Shown here: piece after piece, positions 1-64,000 of the stretch
Layout of the letters: each line of letters opens with the position of its first letter
How positions within the stretch are numbered: position 1 is the first letter of the stretch
NCBI RefSeq assembly: GCF_014252055.1
Contig: NZ_CP059208.1
Span: 507,297-571,296 of the forward strand
Length of the DNA: 64,000 nucleotides
Source: Blattabacterium cuenoti
GTDB lineage: Bacteria > Bacteroidota > Bacteroidia > Flavobacteriales > Blattabacteriaceae
Direction: 5' to 3'
Notes under the pieces: generated by a model
What the model saw: the letters and a program-made list of their open reading frames with translations, nothing else
Databases searched by the model: none
Told to the model about the DNA's origin: nothing
Translations under genes and position numbers: made by a program

Positions 1-506
1 TTAAAATATTTGATATATTTTCCGTTAACAAATAAAATTTTATCTCCATTTTTTAATCCTATTTTTTCACCTAAAGCATCTACTTCAATCCCATATCGCA
101 CATTTTTTGTAGGAAGATAAGTTTCTCCATATTTAAATAGTAAAAGAGTAAAAATAATAATTGATAAAAGTATATTTGATATTATACCTCCTGATATAAT
201 CAATAATCTTTTTATAGATGATTTTGAACGAAATTCCCAATTTTTTTTTATAGAAGATTTTTCTACATTATCCATCACCATCCCAGTTATTTTAACATAA
301 CCACCTAAAGGTAACCACCCAATACCATAAATAGTATCACCAATTTTTTTACTGAAAATAGAGAACCAAGGATCAAAAAATAAAAAAAATCTCTCAACTC
401 TTACTTTAAATGCTTTAGCTAATATAAAATGTCCAAGTTCATGAACTATGATCAATGTAGATATACTAAGAAATAATTGTATAAACCTAATAAAAGTAGA
501 TGTCAT
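1..506 (-). CDS. rseP: RseP-type site-2 zinc metalloprotease (N-terminal part, runs off window)
   Basis: Intramembrane zinc protease of the site-2/RseP family, which cleaves anti-sigma factors and signal-peptide remnants in the inner membrane. The reverse strand opens with ATG at 504-506. A hydrophobic first helix carries HELGH (residues 22-26), the zinc-binding HExxH motif. It is followed by the family region GGYVKITGM, a second membrane helix near residues 105-125, and the start of a PDZ domain (LGEKIGLKNGDKI). About 168 codons are present and the C-terminal half lies before base 1. The gene is divergent from feoA across about 93 bases. The family call is firm; the physiological substrate is unknown. 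Confidence 0.88.
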   Translation of the reverse strand, partial: MTSTFIRFIQLFLSISTLIIVHELGHFILAKAFKVRVERFFLFFDPWFSIFSKKIGDTIYGIGWLPLGGYVKITGMVMDNVEKSSIKKNWEFRSKSSIKRLLIISGGIISNILLSIIIFTLLLFKYGETYLPTKNVRYGIEVDALGEKIGLKNGDKILFVNGKYIKYF

Positions 507-599
507 TCTTATATGAATGTTTAAGATAAAAAAGATAAATTTAAACCTTTATTTCATTTTTTCATTATTTTACATTTTTTCAAAGAAAAAAATATAGTT

Positions 600-845
600 T
601 TGTATCTATCTAATCTTAAAAAAGGAGAAAAAGGAATTGTTAAAGGATATAGAAATGAAGAATTTCCAATAAAATTACTAGAATTAGGAATTCTACCTGG
701 AGTTAAATTTGAAGTACTTTTTTTTTCTATTTTTCATGATCCGTTATGTATAAGTTATGATAAATCTTGTTTAGCTTTACGTAAAGAAGAAGCAGAAAAT
801 ATTATAATAGAACCTATTATTAATGAAAATGACAAGATTTGTTAA
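600..845 (+). CDS. feoA: Ferrous iron transport protein A (FeoA)
   Basis: Small SH3-like cytoplasmic partner of the FeoB Fe(II) transporter. The 81-aa product shows the family pattern LSNLKKGEKGIVKGY at the N-terminus, then LELGILPGVKFEV and a C-terminal stretch LALRKEEAENI, as expected for FeoA. The start is a TTG. No ATG lies near enough to preserve the conserved N-terminus, so TTG at 600 is the best choice. The 3' end overlaps feoB by 23 bases, consistent with translational coupling. No Fur box is evident upstream. Confidence 0.9.
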   Translation: MYLSNLKKGEKGIVKGYRNEEFPIKLLELGILPGVKFEVLFFSIFHDPLCISYDKSCLALRKEEAENIIIEPIINENDKIC

Positions 846-2874
846 ACTAGCGCTCATCGGAAATCCTAATGTAGGAAAAACTTCTTTATTTAATAATTTG
901 ACTGGATTAAATCAAAAAGTTGGTAATTATTCAGGAGTTACAGTAGAAAAAAAAATAGGATTTTTTTATTATAAACATATTAAATATCAAATAATTGACT
1001 TACCCGGAACATATAGCATATATCCCTCATCTGAAGATGAAGAAATTGTAAGTAATTTATTAAATAATGTAAATGATTCTGATTATCCTGATAAAATAAT
1101 TGTAGTAGTAGATTCTTCAAATCTAAAAAAAAGCCTACTTCTTTTCAGTCAAATACAAGATTTAGGATTTCCAGTATTGTTGATATTAAATATGATGGAT
1201 CAAGCAAAAAAAAAGGGAATTTATATCAATATAAAAAATCTTAAAAAAGCTCTTTTAACAGATGTTATTCTTCTTGATGCAAGAAAAAAATTAGGAATAG
1301 ATAAACTTAAAAACAAATTAAAAAATTTAAAAAAAATAAGAGAAGAACCTTTTTTTTGTACAAGAAAAGATTTTTCTAATCCTATTAATGAAGTAATAAA
1401 TATTTATAAAACTAACAATAGATACAAAGCTTGGTATTATTTAGCTAATAATAATAGCTTAATAAAAGAAGATCTTATTCTAAAAGAAATAAAAAAAAAA
1501 TACAATCTTGTATCTAAAAAGTTACAAATAAAAGAAATATTAGATAGATATGAGAAAATAACAAAAATTATATCAAAATCAGTATCTGATATTATATCAT
1601 GTAAAGAAAAAAATATTTTAGAATTCTCTAAAAAATTAGATTATCATCTAATCGTACATCCTTTTTGGGGTTATTTAATTTTCTTATTTTTTCTATTTTT
1701 CATTTTTCAATGTATCTTTTTTTGGTCAGATTATCCAAAAATACTTATAGAATTTTTTTTTTATTTTATTAAAAAAAAATTAGAAAATTTTTATCCAGGT
1801 CCTTTAAATGATTTTTTATTACAAGGAATATTACCTGGAATTAGCACAATACTAACTTTTGTTCCACAAATATTTATTCTTTTATTTTTTTTACTAATTA
1901 TGGAAGAAAGTGGTTACATTAGCAGGGTAATTTTCTTAATGGATAGAATTATGCGTCCATTTGGACTTAATGGAAAGAGTGTTGTCCCTCTTATTTCAAG
2001 TATAGCTTGTGCTATTCCTGCAATAATGTCTGCAAGACATATTGAAAACCCTAGAGATCGTTTAATCACTATATTAGCTACTCCTTTTATGACCTGTTCA
2101 GCTAGACTTCCTGTTTATACTTTAATTATATCTTTAATCATTCCGAATAAAAAATGGGGATTTATTCAACTAAAAGGAATAGTTCTTATGGGAATGTATT
2201 TGATAGGAATTTTATCTGCATTAACAGTATCTATGATATTACATAAATTTTTGAAGAAAAATTACAAAAGCCATCTTATTATGGAAATACCTACATATAA
2301 AATTCCAATATTTAGAAATATATGGATCCCTATTTGGATAAATCTTAAATCTTTTATTGTAAATGTAGGAAAAATGATACTATTAGTTAATATAATAATT
2401 TGGGGATTGGGAAATTTTGGGCCTACAAATAAGAATATAGATAGTGATAATAATAATTATATAACTATTCAAAAGAGAGACCTACCTAATTCTTATTTAG
2501 GAATATTAGGGAAAAAAATAGAACCTATACTAAATCCATTAGGATATGATTGGAAAATAGGAATAGGGATATTATCTTCTCTTATAGCAAGAGAAGTTTT
2601 TATTAGTACTATGACATCTGTTTATAATATAGAAAATAAAGAAAATAATTTTCTGAGTGAAAAAATGAAAAATAATTTTTTTCCTGAAAAAAAAAAACCT
2701 ATGGCAACAGGGTTATCTATATTATTTTTTTATGCATTTTCTATGCAATGTATGAGTACTTTATCCATAGTAAAAAAAGAAACAAAATCTTGGAAGTGGC
2801 CTATAATGCAATTTATATTTATGACTTTATTAGCTTATATTACTTCTTTTTTAATATATCAAATACTAAAATAA
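823..2874 (+). CDS. feoB: Ferrous iron transporter B (FeoB)
   Basis: Inner-membrane Fe(II) uptake permease with an N-terminal G domain. Visible G motifs are GNPNVGKTS (G1, residues 13-21), DLPGTYS (G3, about 60) and LNMMD (G4, about 122-126). The C-terminal half has multiple membrane helices with the conserved gate motif CAIPAIMSAR and a second repeat near SLIAREVFISTM. The length, 683 aa, is normal. The start at 823 lies within feoA; ATG at 829 is an equally good start, giving MTRF. A tiny Cys-rich membrane gene follows 8 bases after the stop. Retention of Feo implies that iron is taken up as Fe(II) from the host. Confidence 0.96.
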   Translation: MKMTRFVKLALIGNPNVGKTSLFNNLTGLNQKVGNYSGVTVEKKIGFFYYKHIKYQIIDLPGTYSIYPSSEDEEIVSNLLNNVNDSDYPDKIIVVVDSSNLKKSLLLFSQIQDLGFPVLLILNMMDQAKKKGIYINIKNLKKALLTDVILLDARKKLGIDKLKNKLKNLKKIREEPFFCTRKDFSNPINEVINIYKTNNRYKAWYYLANNNSLIKEDLILKEIKKKYNLVSKKLQIKEILDRYEKITKIISKSVSDIISCKEKNILEFSKKLDYHLIVHPFWGYLIFLFFLFFIFQCIFFWSDYPKILIEFFFYFIKKKLENFYPGPLNDFLLQGILPGISTILTFVPQIFILLFFLLIMEESGYISRVIFLMDRIMRPFGLNGKSVVPLISSIACAIPAIMSARHIENPRDRLITILATPFMTCSARLPVYTLIISLIIPNKKWGFIQLKGIVLMGMYLIGILSALTVSMILHKFLKKNYKSHLIMEIPTYKIPIFRNIWIPIWINLKSFIVNVGKMILLVNIIIWGLGNFGPTNKNIDSDNNNYITIQKRDLPNSYLGILGKKIEPILNPLGYDWKIGIGILSSLIAREVFISTMTSVYNIENKENNFLSEKMKNNFFPEKKKPMATGLSILFFYAFSMQCMSTLSIVKKETKSWKWPIMQFIFMTLLAYITSFLIYQILK

Positions 2875-2882
2875 CATAATAT

Positions 2883-3020
2883 ATGTGGTGGCAGTATATA
2901 ATAATCGGGATATTTTTCTTTACTTCAATTATTATTTTATTAAGAAGTTTAATATTTTTTTTCTATTATAACTACAAAAAAAATCATTGCAATAATAATA
3001 AATGCAATTGTAAATTATAA
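2883..3020 (+). CDS. Small FeoB-associated Cys-rich membrane protein
   Basis: A 45-codon gene begins with ATG 8 bases after feoB and ends with TAA at 3018-3020. It encodes one hydrophobic helix (about residues 5-29, after MWWQ) followed by a short basic, Asn-rich tail with three cysteines in the pattern HC-x5-CNC. This architecture and position match the FeoB-associated Cys-rich membrane protein family (Pfam P12/FeoB_associated), which lies downstream of feoB in many Bacteroidota. It may help ferrous iron handling at the pore, but the role is unproven. Context supports a real gene: same strand, tight spacing, intact frame. It is too short for most automated ORF cut-offs. Confidence 0.75.
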   Translation: MWWQYIIIGIFFFTSIIILLRSLIFFFYYNYKKNHCNNNKCNCKL

Positions 3021-3025
3021 TTTTA

Positions 3026-4009
3026 CTATTTTCTAGTAATAGATACCTCTATCATTTTTTTTAAAAAAAATGATAGAGGTATCCCAGCAGATTCTAATTG
3101 TTTTGGAAAAATACTTTCTTTTGAAAGTCCTGGTATTGTATTTATTTCTAAAAAGTATGGTTCTCCATTTACTATTATATACTCCGATCTAGACATTCCA
3201 GATAAATTAAAAATTTCGTATACTTTATTAGCAACATTATATATCCTACTTTCTATTTTTGGGTGTAACTTTGCTGGAGTTATTTCGTTAGATTTCCCAG
3301 AATATTTTGATTCAAAATCAAAAAAATCATTTTGACTAATTATCTCTGTTATAGGTAAAACAAAAATTTCTTTGTCATAGGAAAATACTCCTACAGAAAT
3401 TTCTTTTCCATCAAGAAAAGATTCAATAATAATTTCTTTATCTTCTTTAAAAGCTTTTTTTACTGCAGTAGTAAAATTTTTTTCTTCATATACTTTACTT
3501 ATACCTAAACTGGATCCAGATCTGTTAGGTTTTACAAAACATGGTAACCCTATTTCTTTCAAAATTTTTTTTTCGTTAAAAATTTTATTTTTATTTAAGA
3601 AAATAAATTTTGCTGTATTAATTCCAAAATTTTTCAATAAAGTTAGACAATATTTTTTATTAAAAGTTATGTTAGAATGATGAAAATTACCCCCAGTACA
3701 AGGGATCCCTAACAATTGAAAATAAGCTTGTAACATTCCATCTTCTCCTGGAGTTCCATGAATTACGTTAAATACACAGTCAAATTTAATATTTTCTTTT
3801 CCTATTTTTACTGAAAAATCATGTTTATTAATATGATATTCCTTATTTTCATCATTCTTTAAAACCCATCTATCATTAAAAATATAAACCCTATAAAGAT
3901 CAAATTCTGATTTATTTAAGTTATTATAAACAGCTGTTCCACTTTTAATAGAAATAAGAGATTCTTTTGTGTATCCACCCATAACAATAGCAACAGCTAT
4001 TTTTTTCAT
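3026..4009 (-). CDS. ddl: D-alanine--D-alanine ligase
   Basis: ATP-grasp ligase that makes the D-Ala-D-Ala dipeptide for peptidoglycan. The 327-aa protein has the N-terminal MGGYTKESLISIKSG, the substrate loop HGTPGEDGMLQAYFQLLGIP, the ATP-grasp signature CFVKPNRSGSSLGISKV and the C-terminal metal/ATP site EINTIPGLS. The length is slightly short but complete. It is divergent from the PASTA-protein gene across 43 bases; this pairing with PASTA and RluD genes is common in flavobacteria. Its product is used by MurF at 31970-33292. The last codons contain a 42-bp perfect palindrome, described separately. Confidence 0.95.
   Translation of the reverse strand: MKKIAVAIVMGGYTKESLISIKSGTAVYNNLNKSEFDLYRVYIFNDRWVLKNDENKEYHINKHDFSVKIGKENIKFDCVFNVIHGTPGEDGMLQAYFQLLGIPCTGGNFHHSNITFNKKYCLTLLKNFGINTAKFIFLNKNKIFNEKKILKEIGLPCFVKPNRSGSSLGISKVYEEKNFTTAVKKAFKEDKEIIIESFLDGKEISVGVFSYDKEIFVLPITEIISQNDFFDFESKYSGKSNEITPAKLHPKIESRIYNVANKVYEIFNLSGMSRSEYIIVNGEPYFLEINTIPGLSKESIFPKQLESAGIPLSFFLKKMIEVSITRK
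3042..3083. repeat. 42-bp perfect palindrome in the 3' end of ddl
   Basis: Bases 3042-3062 (GATACCTCTATCA followed by T8) are the exact reverse complement of 3063-3083 (A8 followed by TGATAGAGGTATC). The centre falls at the T8/A8 junction, so there is no spacer. The palindrome is wholly inside the last 20 codons of ddl, encoding part of IPLSFFLKKMIEV. Transcripts from either strand could form a 13-bp mixed-sequence stem capped by A:U pairs. It sits between the convergent feo and ddl genes, so a bidirectional transcription-end or RNA-stability role is plausible. No clean U-tract follows, so terminator function is uncertain. Confidence 0.7.
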
Positions 4010-4052
4010 TATTTTTATTCTATTATAATTGTAATAATATATAAATATACAA

Positions 4053-5267
4053 ATGAATTACTCAAAATATATATTAATTTTCATTATTAATTTATTAGCA
4101 GCTATATACCTTTTGTATAAGGTTACTCAATTAGCACTAAAATGGGTCGATGTTTACACAAAACATGGTTCTTATGTTGAAATTCCGAATTTACGCTATT
4201 TAACATTATCAAAATCTATTTCTATCTTGAATAGATTAGGATTGAAATATGATATAGATAAATCATATTATGATCCATATTTAGAAAATAATAAAATTAT
4301 TTCTTTTTTTCCAGGAGCTGGATCTCATGTAAAACAAGGAAGATTTATTTACATAAAAATAAATATAAAACCTAATAAATATTGTAATATTTTACCAGAT
4401 ATTATGAATAAAAACAAAGATATAGCTATAAAACTACTACATAAAAATAATATTATAATTAAAGAAATAAGATATATAGATGATATAAATAAAGATAAAA
4501 TTATAAAAATATTTTATAATAATAAACCTATTACATATGGATATATCTTTTGTCCAAAGAATAATTTGGATGGAATTACTTTAATAATAGGGAAAAGTAT
4601 ACAAAAAAATAACTTTATTATTCCAAATGTTATTGGAATGTCACTAAAAACAGCAATTTCAACCTTAAAAAATAAATTTTTTAATATTATTAATTTTTAT
4701 TATGACTATCCAAATTCAAATGAATCTGCAAAAGTATATCGACAAAGTCCTTCTCCTGGAAAAACTCATAATAAAAATCAAACTATTGATCTTTGGTTAT
4801 CTAATTTTTATTCCACGAAGAAAGAGATAGAGACAGATTCCACGAAGAAAGAGATAGAGACAGATTCTACGAAGAAAGAGATAGAGAAAGATTCTACGAA
4901 GAAAGAGATAGAGACAGATTCTACGAAGAAAGAGATAGAGACAGATTCTACGAAGAAAGAGATAGAGACAGATTCTACGAAGAAAGAGGTGAAGAAAGGA
5001 GCTACGAAGAAAGAGGAGAAGAAAGAGGCCACGAAGGAAGCGGTGAAGAAAGATGATACGAAGAAAGAGGTGAAGAAAGATGCTACGAAGAAAGAGGTGA
5101 AGAAAGATGCTACGAAGAAAGAGATGAAGAAAGATGCTACGAAGAAAGAGATGAAGAAAGATGCTACGAAGAAAGAGATGAAGAAAGATGATACGAAGAA
5201 AGAGATGAAGAAAGATGCTACGAAGAAAGAGATGAAGAAAAACTTTTTTAATTCATTGAATAAATAA
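4053..5267 (+). CDS. PASTA-domain membrane protein with Lys/Glu repeat tail
   Basis: Single-pass membrane protein with extracytoplasmic PASTA domains, which in other bacteria bind peptidoglycan stem peptides. An N-terminal helix (about residues 5-25) is followed by three PASTA-like units beginning EIPNLRYLTLSKSISIL, NILPDIMNKNKDIAIKLL and FIIPNVIGMSLKTAISTL. The last 150 or so residues are a 16-unit nonapeptide repeat rich in Lys, Glu and Thr. There is no kinase domain, so it is not a PASTA kinase. It lies between divergent ddl and downstream rluD, a neighbourhood typical of flavobacteria, which suggests an envelope role. The repeat tail is unusual for this family and its function is unknown. 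Confidence 0.82.
   Translation: MNYSKYILIFIINLLAAIYLLYKVTQLALKWVDVYTKHGSYVEIPNLRYLTLSKSISILNRLGLKYDIDKSYYDPYLENNKIISFFPGAGSHVKQGRFIYIKINIKPNKYCNILPDIMNKNKDIAIKLLHKNNIIIKEIRYIDDINKDKIIKIFYNNKPITYGYIFCPKNNLDGITLIIGKSIQKNNFIIPNVIGMSLKTAISTLKNKFFNIINFYYDYPNSNESAKVYRQSPSPGKTHNKNQTIDLWLSNFYSTKKEIETDSTKKEIETDSTKKEIEKDSTKKEIETDSTKKEIETDSTKKEIETDSTKKEVKKGATKKEEKKEATKEAVKKDDTKKEVKKDATKKEVKKDATKKEMKKDATKKEMKKDATKKEMKKDDTKKEMKKDATKKEMKKNFFNSLNK
4812..5243 (+). repeat. 27-bp coding minisatellite, 16 units
   Basis: Sixteen in-frame 27-bp units encode nonapeptides. The first six read STKKEIETD (one has EIEKD); the next three are diverged (STKKEVKKG, ATKKEEKKE, ATKEAVKKD); the last seven are xTKKEVKKD or xTKKEMKKD, the final one ending in N. 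The two outer blocks are nearly identical internally, which points to recent expansion or homogenisation. The + strand is almost all purine apart from ACG and GAT/GCT. It uses ACG, AAG and GAG codons that are uncommon in neighbouring genes. The opposite strand is also open over part of the array, but that is a by-product of the repeat. Confidence 0.95.
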
Positions 5268-5274
5268 TGAAAAA

Positions 5275-6326
5275 ATGAAGAATAAAAAAATAAAAATAGT
5301 AGTCGATAAAAATGAAAGAGAAATACGTATTGATAAATTCTTGGTGAAAGAAATACAAAATATTAGTAGAAATCAAATACAAAAAGTTTTCAATTCAGGA
5401 AAAATACTAGTAAACAAAAAAGTTATAAATAGAAAAAATCATAAAGTAAAACCTCTAGATTCTATTGAACTAGAAATAGAAATAGAACCATTACGTAATC
5501 ATATTATTAATCTAGAATATAAAAATATTTTAGAAGAAAAAATGGATCTAAATATTGTTTATGAAGATGAAGATCTTATTATAATTAATAAACCTGCGGG
5601 AATAGTAGTACATCCTGCTTATGGCAATAATCAAGGTACCTTGATTAATGGAATTAAATATTACTTAAAAAAAAAAAATTGAAAATTAATCTATATAGAT
5701 GTGGTTTAATTCATAGATTAGATAAATATACATCAGGTTTATTAGTTTTAGCAAAAAATGAATCTTCACAAAAATATTTATCAGAACAATTTCATAAAAA
5801 AACTATTAAAAGAAAATATATAGCTTTAATATGGGGAAATCTAAATCTAGAAAAAGGGGTTATAAGTGGATTTATAGGTAGAGATCCAAATAACAGAAAA
5901 AGAATGACTATATATAACAATAAAAATTGTAATATAAATAAAGGAAAATTATCTATAACTCATTATAAAGTATTAGAAAGATTCAAATATATAACGTATA
6001 TATCTTGTAAATTAGAAACAGGAAGAACACATCAAATAAGAACTCATTTTAAATATATAGGACATCCATTATTTAATGATTCAGTATATGGAGGTAATAA
6101 AATTTTTTTCAAGAGAAAATTATCTAAAAAAAATATAGATTTTTTTAATGTTTGTTTAAATATATTACAAAGACAAGCATTACATGCTGTTTCTATTTCT
6201 TTCATACATCCAAAAAATGGAATTTTTCATTTTTCTATTCCTATTCCTAAAGATTTTAAAATAGTACTTTCTATGTGTAGAGATCAATTCCATGATTATA
6301 ATAATGTTCCATGTAACAACATATAA
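5275..6326 (+). pseudogene. rluD: RluD-family 23S rRNA pseudouridine synthase, split by a frameshift at an A12 run
   Basis: Two adjacent frames together make one RluD-family enzyme, which converts uridines of 23S rRNA helix 69 to pseudouridine. The first part (5275-5682) has the S4 RNA-binding domain (RIDKFLVKEIQNISRNQIQK) and the catalytic-domain start INKPAGIVVHP. The second (from 5679) has the catalytic Asp motif HRLDKYTSGLLVLAKN, then GRTHQIRTHFKYIGHPLFND. The break falls exactly at twelve A's (5667-5678). Adding one A or removing two restores a single frame. Either this is a decaying gene, or RNA-polymerase slippage on the A-run yields some full-length protein. Both halves are otherwise intact, which favours partial rescue. 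It overlaps convergent mgtE by 31 bases. Confidence 0.85.
5667..5678 (+). repeat. A12 homopolymer at the rluD frameshift
   Basis: Twelve consecutive A's join the two halves of rluD. Upstream codons run in the 5275 frame and meet TGA at 5680-5682. Downstream codons resume in the frame of 5679. A gain of one A (or loss of two) makes the gene continuous, so the tract is both the likely mutation site and a candidate slippage site. Confidence 0.9.
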
Positions 6327-7648
6327 GAAACAGAAAAATATATAATTAACCCAATAACATCTACTAATGTAGCTACAAAAGGAGCAGAAGAACTAGCTGG
6401 ATCTCCTCTAAATTTTTTAATTATAAATGGTAACATAGAACCACTAAATGTCCCCCATAGAACTACTCCTATCAAGGATAAAAACACTGTTAATCCTACT
6501 AATATCCAATGTGGCCCATAATCATATAAATTAATATTATGCCAAGCTATAATACGTATAAACCCAGTCATTCCTAAAATGCTTCCTAAAAAAAAACCAC
6601 AAATAATTTCTCTTCGCATAACAGTCCACCAATCTTTTATTTTCACTTCTCCTAAAGCCATTGCTTGAATAATTAAACTTGCTGCCTGAGAACCACTATT
6701 TCCTCCACTTGAAACAACTAAAGGAATAAATAAAGTAAGAACTATAGCTTTTTCTAGAGCTCCTGAAAAATTTTGCATTACTGTGGTTGTAAACATTTCT
6801 CCAATAAATAACAAAATTAACCAACCGGCTCTTTTCTTAATTAATTTATATAAAGGAACATTAAGATAAGATTGATTTAAAACTTCCATTCCTTCTATTT
6901 TTTGAACATCTTCTTTGTAATTCTCATTTAACCCCCATAGGATATCATTCATAGTCACTATTCCCAATAAGAAATTTTGATCATCTATAACAGGAAGTGA
7001 AACTCTGTTGTTTAAAGAAAATAGTTTAGTAGCTACTTCTTCAGTATCAGAAATATTTAAAGCAGCAGTATATTTTCCATCCATTAAATCAGAGACTTTA
7101 GTTTTTGGATTCACAAGTAAAATATCTCGTATTTTTATATCATCTATTAATTTTCCATTTTTATCTATTATATAGACAATTTCTATAACATCACTATTTT
7201 TTACCTCTTTTCTAATATAATCTAATAAATCTTGTATGATCCAATTTTTTTGAATTGCAAGATAATATGGAACCATTAAACGTCCTACACTATTTTTAGG
7301 ATATCCTAAAGATACTAATGTCCTTTGTTTTTCTTCTGTATTTAAATATTTAATCAAATCCTTTAAAGAATCTTCTGGAATTTTTTGAAAAAAAGAAATA
7401 CGATCTTCTACTGGAAGATTATTTAATAGTCCCATTTTTTTTTTAATAGATAATTCTTCTATAATTCTTTTTTTTGTAGGAAAATCTAATACTTTAAAAA
7501 CAGAAATAACTTTATTTAACTTCAATAAGTTAAATATTCTAATAATATCATCTGGATTATTTTGTATTATATTGATTAATTCACTAATAGTTTGTTTATT
7601 TAAAAACTCTTTGTTATTTATCAAATAATATTGATGATCATTAAACAT
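6296..7648 (-). CDS. mgtE: MgtE-family magnesium transporter
   Basis: Mg2+ channel/transporter of the MgtE (SLC41-like) family. The 450-aa protein has an N-terminal helical MgtE_N domain (about 20-125), a CBS-domain pair (about 130-250, including VIDDQNFLLGIVTMNDIL) and five membrane helices from about residue 275. The pore region has SSGGNSGSQAASLIIQAMALGEV, the usual MgtE signature split here by its helix boundary, and the Asp-bearing final helix FVATLVDVIGLIIYF. The length is normal. It converges on rluD with a 31-base 3' overlap and is divergent from leuS. The CBS and N domains normally sense cytosolic Mg2+, so control is probably post-translational. Confidence 0.95.
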   Translation of the reverse strand: MFNDHQYYLINNKEFLNKQTISELINIIQNNPDDIIRIFNLLKLNKVISVFKVLDFPTKKRIIEELSIKKKMGLLNNLPVEDRISFFQKIPEDSLKDLIKYLNTEEKQRTLVSLGYPKNSVGRLMVPYYLAIQKNWIIQDLLDYIRKEVKNSDVIEIVYIIDKNGKLIDDIKIRDILLVNPKTKVSDLMDGKYTAALNISDTEEVATKLFSLNNRVSLPVIDDQNFLLGIVTMNDILWGLNENYKEDVQKIEGMEVLNQSYLNVPLYKLIKKRAGWLILLFIGEMFTTTVMQNFSGALEKAIVLTLFIPLVVSSGGNSGSQAASLIIQAMALGEVKIKDWWTVMRREIICGFFLGSILGMTGFIRIIAWHNINLYDYGPHWILVGLTVFLSLIGVVLWGTFSGSMLPFIIKKFRGDPASSSAPFVATLVDVIGLIIYFSVSYMLLHGTLL

Positions 7649-7743
7649 TTTATTTTTTTTTAGAGAAATTTTTACTTAATTTTTTCTCATTTGTAGTAAT
7701 TAAAATTACGGAATAAAATCATTGTGATTTTTTTGCAAAATTT

Positions 7744-7811
7744 AAAAAAAATGGAATATAACTTTCAAGAAATAGAAAAAAAATGGAATATAACTTTCAA
7801 GAAATAGAAAA
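7744..7811 (+). repeat. 32-bp tandem duplication over the leuS start
   Basis: The segment beginning ATGGAATATAACTTTCAAGA occurs twice, at 7751 and 7783, with 29 identical bases after each ATG and a shared A7 before it. The period, 32, is not a multiple of three. Translation from the first ATG reads MEYNFQEIEKKWNITFKK and stops at TAG, while the second ATG gives full-length LeuS. The upstream copy therefore creates an 18-codon decoy frame overlapping the true start. Confidence 0.9.
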
Positions 7812-10557
7812 GTATTGGAAAAAATATTGGAAAAAAAATAATGTATTTAAAACTAAAGAAACAAAAAAAACAAAATATTATATTTTAAATATGTTTCCGT
7901 ATCCATCAGGAGCAGGACTACATGTAGGACATTGTTTAGGGTATATAATATCAGATATTTATGCAAGATATAAAAGATCTAAAGGATTTAATATCCTAAA
8001 TCCTATAGGATTCGATTCTTTTGGATTACCAGCAGAACAATATGCTATACAAACAGGTAAACATCCTTTTGAAACTACCTGTAAAAATATGATCAAATAT
8101 AAAGATCAAATCAATAATCTTGGGATTTCTTTTGATTGGAGTAGAAAAATATATACTAGTGATCCAAACTATTATCGATGGACTCAATGGATGTTTATTC
8201 AAATTTATAACTCTTGGTATGATAAAAATGAAGAAAAATCAAAACCTATAGATACATTAATTAATGAATTCCAAAAAAATGGAAATCGTTATATAAATGC
8301 AAGTACTTCATTTGAAAAAAAATTTAATTCTAAAATTTGGAACAAATTTAGTACTTCAAAAAAAGAATCTGTTTTATTAGAATATAGATTAGCTTACTTA
8401 AGTAAAACTATAGTTAATTGGTGTCCATCTTTAGGAACTGTTTTAGCTAACGATGAAATAAAAAATGGAAGAAGTCAAAGAGGAGGGTTCCCAGTATATA
8501 AAAAAAAGATGATGCAATGGCATTTAAGAATTTCTGCTTATGCAGAAAGACTTTTAAAAGGTTTAAACCATGTAAATTTTCCAAATTCTTTGAAAAATTT
8601 ACAATTTAATTGGATAGAGAAATTAACAGGAGCTTATATCTCTTTAAAAATAGTATTTACTACTAGTAATAGGATAAGAAATATAAAATCATTTATCCAT
8701 TCACCAGAATCAATTTTTGGGATGACTTTTGTCATTTTATCTCCAGAACATCCGTTTTCAATGAAAATAGCCACTCATTCCCACAAAACAAAAGTTTTAG
8801 AATTTCTTAAAAAATTTAATAAAAACAAAGATATTATTTCTGGAGTATTTACAGGTAACTATGTTTTTCATCCTTTTATTTCTAAAAAAAAAATTCCCAT
8901 TTTTATCAGTGATTTTTTCCCTTTAGATAATCAAATGAAATCAGTTATAGGAATACCTTGTCAAGATAAGAAAAGTAAAGAATTTGCAGAAAAATTTGAA
9001 TTAAATTTTATTACAATTTTTTCCTTTAAAAATAAAATATTTATTAATTCTGAATTTTTAAATGGATTAAATGAAAAAGATGCAAATAAAAAAATTATTG
9101 AAAAATTAATTCAAAATAAACTAGGAGATAAAATAATAACGTATAAAATACGTGATGCAATTTTTTCTAGACAAAGATATTGGGGAGAACCAATCCCTAT
9201 TTATTTCAAGAAAAAAATTCCTTATGTAATACCAATTGAAAAATTACCTATAGTTCTTCCTAAAATAAGAAATTTTCATCCTAAGAATGGAAAATCTCCC
9301 TTATTTAGAGCAAATAAATGGGCTTGGGATGAAAAAAATATGAAAATAGTGTCAAATAATTTTATCAATTATAAAAACATATTTCCAATTGAGATCAATA
9401 CTATGCCTAGTTGGGCAGGTTCTAGCTGGTATTATCTTAGATATATGGATCCTCATAATAAAGAATATTTTCTATCTAAAAAAAAAGAAAATTATTGGGA
9501 AAATGTTGATTTATATATTGGAGGTTCTGAACATGCAACTGGACATTTAATTTATTCAAGATTTTGGCATAAGTTCTTAAAAGATAGAGGATGGGTTAAA
9601 ACAGAAGAACCTTTCAAAAGGGTATTAAATCAAGGAATGATACTAAATTACTCAACTAAAGTATTAAAAATTGTGAACAAAAACATTTTCATATCTTATG
9701 GATTAAGGCATAAAAAAATATTTCAATCTTTTTCATATCAAGAAATGTATATTGACACTTTCTTAATAAAAAAAAATAGTGAATTAGACATTAATAAATT
9801 TAAGGAATTTTATCCTTTATTTAGAAAAGCAATTTTCCACTTAGAAAATGGAATTTTTATTTGTAACAGAAAGTTAGAAAAAATGTCAAAATCTAAATAT
9901 AATGTGGTTAATCCAGACGAAATATGCAAAAAGTATGGATCAGATACATTTAGACTTTATGAAATTTTTCTAGGACCTATTACACAATCTAAATATTGGG
10001 ATGATAAAAAAATCAATGGAATAAAAAATTTTTTGAACAAATTTTGGAATTTATTTCATAAAAACGGAGTTTTTTATATTAACGAAACTATACCTTCATT
10101 AAAAGAATATAATATTTTACATCATACTATAGATACTATTCATAATAAAATGAAAAATTTTTCTTTAAACACAATTATTAGCACGTTTATGATTACTGTT
10201 AATGAATTAACAGCAATAAAATGTAATAAAAAAAAAATATTAGAACCTATAGTGAAATTAATAGCTCCATTTGCCCCTCATATAGCAGAAGAAATATGGA
10301 AAAAATTAGGGAAAAAAAAATCTATTATATTTTCTAAAATTCCAATTGTTAATCCAGAATATCTTATAAAAAGAAGAACATATCCAATCATGTTTAATAA
10401 CAAACTAAAATTCACAGAATCATTTGATCAAAACGTTTCTATCGAAGAAATAAAAAATTTCATTTTAAACCATCCTAAAATAAAATCTTTATTGAAAAAA
10501 AAAACATTAAAAAAACTTATCATAATACCGAACAAAATAATCAATATTTTATTTTAA
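7783..10557 (+). CDS. leuS: Leucyl-tRNA synthetase
   Basis: Class I synthetase that charges tRNA-Leu. The 924-aa protein has the HIGH motif as HVGH at residues 47-50 (within YPSGAGLHVGHCLGY), the CP1 editing domain after residue 230, GGSEHATGHLIYSRFW, and KMSKS at residues 700-704, with the anticodon-binding domain beyond (FAPHIAEEIW). Length and order are typical of the bacterial enzyme. The ATG at 7783 is chosen because the earlier ATG at 7751 is out of frame and closes after 18 codons. No Shine-Dalgarno sequence is visible. The gene is divergent from mgtE. Confidence 0.97.
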   Translation: MEYNFQEIEKYWKKYWKKNNVFKTKETKKTKYYILNMFPYPSGAGLHVGHCLGYIISDIYARYKRSKGFNILNPIGFDSFGLPAEQYAIQTGKHPFETTCKNMIKYKDQINNLGISFDWSRKIYTSDPNYYRWTQWMFIQIYNSWYDKNEEKSKPIDTLINEFQKNGNRYINASTSFEKKFNSKIWNKFSTSKKESVLLEYRLAYLSKTIVNWCPSLGTVLANDEIKNGRSQRGGFPVYKKKMMQWHLRISAYAERLLKGLNHVNFPNSLKNLQFNWIEKLTGAYISLKIVFTTSNRIRNIKSFIHSPESIFGMTFVILSPEHPFSMKIATHSHKTKVLEFLKKFNKNKDIISGVFTGNYVFHPFISKKKIPIFISDFFPLDNQMKSVIGIPCQDKKSKEFAEKFELNFITIFSFKNKIFINSEFLNGLNEKDANKKIIEKLIQNKLGDKIITYKIRDAIFSRQRYWGEPIPIYFKKKIPYVIPIEKLPIVLPKIRNFHPKNGKSPLFRANKWAWDEKNMKIVSNNFINYKNIFPIEINTMPSWAGSSWYYLRYMDPHNKEYFLSKKKENYWENVDLYIGGSEHATGHLIYSRFWHKFLKDRGWVKTEEPFKRVLNQGMILNYSTKVLKIVNKNIFISYGLRHKKIFQSFSYQEMYIDTFLIKKNSELDINKFKEFYPLFRKAIFHLENGIFICNRKLEKMSKSKYNVVNPDEICKKYGSDTFRLYEIFLGPITQSKYWDDKKINGIKNFLNKFWNLFHKNGVFYINETIPSLKEYNILHHTIDTIHNKMKNFSLNTIISTFMITVNELTAIKCNKKKILEPIVKLIAPFAPHIAEEIWKKLGKKKSIIFSKIPIVNPEYLIKRRTYPIMFNNKLKFTESFDQNVSIEEIKNFILNHPKIKSLLKKKTLKKLIIIPNKIINILF

Positions 10558-10561
10558 ATAA

Positions 10562-10591
10562 TGTAAAAAAAAGTATTTCTCCTTTTTTACA
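10562..10591 (+). terminator. Possible A/T-rich hairpin after leuS
   Basis: TGTAAAAAA at 10562-10570 can pair with TTTTTTACA at 10583-10591 around a 12-base loop, starting 5 bases after the leuS stop. The stem has little GC and no separate U-tract, so this is a weak terminator candidate. Confidence 0.3.
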
Positions 10592-10603
10592 CATAAAATA
10601 TTG

Positions 10604-10611
10604 TAGATTTG
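10604..10611 (+). promoter_or_regulatory. TAnnTTTG box upstream of gdhA
   Basis: TAGATTTG matches the Bacteroidota -7 consensus TAnnTTTG, 75 bases ahead of gdhA in the 130-base leuS-gdhA gap. No TTTG lies at the expected -33 spacing, so support is partial. Confidence 0.38.
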
Positions 10612-10686
10612 TATTCAGAGAATATTTATTATAGCAACATAACATTATTGAGTAAATAAAAAAAATACTCTTTATATTTCTTTTAT

Positions 10687-12117
10687 ATGTTAAAAAAAAA
10701 CCGAATAAAATCTGAGAAAAATAGTTTTTTTAATTCTATAGAAAGAAATTTTGATAAGGCTGCAAAATTTCTTTCTATAGAAAAGGGGTTATTAGAACAG
10801 ATAAAAGCTTGTAACGCTGTATATAGAATGCATTTTCCGGTAAAATTAGGAAAAGAAATAAAAGTAATTGAAGCTTACAGAGTTCAACATTCACATCATA
10901 AACTTCCTTGTAAAGGTGGAATACGATACAGTATAAAAGTAAATCAAGATGAAGTAATGACATTAGCTGCTTTGATGACTTATAAATGTGCTATAGTAGA
11001 TGTACCTTTTGGAGGGGCAAAAGGAGGTATAAAAATAGATCCACAAACTATATCTACAGAAGCGATAGAAAAAATAACTCGTCGTTATACTTCAGAATTG
11101 ATTAAAAAAAACTTTATAGGTCCAGGAATAGATGTTCCTGCCCCAGATTATGGTACTGGAGAAAGAGAGATGAGTTGGATTTTTGATACTTTTTTATCTA
11201 TTAGACCCGAAGATGTTGATGCTTTAGCTTGTGTTACGGGAAAACCTGTTTCTCAAGGAGGAGTAAGAGGAAGAAAAGAAGCAACAGGATTAGGAGTATT
11301 TTATGGAATTAGAGAATTATGTAAAATGAAAGAGGATATGTTATCTGTAGGTCTGGATATAGGATTAATAGGAAAAAAAATTATAATACAAGGGCTAGGT
11401 AATGTAGGATATTATGCTGCTAGTTTTTTTCATAATGCAGGAGCTATAATTGTAGCTTTAGCGGAAAGAGAAGGAGCTATCTATAATAAAAAAGGATTGA
11501 ATGTGTCAAAGGTTATTTTACATTTAAAAAATACTGGATCTATATTAAATTTTCCTGAAGCAATAAATATTGAAAATACTGAAAAAGCTCTAGAATTAGA
11601 ATGTGATATTTTAATACCTGCAGCATTAGAAAATGTAATAAATAAAAAAAATGCAGAAAAAATTAAAGCAAAAATTATTGGAGAAGCTGCTAATGGGCCT
11701 ATAACTCCTGAAGCAGATGAAATTTTAGAAAAAAAAGGAGTTATTATAATTCCAGATATTTATCTAAATGCTGGTGGGGTAACAGTTTCTTATTTCGAAT
11801 GGTTAAAAAATTTAAGTCATGTTCGTCATGGACGAATGGAAAAACGATTTAGTGAAAATATGAATTATGAATTATTACAAATTATTGAAACTGTTTGCAA
11901 AAAAACAATTAATCCGGTAGATAAAAAAATTATTTTAAGAGGTCCAAGAGAAATCGATTTAGTTCGTAGTGGATTAGAAGATACAATGATTAGTGGATTT
12001 CATAAAATCCGTGATCTAAAAATATCATCAAAAATAAAAAATATGCGAACAGCTGCATTTGTACTTGCTATTAATAAAATAGTAGATTCTTATGAGAAAC
12101 TAGGAATTTTTCCATAA
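10687..12117 (+). CDS. gdhA: Glutamate dehydrogenase
   Basis: Glu/Leu/Phe/Val dehydrogenase family enzyme that interconverts 2-oxoglutarate plus ammonium and glutamate. The 476-aa protein has KGGIRYS (77-82) and the catalytic-lysine motif PFGGAKGG (107-114, Lys112), a Rossmann dinucleotide site (IIQGLGNVGYYAA, near 235) and AANGPITPEAD. The length is typical of the hexameric family. Coenzyme preference cannot be read safely. In a cockroach-type endosymbiont this enzyme would fix ammonia released from host urea into glutamate; that role is inferred, as no urease genes are in view. It stands alone with its own upstream gap. Confidence 0.95.
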   Translation: MLKKNRIKSEKNSFFNSIERNFDKAAKFLSIEKGLLEQIKACNAVYRMHFPVKLGKEIKVIEAYRVQHSHHKLPCKGGIRYSIKVNQDEVMTLAALMTYKCAIVDVPFGGAKGGIKIDPQTISTEAIEKITRRYTSELIKKNFIGPGIDVPAPDYGTGEREMSWIFDTFLSIRPEDVDALACVTGKPVSQGGVRGRKEATGLGVFYGIRELCKMKEDMLSVGLDIGLIGKKIIIQGLGNVGYYAASFFHNAGAIIVALAEREGAIYNKKGLNVSKVILHLKNTGSILNFPEAINIENTEKALELECDILIPAALENVINKKNAEKIKAKIIGEAANGPITPEADEILEKKGVIIIPDIYLNAGGVTVSYFEWLKNLSHVRHGRMEKRFSENMNYELLQIIETVCKKTINPVDKKIILRGPREIDLVRSGLEDTMISGFHKIRDLKISSKIKNMRTAAFVLAINKIVDSYEKLGIFP

Positions 12118-12154
12118 TATCATATACTTTATCTGAAAAAATTTAGAAAAAATT

Positions 12155-12162
12155 TATTTTTG
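12155..12162 (+). promoter_or_regulatory. TAnnTTTG box upstream of pyrH
   Basis: TATTTTTG matches the Bacteroidota -7 consensus and ends 16 bases before the pyrH ATG. It may drive pyrH-frr-asnS-rpoN. No clear -33 TTTG accompanies it, and such boxes arise easily in A/T-rich DNA. Confidence 0.38.
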
Positions 12163-12178
12163 AATAAATATCTTTTTC

Positions 12179-12901
12179 ATGAAGTATAAAAGATCATTAT
12201 TGAAATTAAGTGGAGAAGCTCTTATGGGAAAAAATGGATTTGGACTTCATTCTACTCGTCTTCAACAATATGCTGAAGAAGTGAAAAAAGTAGTAGATAT
12301 GGGGGGCCAAGTTGCTATAGTTATTGGAGGAGGAAATATATTTAGAGGATTTTCTAAAATAGGAGAAGATAAAAAAATAAATCGAATAGAAGGTGACTAT
12401 ATGGGAATGTTAGCTACCGTTATCAACGGTATAGCTTTTCAAGCTTATTTAGAAAATATAGGAATATGCACATATCTTCAAACTGCTATTAGAATGGATC
12501 AAATAGCAGAACCATTTAGAAAAGATAGAGCAATACATCATCTTGAAAAAGGAAGAGTAGTGATATTTGTTGCTGGATTAGGGAATCCATACTTTACTAC
12601 AGATACAGCTGCTGTTTTACGTGCTATAGAAATAAAAGCGGATGTTTTATTAAAAGGAACAAGAGTTGATGGAATCTATACCAATGATCCTGAAAAAGAT
12701 AAATATGCTAAAAAATTTAAAAATATATCTTTTGATATGGTATATAAAATGGGAATAAAAGTCATGGATCAAACTGCTTTTATTTTAGGAAATGAAAATA
12801 ATCTTCCTATTATTATTTTTGATATAAATAAGAAAGGAAATTTTAAAAAAGTAATTTCCGGAGAAGAAATAGGAACGTTAGTCTTTAAAAAACAAAGATA
12901 A
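12179..12901 (+). CDS. pyrH: UMP kinase
   Basis: Bacterial UMP kinase (amino-acid kinase fold) that phosphorylates UMP to UDP. The 240-aa protein begins KYKRSLLKLSGEALMG, has the glycine loop VIGGGNIFRG (about 57-66) and the ATP-site region FVAGLGNPYFTTDTAAVLRA, followed by KGTRVDGIYTNDP. It is full length. It begins a tight same-strand cluster, with frr 5 bases downstream, the common pyrH-frr pairing. In free-living relatives it is regulated allosterically by GTP and UTP. Confidence 0.97.
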   Translation: MKYKRSLLKLSGEALMGKNGFGLHSTRLQQYAEEVKKVVDMGGQVAIVIGGGNIFRGFSKIGEDKKINRIEGDYMGMLATVINGIAFQAYLENIGICTYLQTAIRMDQIAEPFRKDRAIHHLEKGRVVIFVAGLGNPYFTTDTAAVLRAIEIKADVLLKGTRVDGIYTNDPEKDKYAKKFKNISFDMVYKMGIKVMDQTAFILGNENNLPIIIFDINKKGNFKKVISGEEIGTLVFKKQR

Positions 12902-12906
12902 AAATA

Positions 12907-13461
12907 ATGGATGAATTAAATAATATTTTTTTTTCTTGCAGGAAAGATATGAAAAAAATTATAGAAAAATTAAAAGAAGATGTTCATTATCTAAGATTAG
13001 GAAGTAAATTCACAGCATCTTTTTTAAGCAAAATGAATATAAAATGTTATGGTACATTTTTACCTATGATGGAAATAGCTAATATTACGATAATAGATAA
13101 TATGAATATAAGTATTCAACCATGGGATCGTTCTATTATTTCCAACATAGACAAAGCTATTATAGATGCAAATTTAGGATTTATGCCTACTAATAAAGGA
13201 GATAGTATCCATATAAATCTTCCTATTATTACAGAAGAAGAAAGAAAAAACTTAATAAAAAAAGTAAAAATGCAAATAGAACATGCAAAAGTACTTATAA
13301 GGAATATAAGAAAAAAAAGTAATCAAAATATAAAAAAATTAAAAATATCTGAAGATTTATTAAAATCTGGAGAAATTCGCATACAAAAAATAACCATTGA
13401 ATATATAAAAGAAGTAGATAATTTCCTCAAAAATAAGGAAATAGAAATATTGAAAATATAA
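12907..13461 (+). CDS. frr: Ribosome recycling factor
   Basis: Splits the post-termination ribosome together with EF-G and IF3. The 184-aa protein shows the family's helical-domain pattern, with YLRLGSKFTASFLSKMNIKCYG, the signature INLPIITEEERKNLIKK, and the C-terminal helix carrying IRNIRKKSNQNIKKLK. The length matches the family. It sits 5 bases after pyrH and 1 base before asnS, so it is almost certainly co-transcribed with both. Confidence 0.96.
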   Translation: MDELNNIFFSCRKDMKKIIEKLKEDVHYLRLGSKFTASFLSKMNIKCYGTFLPMMEIANITIIDNMNISIQPWDRSIISNIDKAIIDANLGFMPTNKGDSIHINLPIITEEERKNLIKKVKMQIEHAKVLIRNIRKKSNQNIKKLKISEDLLKSGEIRIQKITIEYIKEVDNFLKNKEIEILKI

Positions 13462-13462
13462 A

Positions 13463-14860
13463 ATGATAAAAAAATATTCTATTAAAGAGTTATTAAATAA
13501 ATGGGATTTTTTTTTGAATAAAAAAGTTTTAGTTGAAGGATGGATTCGTTCTTTTCGTTATTCTATTTTTATTATTTTAAATGATGGATCGACAATTAAT
13601 AATTTACAAATTGTTTTATCAAAAAATTTTGATAAAACAATTTTAGAAAAAATAACTATTGGAACTTCAATTAAAGCAATAGGTATCATTACAAAAAGCA
13701 TTGGAAAAAAACAATTAATAGAGCTAAAATCTTCAGATATTACTATATATGGGGTTACAAATTCAAAAGATATTCAAAAATCCATTTTACAGCCTAAAAA
13801 ACATAGTTTAGAAAAACTAAGAGAACAAGCTCATTTACGTTTTCGTACAACTATTTTTAGCTGTGTCATGAGAGTTCGTAATCATCTATCTTTTTCTATA
13901 CATAAATATTTTCAAGATCATGGATTTTTCTATTTACATACTCCAATTATTACTACTTCAAATTGTGAAGGTAGTGGAAAAATGTTTCAAGTTACCACTT
14001 TAGTAAATAAAGTAGATGACACAAAAGATTTTTTTAAATGTAAAACTTATCTTAGTGTATCTGGACAATTAGAAGCAGAAACTGCATGTATGGGATTAGG
14101 AAAAGTTTACACTTTTGGTCCTGTATTTCGTGCAGAAAATTCAAATACTTCACGTCATTTATCTGAATTTTGGATGATAGAACCAGAAATAGCTTTTTAT
14201 AGATTGAAAGAAAATATGGATCTTGCCGAAGATTTTTTAAAATCTATTATAAAATATATTCTTAAAAATAGTATAGAAGATTTATTATTTTTGAATGAAC
14301 ATTCATGGAGTAATTGTAATAAAAAAATCTATCTTATAGATAAATTAAAAACTATATTGAAATATCCATTCAAAAGAATCAGTTATACAAAAGTTATAAC
14401 TATTCTTAGTAATGAAGAGAAAAAAAGAAATATAAAATTTTCTCATCCAATTATATGGGGAATGGATTTACAATCAGAACATGAGCAATATTTAGTAGAT
14501 AATTATTTTAAAACTCCAGTAATAGTATTTGATTACCCTTCTCATATTAAAGCTTTTTATATGAGAATAAATGAAGATAGAAAAACTGTAAAAGCAATGG
14601 ATATTTTATTTCCTGGAATAGGAGAGATTGTTGGAGGATCCGAAAGAGAAGAACGCTATGAAATACTATTAGAACGAATAAAAGAAGCAAAAATAGATGA
14701 AAAAAAATTATGGTGGTATCTAGAAACACGTATTTTTGGTACTGTTCCTCATAGTGGATTTGGTTTAGGTTTTGATCGTTTAGTTCAATTCATTACAGGA
14801 ATGCATAATATTCGTGATGTTATTCCTTTTCCAAGAACTCCAAATCATGCAGAATTTTAA
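13463..14860 (+). CDS. asnS: Asparaginyl-tRNA synthetase
   Basis: Class IIb synthetase that charges tRNA-Asn. The 465-aa protein has an N-terminal OB-fold anticodon-binding domain (VEGWIRSFR, about 23-31), motif 2 (FRAENSNTSRHLSEFWMIEPE, split between two strands) and motif 3 (GLGFDRLVQFITG ... IRDVIPFPRTP) at the C-terminus. Direct charging means the tRNA-dependent amidation route is not needed for Asn. It starts 1 base after frr and is followed by rpoN after 7 bases. Confidence 0.96.
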   Translation: MIKKYSIKELLNKWDFFLNKKVLVEGWIRSFRYSIFIILNDGSTINNLQIVLSKNFDKTILEKITIGTSIKAIGIITKSIGKKQLIELKSSDITIYGVTNSKDIQKSILQPKKHSLEKLREQAHLRFRTTIFSCVMRVRNHLSFSIHKYFQDHGFFYLHTPIITTSNCEGSGKMFQVTTLVNKVDDTKDFFKCKTYLSVSGQLEAETACMGLGKVYTFGPVFRAENSNTSRHLSEFWMIEPEIAFYRLKENMDLAEDFLKSIIKYILKNSIEDLLFLNEHSWSNCNKKIYLIDKLKTILKYPFKRISYTKVITILSNEEKKRNIKFSHPIIWGMDLQSEHEQYLVDNYFKTPVIVFDYPSHIKAFYMRINEDRKTVKAMDILFPGIGEIVGGSEREERYEILLERIKEAKIDEKKLWWYLETRIFGTVPHSGFGLGFDRLVQFITGMHNIRDVIPFPRTPNHAEF

Positions 14861-14867
14861 AATAAAT

Positions 14868-16340
14868 ATGTTAAAACAAAAATTATTGCAAAAAGCACAG
14901 CATAAACTTTCTCCACAACAAATTAAATTATTGAAATTAGTTCAATTATCTACCCTAGATTTTGAACAAAGGGTTAAACAAGAATTAGAAGAAAATCCAG
15001 CTTTGGAAGAAGAAGAACCTTTATCAGAATTAGAAGAATATTTAGAAGAAAAAAATGGAATTGATGATTCAGAAGGAGCAGAAGAAGATCAAAACAAGAT
15101 TGATATTTCTGAAATAGATGAATATTTAAATGATGATGAAATTTTAGATTTTAGTCGTTATAATATTGATAATAATACAAATTATTATAACGAAGATCTA
15201 TTATATATTTCGCCAATTATTTCTGGAATATCTTTCCAAGATTATTTAAAAAGTCAATTACACACATTTCGATTTTTAAATGAAAAAGATTTATTAATAG
15301 CAGATTTCATATTGGGAAATATAGATGATAATGGTTACATAAGAAGGAAAATTACATCTATATCAGATGATATACTTTTAATACTTGGCATTTCAGTAAA
15401 AGAAGAAGAAATAGAGAGAATTATCAAAAATTATGTTCAAAAGTTAGATCCAATAGGTGTTGGATCTAGAAACTTGCAAGAATGTTTACTTATTCAATTG
15501 AAAAAGGAAGAAAAAAGTAAAGAAATTTTTTTTGCAAAAAAAATTGTGATAGATTACTTTGATGATTTTGTTAAAAAACATTACCAAAAATTGCAAAAAA
15601 AATTACAGGTTACAAAAAAATATTTACGAAAAGTTATTTCTAAAATAGAAAAACTAAATCCAAAACCAGGAAGAGTTTATTCTGAAAATACTAAAAGTTT
15701 GGATCAAATTATTCCAGATTTTACAATTTCTATAATCGATGGAAAGTTAGAATTATCTTTAAATCAAATAAATACACCAGAACTTAAAGTGTCTTCTTCT
15801 TATTTAAAAATGTTAAATTTTCATAAAAAATTTGCAAAAAATGATAATACTATCATGTTTATAAAACAGAAAATAGATTCTGCAAAATGGTTTGTAGATG
15901 CTATAAAACAACGTCAAAATACATTAATGTTAACAATGACTGCTATTATGAATTATCAAAAAGAATATTTTTTAACTGGAGATCTATATAAGATAAAACC
16001 TATGATTTTAAAAAATATTTCTCAAAATATTGGATTAGGAATTTCTACAGTTTCACGTGTTGCAAATAGTAAATACGTAAATACTCCATATGGAACTTTT
16101 TTAGTTAAAAGTTTTTTTTCTGAAAAAATGATTAACAAAGATGGAGAAGAAATTTCTTCTATAGAAATAAAAAAACTTCTAGAAGAATCAATAAATAAAG
16201 AAAATAAAAAAAATCCATTAACTGACGAAAGATTATCTAAAATTTTAGAAAAAAAAGGTTATTTAGTAGCTAGAAGAACAGTAGCTAAATATAGAGATCA
16301 AATGCATATACCAATTGCAAGAATGCGTAAAATTTTATAA
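14868..16340 (+). CDS. rpoN: RNA polymerase sigma-54 factor
   Basis: Alternative sigma factor that recognises -24/-12 promoters and needs an AAA+ activator to open them. The N-terminus has the Gln/Leu-rich activator-interaction region (LSPQQIKLLKLVQLSTLDFE), then the acidic segment NPALEEEEPLSELEE, the core-binding domain, and the C-terminal RpoN box ARRTVAKYRD in the DNA-binding domain. The start is set at ATG 14868, 7 bases after asnS, because the frame upstream lies inside asnS; ATG 14847 is possible. The product is about 490 aa. Retention in a reduced genome is notable. No sigma-54 activator gene is in this window. It overlaps the convergent dehydrogenase by 6 bases. Confidence 0.93.
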   Translation: MLKQKLLQKAQHKLSPQQIKLLKLVQLSTLDFEQRVKQELEENPALEEEEPLSELEEYLEEKNGIDDSEGAEEDQNKIDISEIDEYLNDDEILDFSRYNIDNNTNYYNEDLLYISPIISGISFQDYLKSQLHTFRFLNEKDLLIADFILGNIDDNGYIRRKITSISDDILLILGISVKEEEIERIIKNYVQKLDPIGVGSRNLQECLLIQLKKEEKSKEIFFAKKIVIDYFDDFVKKHYQKLQKKLQVTKKYLRKVISKIEKLNPKPGRVYSENTKSLDQIIPDFTISIIDGKLELSLNQINTPELKVSSSYLKMLNFHKKFAKNDNTIMFIKQKIDSAKWFVDAIKQRQNTLMLTMTAIMNYQKEYFLTGDLYKIKPMILKNISQNIGLGISTVSRVANSKYVNTPYGTFLVKSFFSEKMINKDGEEISSIEIKKLLEESINKENKKNPLTDERLSKILEKKGYLVARRTVAKYRDQMHIPIARMRKIL

Positions 16341-17696
16341 TTCATTCATTACTATAACTTTACAATTGGACAACTCCATGATAGATAAATCTGATAATTC
16401 CCTTCCATATCCAGATTTTTTTATTCCTCCAAAAGGAAAACGTGGATCAGATTTTACTATTTCATTAATAAATATCATTCCAGTTTCTATTTTTTTAGAT
16501 AGTTTTTCTGCTTTTTCTAAATCTTTAGTCCAAATAGAAGAACCTAACCCATATATTGTATTATTAACAATAAAAGGAATTTCTTCCTCTTTAGAAAAAG
16601 AAATTATTAAACCTATCGGTCCAAATATTTCTTCTTTATTCACTAATAAATTATCATGTTTTATTTTCAATAAGGATGGAGAAAAAAAATTATCTTCTCT
16701 TTCAATTTCTAAACATACTTCCCCTCCATTTGATATAATATCAAAATATTGTTGATTTAATTTTTCAGATAAATCACTTCTAGAAAGATAACCTATTTTC
16801 GTAGAATCATCATATAAATTACCTTTGCAGTATTTTTTCATTTCTTTTATTACTATGTGTATAAAATCATCTATAATTGATTCGTCTACAATAAATCTTT
16901 TTGCTGAAATACATGCCTGACCAGTATTATTTAATCTAGATTTTGTAGCTAATTTTGCTATTTTTTCTATTTTTTCATCTACATCTCTCATTACAATAAA
17001 TGAATCATTTCCTCCTAATTCCAAAATTGATTTTTTTATATATTTTCCTGATAAACTTCCTATTATTTTTCCAGTATAATAACTACCTGTAAAAGTAATT
17101 CCTTGTATAATATCATTTTTAATAATATGTTCTATTTTATTGTTATCGACCAATAAAATTTGAAAAACACCTTTTGGAAATCCAGATTCTAAAAATATTT
17201 TTTCTAAAAAAATAGAACATTCAGTTGTATTTATAGCAGGTTTAATAAGAATAACATTTCCTAATAATAAATTAGGAATAGCAGACCTTATAGGTTGCCA
17301 TATAGGATAATTCCAAGGTGTAATTCCTAATATAGCCCCTATGGGTTCATAAATAACATATGATTTTTTATATGAAGTAGATATATTTTTTAAAAATATA
17401 GATATATCTATATTATAATAATATTTACATAAACTTATGCTCTTCTTTATTTCTAAACGAGATTGAGTTATAGGTTTCCCCATTTCTTGAGTGATATAAT
17501 AAGATAAAATATCTATTGTTTTATAAAGAGTATGAGATAATTGGATCAAGCATTTAATTCTATATTCAAAAGAATAATTTTTCCATTTATTATATGCATT
17601 ATCAGCTATAGATAACTTTTTATTGATTTCTTTTTCAGATAAAAAAGAATAGGTTTTTAAAATCCTATTATTAACAGGGTTAAAGGTTTGATACAT
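16335..17696 (-). CDS. NAD(P)-dependent aldehyde dehydrogenase, succinate-semialdehyde type
   Basis: Aldehyde dehydrogenase family enzyme that oxidises an aldehyde to an acid. It shows GITPWNYPIWQPIRSAIPNL, the general-base Glu in LELGGNDSFIV, the catalytic Cys in NTGQACISAKRFIV, and the C-terminal motif EIFGPIGLIISF. Overall similarity points to the GabD/SSADH branch, but the substrate is inferred. The start at ATG 17696 gives MYQTFNP, the usual family N-terminus, and lies 1 base after the sufE stop; an ATG at 17723 would add nine residues and overlap sufE. It is the last gene of the minus-strand run and overlaps rpoN by 6 bases at the 3' end. Confidence 0.88.
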   Translation of the reverse strand: MYQTFNPVNNRILKTYSFLSEKEINKKLSIADNAYNKWKNYSFEYRIKCLIQLSHTLYKTIDILSYYITQEMGKPITQSRLEIKKSISLCKYYYNIDISIFLKNISTSYKKSYVIYEPIGAILGITPWNYPIWQPIRSAIPNLLLGNVILIKPAINTTECSIFLEKIFLESGFPKGVFQILLVDNNKIEHIIKNDIIQGITFTGSYYTGKIIGSLSGKYIKKSILELGGNDSFIVMRDVDEKIEKIAKLATKSRLNNTGQACISAKRFIVDESIIDDFIHIVIKEMKKYCKGNLYDDSTKIGYLSRSDLSEKLNQQYFDIISNGGEVCLEIEREDNFFSPSLLKIKHDNLLVNKEEIFGPIGLIISFSKEEEIPFIVNNTIYGLGSSIWTKDLEKAEKLSKKIETGMIFINEIVKSDPRFPFGGIKKSGYGRELSDLSIMELSNCKVIVMNEL

Positions 17697-17697
17697 T

Positions 17698-18156
17698 CTA
17701 TGTATTTTTTTTAGTTTTACCATTTAAACCGACAGAAATTTTTATATTGAAAGCTATGGCATAAAATTTTATTTTTTTTATAAAAAGTAATATTCCATTA
17801 GCTCTAATAGGTGACAAAAAAGTTTGAAGTCCTATTTGAGAAATCAAATTTGTATTTGAGGAAATAATTTCAAAAGGAAAAAGATTTGAATATAAACCAA
17901 TAACAAGTGCTACCATTCCTCTAGGCAATAAAGCATCACTATCTGCATCAAAAGAAACACGAAAATCTTTTTTTAATTTAGCTTCTAACCAAACTTTAGA
18001 TTGACATCCATTAATTAATTTATCTTCAGTTTTAAATTCTTTTGATTTTTTTGGTAATTTTTTTCCTAAGTCAATCAAATACTCATATTTTTCTTCCCAA
18101 TCATTTAGGAGTTCAAACTTTTCTTTTATTATTTCTTCTCTTTTCTGTAAAATCAT
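17698..18156 (-). CDS. sufE: SufE cysteine-desulfurase partner
   Basis: Sulfur-transfer protein that accepts persulfide from the desulfurase SufS and passes it to the SufBCD Fe-S assembly scaffold. The 152-aa protein has the family start EIIKEKFELLNDWEEKYEYL, and the active Cys in LINGCQSKVWL (about residue 51). ALLPRGMVALVIGLYS and the C-terminal segment TFLSPIRANGILLF also fit SufE. The length is normal. It immediately precedes the aldehyde dehydrogenase. The remaining suf genes are not in this window. Confidence 0.93.
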   Translation of the reverse strand: MILQKREEIIKEKFELLNDWEEKYEYLIDLGKKLPKKSKEFKTEDKLINGCQSKVWLEAKLKKDFRVSFDADSDALLPRGMVALVIGLYSNLFPFEIISSNTNLISQIGLQTFLSPIRANGILLFIKKIKFYAIAFNIKISVGLNGKTKKNT

Positions 18157-18168
18157 TTATTTTTCTTG

Positions 18169-18176
18169 CAAAAATA
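18169..18176 (-). promoter_or_regulatory. TAnnTTTG box upstream of sufE
   Basis: Read on the minus strand this is TATTTTTG, ending 12 bases before the sufE ATG, and it matches the Bacteroidota -7 consensus. The same octamer lies ahead of both tRNA genes and pyrH in this window. No -33 TTTG is seen. Confidence 0.38.
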
Positions 18177-18209
18177 AAAAATTCATTTTATATAAAAACT
18201 TTTTATATT

Positions 18210-20492
18210 TTAAGATAGTTGATTAACTAATTTTATTCTAGCTATTTTTGCAGCTTCTGTCATATTTTTAAGTGATTTTAATACTTCTTCCCATTTTCTA
18301 GTTTTCAATCCACAATCAGGATTGATCCATATATTTTTAATTGGTAGTTTTTTAGAAGCTTTTTCTATTAAATCGTATATCTCTTCTACAGAAGGAATTC
18401 TTGGAGAATGAATATCATATACTCCAGGTCCTATTTCATTTGGATAAGAAAAATCTGAAAAAGCTTTCAATAATTCCATTTTAGATCTGGAAGTTTCCAT
18501 TGTAATAACATCAGCGTCCATGTCTGCAATATGTTCGAATATATCATTAAACTCACTGTAACACATATGCGTATGTATTTGTGTTTCATCTTTTACTCCA
18601 CTGGAAGACATACGGAAAGCTTTTATAGCCCAATCAAAATAAAATTTCCAATTCTTTTTCTTAAGAGGTAATCCTTCTCTTATTGCTGGTTCATCTATCT
18701 GAATAATTTTGATTCCATTTTTTTCTAGAGATAGAACTTCTTCTCTAATAGCCCAAGCAATTTGATATGCCGTATCATAAATAGGTTGATCATCTCTTAC
18801 GAAAGACCATTGCAAAATAGTAACAGGGCCAGTTAACATTCCTTTTACTAATTTAGTTGTTCTTGATTGAGCAAAACATATCCAATCAATAGTCATATCA
18901 TCCATTCTATTAACATTTCCATAAATAATAGGAGGTTTAACGCATCTACTTCCATAACTTTGAACCCAACCATTTTCTGTTGACAATATACCTTGAAGTT
19001 TCTCTGAAAAATATTCTACCATATCAGTTCTTTCAAATTCTCCATGAACTAAAACATCAATATTTATTTTTTCTTGTTTCTCAATAACATCTACAATGAA
19101 TTCTTTGATTTTTTTTGTATACTTTTCTTTACTAATTATTTTTTTTCGAAATTTATTACGTATACTTCTAATTTCTTTTGTTTGAGGAAATGAACCTATA
19201 GTTGTAGTTGGAAAAATAGGAAGATTTAATTTTTCTTTTTGCTTTTTTTGTCTTATTTCAAAAGTATTTTTTCTATTAAAATTTTCATTACTTATTTCTA
19301 TTTTTTTTACTTTTTCATTAAATTCATTTTTATATTTTTCTATTATATTCTTATTTTCTAATAATATATTTTTATCTCCTTTTATAATTTTTTCTAAATC
19401 AATTAATTCATAAATTTTTTGTTTAGCAAAAGCCATCCTATTTTTTATATCTTTATGAATTAAATTTTCTGATTCAATATCTATTGGAACATGAATCAAT
19501 GAACAATTTGGAGCTATCATTATACGATCTTCTCCTAAAAAATCTATAGATTTTTTTATTTTTTTAATTGAATTAGCATAATTATTTATCCATACATTTC
19601 TTCCATTAACAATTCCTAAAGATAGATTTATATTCGATTCCTTTAAAAAAGGAAGTATTTTATGAAGTTGTCTTGAATCTTCTACTAAATCAATATGCAA
19701 AGCTTTTATAGAAATATTTTTAAGAAGGGATATATTTTCTGAAATTCCGTCAAAATAAGAGGTTAATAAAATTTCCGAAGAAATTTTATTCCCTATTTCT
19801 TTATAAGCATATTTAAAAGTTTCTTTTTCTCTATCAGATAGATCTAATCCTAAAATTGGTTCATCTAATTGAATCCAATTGACTCCTTCATTTTGAAGTT
19901 TATGAATTATTTGTATATAAATAGGGACTAATTTTTCAATCAAATCCATTTTGTGGAAAGATCTTTGCTTTTCTTTTCCTAAGAAAAGAAAAGATACAGG
20001 ACCTATTAATACAGGTTTAATTTTTTTTGTAAACTTTATTATTTTTTTTGCTTCATTTACTTCTTCAAAAATTTTATTTGAAAAAATGAAAAACTTTTGA
20101 GTTTTATCAAATTCTGGAACTATGTAATGATAATTAGTATTAAACCATTTTGTCATTTCCATAGCTCTTATATCCCATTCATCTTTTTGAAATCCTCTAG
20201 CCATAGAAAAATATAAATCCATAGGATTATTATGATGAATAGACATATATTCTTCTGGAATTACACCTAATAATAAAGCCATATCTAAAACATGATCATA
20301 AAAACTAAAATCATTACATGGAATTAAATCTAAACCAGCTTTATTCTGAACTTCCCAGTTTTCTTTTTTTATCTTTCTTCCAATTTCAAATAAGTTATTT
20401 AAATCATTTTTATTATTCCAATAAGCCTCGCAAGAATTTTTTAATTCTCTTTTTATTCCTATACGAGGATAACCCAAATTATGTTTCAGCAT
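18210..20492 (-). CDS. metE: Cobalamin-independent methionine synthase
   Basis: Transfers a methyl group from 5-methyltetrahydropteroyltri-glutamate to homocysteine, the last step of methionine synthesis, without vitamin B12. The 760-aa protein begins LKHNLGYPRIGIKRELK, has FPTTTIGSFPQTKEIR at the start of the C-terminal barrel, and shows zinc ligands in HTHMCYSEF (His and Cys) and NPDCGLKTRKW (Cys). Full length and intact. It lies 15 bases after the GlmU-like gene. The folate product of folP at 30279-31112 feeds this reaction. No riboswitch was recognised upstream. Confidence 0.97.
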   Translation of the reverse strand: MLKHNLGYPRIGIKRELKNSCEAYWNNKNDLNNLFEIGRKIKKENWEVQNKAGLDLIPCNDFSFYDHVLDMALLLGVIPEEYMSIHHNNPMDLYFSMARGFQKDEWDIRAMEMTKWFNTNYHYIVPEFDKTQKFFIFSNKIFEEVNEAKKIIKFTKKIKPVLIGPVSFLFLGKEKQRSFHKMDLIEKLVPIYIQIIHKLQNEGVNWIQLDEPILGLDLSDREKETFKYAYKEIGNKISSEILLTSYFDGISENISLLKNISIKALHIDLVEDSRQLHKILPFLKESNINLSLGIVNGRNVWINNYANSIKKIKKSIDFLGEDRIMIAPNCSLIHVPIDIESENLIHKDIKNRMAFAKQKIYELIDLEKIIKGDKNILLENKNIIEKYKNEFNEKVKKIEISNENFNRKNTFEIRQKKQKEKLNLPIFPTTTIGSFPQTKEIRSIRNKFRKKIISKEKYTKKIKEFIVDVIEKQEKINIDVLVHGEFERTDMVEYFSEKLQGILSTENGWVQSYGSRCVKPPIIYGNVNRMDDMTIDWICFAQSRTTKLVKGMLTGPVTILQWSFVRDDQPIYDTAYQIAWAIREEVLSLEKNGIKIIQIDEPAIREGLPLKKKNWKFYFDWAIKAFRMSSSGVKDETQIHTHMCYSEFNDIFEHIADMDADVITMETSRSKMELLKAFSDFSYPNEIGPGVYDIHSPRIPSVEEIYDLIEKASKKLPIKNIWINPDCGLKTRKWEEVLKSLKNMTEAAKIARIKLVNQLS

Positions 20493-20507
20493 ATAAAAAT
20501 TTTTTAT

Positions 20508-21707
20508 CTAAAATTCTAAATTTTCTTGATACAAATATTTTAAAATATTCTTTTCTAAAACAGAAAAATGAATATTTCTCCTGTTCATAACAATATGAGC
20601 TGTTTTACATACTCTATGAAAAGGAATTTTTCTATCATTATTCTGTATTCCTCCTAAAGAAAAAGAAGGAATATGTCTAGGAGGAAATCCAAAACCAAAT
20701 ATACTAGCTCCGACACCTACGATAGTAGCTGTATTAAACTGAGTATTTATTGCTGATTTAGAATGGTCCCCCATTATCATTCCAAAAAATTGAATATTAG
20801 TTAATACAAAGTCTTTTATTTCATAGTTCCAAACTGTCACTTTAGAGTAATCATTTCTTAAATTTGATACATTAGTCCCAGCACCTAAATTACACCATTC
20901 TCCCAAAACTGAATTTCCTAAAAAACCATCATGAGATTTGTTAGAATAAGAAAAAATTACAGTATTTTCTATTTCTCCATTTATCTTGCAAAAAGGACCA
21001 ATTGTAGTTCCGCCATATATCTTACATCCTATATTCAATGTAGATCTTTTTCCAATACAAGCAGGTCCTCTTATGATAGTTCCTTCCATAAGTGTTACTC
21101 CTTTATCAATATATATAGGACCATATTTAGCGTTTAATACAACATTATGAGTTTCTAATTTTTCTTCTAAAAATATTCTTTCTTTATAAAGTAGGATATT
21201 ATTATTTCCTAATAAAGGATAGGATTTTCTATTTTTTGTATAAAATAGAAAATCATTTTCTAATACAATCTTATTATGTATAAATATATCCCATGTATTT
21301 TTTATATGAATAATTTTTTTTACTTCGTAAATTTTTTGATATTCTATCTCATTAGATATTTTCTTTTCATAAGAAAAATAAAATTCTTTTTTCCTAAAAG
21401 CTATTATTTCTCCATGAAAAGAAATAGCTTCATTTCTTTCTAAAGAAAGAATTAAACTTACAAATTCTTCGTTTGGAAGATATGAAGAATTTATAAAAAA
21501 TACATCTTTAAAAATTTTTTTTTGATAAGACGAATATTTTTTTGATAAAAATGGTTGTGTTATAACATCATCAATTTTTTTTCCTATATATTTCTCCCAT
21601 CTTTCTTTTATTGTAAAGAAACCTAATCGTATTTCTGATACAGGTCTAGTAAAAGTTAAAGGAAATAAATTCCTCCATTCTATTCCATCATATAGTATAA
21701 AATTCAT
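20508..21707 (-). CDS. GlmU-like sugar nucleotidyltransferase/acyltransferase (TIGR03991 type)
   Basis: Bacteroidota-type GlmU-like protein, expected to act in UDP-GlcNAc formation. The N-terminal part starts FILYDGIEWRNLFPLTFTRPVSEIRLG, with the TFTRP motif typical of this group. The C-terminal half is a left-handed beta-helix with hexapeptide repeats (GPACIGKRSTLNIGCKIYGG, NSVLGEWCNLGAGTNVSNL). The 399-aa length fits the alternative GlmU group and is shorter than classical GlmU. Exact substrates cannot be read from sequence. It is followed by metE and preceded by rpmE on the same strand. Confidence 0.83.
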   Translation of the reverse strand: MNFILYDGIEWRNLFPLTFTRPVSEIRLGFFTIKERWEKYIGKKIDDVITQPFLSKKYSSYQKKIFKDVFFINSSYLPNEEFVSLILSLERNEAISFHGEIIAFRKKEFYFSYEKKISNEIEYQKIYEVKKIIHIKNTWDIFIHNKIVLENDFLFYTKNRKSYPLLGNNNILLYKERIFLEEKLETHNVVLNAKYGPIYIDKGVTLMEGTIIRGPACIGKRSTLNIGCKIYGGTTIGPFCKINGEIENTVIFSYSNKSHDGFLGNSVLGEWCNLGAGTNVSNLRNDYSKVTVWNYEIKDFVLTNIQFFGMIMGDHSKSAINTQFNTATIVGVGASIFGFGFPPRHIPSFSLGGIQNNDRKIPFHRVCKTAHIVMNRRNIHFSVLEKNILKYLYQENLEF

Positions 21708-21727
21708 ATCATATTATGATATCTATC

Positions 21728-21982
21728 CTATAATTTTTTATATTTTTCATATTTTCTCTTAAATTTTTCTGCTGGACCAGTTTTTCCTAAAAATCTTTTT
21801 TCTCCAGTAAAAAAAGGGTGTGAATAACTAGATATTTCCATTTTATATAACGGATACTTATGTCCATCTATTTTAATTGTATCTTTTGTTTTTACTGTTG
21901 ATCTACAAATCAAAATTTTATCGTTGTTAATATCTTTAAAAACAACAGGTCTATAATTTTCTGGATGAATTTTATTTTTCAT
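21728..21982 (-). CDS. rpmE: 50S ribosomal protein L31, type B
   Basis: The 84-aa protein begins KNKIHPENYRPVVFKDINN and has the family segment SHPFFTGEKRFLGKTGPAEKF at its C-terminus. It lacks the CxxC zinc pairs of type A L31, so it is the zinc-free type B form usual in Bacteroidota. It sits 6 bases after the fabH-like gene and 20 bases before the GlmU-like gene in the minus-strand run. Confidence 0.95.
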   Translation of the reverse strand: MKNKIHPENYRPVVFKDINNDKILICRSTVKTKDTIKIDGHKYPLYKMEISSYSHPFFTGEKRFLGKTGPAEKFKRKYEKYKKL

Positions 21983-21988
21983 ATATAT

Positions 21989-23089
21989 TTATTTAATTAT
22001 TTTTTTAGGAAAACGGTAAATCATTCCATTTACATTCATTCCAGCCCCTAAAGACGCCATTAATATAGTATCTCCAGGATTTATTTTATGCGGAGACATT
22101 TTTCCTTTAAGAATTAAATCTAGTAAGGTTGGAACCGTAGCTACAGAAGAATTACCAAATTTTTGAATAGTCATTGGCATTATTTTAGATATAAATTCCT
22201 TATTTAAAGAAGAATAATTATATAATCTTAGCAATCTCTTTATAATTGCATAATCCATTTTTGCGTTTGCCTGATGTATGATAATTTTTTTTATATCATT
22301 CAAATGTATACCAGCTTTATCAAGTATGTTTTTTAACATGTTTGGAACCTTTGTCAGCGCGTATTCATAAATTCTTCTTCCATTCATTCTAATATTAATT
22401 AAAGATTTTTTATAATTAGGATTTAAAGAAGGACCATTAGTAAGATAATTAAACTCTTCGTTATTATCACATTGAGAATCATGATAAATAATTCCATTTT
22501 TTTCATTTTTTATATCAATTGCTGATAATACAACAGCACCGGCTCCATCTGAGAAAATCATTGCATTTCTATCATGTGGGTCTATAACCTTTGATAAAGT
22601 TTCTGAACTTGTGATTAATATATTTTTAGCATATTTAGATCGTAATAGTTGATCTGCTAAAATCATCCCTTCTATCCAACCTGGACATCCAAAAATCATA
22701 TCATATGGTTTACATCTTCTATTTTTTATTTTCAATTTATTTTTTACTCTAGCCGATATAGAAGGCATAATATTTGACTGAAAAGATAAAGGGTGTATAT
22801 CTCCATAATTATGGGCAGATATAATATAATCTATTTTTTCCTTATATATTTTTGAATTGTATAAAGCTTTTTTTGCAGCAATAGTAGCTATATCAGAATT
22901 TAATAATCCTCTATCTATATACCTTCTTTCTTTTATTTCCGTAATATCTTGAAATTTTTTAATAATTTCTTCATTAGATTGATCAATTTTACCTCTTTTA
23001 TCATAAAACTCATATTTCAAAAAATGATCATTTTTTATAATTTTATTTGGTAAATAATGTCCTGTTCCTGTAATGATTGAGCAAATCAT
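21989..23089 (-). CDS. 3-oxoacyl-ACP synthase III family protein (FabH-like)
   Basis: Thiolase-fold condensing enzyme. FabH condenses acetyl-CoA with malonyl-ACP to start fatty acid synthesis. The 366-aa protein has SIITGTGHYLPNKII at the N-terminus and a full Cys-His-Asn triad: Cys in FGCPGWIEGM, His in IIHQANAKM and Asn in FGNSSVATVP, plus the glycine-rich C-terminus SLGAGMNVNGMIYRF. It is longer than E. coli FabH (about 317 aa), with an insertion near residues 30-55, and belongs to a second FabH-like group common in Bacteroidota. Whether it primes fatty acids or another acyl chain is unknown. Together with acpP and fabF near 52-53 kb it could support lipid synthesis. Confidence 0.85.
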   Translation of the reverse strand: MICSIITGTGHYLPNKIIKNDHFLKYEFYDKRGKIDQSNEEIIKKFQDITEIKERRYIDRGLLNSDIATIAAKKALYNSKIYKEKIDYIISAHNYGDIHPLSFQSNIMPSISARVKNKLKIKNRRCKPYDMIFGCPGWIEGMILADQLLRSKYAKNILITSSETLSKVIDPHDRNAMIFSDGAGAVVLSAIDIKNEKNGIIYHDSQCDNNEEFNYLTNGPSLNPNYKKSLINIRMNGRRIYEYALTKVPNMLKNILDKAGIHLNDIKKIIIHQANAKMDYAIIKRLLRLYNYSSLNKEFISKIMPMTIQKFGNSSVATVPTLLDLILKGKMSPHKINPGDTILMASLGAGMNVNGMIYRFPKKIIK

Positions 23090-23158
23090 TCTTTTTTTTT
23101 CTAATCATAATTTGAAATTTTAAATTAAAATTTCTAAACAAATAAATATATTAAGATT

Positions 23159-23896
23159 ATGAATAATAATAACGAATTTTTGTTAAAAAAAGAAAAGAAA
23201 ATAATAAATATGTTTAATCATATTTCCAAAAAATATGATATAATTAATCAAATTCTTTCATTTGGAATAGATTCTTTATGGAGGAAAAAAGCAGTATGTT
23301 TGTTAAATGAATATACAAAAAAATATAATAAGAAAAAAGAGAAAAACATACTAGATCTAGCTACAGGAACTGGAGATTTAGCAATTTTATTAGCAAATAA
23401 ATTTACTGATAGCACAATTATAGGATTAGACCCGTCTGAAGAAATGTTAAAAATTGCTAGGGAAAAAATAAAAAATAACTTATTAAAAATTAAAATAATT
23501 CAAGGTTATTCTCAAAATATTCCATTTGAGAATGAAAGATTTGACATAGTAACTATTGCTTTTGGAATAAGAAATTTTCAATATATCAATTCTTCTATGA
23601 AAGAAATACATAGAATCCTTAAACCATCAGGTATATTGGAAATACTGGAATTTTCCATTCCTGAAAATTTTTTCTTGAAAAGGATATACTATATATATTC
23701 TCATTTTATTATCAATAAAATTGGGAATTTTGTATCAGGAAGTAATTTTGCTTATGATTATTTAGAGAAGTCTATTAAATTGTTTTATCAGAAGAATAAA
23801 ATAAATGATTTTTTAAAATATCATAAATTTAATATTATTAATATCCAAAAATTAACTTTTGGTATTGCTACTATTTATTTATCAAGAAAAAAGTAA
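23159..23896 (+). CDS. menG: Demethylmenaquinone methyltransferase (MenG/UbiE)
   Basis: SAM-dependent C-methyltransferase for the last step of menaquinone synthesis. The 245-aa protein has MFNHISKKYDIINQILSFGID, the SAM-binding motif LDLATGTGDLAILLA, and the UbiE/COQ5 signature regions IAFGIRNFQ and LEILEFSIP. The length is typical. Bacteroidota use menaquinone, so the menaquinone form is preferred to ubiquinone. It is divergent from the fabH-like run and 18 bases upstream of the GH3 gene. Confidence 0.94.
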   Translation: MNNNNEFLLKKEKKIINMFNHISKKYDIINQILSFGIDSLWRKKAVCLLNEYTKKYNKKKEKNILDLATGTGDLAILLANKFTDSTIIGLDPSEEMLKIAREKIKNNLLKIKIIQGYSQNIPFENERFDIVTIAFGIRNFQYINSSMKEIHRILKPSGILEILEFSIPENFFLKRIYYIYSHFIINKIGNFVSGSNFAYDYLEKSIKLFYQKNKINDFLKYHKFNIINIQKLTFGIATIYLSRKK

Positions 23897-23914
23897 CCAA
23901 AATTTTTTTCATCA

Positions 23915-25453
23915 ATGATAAAACATTTATCTGCTTATTTAACATCTTTTTTTATAAAAAGAAGAATTAAAAATATAGAATTATTCATGCGTAATCCTAT
24001 AGAAACACAAAATAAGTTATTAATCAATCAATTAATTTCGCATGCTAAAAATACAGAATTTGGTAAAAAATATAGATTCAATGACATAAAAAAATATAAA
24101 CAATTTTCAAAAATAGTTCCAATATGTACTTACTCCAATTTAAAATCAAAAATTAAAAGAATACGAAGAGGGGATAAAAATATATTATGGCCTGGAAAAG
24201 TTAAATGGTTTGCAAAATCTTCTGGAACTACAGATACTAGAAGTAAATATATTCCTGTAACAGATCTATCCATGGATAAATGTCATTACAAAGCTGCAAA
24301 AGATATGTTATCCATTTATATTCATAACCATCCTGAAACAAATATTTTTTTAGGTAAAACTGTCCGTTTAGGAGGAAGTCATGAATTATGTAAAAAACAT
24401 GGAACTTTTTATGGAGATTTATCCTCTATTTTGATAAAAAATATGCCATTTTGGGCAAATAATATTTGTATTCCTAAAAAAAAAATAGTTTTAATAGATG
24501 AATGGGAAAAAAAAATAGAAAGTATAATTAAAGAAACTGTTTTTAAAGATGTTAGAGTTATATTTGGTGTTTGTTCTTGGTTATTGATTTTTTTTAAAAA
24601 AATATTAAAGTTATTTTCTAAAAAAAAAATAAATGAAATATGGCCAAATATAGAAGTAATATTTCATGGAGGAGTTAGTTATATTCCTTACATTCCTCAA
24701 TATAATGAAATATTTGATAATAAAATTAACTATTATGATGTATATAGCGCATCAGAAGGTTTTTTTGCCATTCAGGATAAAAAAAACACTAGAGATCTTC
24801 TACTTTTATTAAATCATGGAATTTTTTATGAATTTATTCCTTTAGAAGAAATAAATAAAACTAACCCAAAAATTATTTCTATTGAAAATGTAGAACTGTA
24901 TAAGAACTATGCGTTAGTAATTTCTACAAATGCTGGATTATGGAGATATATTGTTGGAGATACAATAAAATTTACAAATATATCTCCATATAGGATTTCT
25001 ATTTCCGGAAGAACTACCCATTATATTAATTCATTTGGAGAAGAGTTAATCGTTGAAAATGCAGAAAAAGCTATAAATAAAGCATGTTTGAAAACAAATT
25101 CAATTGTTCATGAATATACTGCAGGACCTGTGTATATAAATGAAGATAAATCTGGAGCCCATGAATGGCTTATAGAATTCAAAAAATATCCAAAAAATTT
25201 TTTTGATTTTAGAAATATATTAGATGAAGAATTAAAGTCTTTAAATTCAGATTATGAAATTAAACGTTATAAAGATATGATCCTTCGTACTCCTATTATA
25301 AAAGTAGTTAGAAATGGATTATTTTATGATTGGATGAAATATCAAAAAAAATTAGGAGGACAAAACAAAATACCTAGACTTTCTAATGATAGAAGATATG
25401 TAAACTCTCTTCTTAAAATGAATGATGATAATGAAATAAATACAATAATTTAA
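23915..25453 (+). CDS. GH3-family acyl-adenylating protein
   Basis: Member of the GH3 family, best known from plants as acyl-acid amido synthetases that adenylate a carboxylate and join it to an amino acid. The 512-aa protein has the nucleotide-binding motif KSSGTTDTRSKYIPVT (about 102-117), YDVYSASEGFFAIQD and LWRYIVGDTIKFTNISPYRISISGR cut by a short linker, all matching GH3/ANL-like adenylating motifs. Similar genes occur in many flavobacteria, where substrates are unknown. It follows menG closely and precedes rpsO by 33 bases. Retention in a reduced genome suggests a useful product, but no function can be assigned. Confidence 0.85.
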   Translation: MIKHLSAYLTSFFIKRRIKNIELFMRNPIETQNKLLINQLISHAKNTEFGKKYRFNDIKKYKQFSKIVPICTYSNLKSKIKRIRRGDKNILWPGKVKWFAKSSGTTDTRSKYIPVTDLSMDKCHYKAAKDMLSIYIHNHPETNIFLGKTVRLGGSHELCKKHGTFYGDLSSILIKNMPFWANNICIPKKKIVLIDEWEKKIESIIKETVFKDVRVIFGVCSWLLIFFKKILKLFSKKKINEIWPNIEVIFHGGVSYIPYIPQYNEIFDNKINYYDVYSASEGFFAIQDKKNTRDLLLLLNHGIFYEFIPLEEINKTNPKIISIENVELYKNYALVISTNAGLWRYIVGDTIKFTNISPYRISISGRTTHYINSFGEELIVENAEKAINKACLKTNSIVHEYTAGPVYINEDKSGAHEWLIEFKKYPKNFFDFRNILDEELKSLNSDYEIKRYKDMILRTPIIKVVRNGLFYDWMKYQKKLGGQNKIPRLSNDRRYVNSLLKMNDDNEINTII

Positions 25454-25486
25454 AAAAATATTTTTAATTTTACTTATTTTAGCAAT

Positions 25487-25750
25487 ATGACTGCAGAGAA
25501 AAAAAAAGAAATATTTAAAACACATGGAGGTTCTATTTATAATACAGGATCTTCTGAATCACAAGTAGCTTTATTTACTTATCGTATTAATTACCTAAGC
25601 AAACACCTAAAAGATAATAAAAAAGATTTTAACACTGAAAGAGCATTAGTAAAACTAGTCGGAAAAAGGAAAAAAATGTTAAAATATATTGAAAAACGTA
25701 ATATAAATAGCTACAAAAATCTCATAAAAAATTTAGGATTAAGAAAATAA
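25487..25750 (+). CDS. rpsO: 30S ribosomal protein S15
   Basis: Primary 16S rRNA-binding protein of the small-subunit platform. The 87-aa sequence has the S15 signatures TGSSESQVALFTYRINYLSKHL and LVKLVGKRKKMLKYIEKRN. Full length. It is followed 35 bases later by pnp, the widely conserved rpsO-pnp pair. No autoregulatory pseudoknot was recognised in the 33-base leader. Confidence 0.97.
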   Translation: MTAEKKKEIFKTHGGSIYNTGSSESQVALFTYRINYLSKHLKDNKKDFNTERALVKLVGKRKKMLKYIEKRNINSYKNLIKNLGLRK

Positions 25751-25785
25751 AATTTATTCTATTAATCCAATTCAAGAAAAGTAAT

Positions 25786-27948
25786 ATGCCAGATATAGTA
25801 ATAAAAGAAACCATATATCTTAATGATAGTAGAACTATTATTATAGAAACAGGAAAGTTAGCAAAACAAGCAGATGGATCTGCTATAGTTAGATCAGGAG
25901 ATACTATTTTATTAGCAACTGTGGTAGTTTCCAAAGACATAATAAGGAAAGAAAAAAAATTTGATTTTTTACCACTAACAGTAGATTACAGAGAAAAATA
26001 TTCAGCTGGTGGAAAGATACCTGGAGGTTTTATAAAAAGAGAAGGAAGACCCTCTGATGAGGAAATTTTAACAATGAGATTGGTAGATAGAGTTTTAAGA
26101 CCGACTTTTCCAGAATTTTTCAATAAGGAAATACAAATAATGATATCTTTATTATCATATGATAAAACTGTTTTACCAGATGGATTAGCTGGATTAGCAG
26201 CATCTACAGCTTTATCTGTAGCTGGAATTCCATTTAATGGTCCAATATCAGAAATACGTATTATACGATTAGGAGGAAAATTTATAATTAATCCAAGTTT
26301 AGATCAATTAAAAGAATCAGATATTGATTTAATAATAGGAGGAAATATGAACTCTATTCTTATGATAGAAGGAGAAATGAAAGAAGTAAATGAAAATGAA
26401 TTTATGGAAGCTTTGATTGAAGCTCATAAAGCAATTAAACCTCAAATAGAAGCTCAAATTCGATTAATAAAAAAATTACCTAATCGTTTTTATAATAAAA
26501 ATGAAAAATTATTAGAAACAAATATAGATATAGATAATGAATCTATAAGAAAAGAAATTTTTTCTTTTTCATATGAAAAACTTTATAAGTTATACAAAAG
26601 TTTTTTAGATAAAAAAAATAGATCTAATCAAGAAAAAACCATATTAAATGATTTCAAAAATTCTTTTTTTAAAGAAAAAAAAGAAGAATTTATTGAAAAA
26701 AATGAATTATTTATTGATAAATCTTATGAAGATATAAGAAAAAATATTATTAGAAACTTAATCTTAAAAGAAGGAATTAGATTAGATGCAAGAAATAACA
26801 AACAAATACGTCCAATTTATTCTCAAGTAGATTACCTACCAGGTGTACATGGTTCTGCTTTATTTTCAAGAGGAGAAACCCAATCATTAAGCACAGTAAC
26901 TTTAGGGTCTTCCTTAGATGCTAATAGAATTGATAATGTGATTATGGAAAACCATGAAAAATTTTACCTTCATTACAATTTTCCACCTTTTTCTACAGGA
27001 GAAATACGTCCAATAAGAGGGGTATCTAGACGTGAAGTTGGCCATGGTAATCTAGCACAACGTGCATTAAAAAATGTTATTCCTAATAATCCATATACAA
27101 TACGTGTAGTATCCGATATTTTGGAATCTAATGGATCTTCTTCTATGGCTACTGTTTGCGCTGCAAGTTTAGCATTAATGGATGCAGGAATTCCAATAAA
27201 TCATCCTGTTTCTGGAATAGCGATGGGAATGTTTACAGAAGTAAATAAAAAAGTTATTATATCTGATATAATGGGGGAAGAAGATTATTTTGGAGATCTT
27301 GATTTTAAAATTACAGGAACAAAATTAGGCATTACAGCATGTCAGATGGATGTAAAAAAAATACATGGATTAACGTATGAAATACTAAATGAAATTCTGA
27401 TTCAATCTAAAGAAGGCCGTCTATTTATCTTAAAAGAAATGCTAAATACTCTTCCTAAATATAGAGATAGAATGAAGCCTAATGCTCCAAAAATATATAC
27501 GTTTAATATTCCTAAAGATTTTATAGGTTCTGTTATAGGAACAGGTGGAAAAGTTATTCAGGAAATACAATCGTATACAGACACTAATATTCTAATAGAA
27601 GAAAAAGAAGATTTCGGTTATATTGAAATTATAGGAAAAGATTATGAAAAAATAGAAAAAGCTGTTGATAGAATTAAACAAATCACTTTTGTTCCAGAAT
27701 TAGGAAAAGTTTATAAAGCTAAAGTAAAATCTATAAAAGATTTTGGAGCATTTGTTGAAATAGCAAAAGGAGTAGAAGGGTTGCTTCATATTTCGGAAAT
27801 AGGATGGAAAAGAATAAATAACATAGAAGAAGAATTACATATAGGAGATATTATTAATGTCAAATTTATGGGAATAGATGAAAAAAACAAAAAAATGAAA
27901 TTATCTAGAAAAGTTCTTCTACCTCGTCCTAAGAAAAAAAATGAATAA
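25786..27948 (+). CDS. pnp: Polynucleotide phosphorylase
   Basis: 3'-5' phosphorolytic exoribonuclease that degrades mRNA and can add tails. The 720-aa protein has two RNase PH domains (the second starting near RPIYSQVDYLPGVHGSALF, about 345), a KH domain (SVIGTGGKVIQEIQ, about 586) and a C-terminal S1 domain (AKVKSIKDFGAFVEI ... GLLHISEIG). It ends without a long tail. It is followed by rpoD after 14 bases. All domains are intact. Confidence 0.97.
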   Translation: MPDIVIKETIYLNDSRTIIIETGKLAKQADGSAIVRSGDTILLATVVVSKDIIRKEKKFDFLPLTVDYREKYSAGGKIPGGFIKREGRPSDEEILTMRLVDRVLRPTFPEFFNKEIQIMISLLSYDKTVLPDGLAGLAASTALSVAGIPFNGPISEIRIIRLGGKFIINPSLDQLKESDIDLIIGGNMNSILMIEGEMKEVNENEFMEALIEAHKAIKPQIEAQIRLIKKLPNRFYNKNEKLLETNIDIDNESIRKEIFSFSYEKLYKLYKSFLDKKNRSNQEKTILNDFKNSFFKEKKEEFIEKNELFIDKSYEDIRKNIIRNLILKEGIRLDARNNKQIRPIYSQVDYLPGVHGSALFSRGETQSLSTVTLGSSLDANRIDNVIMENHEKFYLHYNFPPFSTGEIRPIRGVSRREVGHGNLAQRALKNVIPNNPYTIRVVSDILESNGSSSMATVCAASLALMDAGIPINHPVSGIAMGMFTEVNKKVIISDIMGEEDYFGDLDFKITGTKLGITACQMDVKKIHGLTYEILNEILIQSKEGRLFILKEMLNTLPKYRDRMKPNAPKIYTFNIPKDFIGSVIGTGGKVIQEIQSYTDTNILIEEKEDFGYIEIIGKDYEKIEKAVDRIKQITFVPELGKVYKAKVKSIKDFGAFVEIAKGVEGLLHISEIGWKRINNIEEELHIGDIINVKFMGIDEKNKKMKLSRKVLLPRPKKKNE

Positions 27949-27962
27949 AAAATAAAAAAAAT

Positions 27963-28826
27963 ATGAGACAACTAAAAATAACGAAACAAGTAACAAATCG
28001 TGAATCTGAATCATTAGACAAATATCTTCATGAAATAGGAAAAATTCCATTATTAACTCCAGAAGAAGAAGTAGAATATGCTAGGAGAGCAAGAGAAGGC
28101 GATGCTTCTGCTATAGATAAGTTAGTAAATGCAAATTTACGTTTTGTAGTTTCTGTAGCTAAACAATATCAAAATCAAGGATTAAGTTTGTGCGATTTAA
28201 TTAATGAAGGAAATTTAGGATTGATAAAAGGAATACTACGTTTTGATGAGACAAGAGGATTTAAATGTATTTCCTATGTTGTTTGGTGGATAAGACAAGC
28301 TATTTTACAAGCAATAGCTGAACAATCTCGTTCAATTCGTCAACCTACAAATAAGTTAGCTTTATTAAATAAAATATTAAAAACTCTTGCTCAACTAGAA
28401 CAAGAACTGCAAAGAACTCCATCTTCTAGAGAAATTGCAGAATATTTAGATATGAATGAAAAAGATGTAGAAGATTCCATAAAAAATTCAGGAAGACATG
28501 TTTCTATGGATGCTCCGTTAATAGAAGGAGAAGATTCAAATTTATATGATTTAGTAAGATCAGATGAATCACCTCGTCCAGATGAACATTTAGAAAAGGA
28601 ATCTCTACGTAAAGATATAAAAAGAATATTAGCTACTCTTAGCGAAAGAGAAAGACGTGTTATTATTTTACATTTTGGACTTAATGGATCCCCTCCTATG
28701 ACTTTAGAAGAAGTTGGACAATCTTGCGATTTAACTAGAGAAAGAGTTAGACAAATCGAAAGTATAGCTTTAAAAAGGTTAAAACATTCTTCTAGAAGCA
28801 AAATTCTTAAACCTTATTTAGGTTAA
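27963..28826 (+). CDS. rpoD: Primary RNA polymerase sigma factor (RpoD/SigA)
   Basis: Housekeeping sigma factor. The 287-aa protein is short because it lacks region 1.1, as usual in Bacteroidota. It shows region 1.2 (LDKYLHEIGKIPLLTPEEE), region 2 (ANLRFVVSVAKQYQNQGL, FKCISYVVWWIRQAI), region 3 and region 4 (LTRERVRQIESIALKRLKH). Bacteroidota SigA reads TTTG/TAnnTTTG promoters, and such a promoter is seen ahead of pdhA here. It converges on tRNA-Arg, whose 3' end is 23 bases away. Confidence 0.96.
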   Translation: MRQLKITKQVTNRESESLDKYLHEIGKIPLLTPEEEVEYARRAREGDASAIDKLVNANLRFVVSVAKQYQNQGLSLCDLINEGNLGLIKGILRFDETRGFKCISYVVWWIRQAILQAIAEQSRSIRQPTNKLALLNKILKTLAQLEQELQRTPSSREIAEYLDMNEKDVEDSIKNSGRHVSMDAPLIEGEDSNLYDLVRSDESPRPDEHLEKESLRKDIKRILATLSERERRVIILHFGLNGSPPMTLEEVGQSCDLTRERVRQIESIALKRLKHSSRSKILKPYLG

Positions 28827-28849
28827 TATTAATAAAATAACAAGACAAG

Positions 28850-28923
28850 AGGCCTCGAAGGGATTCGAACCCATAACCTTCTGATCCGTAGTCAGATGCT
28901 CTATCCAGTTAAGCTACGAGGCC
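28850..28923 (-). tRNA. tRNA-Arg (anticodon ACG)
   Basis: A 74-base cloverleaf on the minus strand: acceptor GGCCTCG/CGAGGCC, D stem GCTT/GAGC with one T-G pair, anticodon stem TCTGA/TCAGA with loop CTACGGA (ACG), and T loop TTCGAAT. The T stem has a T-T mismatch at its second pair, and the discriminator position 28850 reads U. No CCA is encoded, so it must be added enzymatically. ACG is normally edited to ICG by TadA to read CGU, CGC and CGA. Confidence 0.93.
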
Positions 28924-28934
28924 TACTTATAAAG

Positions 28935-28942
28935 CAAAAATA
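28935..28942 (-). promoter_or_regulatory. TAnnTTTG box upstream of tRNA-Arg
   Basis: On the minus strand TATTTTTG ends 11 bases before the mature tRNA-Arg 5' end, placing a start site close to it. It matches the Bacteroidota -7 box. The -33 region would fall at the 3' end of tpiA, and no TTTG is seen there. Confidence 0.42.
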
Positions 28943-28953
28943 TAGAATAATTT

Positions 28954-29712
28954 TTAAGATTGAATAATTTTTAAAAATTTATTCATATCTAAAGATGAAT
29001 TCCCAATAAGACCTCCATCTATATCTTCTTGAGAGAAAATTTCTTTTGCATTAATATCATTGACGCTCCCTCCATATAAAATTGAAATTTTATCGGATAC
29101 TTTTTTTCCATATCGTTCCAGAAAAAGTAAACGAATAAATTTATGCATATCTTGAGCTTCTTTTGGAGACGCTGTCAATCCTGTTCCAATTGCCCAAATA
29201 GGTTCATAAGCTATAGAAAAATAATTTATTTCATCTAATGAACAATGAAATACAGTATCTTTTAATTGATTTTTTACTACTGAAAAATGAATATTTTTTT
29301 TCCTATCAGTAATAGTTTCTCCTACACAAAAAATAATATGAAAATTATATTTTAAAGCTATCTTTATTTTTTTTAACAGAATACAACTATTTTCAAAAAA
29401 ATGTATTTTACGTTCGCTATGTCCTAATAATACTTTTTTAATACCTATAGATTTTAACATTTCTGCTGATACTTCTCCTGTATATGCCCCTTTATTTTTT
29501 TGATGAATATTTTGAGATGCTATACTTAAAGTAGTACCCTGTGAAATTTGATTTGAAATATGTAAAAAAGGAAAAGAAGGAGCTATAATTATCTTTTTAT
29601 TATGATTTATTTTTTTATCAAATAAAACTTTTAATAAATTTCTAATAAAAGAAGTAGTTTCATAAAAATCATAATTCATTTTCCAATTTGCTATCAAAAT
29701 TTTTTCTCTCAT
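28954..29712 (-). CDS. tpiA: Triosephosphate isomerase
   Basis: Interconverts dihydroxyacetone phosphate and glyceraldehyde 3-phosphate. The 252-aa protein has the N-terminal IANWKMN with substrate-binding Asn and Lys, the catalytic His region LGHSERK, catalytic Glu in AYEPIWAIGTGLTAS, and the phosphate loop ILYGGSVN ... DGGLIGNSSLD. Full length. It follows a DUF1599 gene by 26 bases on the same strand, a pairing familiar in flavobacteria, and its 3' end is close to tRNA-Arg. Confidence 0.97.
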   Translation of the reverse strand: MREKILIANWKMNYDFYETTSFIRNLLKVLFDKKINHNKKIIIAPSFPFLHISNQISQGTTLSIASQNIHQKNKGAYTGEVSAEMLKSIGIKKVLLGHSERKIHFFENSCILLKKIKIALKYNFHIIFCVGETITDRKKNIHFSVVKNQLKDTVFHCSLDEINYFSIAYEPIWAIGTGLTASPKEAQDMHKFIRLLFLERYGKKVSDKISILYGGSVNDINAKEIFSQEDIDGGLIGNSSLDMNKFLKIIQS

Positions 29713-29738
29713 TTTTTTTTAATTACATTCATTTAATA

Positions 29739-30230
29739 TCAAGAAATTTCCTTTAATAAAAAAAAAATTTCAATTAGTATTTTTATACTATAGTTTTTCA
29801 ATTCTTTTGTTGAAATTTTTTCTTCATTATTTTTCAAATAATAGATTTTATCTAAGATACTATCTACAGTAGTAATTTGATTTTTCCTAAAATTAAGAGA
29901 AGATATAAAATCCTTTTTTATTATTTCAATATTTCTATTATAGATAGACATAACAATTCTATGTGAAAAAGATTTACAAGAAAAAAATATATCTATTTTT
30001 ATTAAGATAATTAATAGATAATTTATAATATCTATATAGGTATCTATAATTTTTTCCTCCTTTATTAATTGATTTTTATTTGATTGTATATTTTTTATTC
30101 GTGAAACCTTGATGAATATTTGATCTATTATAGAGGAATATTTTAATACTTTCCATGAAAATTCATAATCTATTAATTTTCTTAAAAATAATTTTCTACA
30201 TTTCTCAATAATAATAGAAGTATGTATCAT
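29739..30230 (-). CDS. DUF1599 domain protein
   Basis: The 163-aa protein matches the DUF1599 (nucleotide-modification-associated) pattern. It has CRKLFLRKLIDYEFSWKVLK, then SSIIDQIFIKVSRIKNIQ, and a helical hydrophobic stretch IDIINYLLIILIKID. In relatives the first motif reads DYGxSWRxLRxxSLTDQIxIKAxRIR, and here the order and spacing are kept. The domain occurs in Bacteroidota between folP and tpiA, as here. The biochemical function is unknown. It is divergent from folP across 48 bases. Confidence 0.75.
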   Translation of the reverse strand: MIHTSIIIEKCRKLFLRKLIDYEFSWKVLKYSSIIDQIFIKVSRIKNIQSNKNQLIKEEKIIDTYIDIINYLLIILIKIDIFFSCKSFSHRIVMSIYNRNIEIIKKDFISSLNFRKNQITTVDSILDKIYYLKNNEEKISTKELKNYSIKILIEIFFLLKEIS

Positions 30231-30278
30231 AATAATTTTTTATACATATATATAAATAGCTTTTAAATTTTCAAAAAA

Positions 30279-31112
30279 ATGATAATTAATTTTTCAGGAT
30301 CTTTATTTTCGTTTAAGGAACCAAAAGTTATGGGTATAGTTAATCTAACTCCAGACTCTTTTTACGATGGAGGAAAATTAACATCTGAATTAGATGTAAT
30401 ACAACATGTTGATAAACTATTACATGAAGGAGCTGAATTTATAGATGTAGGAGGTTGTTCTACTCGTCCTGGGTCAAAATTAATAACGGAAAAAGAAGAA
30501 ATAAAAAGAGTTATAAACCATATACGTATTATTATAAAAACTTTTCCAAATATTAAAGTATCCATAGATACTTTCAGAAGTGAAGTAGCAAAAATAGCTG
30601 TAGAAGAAGGTGCAGTAATGATAAATGATATATCAGGAGGAAATATGGATAAAAATATGTTTTCTTTAATAGGGAGACTAAAAATTCCATATATATTAAA
30701 TCATATGAAAGGAATACCAGAAAATATGCAAGAAAAACCTTTTTACAATAAAGATATATTAATAGAAATTAATCATTTTTTTTCAAAAAAAATTTCTTTA
30801 TTAAAAAAATATGGAGTTAATGACATCATTTTAGATCCTGGATTTGGTTTTGGAAAAACATTGAAACATAATTTTAAATTATTAAAAAATCTATCTTTAT
30901 TAGGTTTTGAAGAAAATTTAATTTTAATAGGTATTTCTAGAAAAAATATGATAAAATCTATTTTAAAAATTTCTCGTGAAAATTCATTAAATGCAACTTC
31001 TATAATTCATACAATAGCTATTTTGAATGGATCTAAATTGTTACGAGTGCATGATGTAAAAGAAGCTATAGAATGTATAAAATTAATACAATTTTATAAA
31101 AATATTTTATAA
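30279..31112 (+). CDS. folP: Dihydropteroate synthase
   Basis: Joins p-aminobenzoate to the pterin pyrophosphate in folate synthesis. The 277-aa TIM-barrel protein has VMGIVNLTPDSFYDGGK (signature 1), FIDVGGCSTRPGSK (signature 2), SIDTFRSEVA, MINDISGGNMD, LDPGFGFGKTLKHNF and the C-terminal RVHDVKEA. All key loops are intact. It begins a plus-strand run with cdaA 38 bases downstream, and also murF. Its folate product is used by metE at 18210-20492. Confidence 0.96.
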   Translation: MIINFSGSLFSFKEPKVMGIVNLTPDSFYDGGKLTSELDVIQHVDKLLHEGAEFIDVGGCSTRPGSKLITEKEEIKRVINHIRIIIKTFPNIKVSIDTFRSEVAKIAVEEGAVMINDISGGNMDKNMFSLIGRLKIPYILNHMKGIPENMQEKPFYNKDILIEINHFFSKKISLLKKYGVNDIILDPGFGFGKTLKHNFKLLKNLSLLGFEENLILIGISRKNMIKSILKISRENSLNATSIIHTIAILNGSKLLRVHDVKEAIECIKLIQFYKNIL

Positions 31113-31150
31113 TTATTTAAATTTAAATTGATGTCATATCATATTTTATT

Positions 31151-31954
31151 TTGCATGAATTATTTTTCTCATTGTTATTACTATATATATTTATATTGAG
31201 GATTTCTTTCATTGATATTTTAGATATTTTTTTGGTAACCATTATCTTATTTCAAGTATATAGGCTTGTTTATAATACGGCTGCTATAAATATATTTTAC
31301 GGAGTAATAGCTATTTTTATTTTCTGGAAAATAGTTGAAACATATGAAATGAAACTTCTTAGCATAGTAATAAGTACCTTTTTTAAAGGAGGATTTCTAG
31401 CTCTAATTATTTTATTTCAACCAGAAATAAGAAAGTTTCTCCTTATAGTAGGAAGTAAAATTTTTTTTAAAAAATTTATTTTTTCTCTTTTTAAAAATTC
31501 AAAAGTTTCTATTAAGACAGAAACTATAGATAGCATAGTAAATGCTTGCGCTATTTTCTCTGGAGATAAAACTGGAGTATTAATAGTTATTCAATTACAT
31601 GAAGACTTGAAAGAATTTATTCAAAATGGGGATGATATGGATGTAAAAGTTAACGTTCCTATTTTAGAAAGTATTTTTTATAAAAATAGTCCATTACATG
31701 ATGGAGCTGTAGTAATTATAGAAAATAAAATAGTAAAAACGAGAGCAATACTACCTGTATCTTATAATAAAGAAATACCTTCTCGTTTAGGTCTACGTCA
31801 TAGAGCTGCTATTGGTCTATCAGAAAAAACAGATGCGGTATGTCTTGTTATATCTGAAGAAACAGGATATATATCTTACATAAAAAACCAAAAAAGAACT
31901 GTAATTACTAATATTAATAATTTAAAAATAAAACTTAAAGAAGAGCTACTTTGA
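31151..31954 (+). CDS. cdaA: Diadenylate cyclase (CdaA type)
   Basis: Membrane-bound enzyme that makes c-di-AMP from two ATP. The protein has three N-terminal membrane helices (about residues 5-75) and a DAC domain with the active-site motifs LHDGAVVI and GLRHRAAIGLSE, plus the downstream VISEETGYIS. The start is a TTG at 31151; no in-frame ATG precedes the conserved first helix, and TTG codons inside it would truncate it. The folP-cdaA neighbourhood is typical of Bacteroidota. In other bacteria c-di-AMP controls potassium transport and turgor. No phosphodiesterase is in this window. Confidence 0.92.
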   Translation: MHELFFSLLLLYIFILRISFIDILDIFLVTIILFQVYRLVYNTAAINIFYGVIAIFIFWKIVETYEMKLLSIVISTFFKGGFLALIILFQPEIRKFLLIVGSKIFFKKFIFSLFKNSKVSIKTETIDSIVNACAIFSGDKTGVLIVIQLHEDLKEFIQNGDDMDVKVNVPILESIFYKNSPLHDGAVVIIENKIVKTRAILPVSYNKEIPSRLGLRHRAAIGLSEKTDAVCLVISEETGYISYIKNQKRTVITNINNLKIKLKEELL

Positions 31955-31969
31955 ATTTTTATTTTTATA

Positions 31970-33292
31970 ATGGATGACAAAAAAATACATAGCATATACA
32001 AATTATATATTACTTCTTCTGGAATAGAAATAAATAGCAAAAAAGTAAAAAAAAATTCTATTTTTATAGCTTTAAGAGGAAAAAATTTTGATGGGAATCA
32101 ATTTGCTTCCGAAGCAATTTTAAATGGAGCAAAACTTGCTATAATTGATAATAAAAAATATTCTACTTTTTGTAAAAAAATAGTTCTTGTAAAGAATACG
32201 TTGTCTTTTTTACAAGAATTAGCAAAGTATCATAGAGATAAACTATGTTATATTCCTATTATTGCTATTACCGGAAGTAATGGAAAAACAACAACAAAGG
32301 AACTTATTAAAAATATCTTATCAAAAAAATATAAAAAAGTTCATTTTACTAAAAGTAATCTTAATAACCATATTGGCATTCCATTAACAATCTTATCCAT
32401 GTCTAAAAAAACAGAAATAGCTGTAATAGAAATTGGAGCTAGTCACGAGAGTGAAATAGAAAAAATGTGTTCTATAATTAATCCTAATTATGGATATATC
32501 ACTAATTTTGGAAAATCTCATTTAAAAGGATTTAAAAATATAAAAGGAGTTATCAGGGGAAAATTAGAATTGTATAAATTTCTAAAAGATAAAAATAAAA
32601 TAGTATTTGTTAATGGGGATGATCCTATTCAACTTTCTAGAAGCACAGGAATAAAAAGGTATATTTTTTCTGAAAAAAGAATTAAAGAGTCTGATCTAAG
32701 AGTTAGATTTTTTTGTAAAAAAAGAGAAATAAAATCAATTTTATATATTAAAAATACTAAAATAATTTCTTCCTTAATAGGAAGTTATAATTTATATAAC
32801 ATAGCATCTGCCGTGACTATTGGAATTTATTTTAAAGTTCCTTTATATAAAATAAAGGAAGCAATAGAAGAATATATTCCTAATAATAAACGTTCTCAAA
32901 TTATAATCAGAAAAAACATAAAAATAATTATAGATTGTTATAATGCAAATCCTAGTAGTATGATAGAAGCTTTGAACTTTTTAAATAATAAGATACAAGG
33001 TAAAAAAGGAGTAATACTAGGTGACATGTTAGAATTAGGTTCATTTTCTAAAAAAGAACATGAAAAAATAATTCTATTTTTAGAAAAAAGCAGTATAAAT
33101 ACTGCTTTTTTAATTGGAAAGATATTTTTTCATTCAAGTTTAATTTATTCTCATAAAATAAAAAAATTTGAATCTAAAATAGATTTTGTTGCATGGATAG
33201 TAAAGAACCCTATTCTTCCTAATGAAATAGATTATTTTCTTATCAAAGGATCTAGAAAAATGGCTCTAGAAAGTATTATTCATTTCATTTGA
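31970..33292 (+). CDS. murF: UDP-MurNAc-tripeptide--D-alanyl-D-alanine ligase
   Basis: Adds the D-Ala-D-Ala dipeptide (made by Ddl) to the peptidoglycan precursor. The 440-aa Mur ligase has an N-terminal domain with FIALRGKNFDGNQFASEAI, the ATP P-loop AITGSNGKTTTKEL, the central EIGASHESEIEKM, and the C-terminal domain with IIDCYNANPSSM and LGDMLELGSFS. The length is normal. It is 15 bases after cdaA. An internal terminator-like hairpin is described separately. The pdhA promoter region follows. Confidence 0.95.
   Translation: MDDKKIHSIYKLYITSSGIEINSKKVKKNSIFIALRGKNFDGNQFASEAILNGAKLAIIDNKKYSTFCKKIVLVKNTLSFLQELAKYHRDKLCYIPIIAITGSNGKTTTKELIKNILSKKYKKVHFTKSNLNNHIGIPLTILSMSKKTEIAVIEIGASHESEIEKMCSIINPNYGYITNFGKSHLKGFKNIKGVIRGKLELYKFLKDKNKIVFVNGDDPIQLSRSTGIKRYIFSEKRIKESDLRVRFFCKKREIKSILYIKNTKIISSLIGSYNLYNIASAVTIGIYFKVPLYKIKEAIEEYIPNNKRSQIIIRKNIKIIIDCYNANPSSMIEALNFLNNKIQGKKGVILGDMLELGSFSKKEHEKIILFLEKSSINTAFLIGKIFFHSSLIYSHKIKKFESKIDFVAWIVKNPILPNEIDYFLIKGSRKMALESIIHFI
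33084..33111 (+). other. Terminator-like hairpin inside murF
   Basis: AAAAAAGCAGTA (33084-33095) and TACTGCTTTTTT (33100-33111) are perfect complements around a TAAA loop, giving a 12-bp stem with a GC-containing core and a T6 arm. It lies about 180 bases before the murF stop. Shape and A/U arms resemble an intrinsic terminator, yet it is in coding sequence. It may be chance or may modulate elongation or RNA stability. Confidence 0.5.
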
Positions 33293-33303
33293 TCTCATTA
33301 TTC

Positions 33304-33335
33304 TTTGTAGATTTATCTCTTAAAGGTTAAATTTG
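33304..33335 (+). promoter_or_regulatory. Consensus Bacteroidota promoter for pdhA
   Basis: TTTG at 33304-33307 (-33 element) and TAAATTTG at 33328-33335 (-7 element) are separated by 20 bases, matching the TTTG-N19-21-TAnnTTTG promoter described for Bacteroidota SigA. The predicted start site is about 6-8 bases further on, leaving a leader of roughly 20 bases before the pdhA ATG at 33364. This is the best promoter match in the window. Confidence 0.68.
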
Positions 33336-33363
33336 CATAAGACTATTTCATAAATATTTTCTC

Positions 33364-34374
33364 ATGAAAGAGATTACCACAAAAACTTACTTAAAGTGGT
33401 TTAGAGATATGTTTTTTTGGAGAAAATTTGAAGATAAATGCCGTTCTCTATACTTAAAAAAAAAAATTAGAGGGTTTTTACATTTGTACAATGGACAAGA
33501 AGCTGTACCTGCTGGTTTAACTCATGCAATGGATATGTCTAAAGATAAGATTATTACAGCTTATAGATGTCATATCCTTCCTATTTCAATGGGGGTAGAT
33601 CCAAAAAAAATAATGGCAGAACTTTTCGGAAAAAAAACAGGAACCTCCCATGGAATGGGTGGATCTATGCATATTTTTAGTAAAGAACACCGATTTTATG
33701 GTGGACATGGAATTGTAGGGGGGCAAATTCCACTAGGAGCTGGAATAGCTTTTGCTGATAAATATTTTAATAGAGATTCAGTAACGATTACACTTATGGG
33801 TGACGGAGCTGTTCGACAAGGTTCCTTGCATGAAACATTTAATATGGCCATGATATGGAAACTTCCTGTAGTTTTTATATGCGAAAATAATAAATATGCT
33901 ATGGGAACTTCTATTAAAAGAAGTAGTAATGTAGAAGATATTTATAAAATAGGATTAGCATATAGAATGCCATCTTATTCTGTTGACGGAATGGATCCTG
34001 AAAAAATTGCAAAAGCAACTTCTATTGCTATAGAAAGAGCTAGAAATGGGAAAGGATCTACATTTTTGGACATTAAAACATATAGATTTAGAGGCCACTC
34101 TATGTCGGATTCAGAATCATATCGTACTAAACATGAAGTATCTTTTTATAAAAAAAATGATCCAATATTAAAATTAAAATATTTTATCTTAAAAAATAAA
34201 TGGGAAACTATAGAAAAATTAAATGTTATTGAAAATAAAGTTAAAAAAGATATAGACTATTGTGTTGAGTTCGCAGAAAAATCAGATTATCCTTCTTTAG
34301 ATGAAATGTATGATGTTGTTTATAATGAAAAAAACTATCCTTTTATAGATAAGGAATTAAAATTTTCAAATTAA
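33364..34374 (+). CDS. pdhA: Pyruvate dehydrogenase E1 component, alpha subunit
   Basis: Thiamine-diphosphate subunit that decarboxylates pyruvate. The 336-aa protein has the TPP motif GDGAVRQGSLHETFNMA followed by ENNKYAMGTSI, and upstream TGTSHGMGGSMH and YGGHGIVGGQIPLGAGIAFA. RFRGHSMSDSESYRTK contains the regulatory loop region. The length is typical. It is followed 16 bases later by the E2 gene. The E1 beta subunit is not beside it, as in many flavobacteria, and must lie elsewhere for a working complex. Confidence 0.96.
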   Translation: MKEITTKTYLKWFRDMFFWRKFEDKCRSLYLKKKIRGFLHLYNGQEAVPAGLTHAMDMSKDKIITAYRCHILPISMGVDPKKIMAELFGKKTGTSHGMGGSMHIFSKEHRFYGGHGIVGGQIPLGAGIAFADKYFNRDSVTITLMGDGAVRQGSLHETFNMAMIWKLPVVFICENNKYAMGTSIKRSSNVEDIYKIGLAYRMPSYSVDGMDPEKIAKATSIAIERARNGKGSTFLDIKTYRFRGHSMSDSESYRTKHEVSFYKKNDPILKLKYFILKNKWETIEKLNVIENKVKKDIDYCVEFAEKSDYPSLDEMYDVVYNEKNYPFIDKELKFSN

Positions 34375-34390
34375 AAATTAAAAAAATATA

Positions 34391-35560
34391 ATGGCAGAAA
34401 TAATAACCATGCCCCAATTGAGTGATACAATGGAAGAGGGAACTGTAATAAAATGGAATAAAAAAATAGGAGATAAAGTTTTAGAAGGAGATATTTTAGC
34501 TGAAATAGAAACTGATAAAGCTACTCAAGATTTTGAAATAGATGTTAGTGGAGTTTTACTATTTATAGGTGTACATGAAGGTGAAAAAACACGTGTTAAT
34601 GAAATATTAGCAATTATAGGAGAAGAAGGAGAAGATATTCATCATTTAATTCCTAAAAATAATAAAGATGATATCAATAATAATATTGAAGGTATTAGTT
34701 CTAATAAAAAAGAAAAGGTAGAAGAAATTGAGTATAAAAAAGATAGAATTTTTATTTCTCCTTTAGCAAGAAAAATGGCTAAAGAAATAGGTATTTCCAT
34801 AAAAAATATAGAAGGGAGTGGAGAAAATGGTAGAATTATAAAAAAAGATATAGAATCATCTCATGATAATAAAAAATTTCAAAAAACTATATCTCATTCT
34901 TCTATGAGAAAGAAGATAGCATATCATTTATCTTTTTCTAAGTTTTCAGCACCTCATTATTATATATTTAATGAAATAGATGTAGATCAATTAATTGAAT
35001 TTAGGAAAAAAATAAATGATAAACTTTCTATAGAAGAAAGAATTTCATTTAATGATATTATTATTAAAGCAGTAGCTAAAGCTTTAAATACACATCCTAA
35101 TATGAATACTTCTTGGAAAGAAAAAGAAATAATATATTATTCTGATATAAATATTGGAGTAGCTGTTGCATTAGAAGATGGTTTAATAGTTCCAGTAATT
35201 AAAAATGCGGATAAAAAATCTTTATTACAAATATCCAAAGAAATTAAAGATAAAGTTTCACGTTCTAAATTAAGAAAAATACAAGCAGAAGAATTAGAAA
35301 ATAGTACATTTACAGTTTCTAATTTAGGAATGTATGGAGTAGAATCTTTTACTTCTATTATAAATATCCCAAATTCATCAATCCTATCAATAGGATCGAT
35401 TATAAAAAAACCAATAGTTAAAGATGATAAAATAGTTGTAGGATCTGTTATGAAAATCACATTATCATGTGATCATAGAATTATAGATGGTGCAAATGGA
35501 AGCTCTTATTTACTTTCTCTTAGAAAATTTTTAGAGGATCCTATTACTATTTTATTTTAA
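34391..35560 (+). CDS. pdhC: Pyruvate dehydrogenase E2 (dihydrolipoamide acetyltransferase)
   Basis: Transfers the acetyl group to CoA in the pyruvate dehydrogenase complex. The 389-aa protein has one lipoyl domain (lipoylated Lys in EIETDKATQDFE, about residue 43), a linker, a peripheral subunit-binding domain (ISPLARKMAKEIGISIKNI, about 120-155) and a catalytic domain ending with the active-site SCDHRIIDGANGSSYL. One lipoyl domain rather than two or three makes it compact. It is co-directional with pdhA and converges on terC with a 14-base overlap. Confidence 0.94.
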   Translation: MAEIITMPQLSDTMEEGTVIKWNKKIGDKVLEGDILAEIETDKATQDFEIDVSGVLLFIGVHEGEKTRVNEILAIIGEEGEDIHHLIPKNNKDDINNNIEGISSNKKEKVEEIEYKKDRIFISPLARKMAKEIGISIKNIEGSGENGRIIKKDIESSHDNKKFQKTISHSSMRKKIAYHLSFSKFSAPHYYIFNEIDVDQLIEFRKKINDKLSIEERISFNDIIIKAVAKALNTHPNMNTSWKEKEIIYYSDINIGVAVALEDGLIVPVIKNADKKSLLQISKEIKDKVSRSKLRKIQAEELENSTFTVSNLGMYGVESFTSIINIPNSSILSIGSIIKKPIVKDDKIVVGSVMKITLSCDHRIIDGANGSSYLLSLRKFLEDPITILF

Positions 35561-35596
35561 AAAAATTATTTTTTTTTATACAAGAAAATAAAATAG
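35547..35596. terminator. Bidirectional hairpin between pdhC and terC
   Basis: CTATTTTATTTT (35547-35558) and AAAATAAAATAG (35585-35596) are exact complements, 12 bp, with a 26-base interval that can itself pair (A7 with a T run). The structure spans the overlapping 3' ends of two convergent genes, where a shared terminator is expected. The A/T-only stem lowers confidence. Confidence 0.5.
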
Positions 35597-36260
35597 GATA
35601 TGTAAATAAAAATAGAGTTAATAATGGAAATACTTTTTCTAAAAAATTAGATCTTATAAAAGAAGAAAATATAAGCTTTGCACCAAGTAAAATTATTACG
35701 TAAAAAGATGAATCTTTTAATTTAGGAAATTTTTCCATTAATTGAATAAAAAATTGAGAAATTAATCTTATAGATAAAATTCCTATAAAAACTCCAAAAA
35801 AAATTAAAATAAAATTTTCTGATAAAGCAACAGAAGCAAATATATTATCTATAGAAAAAAAAATATCCATTATTTCTATAAGAATAATAATTTTCCAAAA
35901 AGAATTTTCTTTTTTTAAACTTGATTTATTTATATTATATATAACGCTTTTTTTTTTAAAAAAATGACTTAATCCAATGAAAATTAGATAAAAACCTCCT
36001 ATAGGTTTTAGCCACCATATTTTAATTAATAAAGACGCGAATAATAGACATATTCCTCTAAAAAAATAAGCTCCAATAATTCCATATTTTATAGCTTTTT
36101 TTCTATATTCTTCTTTTAACTGTATAATCATTGAAGCTATCATAGCTGCATTATCTATAGATAAAATACTTTCTATAAGAAAAAGATTTCCTACAATAGA
36201 AATGGATGATGTAGGATTATTTACTATTTCTGTAATAGATCTACTAATAAAATTATTCAT
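35547..36260 (-). CDS. TerC-family membrane protein
   Basis: Integral membrane protein of the TerC/Alx family, several members of which export manganese. The 237-aa protein has about seven membrane segments and the two family Asp-containing motifs LSIDNAAMIASMI (near the N-terminus) and FSIDNIFASVALSE (middle), which probably bind metal. Substrate is inferred from family knowledge. It is 17 bases downstream of the ABC exporter gene on the same strand and overlaps pdhC convergently by 14 bases. Confidence 0.87.
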   Translation of the reverse strand: MNNFISRSITEIVNNPTSSISIVGNLFLIESILSIDNAAMIASMIIQLKEEYRKKAIKYGIIGAYFFRGICLLFASLLIKIWWLKPIGGFYLIFIGLSHFFKKKSVIYNINKSSLKKENSFWKIIILIEIMDIFFSIDNIFASVALSENFILIFFGVFIGILSIRLISQFFIQLMEKFPKLKDSSFYVIILLGAKLIFSSFIRSNFLEKVFPLLTLFLFTYPILFSCIKKNNFFKIK

Positions 36261-36277
36261 TATTTCAATTTTTAACT

Positions 36278-38110
36278 TTAAAAATTTTGTAAATCTACTA
36301 ACTTTCTATAAGTTCCTTTTTTCAACATCAAAGTATGATGTTTTCCTTGTTCTATAATCCTTCCTTTTTCCAAGACAATAATATGATCTGCATTATGTAT
36401 TATACTTGAAGATAATCGATGGGCTATTATTAGAGAAGTTCTGTTTTTCATTATTTTATTTAAAGCTTTTTGAACTTCTATTTCTGACTCTTTGTCTAAA
36501 GAAGAAGTTGCTTCATCTAATATCATAATTGGAGAATTTTTTAATACAGCCCTAGCTATGCTAATTCTTTGCCTTTGTCCTAAAGACAATTTATTTCCAT
36601 TATATCCAATAATAGTATCATATGCTTTTGGTAGTTTTTTTATAAAACAATGTGCATTTGCAATTTTAGCTGCTTCTATTACAGATTCTATAGGTATTTT
36701 TTTTTCTATTCCAAGTGTTATATTGTTAAATATAGAATCATTAAAAAGAACAGGTTCTTGAGTTACTATTCCTAACAATTTTTTATAATCTTTAGTTTTC
36801 AAGTATTTAATATCATCCCCATCAATAGTTATTTTTCCAGAAGAAACATCGTAAAAATTAGCTAATAAATTTACTATTGTTGATTTTCCACTTCCAGATC
36901 TTCCTAATAAAGCTATAGTTTTTCCTTTTTTTATAGAAAAATTAAGGTTTTTAACTAAAGGAACTTTATTATGATCGAAAGATACATTATGGAATAATAT
37001 TTCATTATTAAAATGAGTGATAGATTTTGATTTTATTTTTTCATTAAAAAAACTTCTACTAATATTTAGTATTTCTACAATTCTTTTTACAGAAGCTTTT
37101 CCTTTTTGAATATTAGATATAGAATTTACTAAACTTTTTGCTGGATTAATTATTTGAAAAAATAATCCTACAAAAGGAATAAGTATTTCTGGAGCCATTT
37201 CTTTTTTTTCTAAAAATAACTTACCTCCATACCAAATTATTAAAATCATTGTAATAAATCCTAAAAATTCGCTAATAGGAGAAGTTAATTCTTTTTTTTT
37301 ATTAACACGAGAAGATAGATTTTTTTGACATTCAGATACTTTTTCAAACCTTTTTTGGATTTCTTCTTCTGCATTAAAAATACTTATAATCTTTATGGAA
37401 TTTAAAGTTTCTTCCATTACAGAAAATAATAAACCTAATTTATTTTGAGAATTCATTGCATCTTTTTTTAGACTATTTCCTATAATAGAAATAAAAGTTG
37501 CCATTAAAGGAAGTAATAAAAATGCAAATAATGTTAACTCATAGCTTATGAAAAAAAGTGCTAATAAATTAAATATAACCATAATAGGAGAGCTCATTAA
37601 ATTAGCTATAGAATTAACAATAGTAATTTCCATTTCATTTATATCGTTAGATAATCTAGACATCAAATCTCCATTTCTTTTATTTGAAAAAAATATTAAA
37701 GGAGAGGATAAGACTTCCTTATGAAAATCATTCCTAATATCTCTAATAATAGAAGTTCGTATTTCTATAAGAAAATATTCAGCAAAATAACGAAATATAT
37801 TTTTTATAAAAAAAAATATTATAATAAAAATACAAAATATAGCTAATGTATCTGTTTTACCATATTTAAAAGATAATATTTCTATATAATAATGAAAATA
37901 TTTAATAATAAAATTCAAATAATTATTGAATGAGTTAAAAAATATTTTTTGATCTTCTTCTTTTGAATATTTTAAAAGTATCCTTAATACAGGAGAAATA
38001 GATATAATAGATATTACTGAAAATAAAGAATGTAATAAATTACATAATATATTAATGATATAATAACCTTTATAAGGTTTTGAATAAGATAAAATTTTTC
38101 CAAGTGCCAT
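36278..38110 (-). CDS. MsbA-like ABC exporter (fused membrane and ATPase domains)
   Basis: Half-size ABC exporter that acts as a dimer. The 610-aa protein has six membrane helices in the N-terminal 320 residues and a C-terminal ATPase with Walker A LLGRSGSGKSTIV, the Q-loop IVTQEPVLF, signature LSLGQRQRISIARAVL, Walker B MILDEATSSLD and switch His in IIAHRLSS. The similarity is to MsbA lipid flippases, suggesting lipid A-core export. Many related exporters look alike, so the substrate is inferred. The terC gene follows, probably in the same transcript. Confidence 0.88.
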   Translation of the reverse strand: MALGKILSYSKPYKGYYIINILCNLLHSLFSVISIISISPVLRILLKYSKEEDQKIFFNSFNNYLNFIIKYFHYYIEILSFKYGKTDTLAIFCIFIIIFFFIKNIFRYFAEYFLIEIRTSIIRDIRNDFHKEVLSSPLIFFSNKRNGDLMSRLSNDINEMEITIVNSIANLMSSPIMVIFNLLALFFISYELTLFAFLLLPLMATFISIIGNSLKKDAMNSQNKLGLLFSVMEETLNSIKIISIFNAEEEIQKRFEKVSECQKNLSSRVNKKKELTSPISEFLGFITMILIIWYGGKLFLEKKEMAPEILIPFVGLFFQIINPAKSLVNSISNIQKGKASVKRIVEILNISRSFFNEKIKSKSITHFNNEILFHNVSFDHNKVPLVKNLNFSIKKGKTIALLGRSGSGKSTIVNLLANFYDVSSGKITIDGDDIKYLKTKDYKKLLGIVTQEPVLFNDSIFNNITLGIEKKIPIESVIEAAKIANAHCFIKKLPKAYDTIIGYNGNKLSLGQRQRISIARAVLKNSPIMILDEATSSLDKESEIEVQKALNKIMKNRTSLIIAHRLSSSIIHNADHIIVLEKGRIIEQGKHHTLMLKKGTYRKLVDLQNF

Positions 38111-38970
38111 TCATTTAATTCTCTTATTTTTTTTAACAAAGGTAGTTAATAAATTTTATTTATTATTTTATCTTATTTGTTTAATAAATATTAAATTTTG
38201 TGTTTTTTTTATATTATATTATAATGTATATAGCTTATCGGTTAAAAAAACACTAAAAATATCCAATATTAGATCTGGTTTTTACATTTTTACAAATATA
38301 GTCTGCAAAAGAATATAATTATCTATTGCTAAAATTCAAAATTTTATTTTATTCATTTTCTATATTATAGAATAAATCAATTAAAAATAAGTAATAACGT
38401 ATAAAAAAATCTAATTTTAAAAAATATAAGATACAAATGATATAGATGGAATTAAAAATATTTTACAAAAAAATAGGAATTTTATATTTTTTAGATTCTA
38501 TTTTTAATAGAATAAAAATTTAGAGAAAATATAGAAATAGTTCTTGATTGATGATCTAATTTATTTATTAGCTAATATCAGATACTGTTCCTGTATTAAA
38601 AAAGTGTAAAAAAATAGTAGGGAATCAATGAAATGGATAAAATAAATATGTTAGATACTTCTCTTTTCTTAAGAAGAATCAAATCCTTATGTATTAAGTA
38701 TTAAGAAATGTAGGAACTTATATTAGTTAGAATATCTTATGACATCCAGAATCTATTCAAAATAGAATTAATTATATCTAATTTATTGTTATATTTTTAG
38801 GTTAGTTTGGTTATTCTTTCTATTGAATGATTCGATTCGTTCTATGTAACAAAATAAATAAGTATAAGATAGAGAAAAGAATTTATTTATTATTCTTAGA
38901 ATAACTTTATTTGTTATTTTTACTATATTTTATTTATAAGGAACTATCATAAATATAATAGAATTAAAAA
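38111..38970. other. 860-bp non-coding stretch, possible eroded gene region
   Basis: No open frame with family-like features is visible on either strand here; stops are dense in all six frames, with only random short runs. A/T content looks even higher than in genes. The left edge holds the ABC-exporter promoter box and the right edge the leader of tatA. Its length is far above the usual gaps here (mostly under 150 bases), so it may be the remains of a lost gene. I could not identify which, and saw no tRNA cloverleaf or strong hairpin. Confidence 0.6.
38137..38144 (-). promoter_or_regulatory. TAnnTTTG box upstream of the ABC exporter gene
   Basis: On the minus strand TACCTTTG ends 26 bases before the ABC exporter ATG and fits the Bacteroidota -7 consensus, with two non-A/T bases in the variable positions. 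No TTTG lies 19-21 bases upstream. Confidence 0.4.
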
Positions 38971-39216
38971 ATGAAAAATATTTTATTTATTAGTATTGAA
39001 GAAAGTTTCTTCATAATTTTTATTGCAGTAATTATTTTCGGTCCAAAAAAAATACCTGGTATAGCACGTGGATTAGGAGAAGGTATACGATATATAAAAA
39101 TTTTAACAAATAAAATAAAAAATGAAATTATGCAAAATAATTACAAGATAAATACTAAGAAAGATAATAGTAAGAATAAAGATAAAAAAAAACCTAATTA
39201 CTCTGTTAAGAGATAA
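38971..39216 (+). CDS. tatA: Twin-arginine translocase subunit TatA
   Basis: Pore-forming subunit of the Tat pathway, which exports folded proteins. The 81-aa protein has one membrane helix (about 8-25) with the following hinge and the conserved FGPKKIPGIARGLGEGIRYIK amphipathic region, divided by the hinge after FGP. The C-terminus is a Lys/Asn-rich tail. It resembles TatA/E more than TatB. The partner tatC is not in this window. It is isolated on the plus strand at the edge of the long non-coding stretch. Confidence 0.93.
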   Translation: MKNILFISIEESFFIIFIAVIIFGPKKIPGIARGLGEGIRYIKILTNKIKNEIMQNNYKINTKKDNSKNKDKKKPNYSVKR

Positions 39217-39234
39217 AATATTTACATATTTTTT
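39215..39234 (+). terminator. Weak hairpin at the tatA-ppiD junction
   Basis: AAAATAT (39215-39221) and ATATTTT (39226-39232) pair around TTAC and run into further T's. It lies at the tatA stop and at the end of convergent ppiD. Short and A/T-only, so only a candidate. Confidence 0.32.
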
Positions 39235-41351
39235 CTAAAATCTTTTATTTTAGATTTTTCTACTAAAATATTCCCTAATTTTTCAAGAAAATCTTTTCTT
39301 AATTCATTATTTAAAAACTCTATTTCAGAATATGAATAAGAAGGTTTTTGATTAAAATCATTATATTTTATAAGTTTTACAAAAAAAATTCCATTTTCTC
39401 CAAATAAAGGTTTAGAAGTTTTGTTCAATGATAAAGAAAAAATAGATCCTACTACTTTTGGTTCATTATAATGATCTATCATAGAATCATAAAAATTAAC
39501 TTTACAAGATTTCCTTACTTTTTTAAAAAAATGAGATGCTATATTCTCTAAATTAATTTCCTTATTCATAGGTTTCATCATTTTAAACATAAATTTTTTC
39601 ATTTTCTCATCGAAAATAAATGGAAAAAAATGGTCCTCCATTTTTTTTATTGAAATTCCTTTTTTTATAATATCAGATAAATAAGCAATTATATAATCCT
39701 TATTTTGAGTAATAAAAATTCTTTTATCTCCTTTTTTTCTTTTTCTATCAAAGCACCAATTAATTATTTCTTTATCTAATTCAGTATCTATACTATGAAT
39801 ATTCCATTGATTTTTTTTAATTTCTTCTAAAAATATTGTATCATATTTTTTTTTTCTTGCATTATTGATAAACAAATTCAAATTTGAATATTTATTTTCT
39901 TTCATAAAATGCATGACATTTTTATGAATTAAATTTCCTGTTTCTTTTGATGGAGTAAGAGTTTTTATAATTAAACCAAATTGATAAGCAAATTCAGGGT
40001 TTTTTTGATCATCTATTCTAATGATATGAAATCCAAATTTTGTTTCTGTAAATCCTATTGTTCCTTTTTTATTTTTTGAAGAAAAAATATCAAATGTTTG
40101 TATAGGATTTTGATTTTCATATTTTATCCATCCTAAACTTCCTTTGTTTTTCTTTACATTAATAAAATCATCAGATTTTTTAAATATTAATGAATTAAAT
40201 TTATAAGGATTATTTTTAATTTCATTATATAAAGATTTAGCTATTTTTTCTGCTTCTTTTTTAGTTCTTTTATTTGAAGAACGTATTGCATTCTTATGCG
40301 AAATTAGAATATGACTAGATAAAACAGAATCGTATATCATTTTTTTTCCTGTTAATTTAGCAATAATATAAATATTATCTTCATTTACAGGTCCAAACAT
40401 AGTCCCTACTTTAGGGTTTTTTTCTACAAAATATTGTAAAAATATAGGGAGGTGTTTTTTTATATAGAAATTTGAATCAAAAGGTTTTTCAGATTCATTA
40501 GAAACAATATCATAATTCTGATTAGAAGATTTTAATTTATTAAATAATTTCTTTATATCATATTCCATATTTTTTTTATCATTAAATGATGGAACAGACT
40601 TAAAGATAACAAAACTAAGATATCTTAAATCTTCTTTTCTATAAACTTTTTTTTGATTTTTAAAAAAATTACAAGTTTCCGATTTTTTTATCGGATATAT
40701 ATTATATTTTCTATCTATTTCTGAATAAGGAAGAAAAACATAATCAATAACTGAAAAAATATTTTTATTTCTATGATTTAATTCTGCTTCTACATTAGTA
40801 GGATTTAATCCATACATTAACATTTCTACATATTTTTTTGCGATAATTCTTTTCGGAATGCTCTTTTTTTCATATAACCATATATTTTTTTCGTCTTCCA
40901 ACTGAGGGTTAGATATTTTAGAGTTTTTTTCTATATTTTCTATATATAATTGAAATTTGTTCATATCTATATTTCCTTTATCGTCATTAAAATCAATTAA
41001 TTGGCTATATATAGATTGTTTTTCTACCGCTTTCCAGAATTCTTTATCTGTACTTTCTATCCCTAGTTTTATAGCTTGTTGATTTAACGATTTTTCATGG
41101 ATTAATAGTTTCCAAGCTTCATTTTTTAGATTTAAATCAGTCTCACCTTGACGAAATCTTTTTAAAAATTGAAAACAATCAACATATTCTTTTAGATAAA
41201 TATTCTCTCCATTTACTTTCCCTATAATATTAGGATTTTTAGAAAAAAAATTTAATAATATATTAGGATCTAATATAAAAGATATTAAAGATATTCCTGT
41301 AAATAATAGAATTAACCATGTTTTTTTTCTTATTTTCTCTAGAAAACTCAT
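39222..41351 (-). CDS. PpiD/SurA-like peptidyl-prolyl isomerase
   Basis: Membrane-anchored periplasmic foldase, expected to help outer-membrane proteins after secretion. The 709-aa protein has an N-terminal anchor helix (about 12-30, TWLILLFTGISLISFIL), a SurA/PpiD-type chaperone region starting IIGKVNGENIYLKEYVDCF, and one parvulin domain (about 335-445, SSHILISHKN ... GSLGWI ... TKFGFHIIRIDD). C-terminal parvulin-like sequence is degenerate. It forms the lptC-corC-ppiD run, an arrangement typical of flavobacteria, and follows the CorC gene by 5 bases. Confidence 0.88.
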   Translation of the reverse strand: MSFLEKIRKKTWLILLFTGISLISFILDPNILLNFFSKNPNIIGKVNGENIYLKEYVDCFQFLKRFRQGETDLNLKNEAWKLLIHEKSLNQQAIKLGIESTDKEFWKAVEKQSIYSQLIDFNDDKGNIDMNKFQLYIENIEKNSKISNPQLEDEKNIWLYEKKSIPKRIIAKKYVEMLMYGLNPTNVEAELNHRNKNIFSVIDYVFLPYSEIDRKYNIYPIKKSETCNFFKNQKKVYRKEDLRYLSFVIFKSVPSFNDKKNMEYDIKKLFNKLKSSNQNYDIVSNESEKPFDSNFYIKKHLPIFLQYFVEKNPKVGTMFGPVNEDNIYIIAKLTGKKMIYDSVLSSHILISHKNAIRSSNKRTKKEAEKIAKSLYNEIKNNPYKFNSLIFKKSDDFINVKKNKGSLGWIKYENQNPIQTFDIFSSKNKKGTIGFTETKFGFHIIRIDDQKNPEFAYQFGLIIKTLTPSKETGNLIHKNVMHFMKENKYSNLNLFINNARKKKYDTIFLEEIKKNQWNIHSIDTELDKEIINWCFDRKRKKGDKRIFITQNKDYIIAYLSDIIKKGISIKKMEDHFFPFIFDEKMKKFMFKMMKPMNKEINLENIASHFFKKVRKSCKVNFYDSMIDHYNEPKVVGSIFSLSLNKTSKPLFGENGIFFVKLIKYNDFNQKPSYSYSEIEFLNNELRKDFLEKLGNILVEKSKIKDFRKNM

Positions 41352-41356
41352 AATAT

Positions 41357-42625
41357 TTAAATTTTTTTTCTAAGTAAAACTTCTTCTATTTTATTTTTAG
41401 ATACCTTTTTTATTTCAATAAAAAAATTTTTATTGATTATAATATTTTCTCCTTTCTTTGGAATATTACCTGTATAGGTAACTATTAAACCCCCTAAAGT
41501 CTCATACTTTTCAGATTTTGGTAAATCTAAATTATATTTAGCATTAATAAAATTTATTTCTAAACGTGCAGAAAATAAAAATTCATTATCATTTAATTTT
41601 TTATCTAAAAAAATAATGTCGTCATGTTCATCTTTTATATCTCCAAGAAATTCTTCCAAAATATCTTCTATAGTTATCATTCCGGCTGTTCCTCCATATT
41701 CATCTAATACTATGGCTATACTCCTCTTTTTTTTAATTAAAAGATCCATTATTTCCATTACAGGAGTCGTAACATATACTAATTCTACAGTTCTAATTAT
41801 GTCTTCTATCTTCCTTTGATTTTTTAAAAGTTCTAAATAATGTATATATCCTATAATATTATCTATATTATCTTTATAAATTATAATTTTAGATAATCCA
41901 CTTTCTGTAAAAAGATTTCTAAAATTGTCAATAGAAGATGAAATAATATTATAAGATATTATTTCTTTACGAGGGACCATACATTCTCTTGCTTTTTTTT
42001 CATAAAAATTTAAGGCTCTATGGAAAATTTCAATTTCTGATTCTACAAATCCTTTTTCTTTAACTTCACTCTCTACATTTTCTGATACAAAATAAATTAA
42101 ATCTTCTTTATCAAAAATTTTTTCCTTATTATTTTCTTTATCTCCTAAAAACTTTAAAAATACATTAGATATCCAAATAACAGAATTTGTAACTGGAGAT
42201 AAAATTTTATACATAATGTATACGGGAACAATAAATAAATTTAATAGTTCATTTGAATATATACTGAATATTATTTTAGGAATAAATTCACCAATAATTA
42301 GAATAATTGTAGCAGATAAAATAGTTTCTAAAAACAAAATCCATAAATAGGAATTATCTAATAACTCTTTTGGAAAAAGAGAAAAGAATATTTTTCCCAT
42401 ATAAATACCATATACTACAAGTGATATAGTATTTCCAATTAACATTGTGCTTATAAATTTTTTAGACTCATTTATACTTTTAGAAAGAAGTTTAGAACGG
42501 AAAGATCCTTTTTCTTTCTCTAATTCTATTTGAAATAAACTAGAAGATGTTAAAGCCATTTCCATTCCAGAAAAAAAAGCAGATATTAATATAGTAATTA
42601 AAACTACAATAATATGAATAATCAT
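41357..42625 (-). CDS. CNNM/HlyC-CorC family membrane protein
   Basis: Transmembrane DUF21 domain (about 1-185, starting with helix HIIVVLITILISAFFSGMEMA), then a CBS-domain pair (MVPRKEIISY and DEYGGTAGMITIEDILEEFLG) and a C-terminal CorC_HlyC domain (DNEFLFSARLEINFIN). Relatives act in Mg2+ or Co2+ export or are linked to gliding (GldE-like) in flavobacteria. A gliding role is unlikely in a reduced endosymbiont, so cation handling is the better guess. The 422-aa length is normal. It follows lptC directly. Confidence 0.88.
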   Translation of the reverse strand: MIIHIIVVLITILISAFFSGMEMALTSSSLFQIELEKEKGSFRSKLLSKSINESKKFISTMLIGNTISLVVYGIYMGKIFFSLFPKELLDNSYLWILFLETILSATIILIIGEFIPKIIFSIYSNELLNLFIVPVYIMYKILSPVTNSVIWISNVFLKFLGDKENNKEKIFDKEDLIYFVSENVESEVKEKGFVESEIEIFHRALNFYEKKARECMVPRKEIISYNIISSSIDNFRNLFTESGLSKIIIYKDNIDNIIGYIHYLELLKNQRKIEDIIRTVELVYVTTPVMEIMDLLIKKKRSIAIVLDEYGGTAGMITIEDILEEFLGDIKDEHDDIIFLDKKLNDNEFLFSARLEINFINAKYNLDLPKSEKYETLGGLIVTYTGNIPKKGENIIINKNFFIEIKKVSKNKIEEVLLRKKI

Positions 42626-42626
42626 A

Positions 42627-43151
42627 TTATTTTATATATATAGTTCCACTAATATTTTTTAGTATTATTTTTTTAAAATCATCAGAAGCCTCTATTCCAT
42701 TTTTTGCATGTAAAACTGTTCCATCAATACTAGATATAATTGTATATTTATCATTATATATTTTTTTCTTTTTTACATTCCAATATATTTCTTCTGTTTT
42801 TAGCATATAACCCTTAGGGTTTATAATTTTAATTTTTCCTTTAAGGTGATAGAAAGTTCTTTCTATTGATTTAACCCATTTAGCACTAATATAAGTATAT
42901 TTATTGGTATTTTTTTTCTCATAAATGAATAATTCTAACCCATTTGGAAATATGGTATAAAAAGTATAATCTTTTATTATAGGAGAATAAATAAACAATT
43001 TTAATGAACCTTTTTCTTTTAATGAAATAGTTGTTTCAATAAAAATTTTATCAGGAATGTTTTCTTTATCTTTTTTTTTAAAAGAAAAATTTTTTTCTTT
43101 ATTGCAAGATAATAACAAAATAAATATTAAAATAAAGATTTTTCGTTTAAT
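42627..43151 (-). CDS. lptC: LptC-like LPS export protein, lipoprotein signal from an apparent ATT start
   Basis: Periplasmic component of the lipopolysaccharide bridge between LptB2FG and LptA. The mature sequence has FIETTISLKEKGSLKLFIYSP and PKGYMLKTEEIYWNVKKKKIYND, both typical of LptC. The first standard start, TTG at 43118, would give only MLLSCNK and no signal peptide. Reading back in the same frame gives IKRKIFILIFILLLSC, a basic head, hydrophobic core and lipobox, from an ATT at 43149-43151, with an in-frame stop (TAA) two codons earlier. So either ATT is used or a frameshift lies at the 5' end. It leads the corC-ppiD run. Confidence 0.78.
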   Translation of the reverse strand: MKRKIFILIFILLLSCNKEKNFSFKKKDKENIPDKIFIETTISLKEKGSLKLFIYSPIIKDYTFYTIFPNGLELFIYEKKNTNKYTYISAKWVKSIERTFYHLKGKIKIINPKGYMLKTEEIYWNVKKKKIYNDKYTIISSIDGTVLHAKNGIEASDDFKKIILKNISGTIYIK

Positions 43152-43161
43152 TACTTATTCG

Positions 43162-43169
43162 TATTTTTG
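43162..43169 (+). promoter_or_regulatory. TAnnTTTG box upstream of tRNA-Phe
   Basis: TATTTTTG ends 24 bases before the tRNA-Phe 5' end and matches the Bacteroidota -7 box, the same octamer seen ahead of tRNA-Arg. A -33 TTTG is not exact (TTTC nearby). Confidence 0.42.
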
Positions 43170-43193
43170 TTTTTTCAATAGACATTAGACATT

Positions 43194-43266
43194 GGTATCT
43201 TAGCTCAGTTGGTAGAGCAAAGGACTGAAAATCCTTGTGTCCCCGGTTCGATTCCGGGAGATACCA
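43194..43266 (+). tRNA. tRNA-Phe (anticodon GAA)
   Basis: A 73-base cloverleaf: acceptor GGTATCT/AGATACC, D stem GCTC/GAGC, anticodon stem AGGAC/ATCCT region with loop CTGAAAA (GAA), T arm CCCGG/CCGGG with loop TTCGATT, and discriminator A at 43266. CCA is not encoded. It is flanked by lptC (divergent) and an 8-bp microsatellite. Confidence 0.96.
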
Positions 43267-43274
43267 CTTTCTTT

Positions 43275-43306
43275 GTATATGTGTATATGTGTATATGTAT
43301 GTATAT
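43275..43306 (+). repeat. GTATATGT microsatellite after tRNA-Phe
   Basis: Three perfect copies of the octamer GTATATGT (43275-43298) are followed by a degenerate fourth. The array lies in the 69-base gap between tRNA-Phe and the 3' end of bamA, outside coding sequence. Copy number is likely to vary between strains by slippage. Confidence 0.85.
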
Positions 43307-43335
43307 GAATTAAAAAATTTATTACATTTTTTGTA

Positions 43336-45891
43336 TTATGAATCTTTCCCTATAATAAATTTTGTTTTCCATTTTGATTTAAAAGGTTTTTTATCAACTG
43401 AATCTATAGGAAATATGAAATCTACACCCAAAAATCCTATTGGATAACAAAAAGAACGAATCCCAAATCCAAAAGATTTATTCATTGATAAAGGATGAAA
43501 TCCTCTATAAGAATTACTAATATTTCCTCCTTCTATAAATGAGGTAGTCCAAATGTTAAAATTTGGAATTTTATTTATTAAATAACGAATTTCTAAAATA
43601 ATTTTATCATAAATAACTCCTCCGTTTTTTATTGAATCCTTTGAATTTTTTATTTCTGTTAAATAACCTCTTAATGGAATTATATTTATATCTTCCGACT
43701 TTAAGTTATTTGGAATTTCTCCCATGTAAAATTTTTGAAATGGATATAATTTATTTTTTTTACTTGTACCTAAACATCCAAATTCCCCTCCAATTTTTAA
43801 TACCATATTTTTTATTATATTCTTATACCAAAGAGTATTGATTCTAAGTTTAGAATATTCTATCCAATCTATTTCTTTATTTTTATTAGAAACATCATTA
43901 TTTTTATTTATGAAAATAGAATATGGAGGTGTAAATTCTATATCAAATTGTGTTTTTGATCCTTTTATAGGAAAAATAAAATTAGGTTTTATTGAAGTTC
44001 TTTGAAATGAAATTAAAGAACTAATATTTCTAAATATATGTTGGAGATGATAATCTGGCAATATTTCTTTTTTATATGAAGAAATATCATAATCTATTAA
44101 AAATGAAATTTTAGAATAAGGATCTAAAAATTTCAAAAATTTTTCTATTTGTATAGAACTTCTCTTTCTCTCTAATGTTTTTATTCCTCCAATTTTATCA
44201 TTATCATTTTTTTGATACAAAAAAAAGGAATTATCATTATTTTTTATCTTTTTTAAAGAATATCTACTATATAATGTTAAAGACGCGGGATTAATTTTTC
44301 CAATCCAAGGTTCTGTAAAAGTAAATCCATAAGATGAAAAATCTCTCCCTAATTGACTAAATATTACTAATTTTTGATTTTCTCCTTGAGGAATAGGATT
44401 CCAATATCTCCAATTAAAAAAATTTTTCAAAGAAAAATTGTTAAAATTTATTCTAAAATCTCCAATAAATTTTTTGATATTTTTTCCATCAAAACCTCCA
44501 TTAAATTGTATTTCATTAGTATTTTTTTCTACGATACACCATTCTATATTTACTGAATTTTTTCTTTCATTTGTTATATAAATTTTTGGATAAACCTTGT
44601 TAAATAGGTTTAAATTTTCCAAATTAAATAAACTTTTTTTTATATTTTTATTAGAAAAAAGTTCTCCTTCATGAGTAGTTAACTCTCTTTTTATAACATG
44701 ATCTTTAGTAATTGAATTTCCAGATATTTTTACATTATGTATGTACACAGGGTTATTTTCCTCTATTTGTATTTCTAAATAAATTTTATTATTTATTATC
44801 CTTTCTATAGGTTTTATCTTAACGTACAAAAACCCTGAATTTAAATATTCATATAAAATACTTGGATTTATTTTATCTAATATTTTCTTTTTAATATTTA
44901 TTAGATCATAAACATCTCCTTCTTTATAAAAAAAAATATCCTTTAATCTATTTGTATTTATATTTTTGTTTCCGATGAATTTAACATTTCCGATAAAATA
45001 TTTATCTCCTTCAATAATTTTTATTTTTATACTATAATATCCAGAACTTTCTTTCCATACTGAATCAAGAAAAACTTGTACATCTATAAAACCCATCGAT
45101 TTATATTTATCGATAATACTTTTTATGTCTTCTTGTATATTTTTTTCAACAAAAACATAAATTGATTTATCTATTATTGGAATATAAAAATTATTCTTAA
45201 TTTTTTTCATAAACTCGAATAGTTGTTCCCTACTCATTTCTTTATTTCCCTCAAATAATATTTCTTTTATTCCAATTTTTTCCCCTTTGTTTACATCAAT
45301 AAATAAAATATTTTTTCCATTTTCTGTAATTATTTTGCATTTTATACTAATTTCATGATATCCTTTATTTTTAAAATATTCATTAATTTCATTTTTAATA
45401 TTTTGAATAAAATTGTTGGAAATCTTATTTTTATATTTAATGTTTCTAAGTATAGGAAATTCATTAATTATTATTCCATTTGTTTTTATTTTATCTATTT
45501 CTATTAGATCTTCTAACTCAAAATAGATATCTATATTATTTTTTAATACATGTTTCTTATAAATAGTAATATTTTGAAATAAATTACTTTTCCACAATTT
45601 TTTTATTATTTTATTGATTTCATTATCAGATATATTAATAAAATTTCCGGAATATAAATTGGATAATTTAGAAATAAAATTACTATCATATTTTGTTTTT
45701 CCAATAACATGTATATTTCTTATTTTGAATAAATAATTATTTTCATTTCTAATAAAAGAATAATTATCTAAATTATCTGAACGATAAATATTATATTTCT
45801 TTTTTGAAAGTGAAATAGAATAACTTTTTTCTTGCAGAATTTGTATTATTATTAATAAATAAAAAATGCTGATAAAAATATTTTTTTTCAT
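43336..45891 (-). CDS. bamA: Outer-membrane assembly factor BamA
   Basis: Essential Omp85 protein that inserts beta-barrels into the outer membrane. The 851-aa protein has an N-terminal signal helix (about 1-25), several POTRA domains (about 50-470, including ISGNSITKDHVIKRELTTHEG) and a C-terminal 16-strand barrel with FTEPWIGKINPASLTLYSRY. The barrel also shows GFGIRSFCYPIGFLGVDF near the end. It finishes in FIIGKDS, without the terminal aromatic residue usual in BamA. It is followed downstream on the minus strand by the microsatellite gap and preceded by uppS and nadK. Confidence 0.95.
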   Translation of the reverse strand: MKKNIFISIFYLLIIIQILQEKSYSISLSKKKYNIYRSDNLDNYSFIRNENNYLFKIRNIHVIGKTKYDSNFISKLSNLYSGNFINISDNEINKIIKKLWKSNLFQNITIYKKHVLKNNIDIYFELEDLIEIDKIKTNGIIINEFPILRNIKYKNKISNNFIQNIKNEINEYFKNKGYHEISIKCKIITENGKNILFIDVNKGEKIGIKEILFEGNKEMSREQLFEFMKKIKNNFYIPIIDKSIYVFVEKNIQEDIKSIIDKYKSMGFIDVQVFLDSVWKESSGYYSIKIKIIEGDKYFIGNVKFIGNKNINTNRLKDIFFYKEGDVYDLINIKKKILDKINPSILYEYLNSGFLYVKIKPIERIINNKIYLEIQIEENNPVYIHNVKISGNSITKDHVIKRELTTHEGELFSNKNIKKSLFNLENLNLFNKVYPKIYITNERKNSVNIEWCIVEKNTNEIQFNGGFDGKNIKKFIGDFRINFNNFSLKNFFNWRYWNPIPQGENQKLVIFSQLGRDFSSYGFTFTEPWIGKINPASLTLYSRYSLKKIKNNDNSFFLYQKNDNDKIGGIKTLERKRSSIQIEKFLKFLDPYSKISFLIDYDISSYKKEILPDYHLQHIFRNISSLISFQRTSIKPNFIFPIKGSKTQFDIEFTPPYSIFINKNNDVSNKNKEIDWIEYSKLRINTLWYKNIIKNMVLKIGGEFGCLGTSKKNKLYPFQKFYMGEIPNNLKSEDINIIPLRGYLTEIKNSKDSIKNGGVIYDKIILEIRYLINKIPNFNIWTTSFIEGGNISNSYRGFHPLSMNKSFGFGIRSFCYPIGFLGVDFIFPIDSVDKKPFKSKWKTKFIIGKDS

Positions 45892-45903
45892 AAATACAGG
45901 AAA

Positions 45904-46650
45904 TTATTTTATGTTTCCAAAACGACGTTTCCTTTTTTGATAATTTATTATAGCTTTATAAAAATCTTTTTTTCTAAAATCAGGCCATAAAATATTAGTG
46001 AAATACAATTCAGCATAAGCAGATTGCCAAAGTAAAAAATTGCTAATTCGTTTTTCTCCACTTGTTCTTATAATTAAATCTACATCTGGTAAATCTTTGG
46101 TATACAAATGATTTCTAAAAAAAAATTCATCTATATTTTTTAATAAAATTTCATTTTCACATACCTTTTTTGCTATACTTTTCGTAGCTCTTAAAATCTC
46201 TTCTCTAGACCCATAACTTAATGCTAATATCAAAGTTCCAGATCTATTATGTTCTGTTTTTTTTATAAAAAAAAGTAACTCTTTTTGAATAAGTCTAGAA
46301 AATTTTTCTATTTCTCCTATGATAATGATTTTCACATCTTTTTCATGAATTTCCTCTAAATTAATTCTTAAATTAACATAAAGCAACTTCATTAAGTTTT
46401 CTATTTCTTTTTTTGGTCTGTTCCAATTTTCTGATGAAAAAACATACAAAGTTACATAAGGAATACTTAATTCTCTACATACACTTATAGTCTCCTTTAC
46501 TGATTCTATTGCTTTTTCATGTCCAAATGTTCTAAATTTTCCTCTTTTTTCAGCCCAACGACCGTTTCCATCCATAATAATAGCTACATGGTTAGGAATT
46601 TTATTATAGTCTATTTTTTTTAATAAATTTTCTTCTAATTCTATCATCAT
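45904..46650 (-). CDS. uppS: Isoprenyl transferase (undecaprenyl diphosphate synthase)
   Basis: Cis-prenyltransferase that builds the C55 lipid carrier for peptidoglycan and other glycans. The 248-aa protein has the catalytic-Asp motif HVAIIMDGNGRWAEKRGKFR, then TLYVFSSENWNRPKKEI, and the C-terminal RTSGEKRISNFLLWQSAYAE. Typical length. The next upstream gene is nadK and the next downstream bamA, 12 bases away, as in many Bacteroidota. It uses farnesyl diphosphate and IPP, so the mevalonate kinase at 47690 is metabolically relevant. Confidence 0.96.
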   Translation of the reverse strand: MMIELEENLLKKIDYNKIPNHVAIIMDGNGRWAEKRGKFRTFGHEKAIESVKETISVCRELSIPYVTLYVFSSENWNRPKKEIENLMKLLYVNLRINLEEIHEKDVKIIIIGEIEKFSRLIQKELLFFIKKTEHNRSGTLILALSYGSREEILRATKSIAKKVCENEILLKNIDEFFFRNHLYTKDLPDVDLIIRTSGEKRISNFLLWQSAYAELYFTNILWPDFRKKDFYKAIINYQKRKRRFGNIK

Positions 46651-46678
46651 AAATATATATTAAATAAAAAATATAAAC

Positions 46679-47572
46679 TTAATTTCTCTTATCTATCCCC
46701 CATAAAAGTTTTTCCCGTAAAGTTTTATAATATGTATTTTCTCCTTCTTGAAGAAGATATATATAAAAAGGTGCTTTTTTAATATAAAGTTCATTTTCTT
46801 GGCTCATGGAAATAAGTCGAGTATCCATAGATAAGGAATAAGATTTCACACGACTATGTATTTTCAAATGAACATTTTGTTGATCTGATATGATTAATGG
46901 ACGAGAAAATAAATTATGTGGAGAAATAGGAGTAAGAACAAAATTTTTATTATCAGGGCTTATTATAGGACCACCACAGCTTAAAGAATATCCGGTAGAC
47001 CCTGTAGGAGTTGAAATAATTAATCCATCTGCCCAATAAGATGTTAAAAATTCGTTATTAATATAAGCATCTATAGTAATCATGGATACTGTTTCTTTAC
47101 GAAAAATAACTATTTCATTCAATGCAAAATTAAAAAATTTTTTATTATTTTTTTTTATCGAAGTTTCTAGCCACAACAAACTTCTTTGCATTAAAAGCAA
47201 TTTTTTATTGAAAATCTGATCTATTTTTTTTACGAAAACATCTTTATTAAAAGATGCTAAAAATCCTAAATTTCCTGTATTTACTCCAACTATTGGAATA
47301 CCAGAATCTCTGATCAGAGTAATGGCTGATAATATAGTCCCATCTCCTCCAAAAGTAAACATTAGACTGAAATCTTTAGTCAATTCCTTATGATGAGAAA
47401 AAACAGGAAAATTTAGATTTTTTAGTTCTTCAAAAGAGTTTAAAATATTTAAAAAAGATTTTTCAATATATATATCTATTGAGTTATTCGATGCATAACC
47501 TATGAACTGATTTAAGTAAGGGATATTTTTTTTTCCAAATTTCTGTCCATATAAGGCTATTTTCATCTTCAT
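46679..47572 (-). CDS. nadK: NAD kinase
   Basis: Phosphorylates NAD to NADP. The 297-aa protein has the diphosphate-binding motif FTFGGDGTILSAI (GGDG), NTGNLGFLASF, the substrate loop NEIVIFRKETVSMITID and STPTGSTGYSLSCGGPIISPD. Length is normal. Starts at 47572 and 47566 (MK repeat) are both possible. It leads the nadK-uppS-bamA run and is divergent from the mevalonate kinase gene across 117 bases. Confidence 0.96.
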   Translation of the reverse strand: MKMKIALYGQKFGKKNIPYLNQFIGYASNNSIDIYIEKSFLNILNSFEELKNLNFPVFSHHKELTKDFSLMFTFGGDGTILSAITLIRDSGIPIVGVNTGNLGFLASFNKDVFVKKIDQIFNKKLLLMQRSLLWLETSIKKNNKKFFNFALNEIVIFRKETVSMITIDAYINNEFLTSYWADGLIISTPTGSTGYSLSCGGPIISPDNKNFVLTPISPHNLFSRPLIISDQQNVHLKIHSRVKSYSLSMDTRLISMSQENELYIKKAPFYIYLLQEGENTYYKTLREKLLWGIDKRN

Positions 47573-47689
47573 TTATTTTATAGTAAGAAAAAAATCTAAA
47601 TTTTTGTAGAAATATATGAAAAAAAGATTAATTTAGTTTCCATTAAGTTTTTTTTTTAAGAAATACTTTTAAATATTTAAGGAAAAAAA

Positions 47690-48613
47690 ATGAGAAAAAA
47701 ATTTTTTCCTGCAAAAATACTTCTGTTCGGAGAGTATGGTGTAATGGAAAATTCTGTAGGAATTTCCGTCCCTCATAATTTTTATACAGGATCTTTAGAA
47801 TTTCATACAAAATTTAATAAAGAAATTCTATATTCTAATTATGAAATAAAAAAATATTATAGTTTTTTATCGATTATAGAAAAAAAAAGAAAAAATTTAA
47901 TAAAATTGAATTTAAAAAATTTTTATGAAGATTTACGAAAAGGAATTTTTTTTCATTCAAATATTCCTCAAGGGTATGGAATAGGCAGTTCTGGAGCATT
48001 AATAGCTGCTATTTATGATAGATATGCAAAAAAAAAATTAAAAAAATGTTTAAAACATGCAATAATCTTAAAAAAGATATTTAGCCATATGGAATCTTTT
48101 TTTCATGGAAAAAGTTCTGGAATTGATCCTCTAATTTGTTATTTAAATATTCCTCTACTTATTCGTTCAAAAACAAATATTACTACAATAAAACTACCAA
48201 ATAATAATAAAGAAAAAATAACTATTTTCTTATTAAATTCTGGATTTCCGAGTAAAACATTTTCCATGACAAAATTTTTTCTTGGAAAGTTAAAAGATAA
48301 TAATTTTAGAAAAATTTTAAAATCTGAATTTATGATGTATAATGAAAAATGCGTAGAATCTTTCCTTAAAAAGGATTTTGAATTTTTATTAAAAAATGTA
48401 AAAAATATTTCCACTTGGATTTTCAATAATCTTCGTCCTATGATTCCAAAAACACTTTGGAAAATATGGGAAGAAGGTATTTTAAACAATAGATATTATT
48501 TAAAATTATGTGGTTCTGGAGGTGGAGGATTTATATTAGGTTTTACTTCAAATTATGAAATATTAAAAAATCAATTAAGAAAATATGCAACTGAAGTTGT
48601 ATTTCATTTCTAA
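47690..48613 (+). CDS. Mevalonate kinase (GHMP kinase family)
   Basis: GHMP-fold kinase with FPAKILLFGEYGVMENSVGIS (N-terminal signature), NIPQGYGIGSSGALIAAI (glycine-rich ATP loop) and C-terminal LCGSGGGGFILGFT. The HGKSSGIDPLICY segment contains the Asp/Lys region expected of mevalonate kinase. It closely resembles the flavobacterial protein annotated as mevalonate kinase, which would place isoprenoid synthesis on the mevalonate route. A Shine-Dalgarno-like AAGGA lies 6 bases before the ATG, which is uncommon here. It is followed 10 bases later by rluB and then aroQ. Confidence 0.82.
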   Translation: MRKKFFPAKILLFGEYGVMENSVGISVPHNFYTGSLEFHTKFNKEILYSNYEIKKYYSFLSIIEKKRKNLIKLNLKNFYEDLRKGIFFHSNIPQGYGIGSSGALIAAIYDRYAKKKLKKCLKHAIILKKIFSHMESFFHGKSSGIDPLICYLNIPLLIRSKTNITTIKLPNNNKEKITIFLLNSGFPSKTFSMTKFFLGKLKDNNFRKILKSEFMMYNEKCVESFLKKDFEFLLKNVKNISTWIFNNLRPMIPKTLWKIWEEGILNNRYYLKLCGSGGGGFILGFTSNYEILKNQLRKYATEVVFHF

Positions 48614-48623
48614 AAAAAAAATA

Positions 48624-49364
48624 ATGTCTAAAAAAATAAGATTAAATCATTATTTATCCAATGCTGGTATTTCTTCTAGAAGAAAAGCAGAGGAATTAAT
48701 TCAATCAGGTACCGTAGAAATTAATGGAACTCCTGTTTTAAAACTAGGAAGTTTAGTTGATATAAATGATATTGTAAAATACAATGGAAAAATTATTAAG
48801 AATAATAATAATAAAATATATATACTACTAAATAAACCTAAAAATTGTATTTGCTCTACAAAAGATCAATTTAATAGAAAAACAGTGATAGATTTAATAC
48901 CAAAAATACATAGACTTTTTCCTATAGGAAGATTAGATTATTCAACTACAGGAGTTTTACTTATTACAAATGATGGATTTCTTACCGAAAAATTAACTCA
49001 TCCAAAATTTCATGTAAAAAAAATCTATCACGTTTATTTAGATAAAGAAATTAATAGCAAAGATTTAGATGAAATAAGAAAAGGAAAAATTTATTTAAAA
49101 GAAGGAAAAGTTAAAGTTTCTTTCATAAAAAAAAGTTTTCAAAAAAATCAAGTAGAAATAGGATTATCCATAGGATGGAATAGAATCATTAAACGAATTT
49201 TTAAAAAATTGAATTATAGAGTTAATCATTTAGACAGAATAAATTTCGCTGGATTTCATAAAAAAAACCTTAAAATAGGAAAATGGTGTTTTTTAGATGA
49301 AAAAATAGTTAATAAAATAGTTGAAAAAAATTTTTTTTATGAAAAAAAAGATAAGCATAATTAA
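48624..49364 (+). CDS. rRNA pseudouridine synthase, RsuA/RluB family
   Basis: Pseudouridine synthase of the RsuA/RluB/E/F group, probably acting on 23S rRNA as RluB-like enzymes do. It has an N-terminal S4 domain (IRLNHYLSNAGISSRRKAEE), the hallmark catalytic motif RLDYSTTGVLLITNDG with the catalytic Asp, and INRI... at the end of the fold (LSIGWNRIIKRIFKKLNYRV). The start at ATG 48624 is preferred; an upstream in-frame ATG at 48585 would overlap the kinase gene by 29 bases. The exact target base cannot be told. Its stop overlaps the aroQ start by 26 bases. Confidence 0.9.
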   Translation: MSKKIRLNHYLSNAGISSRRKAEELIQSGTVEINGTPVLKLGSLVDINDIVKYNGKIIKNNNNKIYILLNKPKNCICSTKDQFNRKTVIDLIPKIHRLFPIGRLDYSTTGVLLITNDGFLTEKLTHPKFHVKKIYHVYLDKEINSKDLDEIRKGKIYLKEGKVKVSFIKKSFQKNQVEIGLSIGWNRIIKRIFKKLNYRVNHLDRINFAGFHKKNLKIGKWCFLDEKIVNKIVEKNFFYEKKDKHN

Positions 49365-49767
49365 TGGACCAAATTTAAATCTTTTAGGAAAAAGAGAAAA
49401 AAAAATATATGGTCATAAAAGTTTCACTGATTTTCTAAAAGAATTAAAGAAAAAAGAATTATTCTCTAATATAGAAATTAATTATTATCAGAATAATAGT
49501 GAAGGAAAAATTATAGACATATTACATGATATAGGTTTTTATTGTGACGGAATTATTATAAATGCAGGTGCATATACTCATACTTCTATAGGTATAGCTG
49601 ATGCTATAAAATCAATAATCTCTCCAGTTATTGAAATTCATATTTCAAATATTCATTCTAGAGAATCCTTTAGAAAAACATCATATTTATCATCTGTTTG
49701 TAAAGGTACCATATTTGGTTTTGGATTAAGATCCTATGAACTAGGAATAATTAGTTTTTGTTTATAA
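49339..49767 (+). CDS. aroQ: Type II 3-dehydroquinate dehydratase
   Basis: Dehydrates 3-dehydroquinate to 3-dehydroshikimate, the third step of the shikimate pathway. The protein has IINGPNLNLLGKREKKIYG with the catalytic Tyr, QNNSEGKIIDILHD, IINAGAYTHTSIGIADAI, and VIEIHISNIHSRESFRKTSYLS cut at the active-site His region. The start is set at ATG 49339, giving 142 residues; an in-frame TTG at 49321 would lengthen it by six. It overlaps the rluB end by 26 bases and the convergent engB end by 34 bases. Confidence 0.94.
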   Translation: MKKKISIINGPNLNLLGKREKKIYGHKSFTDFLKELKKKELFSNIEINYYQNNSEGKIIDILHDIGFYCDGIIINAGAYTHTSIGIADAIKSIISPVIEIHISNIHSRESFRKTSYLSSVCKGTIFGFGLRSYELGIISFCL

Positions 49768-50360
49768 ACCAATAATTGTTCTTCCATATATCTGATTATA
49801 TTTTTTCTTCCATATTTTTTTTTAACAGAAACTTTAAACCAAATAGGAATAGATAACTTATTTTTTTTAATTTCATTTATATAACAAAATATATTTTTAT
49901 CAACAGTTAGGCTGCTTGTTTTATCTATTTTTGTAAAAACAACACAAAAATTTATTTTTTTATTATTTAATTTTTTAATCAAATCAAAATCATTTTTCTG
50001 AATAAAAAGTCTAGAATCTATTAATAAAAATAAAGAAACAATTTTTTTTCGAAAAAATATGTAATTATCTACTAATTTTTTAATATTATCAACATCAATT
50101 TTTCTTCTTGAAGAATACCCATACCCTGGTAAATCTATTAAGTACCATTTGTTATTGATTAGAAAAAAATTAATATATCGTGTACTACCTAAATAAGAAG
50201 AAACATTAGCAACATTTTTATTGACTATATAATTTATTAAACTAGATTTACCGACATTAGAACGTCCAAAAAAAGCATATTCTGGAAATATACTATCATT
50301 ATTATGATATTGATTTATATCTACTATGCTTTTTTTAAATTTTACAGAAGTAATTTTCAT
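49734..50360 (-). CDS. engB: Ribosome biogenesis GTPase EngB (YihA/YsxC)
   Basis: Essential GTPase needed for 50S subunit maturation. The 208-aa protein has G1 GRSNVGKSSLINYI, the G3 DLPGYGYSS, G4 VVFTKIDKTS and the family insert STRYINFFLINNKW. The start at ATG 50360 gives MKITSVKFKKS, matching relatives; ATG at 50372 would add four residues. It overlaps the hydrolase gene upstream by 26 bases, suggesting coupled translation, and aroQ convergently by 34 bases. Confidence 0.95.
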   Translation of the reverse strand: MKITSVKFKKSIVDINQYHNNDSIFPEYAFFGRSNVGKSSLINYIVNKNVANVSSYLGSTRYINFFLINNKWYLIDLPGYGYSSRRKIDVDNIKKLVDNYIFFRKKIVSLFLLIDSRLFIQKNDFDLIKKLNNKKINFCVVFTKIDKTSSLTVDKNIFCYINEIKKNKLSIPIWFKVSVKKKYGRKNIIRYMEEQLLVYKQKLIIPSS

Positions 50361-51126
50361 GATTAAAATCAAATTTAGATAACCATTTTTCTAAAATATT
50401 TATGAATATTTTAGGATGTTCCATCATAGGAACGTGACCACATTTATCTATCCAATATAATTCCGAATGTGGAAGTAATCTATGAAATTCCTCAGCTATC
50501 TCTGGAGGAGTAACATGATCTTGTTTTCCCCAAATAAGACAAATGGGTTGTTTTATTACGGATAAATCTTTAGACATATTATATTTCATAGCACTTTTTG
50601 CAATATATAAAATTTTCATTCCTTTTTTTCTGTCATTTACAATATGAAAAACTTCATCAACTAATTCTTTAGTTGCTATTTTTGGATCATAAAATACTTC
50701 TTGTGATTTTTTTCTGATATATTCATAATCTTCCCTTTTTGGAAAAGCATCTCCAAAAGCTTTTTCAAATAAACCTGAGCTTCCTGTTAAAACTAGAGAA
50801 TGTACTAAATCTATTCTTTTTTTTGCTATAATTAAAGCAAGATGTCCTCCAAGAGAGTTTCCTATTAAAGTAGCTTTTTTAATTCCTATTTCCATTAGAA
50901 ATTGAATTACGTATTTAGATAAATTAGAAATATTAGTCAAAAATAAAGGCATATTATAAATAGGTAATGAAGGAATAATTACTTTATAACCTTTTTTAGG
51001 AAAAAAATCTAATAAAGCTTGAAAATTACTTAAGCCCCCCATAAGTCCATGAAGCAATATTAAAGGATGACCTTCTCCTTCTTTTATATGAGGAAATTTT
51101 TTTTCTTTATTAAAAAAATTAAGCAT
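50335..51126 (-). CDS. Alpha/beta-fold hydrolase
   Basis: Serine hydrolase with the fold's standard features: the oxyanion region LILLHGLMGGLSNFQ, the nucleophile elbow IGNSLGGHLALI (Ser), acid in WGKQDHVTPPE (Asp) and His in CGHVPMMEHP. The 263-aa length is typical. Substrate is unknown: it could act on esters, small lipids or metabolite intermediates. It lies between rnc and engB on the minus strand, the same neighbourhood seen in flavobacteria, but context does not identify the substrate. Confidence 0.85.
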   Translation of the reverse strand: MLNFFNKEKKFPHIKEGEGHPLILLHGLMGGLSNFQALLDFFPKKGYKVIIPSLPIYNMPLFLTNISNLSKYVIQFLMEIGIKKATLIGNSLGGHLALIIAKKRIDLVHSLVLTGSSGLFEKAFGDAFPKREDYEYIRKKSQEVFYDPKIATKELVDEVFHIVNDRKKGMKILYIAKSAMKYNMSKDLSVIKQPICLIWGKQDHVTPPEIAEEFHRLLPHSELYWIDKCGHVPMMEHPKIFINILEKWLSKFDFNHENYFCKI

Positions 51127-51152
51127 GAAGTTAAAATTTTCAAATTTTTCAT

Positions 51153-51887
51153 TTACTTTTTTTTGTTCGATTCCTTAATAAGAATATAAGCTTCTTTTGA
51201 GGCCATTTCTTCAGATTTTTTTTTTGAGGGACCTCTTCCTTCTGTTTTTATTTTATGTTCTGTAATCTTAAGTTTAGATAAATAAGTAACTTTATTTTTA
51301 TTTTTATATTCTTTTTCTAAAAAAGTTTTAAAATTGATAATAATTTTATTCTTCTGAGCCCATTCAATTATCCAAACTTTATAACTAGAAATTTCATTTT
51401 GAAGTTTTTCTATACTTACATGAGTTTGCATTATTTTATTTATAAAATGCTTACAACCTTCATAACCTATATCTAAATAAATAAATCCTATTAAAACCTC
51501 AAGTGTATTTCCCAAAATATTATCTGATATAAGATTCTTTTCCAAAAAAAGATCTGTAAGAATTAATTTCTTAGACAATTCATTTAAATTTTTTCTGCAT
51601 ACGATTTTAGATCGTATTTGAGTTAACTCTCCTTCTTTTTTTTCAGGTAGTTGTTCATATAAAAAATGTGATACTATAGTATTTAATACAGCATCTCCTA
51701 AAAATTCTAATCTTTGAAAATGAATAGAGTTCATTTTCTTGTGATTAATATCTTTTGCAGGAAAACTATATATAAGTACTTCTTTTAAAAAGTTTGTATT
51801 TCTTGGTTTAAATCCTAATATTTTACTTAATCTTTTAACTAAAATAGAAGAAAATTTTTCATTGTTACTATTATTATCAGATAACAT
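51153..51887 (-). CDS. rnc: Ribonuclease III
   Basis: Double-strand-specific endonuclease for rRNA processing. The 244-aa protein has the RNase III motif QRLEFLGDAVLNTIVSHFLYE with catalytic acids, then NTLEVLIGFIYLDIGYEGC and a C-terminal dsRNA-binding domain (WAQKNKIIINFKTF ... EGRGPSKKKSEEMASKEAYI). Length normal. It overlaps the fabF end by 11 bases, as in the conserved acpP-fabF-rnc cluster. Confidence 0.96.
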   Translation of the reverse strand: MLSDNNSNNEKFSSILVKRLSKILGFKPRNTNFLKEVLIYSFPAKDINHKKMNSIHFQRLEFLGDAVLNTIVSHFLYEQLPEKKEGELTQIRSKIVCRKNLNELSKKLILTDLFLEKNLISDNILGNTLEVLIGFIYLDIGYEGCKHFINKIMQTHVSIEKLQNEISSYKVWIIEWAQKNKIIINFKTFLEKEYKNKNKVTYLSKLKITEHKIKTEGRGPSKKKSEEMASKEAYILIKESNKKK

Positions 51888-53136
51888 CTATTTTCTTAAA
51901 TAAAATACAAACATTATGACCACCAAATCCAAAAGTATTAGATATACTAATCTTTACTTCTCTATTTATGGATTTATTTGGAATAAAATTAATTTTTGGA
52001 TCTATATTTTTGTCTATATGAAATAAATTAATAGTTGGAGGTATTTTTTTTTTTGTTAAAGGGAGTATAGTCGCTATTGCTTCTATTGCACCAGCGGCAC
52101 CCAATAAATGACCAGTCATAGATTTTGTAGAATTAATATCTATATTATAAATGTTTTCATTGAATACTTTTTTGAGGGCTTTTACTTCTGCAAGATCTCC
52201 TAATTTTGTAGAAGTACCATGAGTATTAATATGATCAACTTCTTCACATTTTATTCCAGCATCTTTTATGGCCTCTTTAAGAGCTAAAATAATTCCTTTT
52301 CCCTCAGGATGAGGGGTAGTAATATGATAAGCATCTCCAGACATTCCTACTCCTCCTATTTCTCCATATATATTTGCTCCTCTATCTATAGCATGTTTAT
52401 ATTCCTCAAGAATAAGACAGCCTGCACCTTCCCCTAAAACAAACCCATCTCTATTTTCATCAAAAGGACGGGATGCCGTTTTATAATCTTTATTTCTGGT
52501 AGATAAAGCATGTAAAGCGTTAAAACCTCCTACTCCACTTTCTGTAATAGCAGCTTCAGAACCTCCAGTAACCATAATATCTGCTTTTCCTAAACAAATT
52601 AAATGATAAGCGTCTACAATAGCATTAGAAGAAGATGCACATGCAGAAACGGTAGCATAATTTGGGCCGTGAATTCCATAATTCATAGAAATAAACCCTG
52701 CAGTAATATCTATAAGCATTTTTGGAATAAAAAATGGACTAAATCTAGGATATCGGTTTCCAGAAAAATAATCTAAAATAGATTTTTCTAAATTCAATAA
52801 ACCACCAATTCCAGAAGCCCAAATCACTCCAATTCTTTCTCTTTTTTCTTTAGAAAAATTAATTCCACTATTTTTTATAGCCTCCTCAGAGGCTATAATT
52901 CCGTATTGAGCACAAGGATCTAATTTTTTTATTTCTTTTTTACTAAAAAAAATAGTTGGATCATAATCTTTTAATTCACAAGCAAATTTTGTTTTGTATT
53001 TACTGGTATCAAAATAAGTAATAGGTGCAGTTCCATTTTTTCCGCTAATAAGAGAAATCCAATATTCTTTAATATTATTACCTATCGGAGTAATACTACC
53101 AAGCCCTGTAATAACTACCCTTTTTAATTTCTCCAT
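51877..53136 (-). CDS. fabF: Beta-ketoacyl-ACP synthase II (FabF)
   Basis: Elongates acyl-ACP with malonyl-ACP in fatty acid synthesis. The protein has RVVITGLGSITPIG, the nucleophile in TVSACASSSNAI (Cys), His in NTHGTSTKLGDLAE and His in STKSMTGHLLGAAGAIEA, a complete Cys-His-His triad. The start at ATG 53136 gives MEKLKRVVITG and 419 residues; an ATG four codons upstream at 53148 is less likely. It is 31 bases downstream of acpP. A 10-bp hairpin within the gene at 52875-52898 is probably fortuitous. Confidence 0.96.
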   Translation of the reverse strand: MEKLKRVVITGLGSITPIGNNIKEYWISLISGKNGTAPITYFDTSKYKTKFACELKDYDPTIFFSKKEIKKLDPCAQYGIIASEEAIKNSGINFSKEKRERIGVIWASGIGGLLNLEKSILDYFSGNRYPRFSPFFIPKMLIDITAGFISMNYGIHGPNYATVSACASSSNAIVDAYHLICLGKADIMVTGGSEAAITESGVGGFNALHALSTRNKDYKTASRPFDENRDGFVLGEGAGCLILEEYKHAIDRGANIYGEIGGVGMSGDAYHITTPHPEGKGIILALKEAIKDAGIKCEEVDHINTHGTSTKLGDLAEVKALKKVFNENIYNIDINSTKSMTGHLLGAAGAIEAIATILPLTKKKIPPTINLFHIDKNIDPKINFIPNKSINREVKISISNTFGFGGHNVCILFKKIDVI

Positions 53137-53167
53137 AGTTCCATACAATCAGTTATTATTTATTTAG

Positions 53168-53425
53168 TTATTTAACATCATTTTTCTTCATTGATAAAAT
53201 ATCTTCTACAGCTTGTATGGCTTCTCCTACTGTTGTTATTTTTTCTGCTTTTTCATCAGAAATACTAATGTTAAATTCTTTTTCAAATTCCATTATAAGT
53301 TCCACTATATCTAGTGAATCTGCACCTAAATCATTAGTAAAACTTGCAGTAGGAATAACATCCCCTTCTTCTACACTTAATTTTTCTACGATAAGAGCAT
53401 TAACTCTAGATGCTATATCAGACAT
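53168..53425 (-). CDS. acpP: Acyl carrier protein
   Basis: Carries acyl chains on a phosphopantetheine arm. The 85-aa acidic protein has the attachment motif [17 protein letters not shown] (Ser in DSL), and typical helices before and after. Length is slightly above the usual 77-80. It begins the conserved acpP-fabF-rnc cluster and is divergent from pckA. A TAATTTTG box is found upstream. Confidence 0.97.
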
Positions 53426-53448
53426 AGGTTATATTTTTTTTTATGATA

Positions 53449-53456
53449 CAAAATTA
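53449..53456 (-). promoter_or_regulatory. TAnnTTTG box upstream of acpP
   Basis: On the minus strand TAATTTTG matches the Bacteroidota -7 consensus and ends 23 bases before the acpP ATG. The -33 position holds only a partial match (TATG). acpP is a gene expected to be strongly expressed, so the box is a reasonable candidate. Confidence 0.42.
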
Positions 53457-53515
53457 GTAAACTTTTATAAATCATACATACATTTGTTTTTATATAGTAG
53501 AATAGAATAATAATT

Positions 53516-55099
53516 ATGATCTCTCTCTCTTTAGAAAGCTATGGAATTTTTAACTCTTTAAATAATTATCAATTGAGTTCTTATGAATTACAGAGTATAA
53601 TCATTAAGAAAAAAATGGGAATAGAAACAAAATCTGGAGTATTAGCTATTAATACTGGATATTTTACTGGAAGATCTCCAGATGATAGATTTATTGTTAA
53701 AGATTCCATTACAGATAATAAAATATGGTGGGATAAAAAATTTAATATTCCATTTGATCCAATGAACTTTGATAAGTTATATAAAAGAATGGTTGAATAT
53801 TTATCAGGAAAAGAACTATATATTAGAGATGGATATCTCTGTTCTGATAAACGTTTTAATATGAATATTCGTTCTATTAACGAATATCCATGGTCAGATT
53901 TTTTCATTTATAACTTATTTTTTAGATTGAATAATAAATTCAATGAAAATTTTTTACCAAATTGGTTATTATTATGTGCTCCAGGTTTTCAATCAAATAC
54001 TCATAAATATGGAACTCGTAAAGGAAATTTTTCTATATTAAATTTTTCTAAAAAAATAATATTAATTGGAGGGTCAGGGTATACAGGTGAAATAAAAAAA
54101 TCTGTATTTTCTGTTTTAAATTTCACATTACCATACAAAAATGTATTTCCTATGCATTGTGCTGCTAATGTTGGAAAACATAAAAAAGATACAGCTTTAT
54201 TTTTTGGATTATCTGGAACAGGAAAGACGACCATATCTAATGATTTTAATAGAAATTTAATAGGAGATGATGAACATGGATGGACTTATGATGACATTAT
54301 TTTTAATTTTGAAGGAGGATGTTATGCAAAAATATTTGGAATTTCCAAAGAAAAAGAACCTATGATTTATAACGCAATAAGAAAAGGAGCAATTTTAGAA
54401 AATGTTATCCTTAAAAAAAATAAAGAAGTAGATTTCTTTAATGATTCTATTACGGAAAATATAAGAATAAGTTATCCAATACATTTTATAAATAATATTG
54501 AAAAAAAATTATCATCTTCTAATATAAAAAATATTTTCTTTCTTACTTATGATGCGTTTGGAGTTCTACCTCCTATAGCTAAATTAAATAAAGAACAGTC
54601 AACCTATTATTTTTTATTAGGATATACTTCTAAAGTAGCTGGAACAGAATTAAATATAAAAGAACCGGTAGCTACTTTTTCTTCTTGTTTTGGTGCCCCA
54701 TTTATGCCTTTACACCCTATTAAATATACAAATATGTTAATGGATAAATTGAATAATAATTCTAATATATCAGTGTGGATGATAAATACAGGATTAATTA
54801 CAAAAGATAATAAATATTTTTTTCGTATAAAACTAAATGATACTAGACGTATTGTTAAAAATGTTTTAGATAACTTTTTATTAAAAGTTCCATATGAAAT
54901 AGATCCTATTTTTAGATTTAAAATTCCAAAATTTTGTCCAGGAGTATCTTCTAATATATTAAATCCAAGAAACATATGGAAATGTAAAGAAATGTACAAA
55001 AAAAAAGTTAGAACATTAATTAATAAATTTAATGATCATTTTTCTATATACAAAAAAAATATTTCATCAGATATTTTATCTGGAGCACCAAATATGTAA
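53516..55099 (+). CDS. pckA: Phosphoenolpyruvate carboxykinase (ATP)
   Basis: Interconverts oxaloacetate plus ATP and phosphoenolpyruvate plus CO2. The 527-aa protein has the P-loop GLSGTGKTTIS, the kinase-2-like metal region LIGDDEHGWTYDDIIFNFEGG, and the PEPCK motif FSSCFGAPFMPLHP. The N-terminal TGRSPDDRFIV is also characteristic. Length matches the ATP-dependent family. In an amino-acid-fed endosymbiont it can run gluconeogenesis from oxaloacetate or replenish oxaloacetate. It converges on ribE through a shared A/T hairpin. Confidence 0.96.
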   Translation: MISLSLESYGIFNSLNNYQLSSYELQSIIIKKKMGIETKSGVLAINTGYFTGRSPDDRFIVKDSITDNKIWWDKKFNIPFDPMNFDKLYKRMVEYLSGKELYIRDGYLCSDKRFNMNIRSINEYPWSDFFIYNLFFRLNNKFNENFLPNWLLLCAPGFQSNTHKYGTRKGNFSILNFSKKIILIGGSGYTGEIKKSVFSVLNFTLPYKNVFPMHCAANVGKHKKDTALFFGLSGTGKTTISNDFNRNLIGDDEHGWTYDDIIFNFEGGCYAKIFGISKEKEPMIYNAIRKGAILENVILKKNKEVDFFNDSITENIRISYPIHFINNIEKKLSSSNIKNIFFLTYDAFGVLPPIAKLNKEQSTYYFLLGYTSKVAGTELNIKEPVATFSSCFGAPFMPLHPIKYTNMLMDKLNNNSNISVWMINTGLITKDNKYFFRIKLNDTRRIVKNVLDNFLLKVPYEIDPIFRFKIPKFCPGVSSNILNPRNIWKCKEMYKKKVRTLINKFNDHFSIYKKNISSDILSGAPNM

Positions 55100-55131
55100 A
55101 AATATAAAAAAATTATTTTTTTATATTTTTA
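55097..55131. terminator. Bidirectional hairpin between pckA and ribE
   Basis: TAAAAATATAAAAAAAT (55097-55113) and ATTTTTTTATATTTTTA (55115-55131) are exact complements with one T between, a 17-bp perfect stem spanning both stop codons of convergent genes. The stem is all A/T, so it may act as a bidirectional transcript end or merely reflect base composition. Confidence 0.52.
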
Positions 55132-55712
55132 ACGTAATTATTAATATATTTTCCAATAACATCAAATTCAATATTTACAATATTACCTATTCTTAATAGT
55201 TTTAAATTTGTTTTTTCATAAGTATATGGAATAATAGAAACATGAAATAAATATTCATTAAAGAATTTGATAATAGTAAGACTTATTCCGTTTACAGCAA
55301 TAGACCCTTTTTCTACAACAAGATTGGTTATTTTTTTCCTAGTTTCAAAAAAAAATAGCCAACTTCCATTTCTATTTTTTATTTTAACAATTTTTGCTGT
55401 TGTATCTATATGTCCTTGTACTATATGTCCATCCAATCTTTTATGAATTATTAAACTTCTTTCTAAATTAACTTCATCTTTAATTTTTAAAAGTTTTAAA
55501 TTTGTGCATAATAAAGTCTCTTCAGAAGCTATTACAGAATAAGTTTTTTCATTAATATTAATATTTGCAACGGTTAGACATATTCCATTATGACTAATAC
55601 TTTGATTAATTTTTATTTCATAAAATGGATTATTAAGAGTAATATGCATATTATTCTTATCGTAACAAATATCATGAACCTTTGTTACACATTCTACAAT
55701 TCCAGTAAACAT
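55113..55712 (-). CDS. ribE: Riboflavin synthase, alpha subunit
   Basis: Dismutates two lumazines to riboflavin. The 199-aa protein has the hallmark start MFTGIVE and two lumazine-binding repeats: NGICLTVANI in the first and VNGISLTIIKF in the second, with GHIVQGHIDTTAKIV between. Complete and of normal length. Riboflavin made here is converted to FMN and FAD by RibF at 58688-59626. It converges on pckA and is divergent from pdxA across 46 bases. Confidence 0.96.
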   Translation of the reverse strand: MFTGIVECVTKVHDICYDKNNMHITLNNPFYEIKINQSISHNGICLTVANININEKTYSVIASEETLLCTNLKLLKIKDEVNLERSLIIHKRLDGHIVQGHIDTTAKIVKIKNRNGSWLFFFETRKKITNLVVEKGSIAVNGISLTIIKFFNEYLFHVSIIPYTYEKTNLKLLRIGNIVNIEFDVIGKYINNYVKNIKK

Positions 55713-55730
55713 ATGTATTATAATTATAAT

Positions 55731-55738
55731 TAATTTTG
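55731..55738 (+). promoter_or_regulatory. TAnnTTTG box upstream of pdxA
   Basis: TAATTTTG ends 20 bases before the pdxA ATG and matches the Bacteroidota -7 consensus, in the 46-base divergent gap with ribE. No clear -33 TTTG. Confidence 0.4.
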
Positions 55739-55758
55739 TTTAAAAAAATATTATTATA

Positions 55759-56793
55759 ATGAATTATAGGAAAAAAAAAATTAAAGTAGGAATTACTACT
55801 GGAGATATTAATGGAATTGGAATGGAAATTTTTTTGAAAGTTTGTAGAAAAAAAAGACTTTTAGATTTTTTTACACCAATATTATTCGGATCTACTAAAT
55901 TATGCACTTATTATAAAAAGATTCTTAATATAGAAATTAATAACATAAAAGAGATAAGAAATCTTAAAGAAATCACTGACCATAAAATTAATGTTTTTAA
56001 TGTATGGAAAGATGATGTAAAATTTGAATCAATAAAAATAAACCATCCTGAATCTGGAAAGTACCCTATACTTTCTTTGAAAAAATCCGTAAAAAGTTTA
56101 AAAGAAGGAAAAATAGATGTTCTTGTTACATCTCCTGTGAACAAAAAAATTATGAATTTTAAAGGATTATCATTTTACGGTCATACAGAATATTTACAAA
56201 ATATTTTAGGTGGAGAATCATTAATGATAATGATTCATGATTCATTAAAAATAGCCTTAGTTACTAATCATATTCCATTAAAAAAAATTAATTCTGAATT
56301 AACTACAAAAAAAATAATAAAATCAATTAAAATTTTACATAAATCTCTCATAATTGATTTTTCTATAGAAAAACCTAAAATTGCAGTATTAGGTTTAAAT
56401 CCTCATTCTGGAGATAATGGATTGATAGGAGATGAAGAAAAAATAAAAATAAAACCGGCAATAGAAAATTTATTCCAGAAAAAAGGATGGTTAATTTTTG
56501 GTCCTTATTCTTCAGATGGATTTTTTAGGAACCAAAACTATCGTAATTTTGACGCTGTTTTATCAATGTATCATGATCAAGGATTAATTCCTTTCAAGAT
56601 ATTAACTTTCAATGAAGGAGTAAATTTTACGGCAGGATTGCCTAAAATCCGGACTTCTCCAGATCATGGAGTAGCATATGACATAGCAAAAAAGGGAATA
56701 GCTAATGAAAATTCATTTGAAGAAGCTATTTTTAGTGCTATAAAAATATTTAAAAATAGAAAAGAATATATGAAATTAAGTTCCTATAAATAA
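55759..56793 (+). CDS. pdxA: 4-Hydroxythreonine-4-phosphate dehydrogenase
   Basis: NAD-dependent dehydrogenase of the pyridoxal 5'-phosphate pathway. The 344-aa protein has GITTGDINGIGMEIFLK, metal ligands in FYGHTEYLQ and MYHDQGLIPFK (His), the VTSPVNKK substrate loop and the C-terminal RTSPDHGVAYDIA. All catalytic parts look intact. Converges on atpC with a 4-base gap. Its presence implies vitamin B6 synthesis or supply to aminotransferases in this symbiont. Confidence 0.95.
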   Translation: MNYRKKKIKVGITTGDINGIGMEIFLKVCRKKRLLDFFTPILFGSTKLCTYYKKILNIEINNIKEIRNLKEITDHKINVFNVWKDDVKFESIKINHPESGKYPILSLKKSVKSLKEGKIDVLVTSPVNKKIMNFKGLSFYGHTEYLQNILGGESLMIMIHDSLKIALVTNHIPLKKINSELTTKKIIKSIKILHKSLIIDFSIEKPKIAVLGLNPHSGDNGLIGDEEKIKIKPAIENLFQKKGWLIFGPYSSDGFFRNQNYRNFDAVLSMYHDQGLIPFKILTFNEGVNFTAGLPKIRTSPDHGVAYDIAKKGIANENSFEEAIFSAIKIFKNRKEYMKLSSYK

Positions 56794-56797
56794 ATTA

Positions 56798-57037
56798 TCA
56801 TAAAATAATTACAAAAATACTATTTTTTTTTACTCGTAACAAACCTCCTTCTTCTATCTTTATTTTTTTATTTTCATTCATATTTATTGATAATTTTAAA
56901 AATCCATTTATTAATATAGAGATAAAGGGGGCATGGTTTTCTAATATTTGGAAATAACCATTAAAACCAGGAGCTACAATAGAAGATATAGATCCTTGAT
57001 ATAAAATTTTTTTACTGTTTATAACCTTTACTTCCAT
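56798..57037 (-). CDS. atpC: ATP synthase F1, epsilon subunit
   Basis: Central-stalk subunit linking gamma and the c-ring, and an inhibitor of ATP hydrolysis in some species. The 79-aa protein has the beta-sandwich pattern VKVINSKKILYQGSISSIVAPGFNGYF and EEGGLLRVKKNSIFVIIL, split by the surface loop. It lacks the C-terminal helical domain, as is common in Bacteroidota. Follows atpD after 16 bases. The other F1Fo genes are not here, matching the split atp organisation of the phylum. Confidence 0.92.
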   Translation of the reverse strand: MEVKVINSKKILYQGSISSIVAPGFNGYFQILENHAPFISILINGFLKLSINMNENKKIKIEEGGLLRVKKNSIFVIIL

Positions 57038-57053
57038 GATTATTATTAATTAA

Positions 57054-58595
<1,542 letters not shown>

Positions 58596-58596
58596 T

Positions 58597-58604
58597 TAAC
58601 TTTG
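58597..58604 (+). promoter_or_regulatory. TAnnTTTG box in the atpD-ribF gap
   Basis: TAACTTTG fits the Bacteroidota -7 consensus on the plus strand, but it lies 83 bases before the ribF start, which would leave a long leader. No TTTG stands at -33. A weak candidate. Confidence 0.3.
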
Positions 58605-58687
58605 AATATGTCTGTTTATTGTAAAAATCCATAATTATCAAGTATCTTTAAATCCGTTGTAAATGTATAGAGAAAAAAAATAAAATT

Positions 58688-59626
58688 TTGAAAATTTATT
58701 CATCAATTGATGATTTTTCCTCTTTTTCTCCTTGTGTTTTTACACTTGGAGTTTTTGATGGAGTTCATATTGGACATAGAGAAATAATTAAAAATTTACT
58801 ATTTAGATCCGAACATAAATATTGTCCTATTCTATTAACCTTTAATCCACATCCAAGAAAAATATTAACTCCTAAAAAAAATTTTTTGTATTTAAATTCT
58901 CTCAATGAGAGAATAAATAAATTAAAAGAAATAGGAATAAAACATTTAATAATTCAACCTTTTACCTTATCTTTTTCAAGATTAAGTATTACAGATTTTT
59001 TTAATATTTTACATTCTAAGTTTAAAATTAAAAAAATAATAAATGGACACGACGCACATTTTGGAAGGAATAGAGATGGTTCTTACGAAGAGCTAAAAAA
59101 ACTTTCTCATGTTTATGGTTTCCAAATTTATAGAGTTTCTCTTTGTAAATTAAGGAAAAAAATAATAAGTTCTACCAATATACGAAAATCTCTATTATTA
59201 GGAAATATAAGGTGGGCAAATGAAGCTTTAGGGTATTTTTATACTATATCTGGTTATGTTATAAAAGGAAAAGGAATAGGAAAATCGATAATAAGAGTTC
59301 CAACGGCTAATATTAAAGTAAATTCTAAAAAATTAATTCCAAAAAAAGGAGTTTATGCTGTAAAAATAAATTATTTAAATAACCTTTATGAAGGAATGTT
59401 AAACATAGGATTTAATCCGACCATAGATAAAAAAAATAAAGAAATTAAAATAGAAGTACATATTTTTGATTTTTTTAAAAATATTTATGGAAATAAAATA
59501 GATATTTTTATTATTGATATTATACGAAATGAAAAAGAATTTTCATCTATTCAAGAATTAAGAGAACAAATACAAAAAGATAAAATAAATATCAAAAAAT
59601 TTTTTTCTTGTGAAAAAAAGAATTGA
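58688..59626 (+). CDS. ribF: Bifunctional riboflavin kinase/FAD synthetase
   Basis: Converts riboflavin to FMN and FAD. The 312-aa protein has an N-terminal adenylyltransferase domain (FTLGVFDGVHIGHREIIK and TFNPHPRKIL), the SSTNIRKSLLLGN motif, and a C-terminal kinase domain (GKGIGKSIIRVPTANI). The start is a TTG at 58688; the conserved core begins 17 residues later, and no ATG lies closer. The 3' end overlaps the following nuclease gene by 17 bases. Takes riboflavin made by RibE. Confidence 0.95.
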   Translation: MKIYSSIDDFSSFSPCVFTLGVFDGVHIGHREIIKNLLFRSEHKYCPILLTFNPHPRKILTPKKNFLYLNSLNERINKLKEIGIKHLIIQPFTLSFSRLSITDFFNILHSKFKIKKIINGHDAHFGRNRDGSYEELKKLSHVYGFQIYRVSLCKLRKKIISSTNIRKSLLLGNIRWANEALGYFYTISGYVIKGKGIGKSIIRVPTANIKVNSKKLIPKKGVYAVKINYLNNLYEGMLNIGFNPTIDKKNKEIKIEVHIFDFFKNIYGNKIDIFIIDIIRNEKEFSSIQELREQIQKDKINIKKFFSCEKKN

Positions 59627-62315
59627 TAGAATAATACAGTATTTTTTTTTCGATAAAAAAATAAAATTGGGTGAAAAATTCATACTAACATCAGTTGGTG
59701 ATTCTATTATAGAATACATTAAAAGTAAATATCAATTTACAGTAAATCCTCTTTGTGTATCTTTTCTTACAATAGAAAAGTTGTTGGAGAATGTTTCAGG
59801 ATTACGTATTATAGATAATAATTTTTTGCTTCTTTATTTATTTTATTCATTAAAAAATAAGAGTGAAATAGAAAATAATTTCAGTTATTATTTAAAATGG
59901 GGGCCTAAGATTTTGAATGATTTTAAGAATATAGATTATGAAATAATAGATATAGAAAATTTTTTTTCTTTGGTTATTTCTGCAGAAAAAATAAAAAAAT
60001 GGACTACAAACATTTCTTTTTTAAAAGAAAAAAAATTCATTTTTTGGGAAAAAGTTTATGAGTATTATAAAACTTTACAATCTGAACTTTTGAAAAAAGG
60101 GTTTGCCTATAAAGAGATGATATTTAGATTGTTAGTAAATAAATATTTAGATTCATTTTTTTATAAAAATGTTAATACAACGATTATCTTATTTTTTAAT
60201 AGTAATTTTTTATATGAAAAATATGTAAGATATTTTTTAAATAAAATTGATAAATATGAGAAAGGATTCATATATGATCTATCTGAACATAATTTTAGAA
60301 AAAAATATTTTTTAATATTAAAAAAAGAAAGAATAAAATTAGATAATTTAGAAATCATTAGTGTTTCAAAAGAAATAGAACAAGTAAAAATTGTAGAAAA
60401 TATAATTTATTCATTATATGATGATAATAATAAAAAATACAAATGTAGAAAGAAAATACTTGTAGCTATTGGAGATAAATACTTGTTTGTTCCTCTATTA
60501 CATTCTATTAAAAGAATAAAAGGATGTTATTACAATTTTAATATAGAATATCCATTAAGAATGGTTTCTATACATTATACTATTGATTCAATATTTCAAT
60601 TATTATTAAAAAAAAATAAACATAAAGAGTTTAATAAAAAAGATATAATAAGATTATTATCGGATAGATATATTAAAAAATTCTTTTTACAAGAAGATTC
60701 CTTATTGAGGATTTTATTAGAAACTAAATCAATTTTTATTTCAGAGCATGATCTAAATAAATATTTATTAAATAATGATTTACGTTTCATATTAGAAATC
60801 CAAAATTCTGATACAAAAAAAATACTTCTTAGTCTTCTTAATTTTATTAGAAAAATAAAAAAATTTTTTAAAGAAGATACTTCTCTCTATTCTATAGAAC
60901 ATGAATTTATTTCTAAATTAGAAAATTATATACAAAAAATAAAAATAATAGTTAGAAAGAAAACTAATTTATTTTTTGGAATAAAAGATATTTTTAGCTA
61001 CTATGAACAATTTTTAAATACAGAAAGTATCCGTTATATAAAAAAAAATGAAGATAGTAATAAAAATGAGGTATACATAACAGTAACAGGTTTTATTGAC
61101 GATCATTTTATTTTTGATGATTTTGATACAACAATTATCACTTCTTTTAATGAAGGAATAATCCCTAGTTATTATAATAAAAATACTTATTCTTTTATTC
61201 CATTTGATATTCGTAAAAAATTAGAAATCGATTACAACAATGAAAATTTTTATTTTCACCACCTTATGAAAATTTTACATTTTTCTAACAAAATATTTAT
61301 AATATATAAAAATAACCCTGATGAATTAAATTCAGGAGAAAAAAGTCGCTTTATTCATCAAATAGAAAGAATTTCTAATATTTCCATCAAACAAATTAAT
61401 TTTCCTTTTATTCCTAAAAATTTAAATACAACTCCCATTGTAATTAAAAAAACACGATCAATAATTAAAAGTTTAGATAAGTTAGCCTATCAAGGTTTTT
61501 CACCTTCTTCCATTCATTTATATAATTATAACCCTATATTATTCTATTATAAAAAAATATTAGGATTAAAAGATTTAGAAAAAACTAATATTAAACAAGA
61601 AATAGGAAAAATAATACATCAGGTATTAGAAACATTATATTGTCCATTAAAGGGAAGTTTAATGACATTAGATTTAATACAAAATGAGATTAAAAAAAAA
61701 TTGGAATATGTTATAAAAAAATTTATTTTGGAAACTACGGCCCTTACTATAGAAGGAGAAAAAATGTTGTATTATCCCATTATAAAAAATTATGTAGATA
61801 ATTTTATTCATTGGGACGAAGAATCTATTAGAAACGGACATAAAATATTTATCAGAGAAATAGAACATAAAATATCTACAACATTAGATCTTAATAAAAG
61901 AATAAAACTACATGGAATTATAGACCGTATAGATGAATACGATGGAATTATTCGTATAATTGATTATAAAATAGGATTTTCTAAAAAAAAAGAAATAAAT
62001 ATTTCATCAAATGAAATAGAGAATATTTTTAAAAATCCTTATTTATCTAATGTTATGCAATTACTAATCTATTTATATCTTTGGTTTAAATATTATGAAA
62101 AAGAAGATTCTCCTAGAATAGGAATTGTATCTCCATATATAAATAAATATAATTCAGTTATTCATGTTTCTATAAACTTTTTTTACAATAAAAAAATAAA
62201 TATAACATATAAAGATTATAAGAATAATATTCTTCCATTTCTTATAAATCGAATATTAGAAATTATGGATCCGGAAAAACCAATTATAGAAACTATCATA
62301 CAAAGTCATTATTGA
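59610..62315 (+). CDS. AddB-like PD-(D/E)XK nuclease
   Basis: Large protein resembling AddB/RexB, the partner of a UvrD-like AddA helicase in double-strand-break repair. The 901-aa product has helicase-like structure without a recognisable Walker A, FDTTIITSFNEGIIPS in the C-terminal half, and a nuclease domain ending in LHGIIDRIDEYDGIIRIIDYK, the D...(D/E)xK pattern. The first Cys of the AddB iron-sulfur nuclease is replaced by Asn (YNYNPILFYYKKIL), as seen in Bacteroidota relatives. The start is a GTG at 59610, overlapping ribF by 17 bases. The AddA partner is not in this window. Confidence 0.8.
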   Translation: MKKRIDRIIQYFFFDKKIKLGEKFILTSVGDSIIEYIKSKYQFTVNPLCVSFLTIEKLLENVSGLRIIDNNFLLLYLFYSLKNKSEIENNFSYYLKWGPKILNDFKNIDYEIIDIENFFSLVISAEKIKKWTTNISFLKEKKFIFWEKVYEYYKTLQSELLKKGFAYKEMIFRLLVNKYLDSFFYKNVNTTIILFFNSNFLYEKYVRYFLNKIDKYEKGFIYDLSEHNFRKKYFLILKKERIKLDNLEIISVSKEIEQVKIVENIIYSLYDDNNKKYKCRKKILVAIGDKYLFVPLLHSIKRIKGCYYNFNIEYPLRMVSIHYTIDSIFQLLLKKNKHKEFNKKDIIRLLSDRYIKKFFLQEDSLLRILLETKSIFISEHDLNKYLLNNDLRFILEIQNSDTKKILLSLLNFIRKIKKFFKEDTSLYSIEHEFISKLENYIQKIKIIVRKKTNLFFGIKDIFSYYEQFLNTESIRYIKKNEDSNKNEVYITVTGFIDDHFIFDDFDTTIITSFNEGIIPSYYNKNTYSFIPFDIRKKLEIDYNNENFYFHHLMKILHFSNKIFIIYKNNPDELNSGEKSRFIHQIERISNISIKQINFPFIPKNLNTTPIVIKKTRSIIKSLDKLAYQGFSPSSIHLYNYNPILFYYKKILGLKDLEKTNIKQEIGKIIHQVLETLYCPLKGSLMTLDLIQNEIKKKLEYVIKKFILETTALTIEGEKMLYYPIIKNYVDNFIHWDEESIRNGHKIFIREIEHKISTTLDLNKRIKLHGIIDRIDEYDGIIRIIDYKIGFSKKKEINISSNEIENIFKNPYLSNVMQLLIYLYLWFKYYEKEDSPRIGIVSPYINKYNSVIHVSINFFYNKKINITYKDYKNNILPFLINRILEIMDPEKPIIETIIQSHY

Positions 62316-63370
62316 TTTTCTATATATTTTTTTATGTAATCTCCTACTTCATCAGTGGTTGATGATAGATATAAATTATCCATAATGTCTTGGGTACATA
62401 TTCTATTTTCAATAGAATTATTGACAGCTTTTTCTATAATATTTTTTTCTTCATGCATACCAAAATATTCTAACATCATTGCAGATGAAAGAATTGATCC
62501 TAAAGGGTTTGCTATATTTTTACCTTTTGCTTGTGGATAAGATCCATGTATAGGTTCAAAAAGAGGAGTTTTTTTTCCTATAGAAGCAGAAGGTAGCAAT
62601 CCTAATGATCCTGCAATAACACTAGATTCATCAGAAAGAATATCTCCAAACATATTATCTGTTAAAATAACATCAAATTTTCTAGGATTGAAAATAATTT
62701 GCATAGCTGCATGATCTACATATATAAATTCTAGATTAACATCAGGATAATCATATGATATTTTACTAATAACTTCACGCCACAACCTAGAAGTTTCAAG
62801 CACATTAGCTTTATCAACTACTATTATTTTTTTTTTTCGATTACTAGCTGCTTTAAAAGCTATTTTTCCTATTCTTTCTATCTCATTTTTTGAATAAATA
62901 CAATGATCATAAGCTAGTTCTCCATTCTCATAACGTCCTTTATCCCCAAAATAAATACCTCCTGTTAATTCTCTATATATTACAAAATTAACTTTTTTTA
63001 AAATATTTTTTTTTATAGGAGATTTATTAATACTTGGATAAGATACTATAGGACGAATATTGCAATATAAATCCATTTCTTTTCTAAGTTTTAATAAACC
63101 ATCCTCAGGTCGCATTCCGTTTGAATATTTATCTCCTTCAGGATCTCCGATACAACCAAATAATATAGCATCTGATTTTAAGCAACTATTTATTGTTTTT
63201 TTTGGCATTGGATTTCCAAATTTTTTTACAGCACTAAATCCAGCTGGAGCTATTTCATAAAAAAATTCATGATGATATTTTTTTTCTATTGCATTAAGAA
63301 TTTTAATTGTTTGTTTTATTATTTCAGGACCAATTCCATCTCCTTCTATTACGGTAATATTTTTTTTCAT
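62309..63370 (-). CDS. leuB: 3-Isopropylmalate dehydrogenase
   Basis: NAD-dependent oxidative decarboxylation of 3-isopropylmalate, the third leucine-specific step. The 353-aa protein has [31 protein letters not shown], the Asp-containing [19 protein letters not shown] and [15 protein letters not shown]. Intact and of normal length. The ATG overlaps the leuD stop (ATGA). Its 3' end overlaps the nuclease gene convergently by 7 bases. Confidence 0.96.
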
Positions 63371-63963
63371 TTTAAATGAATATTTTTTTTCTCAAAAATT
63401 TCTATTTCTTTTTTAAGAGAAACTAAAAAATCTATATCATCATATCCGTTTAAAAAACATTTTTTTCTATATGGATGAATATAGAATTCTTCAAATTCTT
63501 CTGTATTTTCTATTATTACTTTTTGATTAAGTAAATCTACTTTAATTTTTTTTTTTGGTTTATTTTCAATTATAGAAAACAATTTTTTAAGAAAATTATC
63601 AGATACTTCTACAAGAAGTAATCCATTATTTAAGGCATTTTCTTTAAAAATATCAGCAAAAAAACTAGATATTATAACTCTAAATCCATAATCAATAATA
63701 CTCCAAACAGCATGTTCTCTACTAGAACCACACCCAAAATTTCTACCAGTTAAAAGAATATTTCCAGAAAAATTTGGATTATTTAATATAAAATTTTTAT
63801 TTAATGATCCATCATTATTATAACGCCAATCTTTAAATAGATTTTTTCCTAACCCATCTCGTTTGACTTCTTTTAGGAATCTAGCTGGAATGATCTGATC
63901 TGTATCTACATCTTCAATACGCAATGGGATTACGTAACTAATCAATTTTTTAAATTTTTTCAT
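63367..63963 (-). CDS. leuD: 3-Isopropylmalate dehydratase, small subunit
   Basis: Small subunit of isopropylmalate isomerase, working with LeuC. The 198-aa protein has [20 protein letters not shown], the signature [19 protein letters not shown] and [10 protein letters not shown]-like [13 protein letters not shown]. Length normal. The start overlaps the leuC end by 14 bases and its stop overlaps leuB by 4, so leuC-leuD-leuB is a coupled unit. Confidence 0.95.
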
Positions 63964-64000
63964 AGATATATTTATTTACATCAACAATCTTTCCCTCAAT
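63950..64000 (-). CDS. leuC: 3-Isopropylmalate dehydratase, large subunit (C-terminal end only)
   Basis: The reverse strand enters the window in the frame [16 protein letters not shown] and stops at TAA (63950-63952), 14 bases into leuD. The GKIVDVNK end matches the C-terminus of LeuC, and leuC upstream of leuD is the expected order. Only about 16 residues are visible, so the call rests on position and this short match. Confidence 0.7.

Follow-up and report, generated by a model that had tools for sequence, protein, structure and literature searches.

The 64,000-nucleotide stretch of Blattabacterium cuenoti DNA analysed here (the window) belongs to a single-contig genome of 622,023 bp, whose closest relative among the genomes compared is B. 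cuenoti ECTONUhan. A gene encoding a PASTA-domain protein lies between ddl (3026–4009, opposite strand) and rluD, two genes that flank it in all 36 orthologous loci checked. The whole protein matches PF03793 in two stretches with 85.3 bits (E = 2.7e-24, curated cut-off 23.2), and hydropathy windows reveal one hydrophobic segment, at the N terminus. In having two domains over the cut-off and an N-terminal membrane helix it resembles other PASTA-domain proteins, but it differs from them in its lineage-specific repeat tail, which is no part of the PASTA definition. Neither a kinase nor a transpeptidase domain was found in it. Because the only membrane helix is N-terminal, a periplasmic location is expected for the tail, where contact with the host is unlikely. 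The coordinates of the gene and its parts are shown in Table 1. In the neighbouring rluD (5275–6326), 12 consecutive A (5667–5678) divide the gene into two ORFs, and this run is likely to be a frameshift or slippage site. A perfect 32-nt duplication (2.1 copies, 7744–7811) lies over the start of a leucyl-tRNA-synthetase-like ORF at 7783.

Table 1. Features of the PASTA gene and its repeat array in the window
Feature	Position	Strand	Basis
PASTA-protein gene, 404 aa: N-terminal membrane helix, two PASTA domains, repeat tail	4053..5267	+	ORF; PF03793 in two stretches; ortholog search
Predicted membrane helix, about residues 7–29	4071..4139	+	Hydropathy windows >1.6 start at residues 3–11 only
PASTA domain 1	4176..4361	+	PF03793, 32.3 bits vs 23.2 cut-off
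PASTA domain 2	4617..4805	+	PF03793, 47.2 bits
Coding minisatellite, 27 nt x 15.8	4815..5240	+	TRF score 586; unit list
Block A: six near-identical TKKEIE(T/K)DS units	4815..4976	+	Unit list
Three diverged units between blocks: TKKEVKKGA, TKKEEKKEA, TKEAVKKDD	4977..5057	+	Unit list
Block B: 6.8 TKKE(V/M)KKD(A/D) units	5058..5240	+	Unit list
Non-repeat end NFFNSLNK and stop codon	5241..5267	+	Sequence

The array (93% match by TRF) is by far the strongest repeat of the window, the second-best scoring 136. Its units stand head to tail and in frame within the ORF, and their length falls within the range of coding minisatellites (about 10–100 nt). The sequence-only reading had described some 16 nonapeptides in two homogeneous blocks around diverged units, and both TRF and the unit list bear this out; its description of the coding strand as nearly all purine went too far, the measured purine content being 80%. 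The GC content of the array is 39%, compared with 21% in the PASTA part. A genome search detected no second copy of the array DNA elsewhere in the window genome. A weak Pfam match to Borrelia P83/100 (PF05262), confined to tail residues 247–387, was rejected as membership of that family: it reached 22.5 bits against a cut-off of 33.6 and reflects Lys/Glu composition only.

The codons ACG, AAG and GAG, singled out from the sequence as atypical, are all strongly enriched in the array relative to eight neighbouring genes. Lys is encoded by AAG at 26 of 52 positions (28/426 in the neighbours), Glu by GAG at 23 of 24 (18/219), and Thr by ACG at 16 of 21 (5/160). Fisher p values range from about 1e-14 to 5e-20, inflated by the non-independence of the repeat copies. 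The contrast is most simply explained as a property of the founder unit that was amplified along with the array.

The comparison took in the PASTA gene of 47 other Blattabacterium genomes, one genome per species, with arrays counted at a TRF score of at least 100. Window included, 27 of the 48 orthologues carry an array in the C-terminal tail. Periods range from 12 to 63 nt (units of 4–21 residues) and are all multiples of three. The units are mostly unrelated between lineages, examples being GEEKK x18, KKPEE x18, IKEKEEK x11, NEKKDLK x15, KNKDV x39, GNTKNKTQ x34, LDANKSYGKKSKFNK x21, KNYGSSIIKQKEKKL x21, and KKQTEKKDF and its variant x28 plus a gap. With units and copy numbers differing among the carriers, the arrays behave as a VNTR between lineages. 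Tails span 6 to 541 residues, the shorter ones including lengths of 6, 20 and 27, and in genome G017 the PASTA gene has been lost from between ddl and rluD. The sister ECTONUhan, with 75% identity in the PASTA part, lacks an array in its tail, and units within each block of the window array are almost identical; both observations support the earlier proposal of recent array expansion or conversion. Identical repeats in distant strains had been named as the finding that would speak against it, and the opposite was found, with units and lengths unrelated from lineage to lineage.

A tree of 48 taxa was built from three neighbouring genes (Ddl, the PASTA core, and RluD). On this tree, in which several deep branches are long, array presence and absence require at least 13 changes, and 19 unit types, assigned by hand, require 22. 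Sister genomes often differ in array presence. A 14-residue duplication is apparently common to one clade (G016, G023, G028, G030, G089, G146, and G227), so not every array is independent.

We consider it very unlikely that faulty assembly accounts in part for the array or for its length. N gaps do fall inside the arrays of G033, G003, G015, G004, G008, G174, and G198, which means that short reads had trouble there, and copy numbers in these genomes may be collapsed or gapped. Nevertheless, the window array contains no N, unique substitutions tell its units apart, and comparable arrays turn up in many genomes that were assembled separately, which limits the doubt to copy numbers. An apparent PASTA-RluD fusion in G174 (a 786-residue open frame) was discarded as a likely artefact, since it spans an N gap of arbitrary size with the array beyond it read in another frame; an apparent array past the stop codon in G008 is an N-gap artefact of the same kind.

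Sampled stretches amounting to 864 kb of Blattabacterium sequence served as background. Outside the PASTA gene they contained only one array with a TRF score of at least 200, at the C terminus of an HU-like protein in G026 (L053, 17944–18354), which ends in 5.1 copies of a 9-residue unit. This unit, TDSVKKNVP, copies the protein's own conserved end (FTELVKKNVP in relatives) and so shows birth in situ from a local founder. HU tails carry an array in one of 31 cases. Charged, low-hydrophobic tails of at least 30 residues were found in 22 of 725 sampled ORFs, 16 of them being the PASTA gene. FtsH was used as a control, and arrays in its charged tails led us to reject the PASTA tail as the sole site of this kind: 9 of 37 FtsH tails have arrays, a count that includes seven tails chosen for unusual length, and short arrays are present in 4 of the 30 that were not so chosen. 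The longest FtsH arrays comprise 42 units of 9 residues (G017) and 22 units of 10 residues (G250). The PASTA tail is thus the most frequent repeat site found but not a unique one. Five of the FtsH-like C-terminal arrays are large and mutually unrelated, with units of 9 residues in L187 (G017), 10 in L188 (G250), 9 in L189 (G034), 18 in L190 (G020), and 9 in L193 (G021). G017, with its large FtsH array, is also the genome that lost the PASTA gene.

That the repeat is an old family trait, or an import, and seems new only through degradation in relatives is highly improbable. The shared 14-residue duplication and the strong codon contrast speak for such a history. Against it, sisters differ in units and periods, many sister genomes lack arrays, and the outgroup flavobacterial tails examined show none (20 inspected by eye and 4 more also by TRF). 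An imported or mobile origin was rejected in particular, the array DNA being single-copy in the genome and the HU unit having arisen from local sequence.

Comparison of the units provides a view of selection on the tail. Units differ from one another by 23 synonymous and 66 nonsynonymous distinct single-base variants, against 20.9 and 63.6 expected under a neutral model with a ts:tv ratio of 3. The model also expects 4.5 stops, but none could be counted, as the reading was confined to open frames. There is no avoidance of changes to hydrophobic residues (7 observed, 8.5 expected), and variable columns are spread evenly over the three codon positions (26/28/32). The unit sequence fits neutral drift. 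Selection could still act on frame and on bulk composition, given the in-frame periods and the hydrophilic character of the tails overall. Of the two roles suggested earlier for the charged tail, neutral expansion gains from the substitution test and from tails as short as 6 residues, whereas binding to cell wall or host molecules found no support.

A signal of a different kind comes from the codons. With each consensus unit counted once, 18 of 113 Lys/Glu codons end in G, compared with 6.2 expected from PASTA-core usage (binomial p = 4e-5), a test that is not fully independent because some units come from related tails. The longest A runs in consensus units are also shorter than in synonymously resampled units (5.4 versus 6.4, Wilcoxon p = 0.007). 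The window, G022, and G008 drive this. Units rich in AAA and GAA form poly-A runs prone to frameshift, so surviving arrays may be those in which the runs are broken; the adjacent rluD is interrupted at its A12 run. G-ending codons are favoured across arrays, perhaps for breaking such runs, a suggestion we put forward less firmly; chance in the founder units is the alternative account.

These data also bear on the possibility, which we regard as unlikely, that the tail is a functional charged periplasmic spacer or brush of variable length, making for example electrostatic contact with peptidoglycan. Its composition rather than its sequence would be selected, and repeat births would be favoured for their Lys/Glu-rich bulk. 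Consistent with such a role, tails are hydrophilic and charged in nearly all lineages although their units differ, every period preserves the frame, the gene adjoins ddl and encodes PASTA domains, and the codons that break A runs are enriched as expected if frame matters. It fits poorly with the shortest tails, with a net charge per residue that ranges from −0.18 to +0.24 (tails over 6 residues), with the tolerance of hydrophobic changes, with loss of the gene in G017, and with the similar behaviour of FtsH, which has another role.

The reading we favour, with a probability of roughly 0.7, is that the window array is one lineage's case of recurrent, largely neutral repeat birth in a permissive charged C terminus. 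The PASTA protein ends in an unconstrained, hydrophilic, Lys/Glu-rich tail, probably disordered and periplasmic. Slippage during replication, or unequal recombination, may copy local stretches of its A/G-rich DNA, and a duplicated segment could then expand into an in-frame minisatellite. Arrays would later disappear, give way to others or be seeded afresh from different segments, leaving lineages with different units; the frame would be maintained and the residues of the units would drift neutrally. The window array probably grew from a 9-residue founder once its lineage and that of ECTONUhan had parted, becoming homogenised in two blocks; the unusual codons presumably arrived with that founder unit. 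We infer that the repeats have little or no function. Loss of RecA or MutS was rejected as the cause of the arrays, recA and mutS both being present in the genome.

Two observations count against largely neutral birth. Every array keeps the frame and remains hydrophilic, as would also fit selection on bulk composition, and arrays are far commoner in the PASTA tail than in those of FtsH or HU, a difference that a permissive site may not by itself account for. It is conceivable, though doubtful, that the PASTA C terminus, and to a lesser degree that of FtsH, is a true hotspot of repeat birth owing to a specific DNA or protein feature and under selection for bulk charged length, at which new low-complexity tails for the same job would evolve repeatedly from unrelated sequence.

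Genomes of obligate endosymbionts are usually portrayed as shrinking and poor in repeats. In Plasmodium-type antigens, orthologues bear unrelated, species-specific repeats at one position. The PASTA tails share this pattern but are bacterial, probably periplasmic, and show no sign of immune-driven selection. The Wolbachia ANK genes contain coding minisatellites (intragenic VNTRs) of folded ankyrin repeats that vary among strains (PMC3287509). They are alike in being in-frame tandem arrays that expand and contract inside insect-endosymbiont genes; unlike them, the Blattabacterium units are low-complexity, arise anew in different lineages, and are known here from one genome per species. Among the open-access papers searched, we found none that joins Blattabacterium with PASTA or with minisatellites. 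Coding minisatellites are already known as a kind; what makes this case interesting is their recurrent turnover across the genus. In-frame minisatellites acquired repeatedly at one site within one genus offer a natural series in which to measure how coding repeats are born, homogenised and lost, and to ask whether disordered tails evolve neutrally under weak selection. As a practical warning, array lengths recorded in several assemblies are unreliable because the N gaps fall within exactly these arrays. A period of 27 nt (9 residues) recurs in several seemingly unrelated PASTA, FtsH, and HU arrays (L004–L040, L187–L193), a recurrence noticed post hoc.
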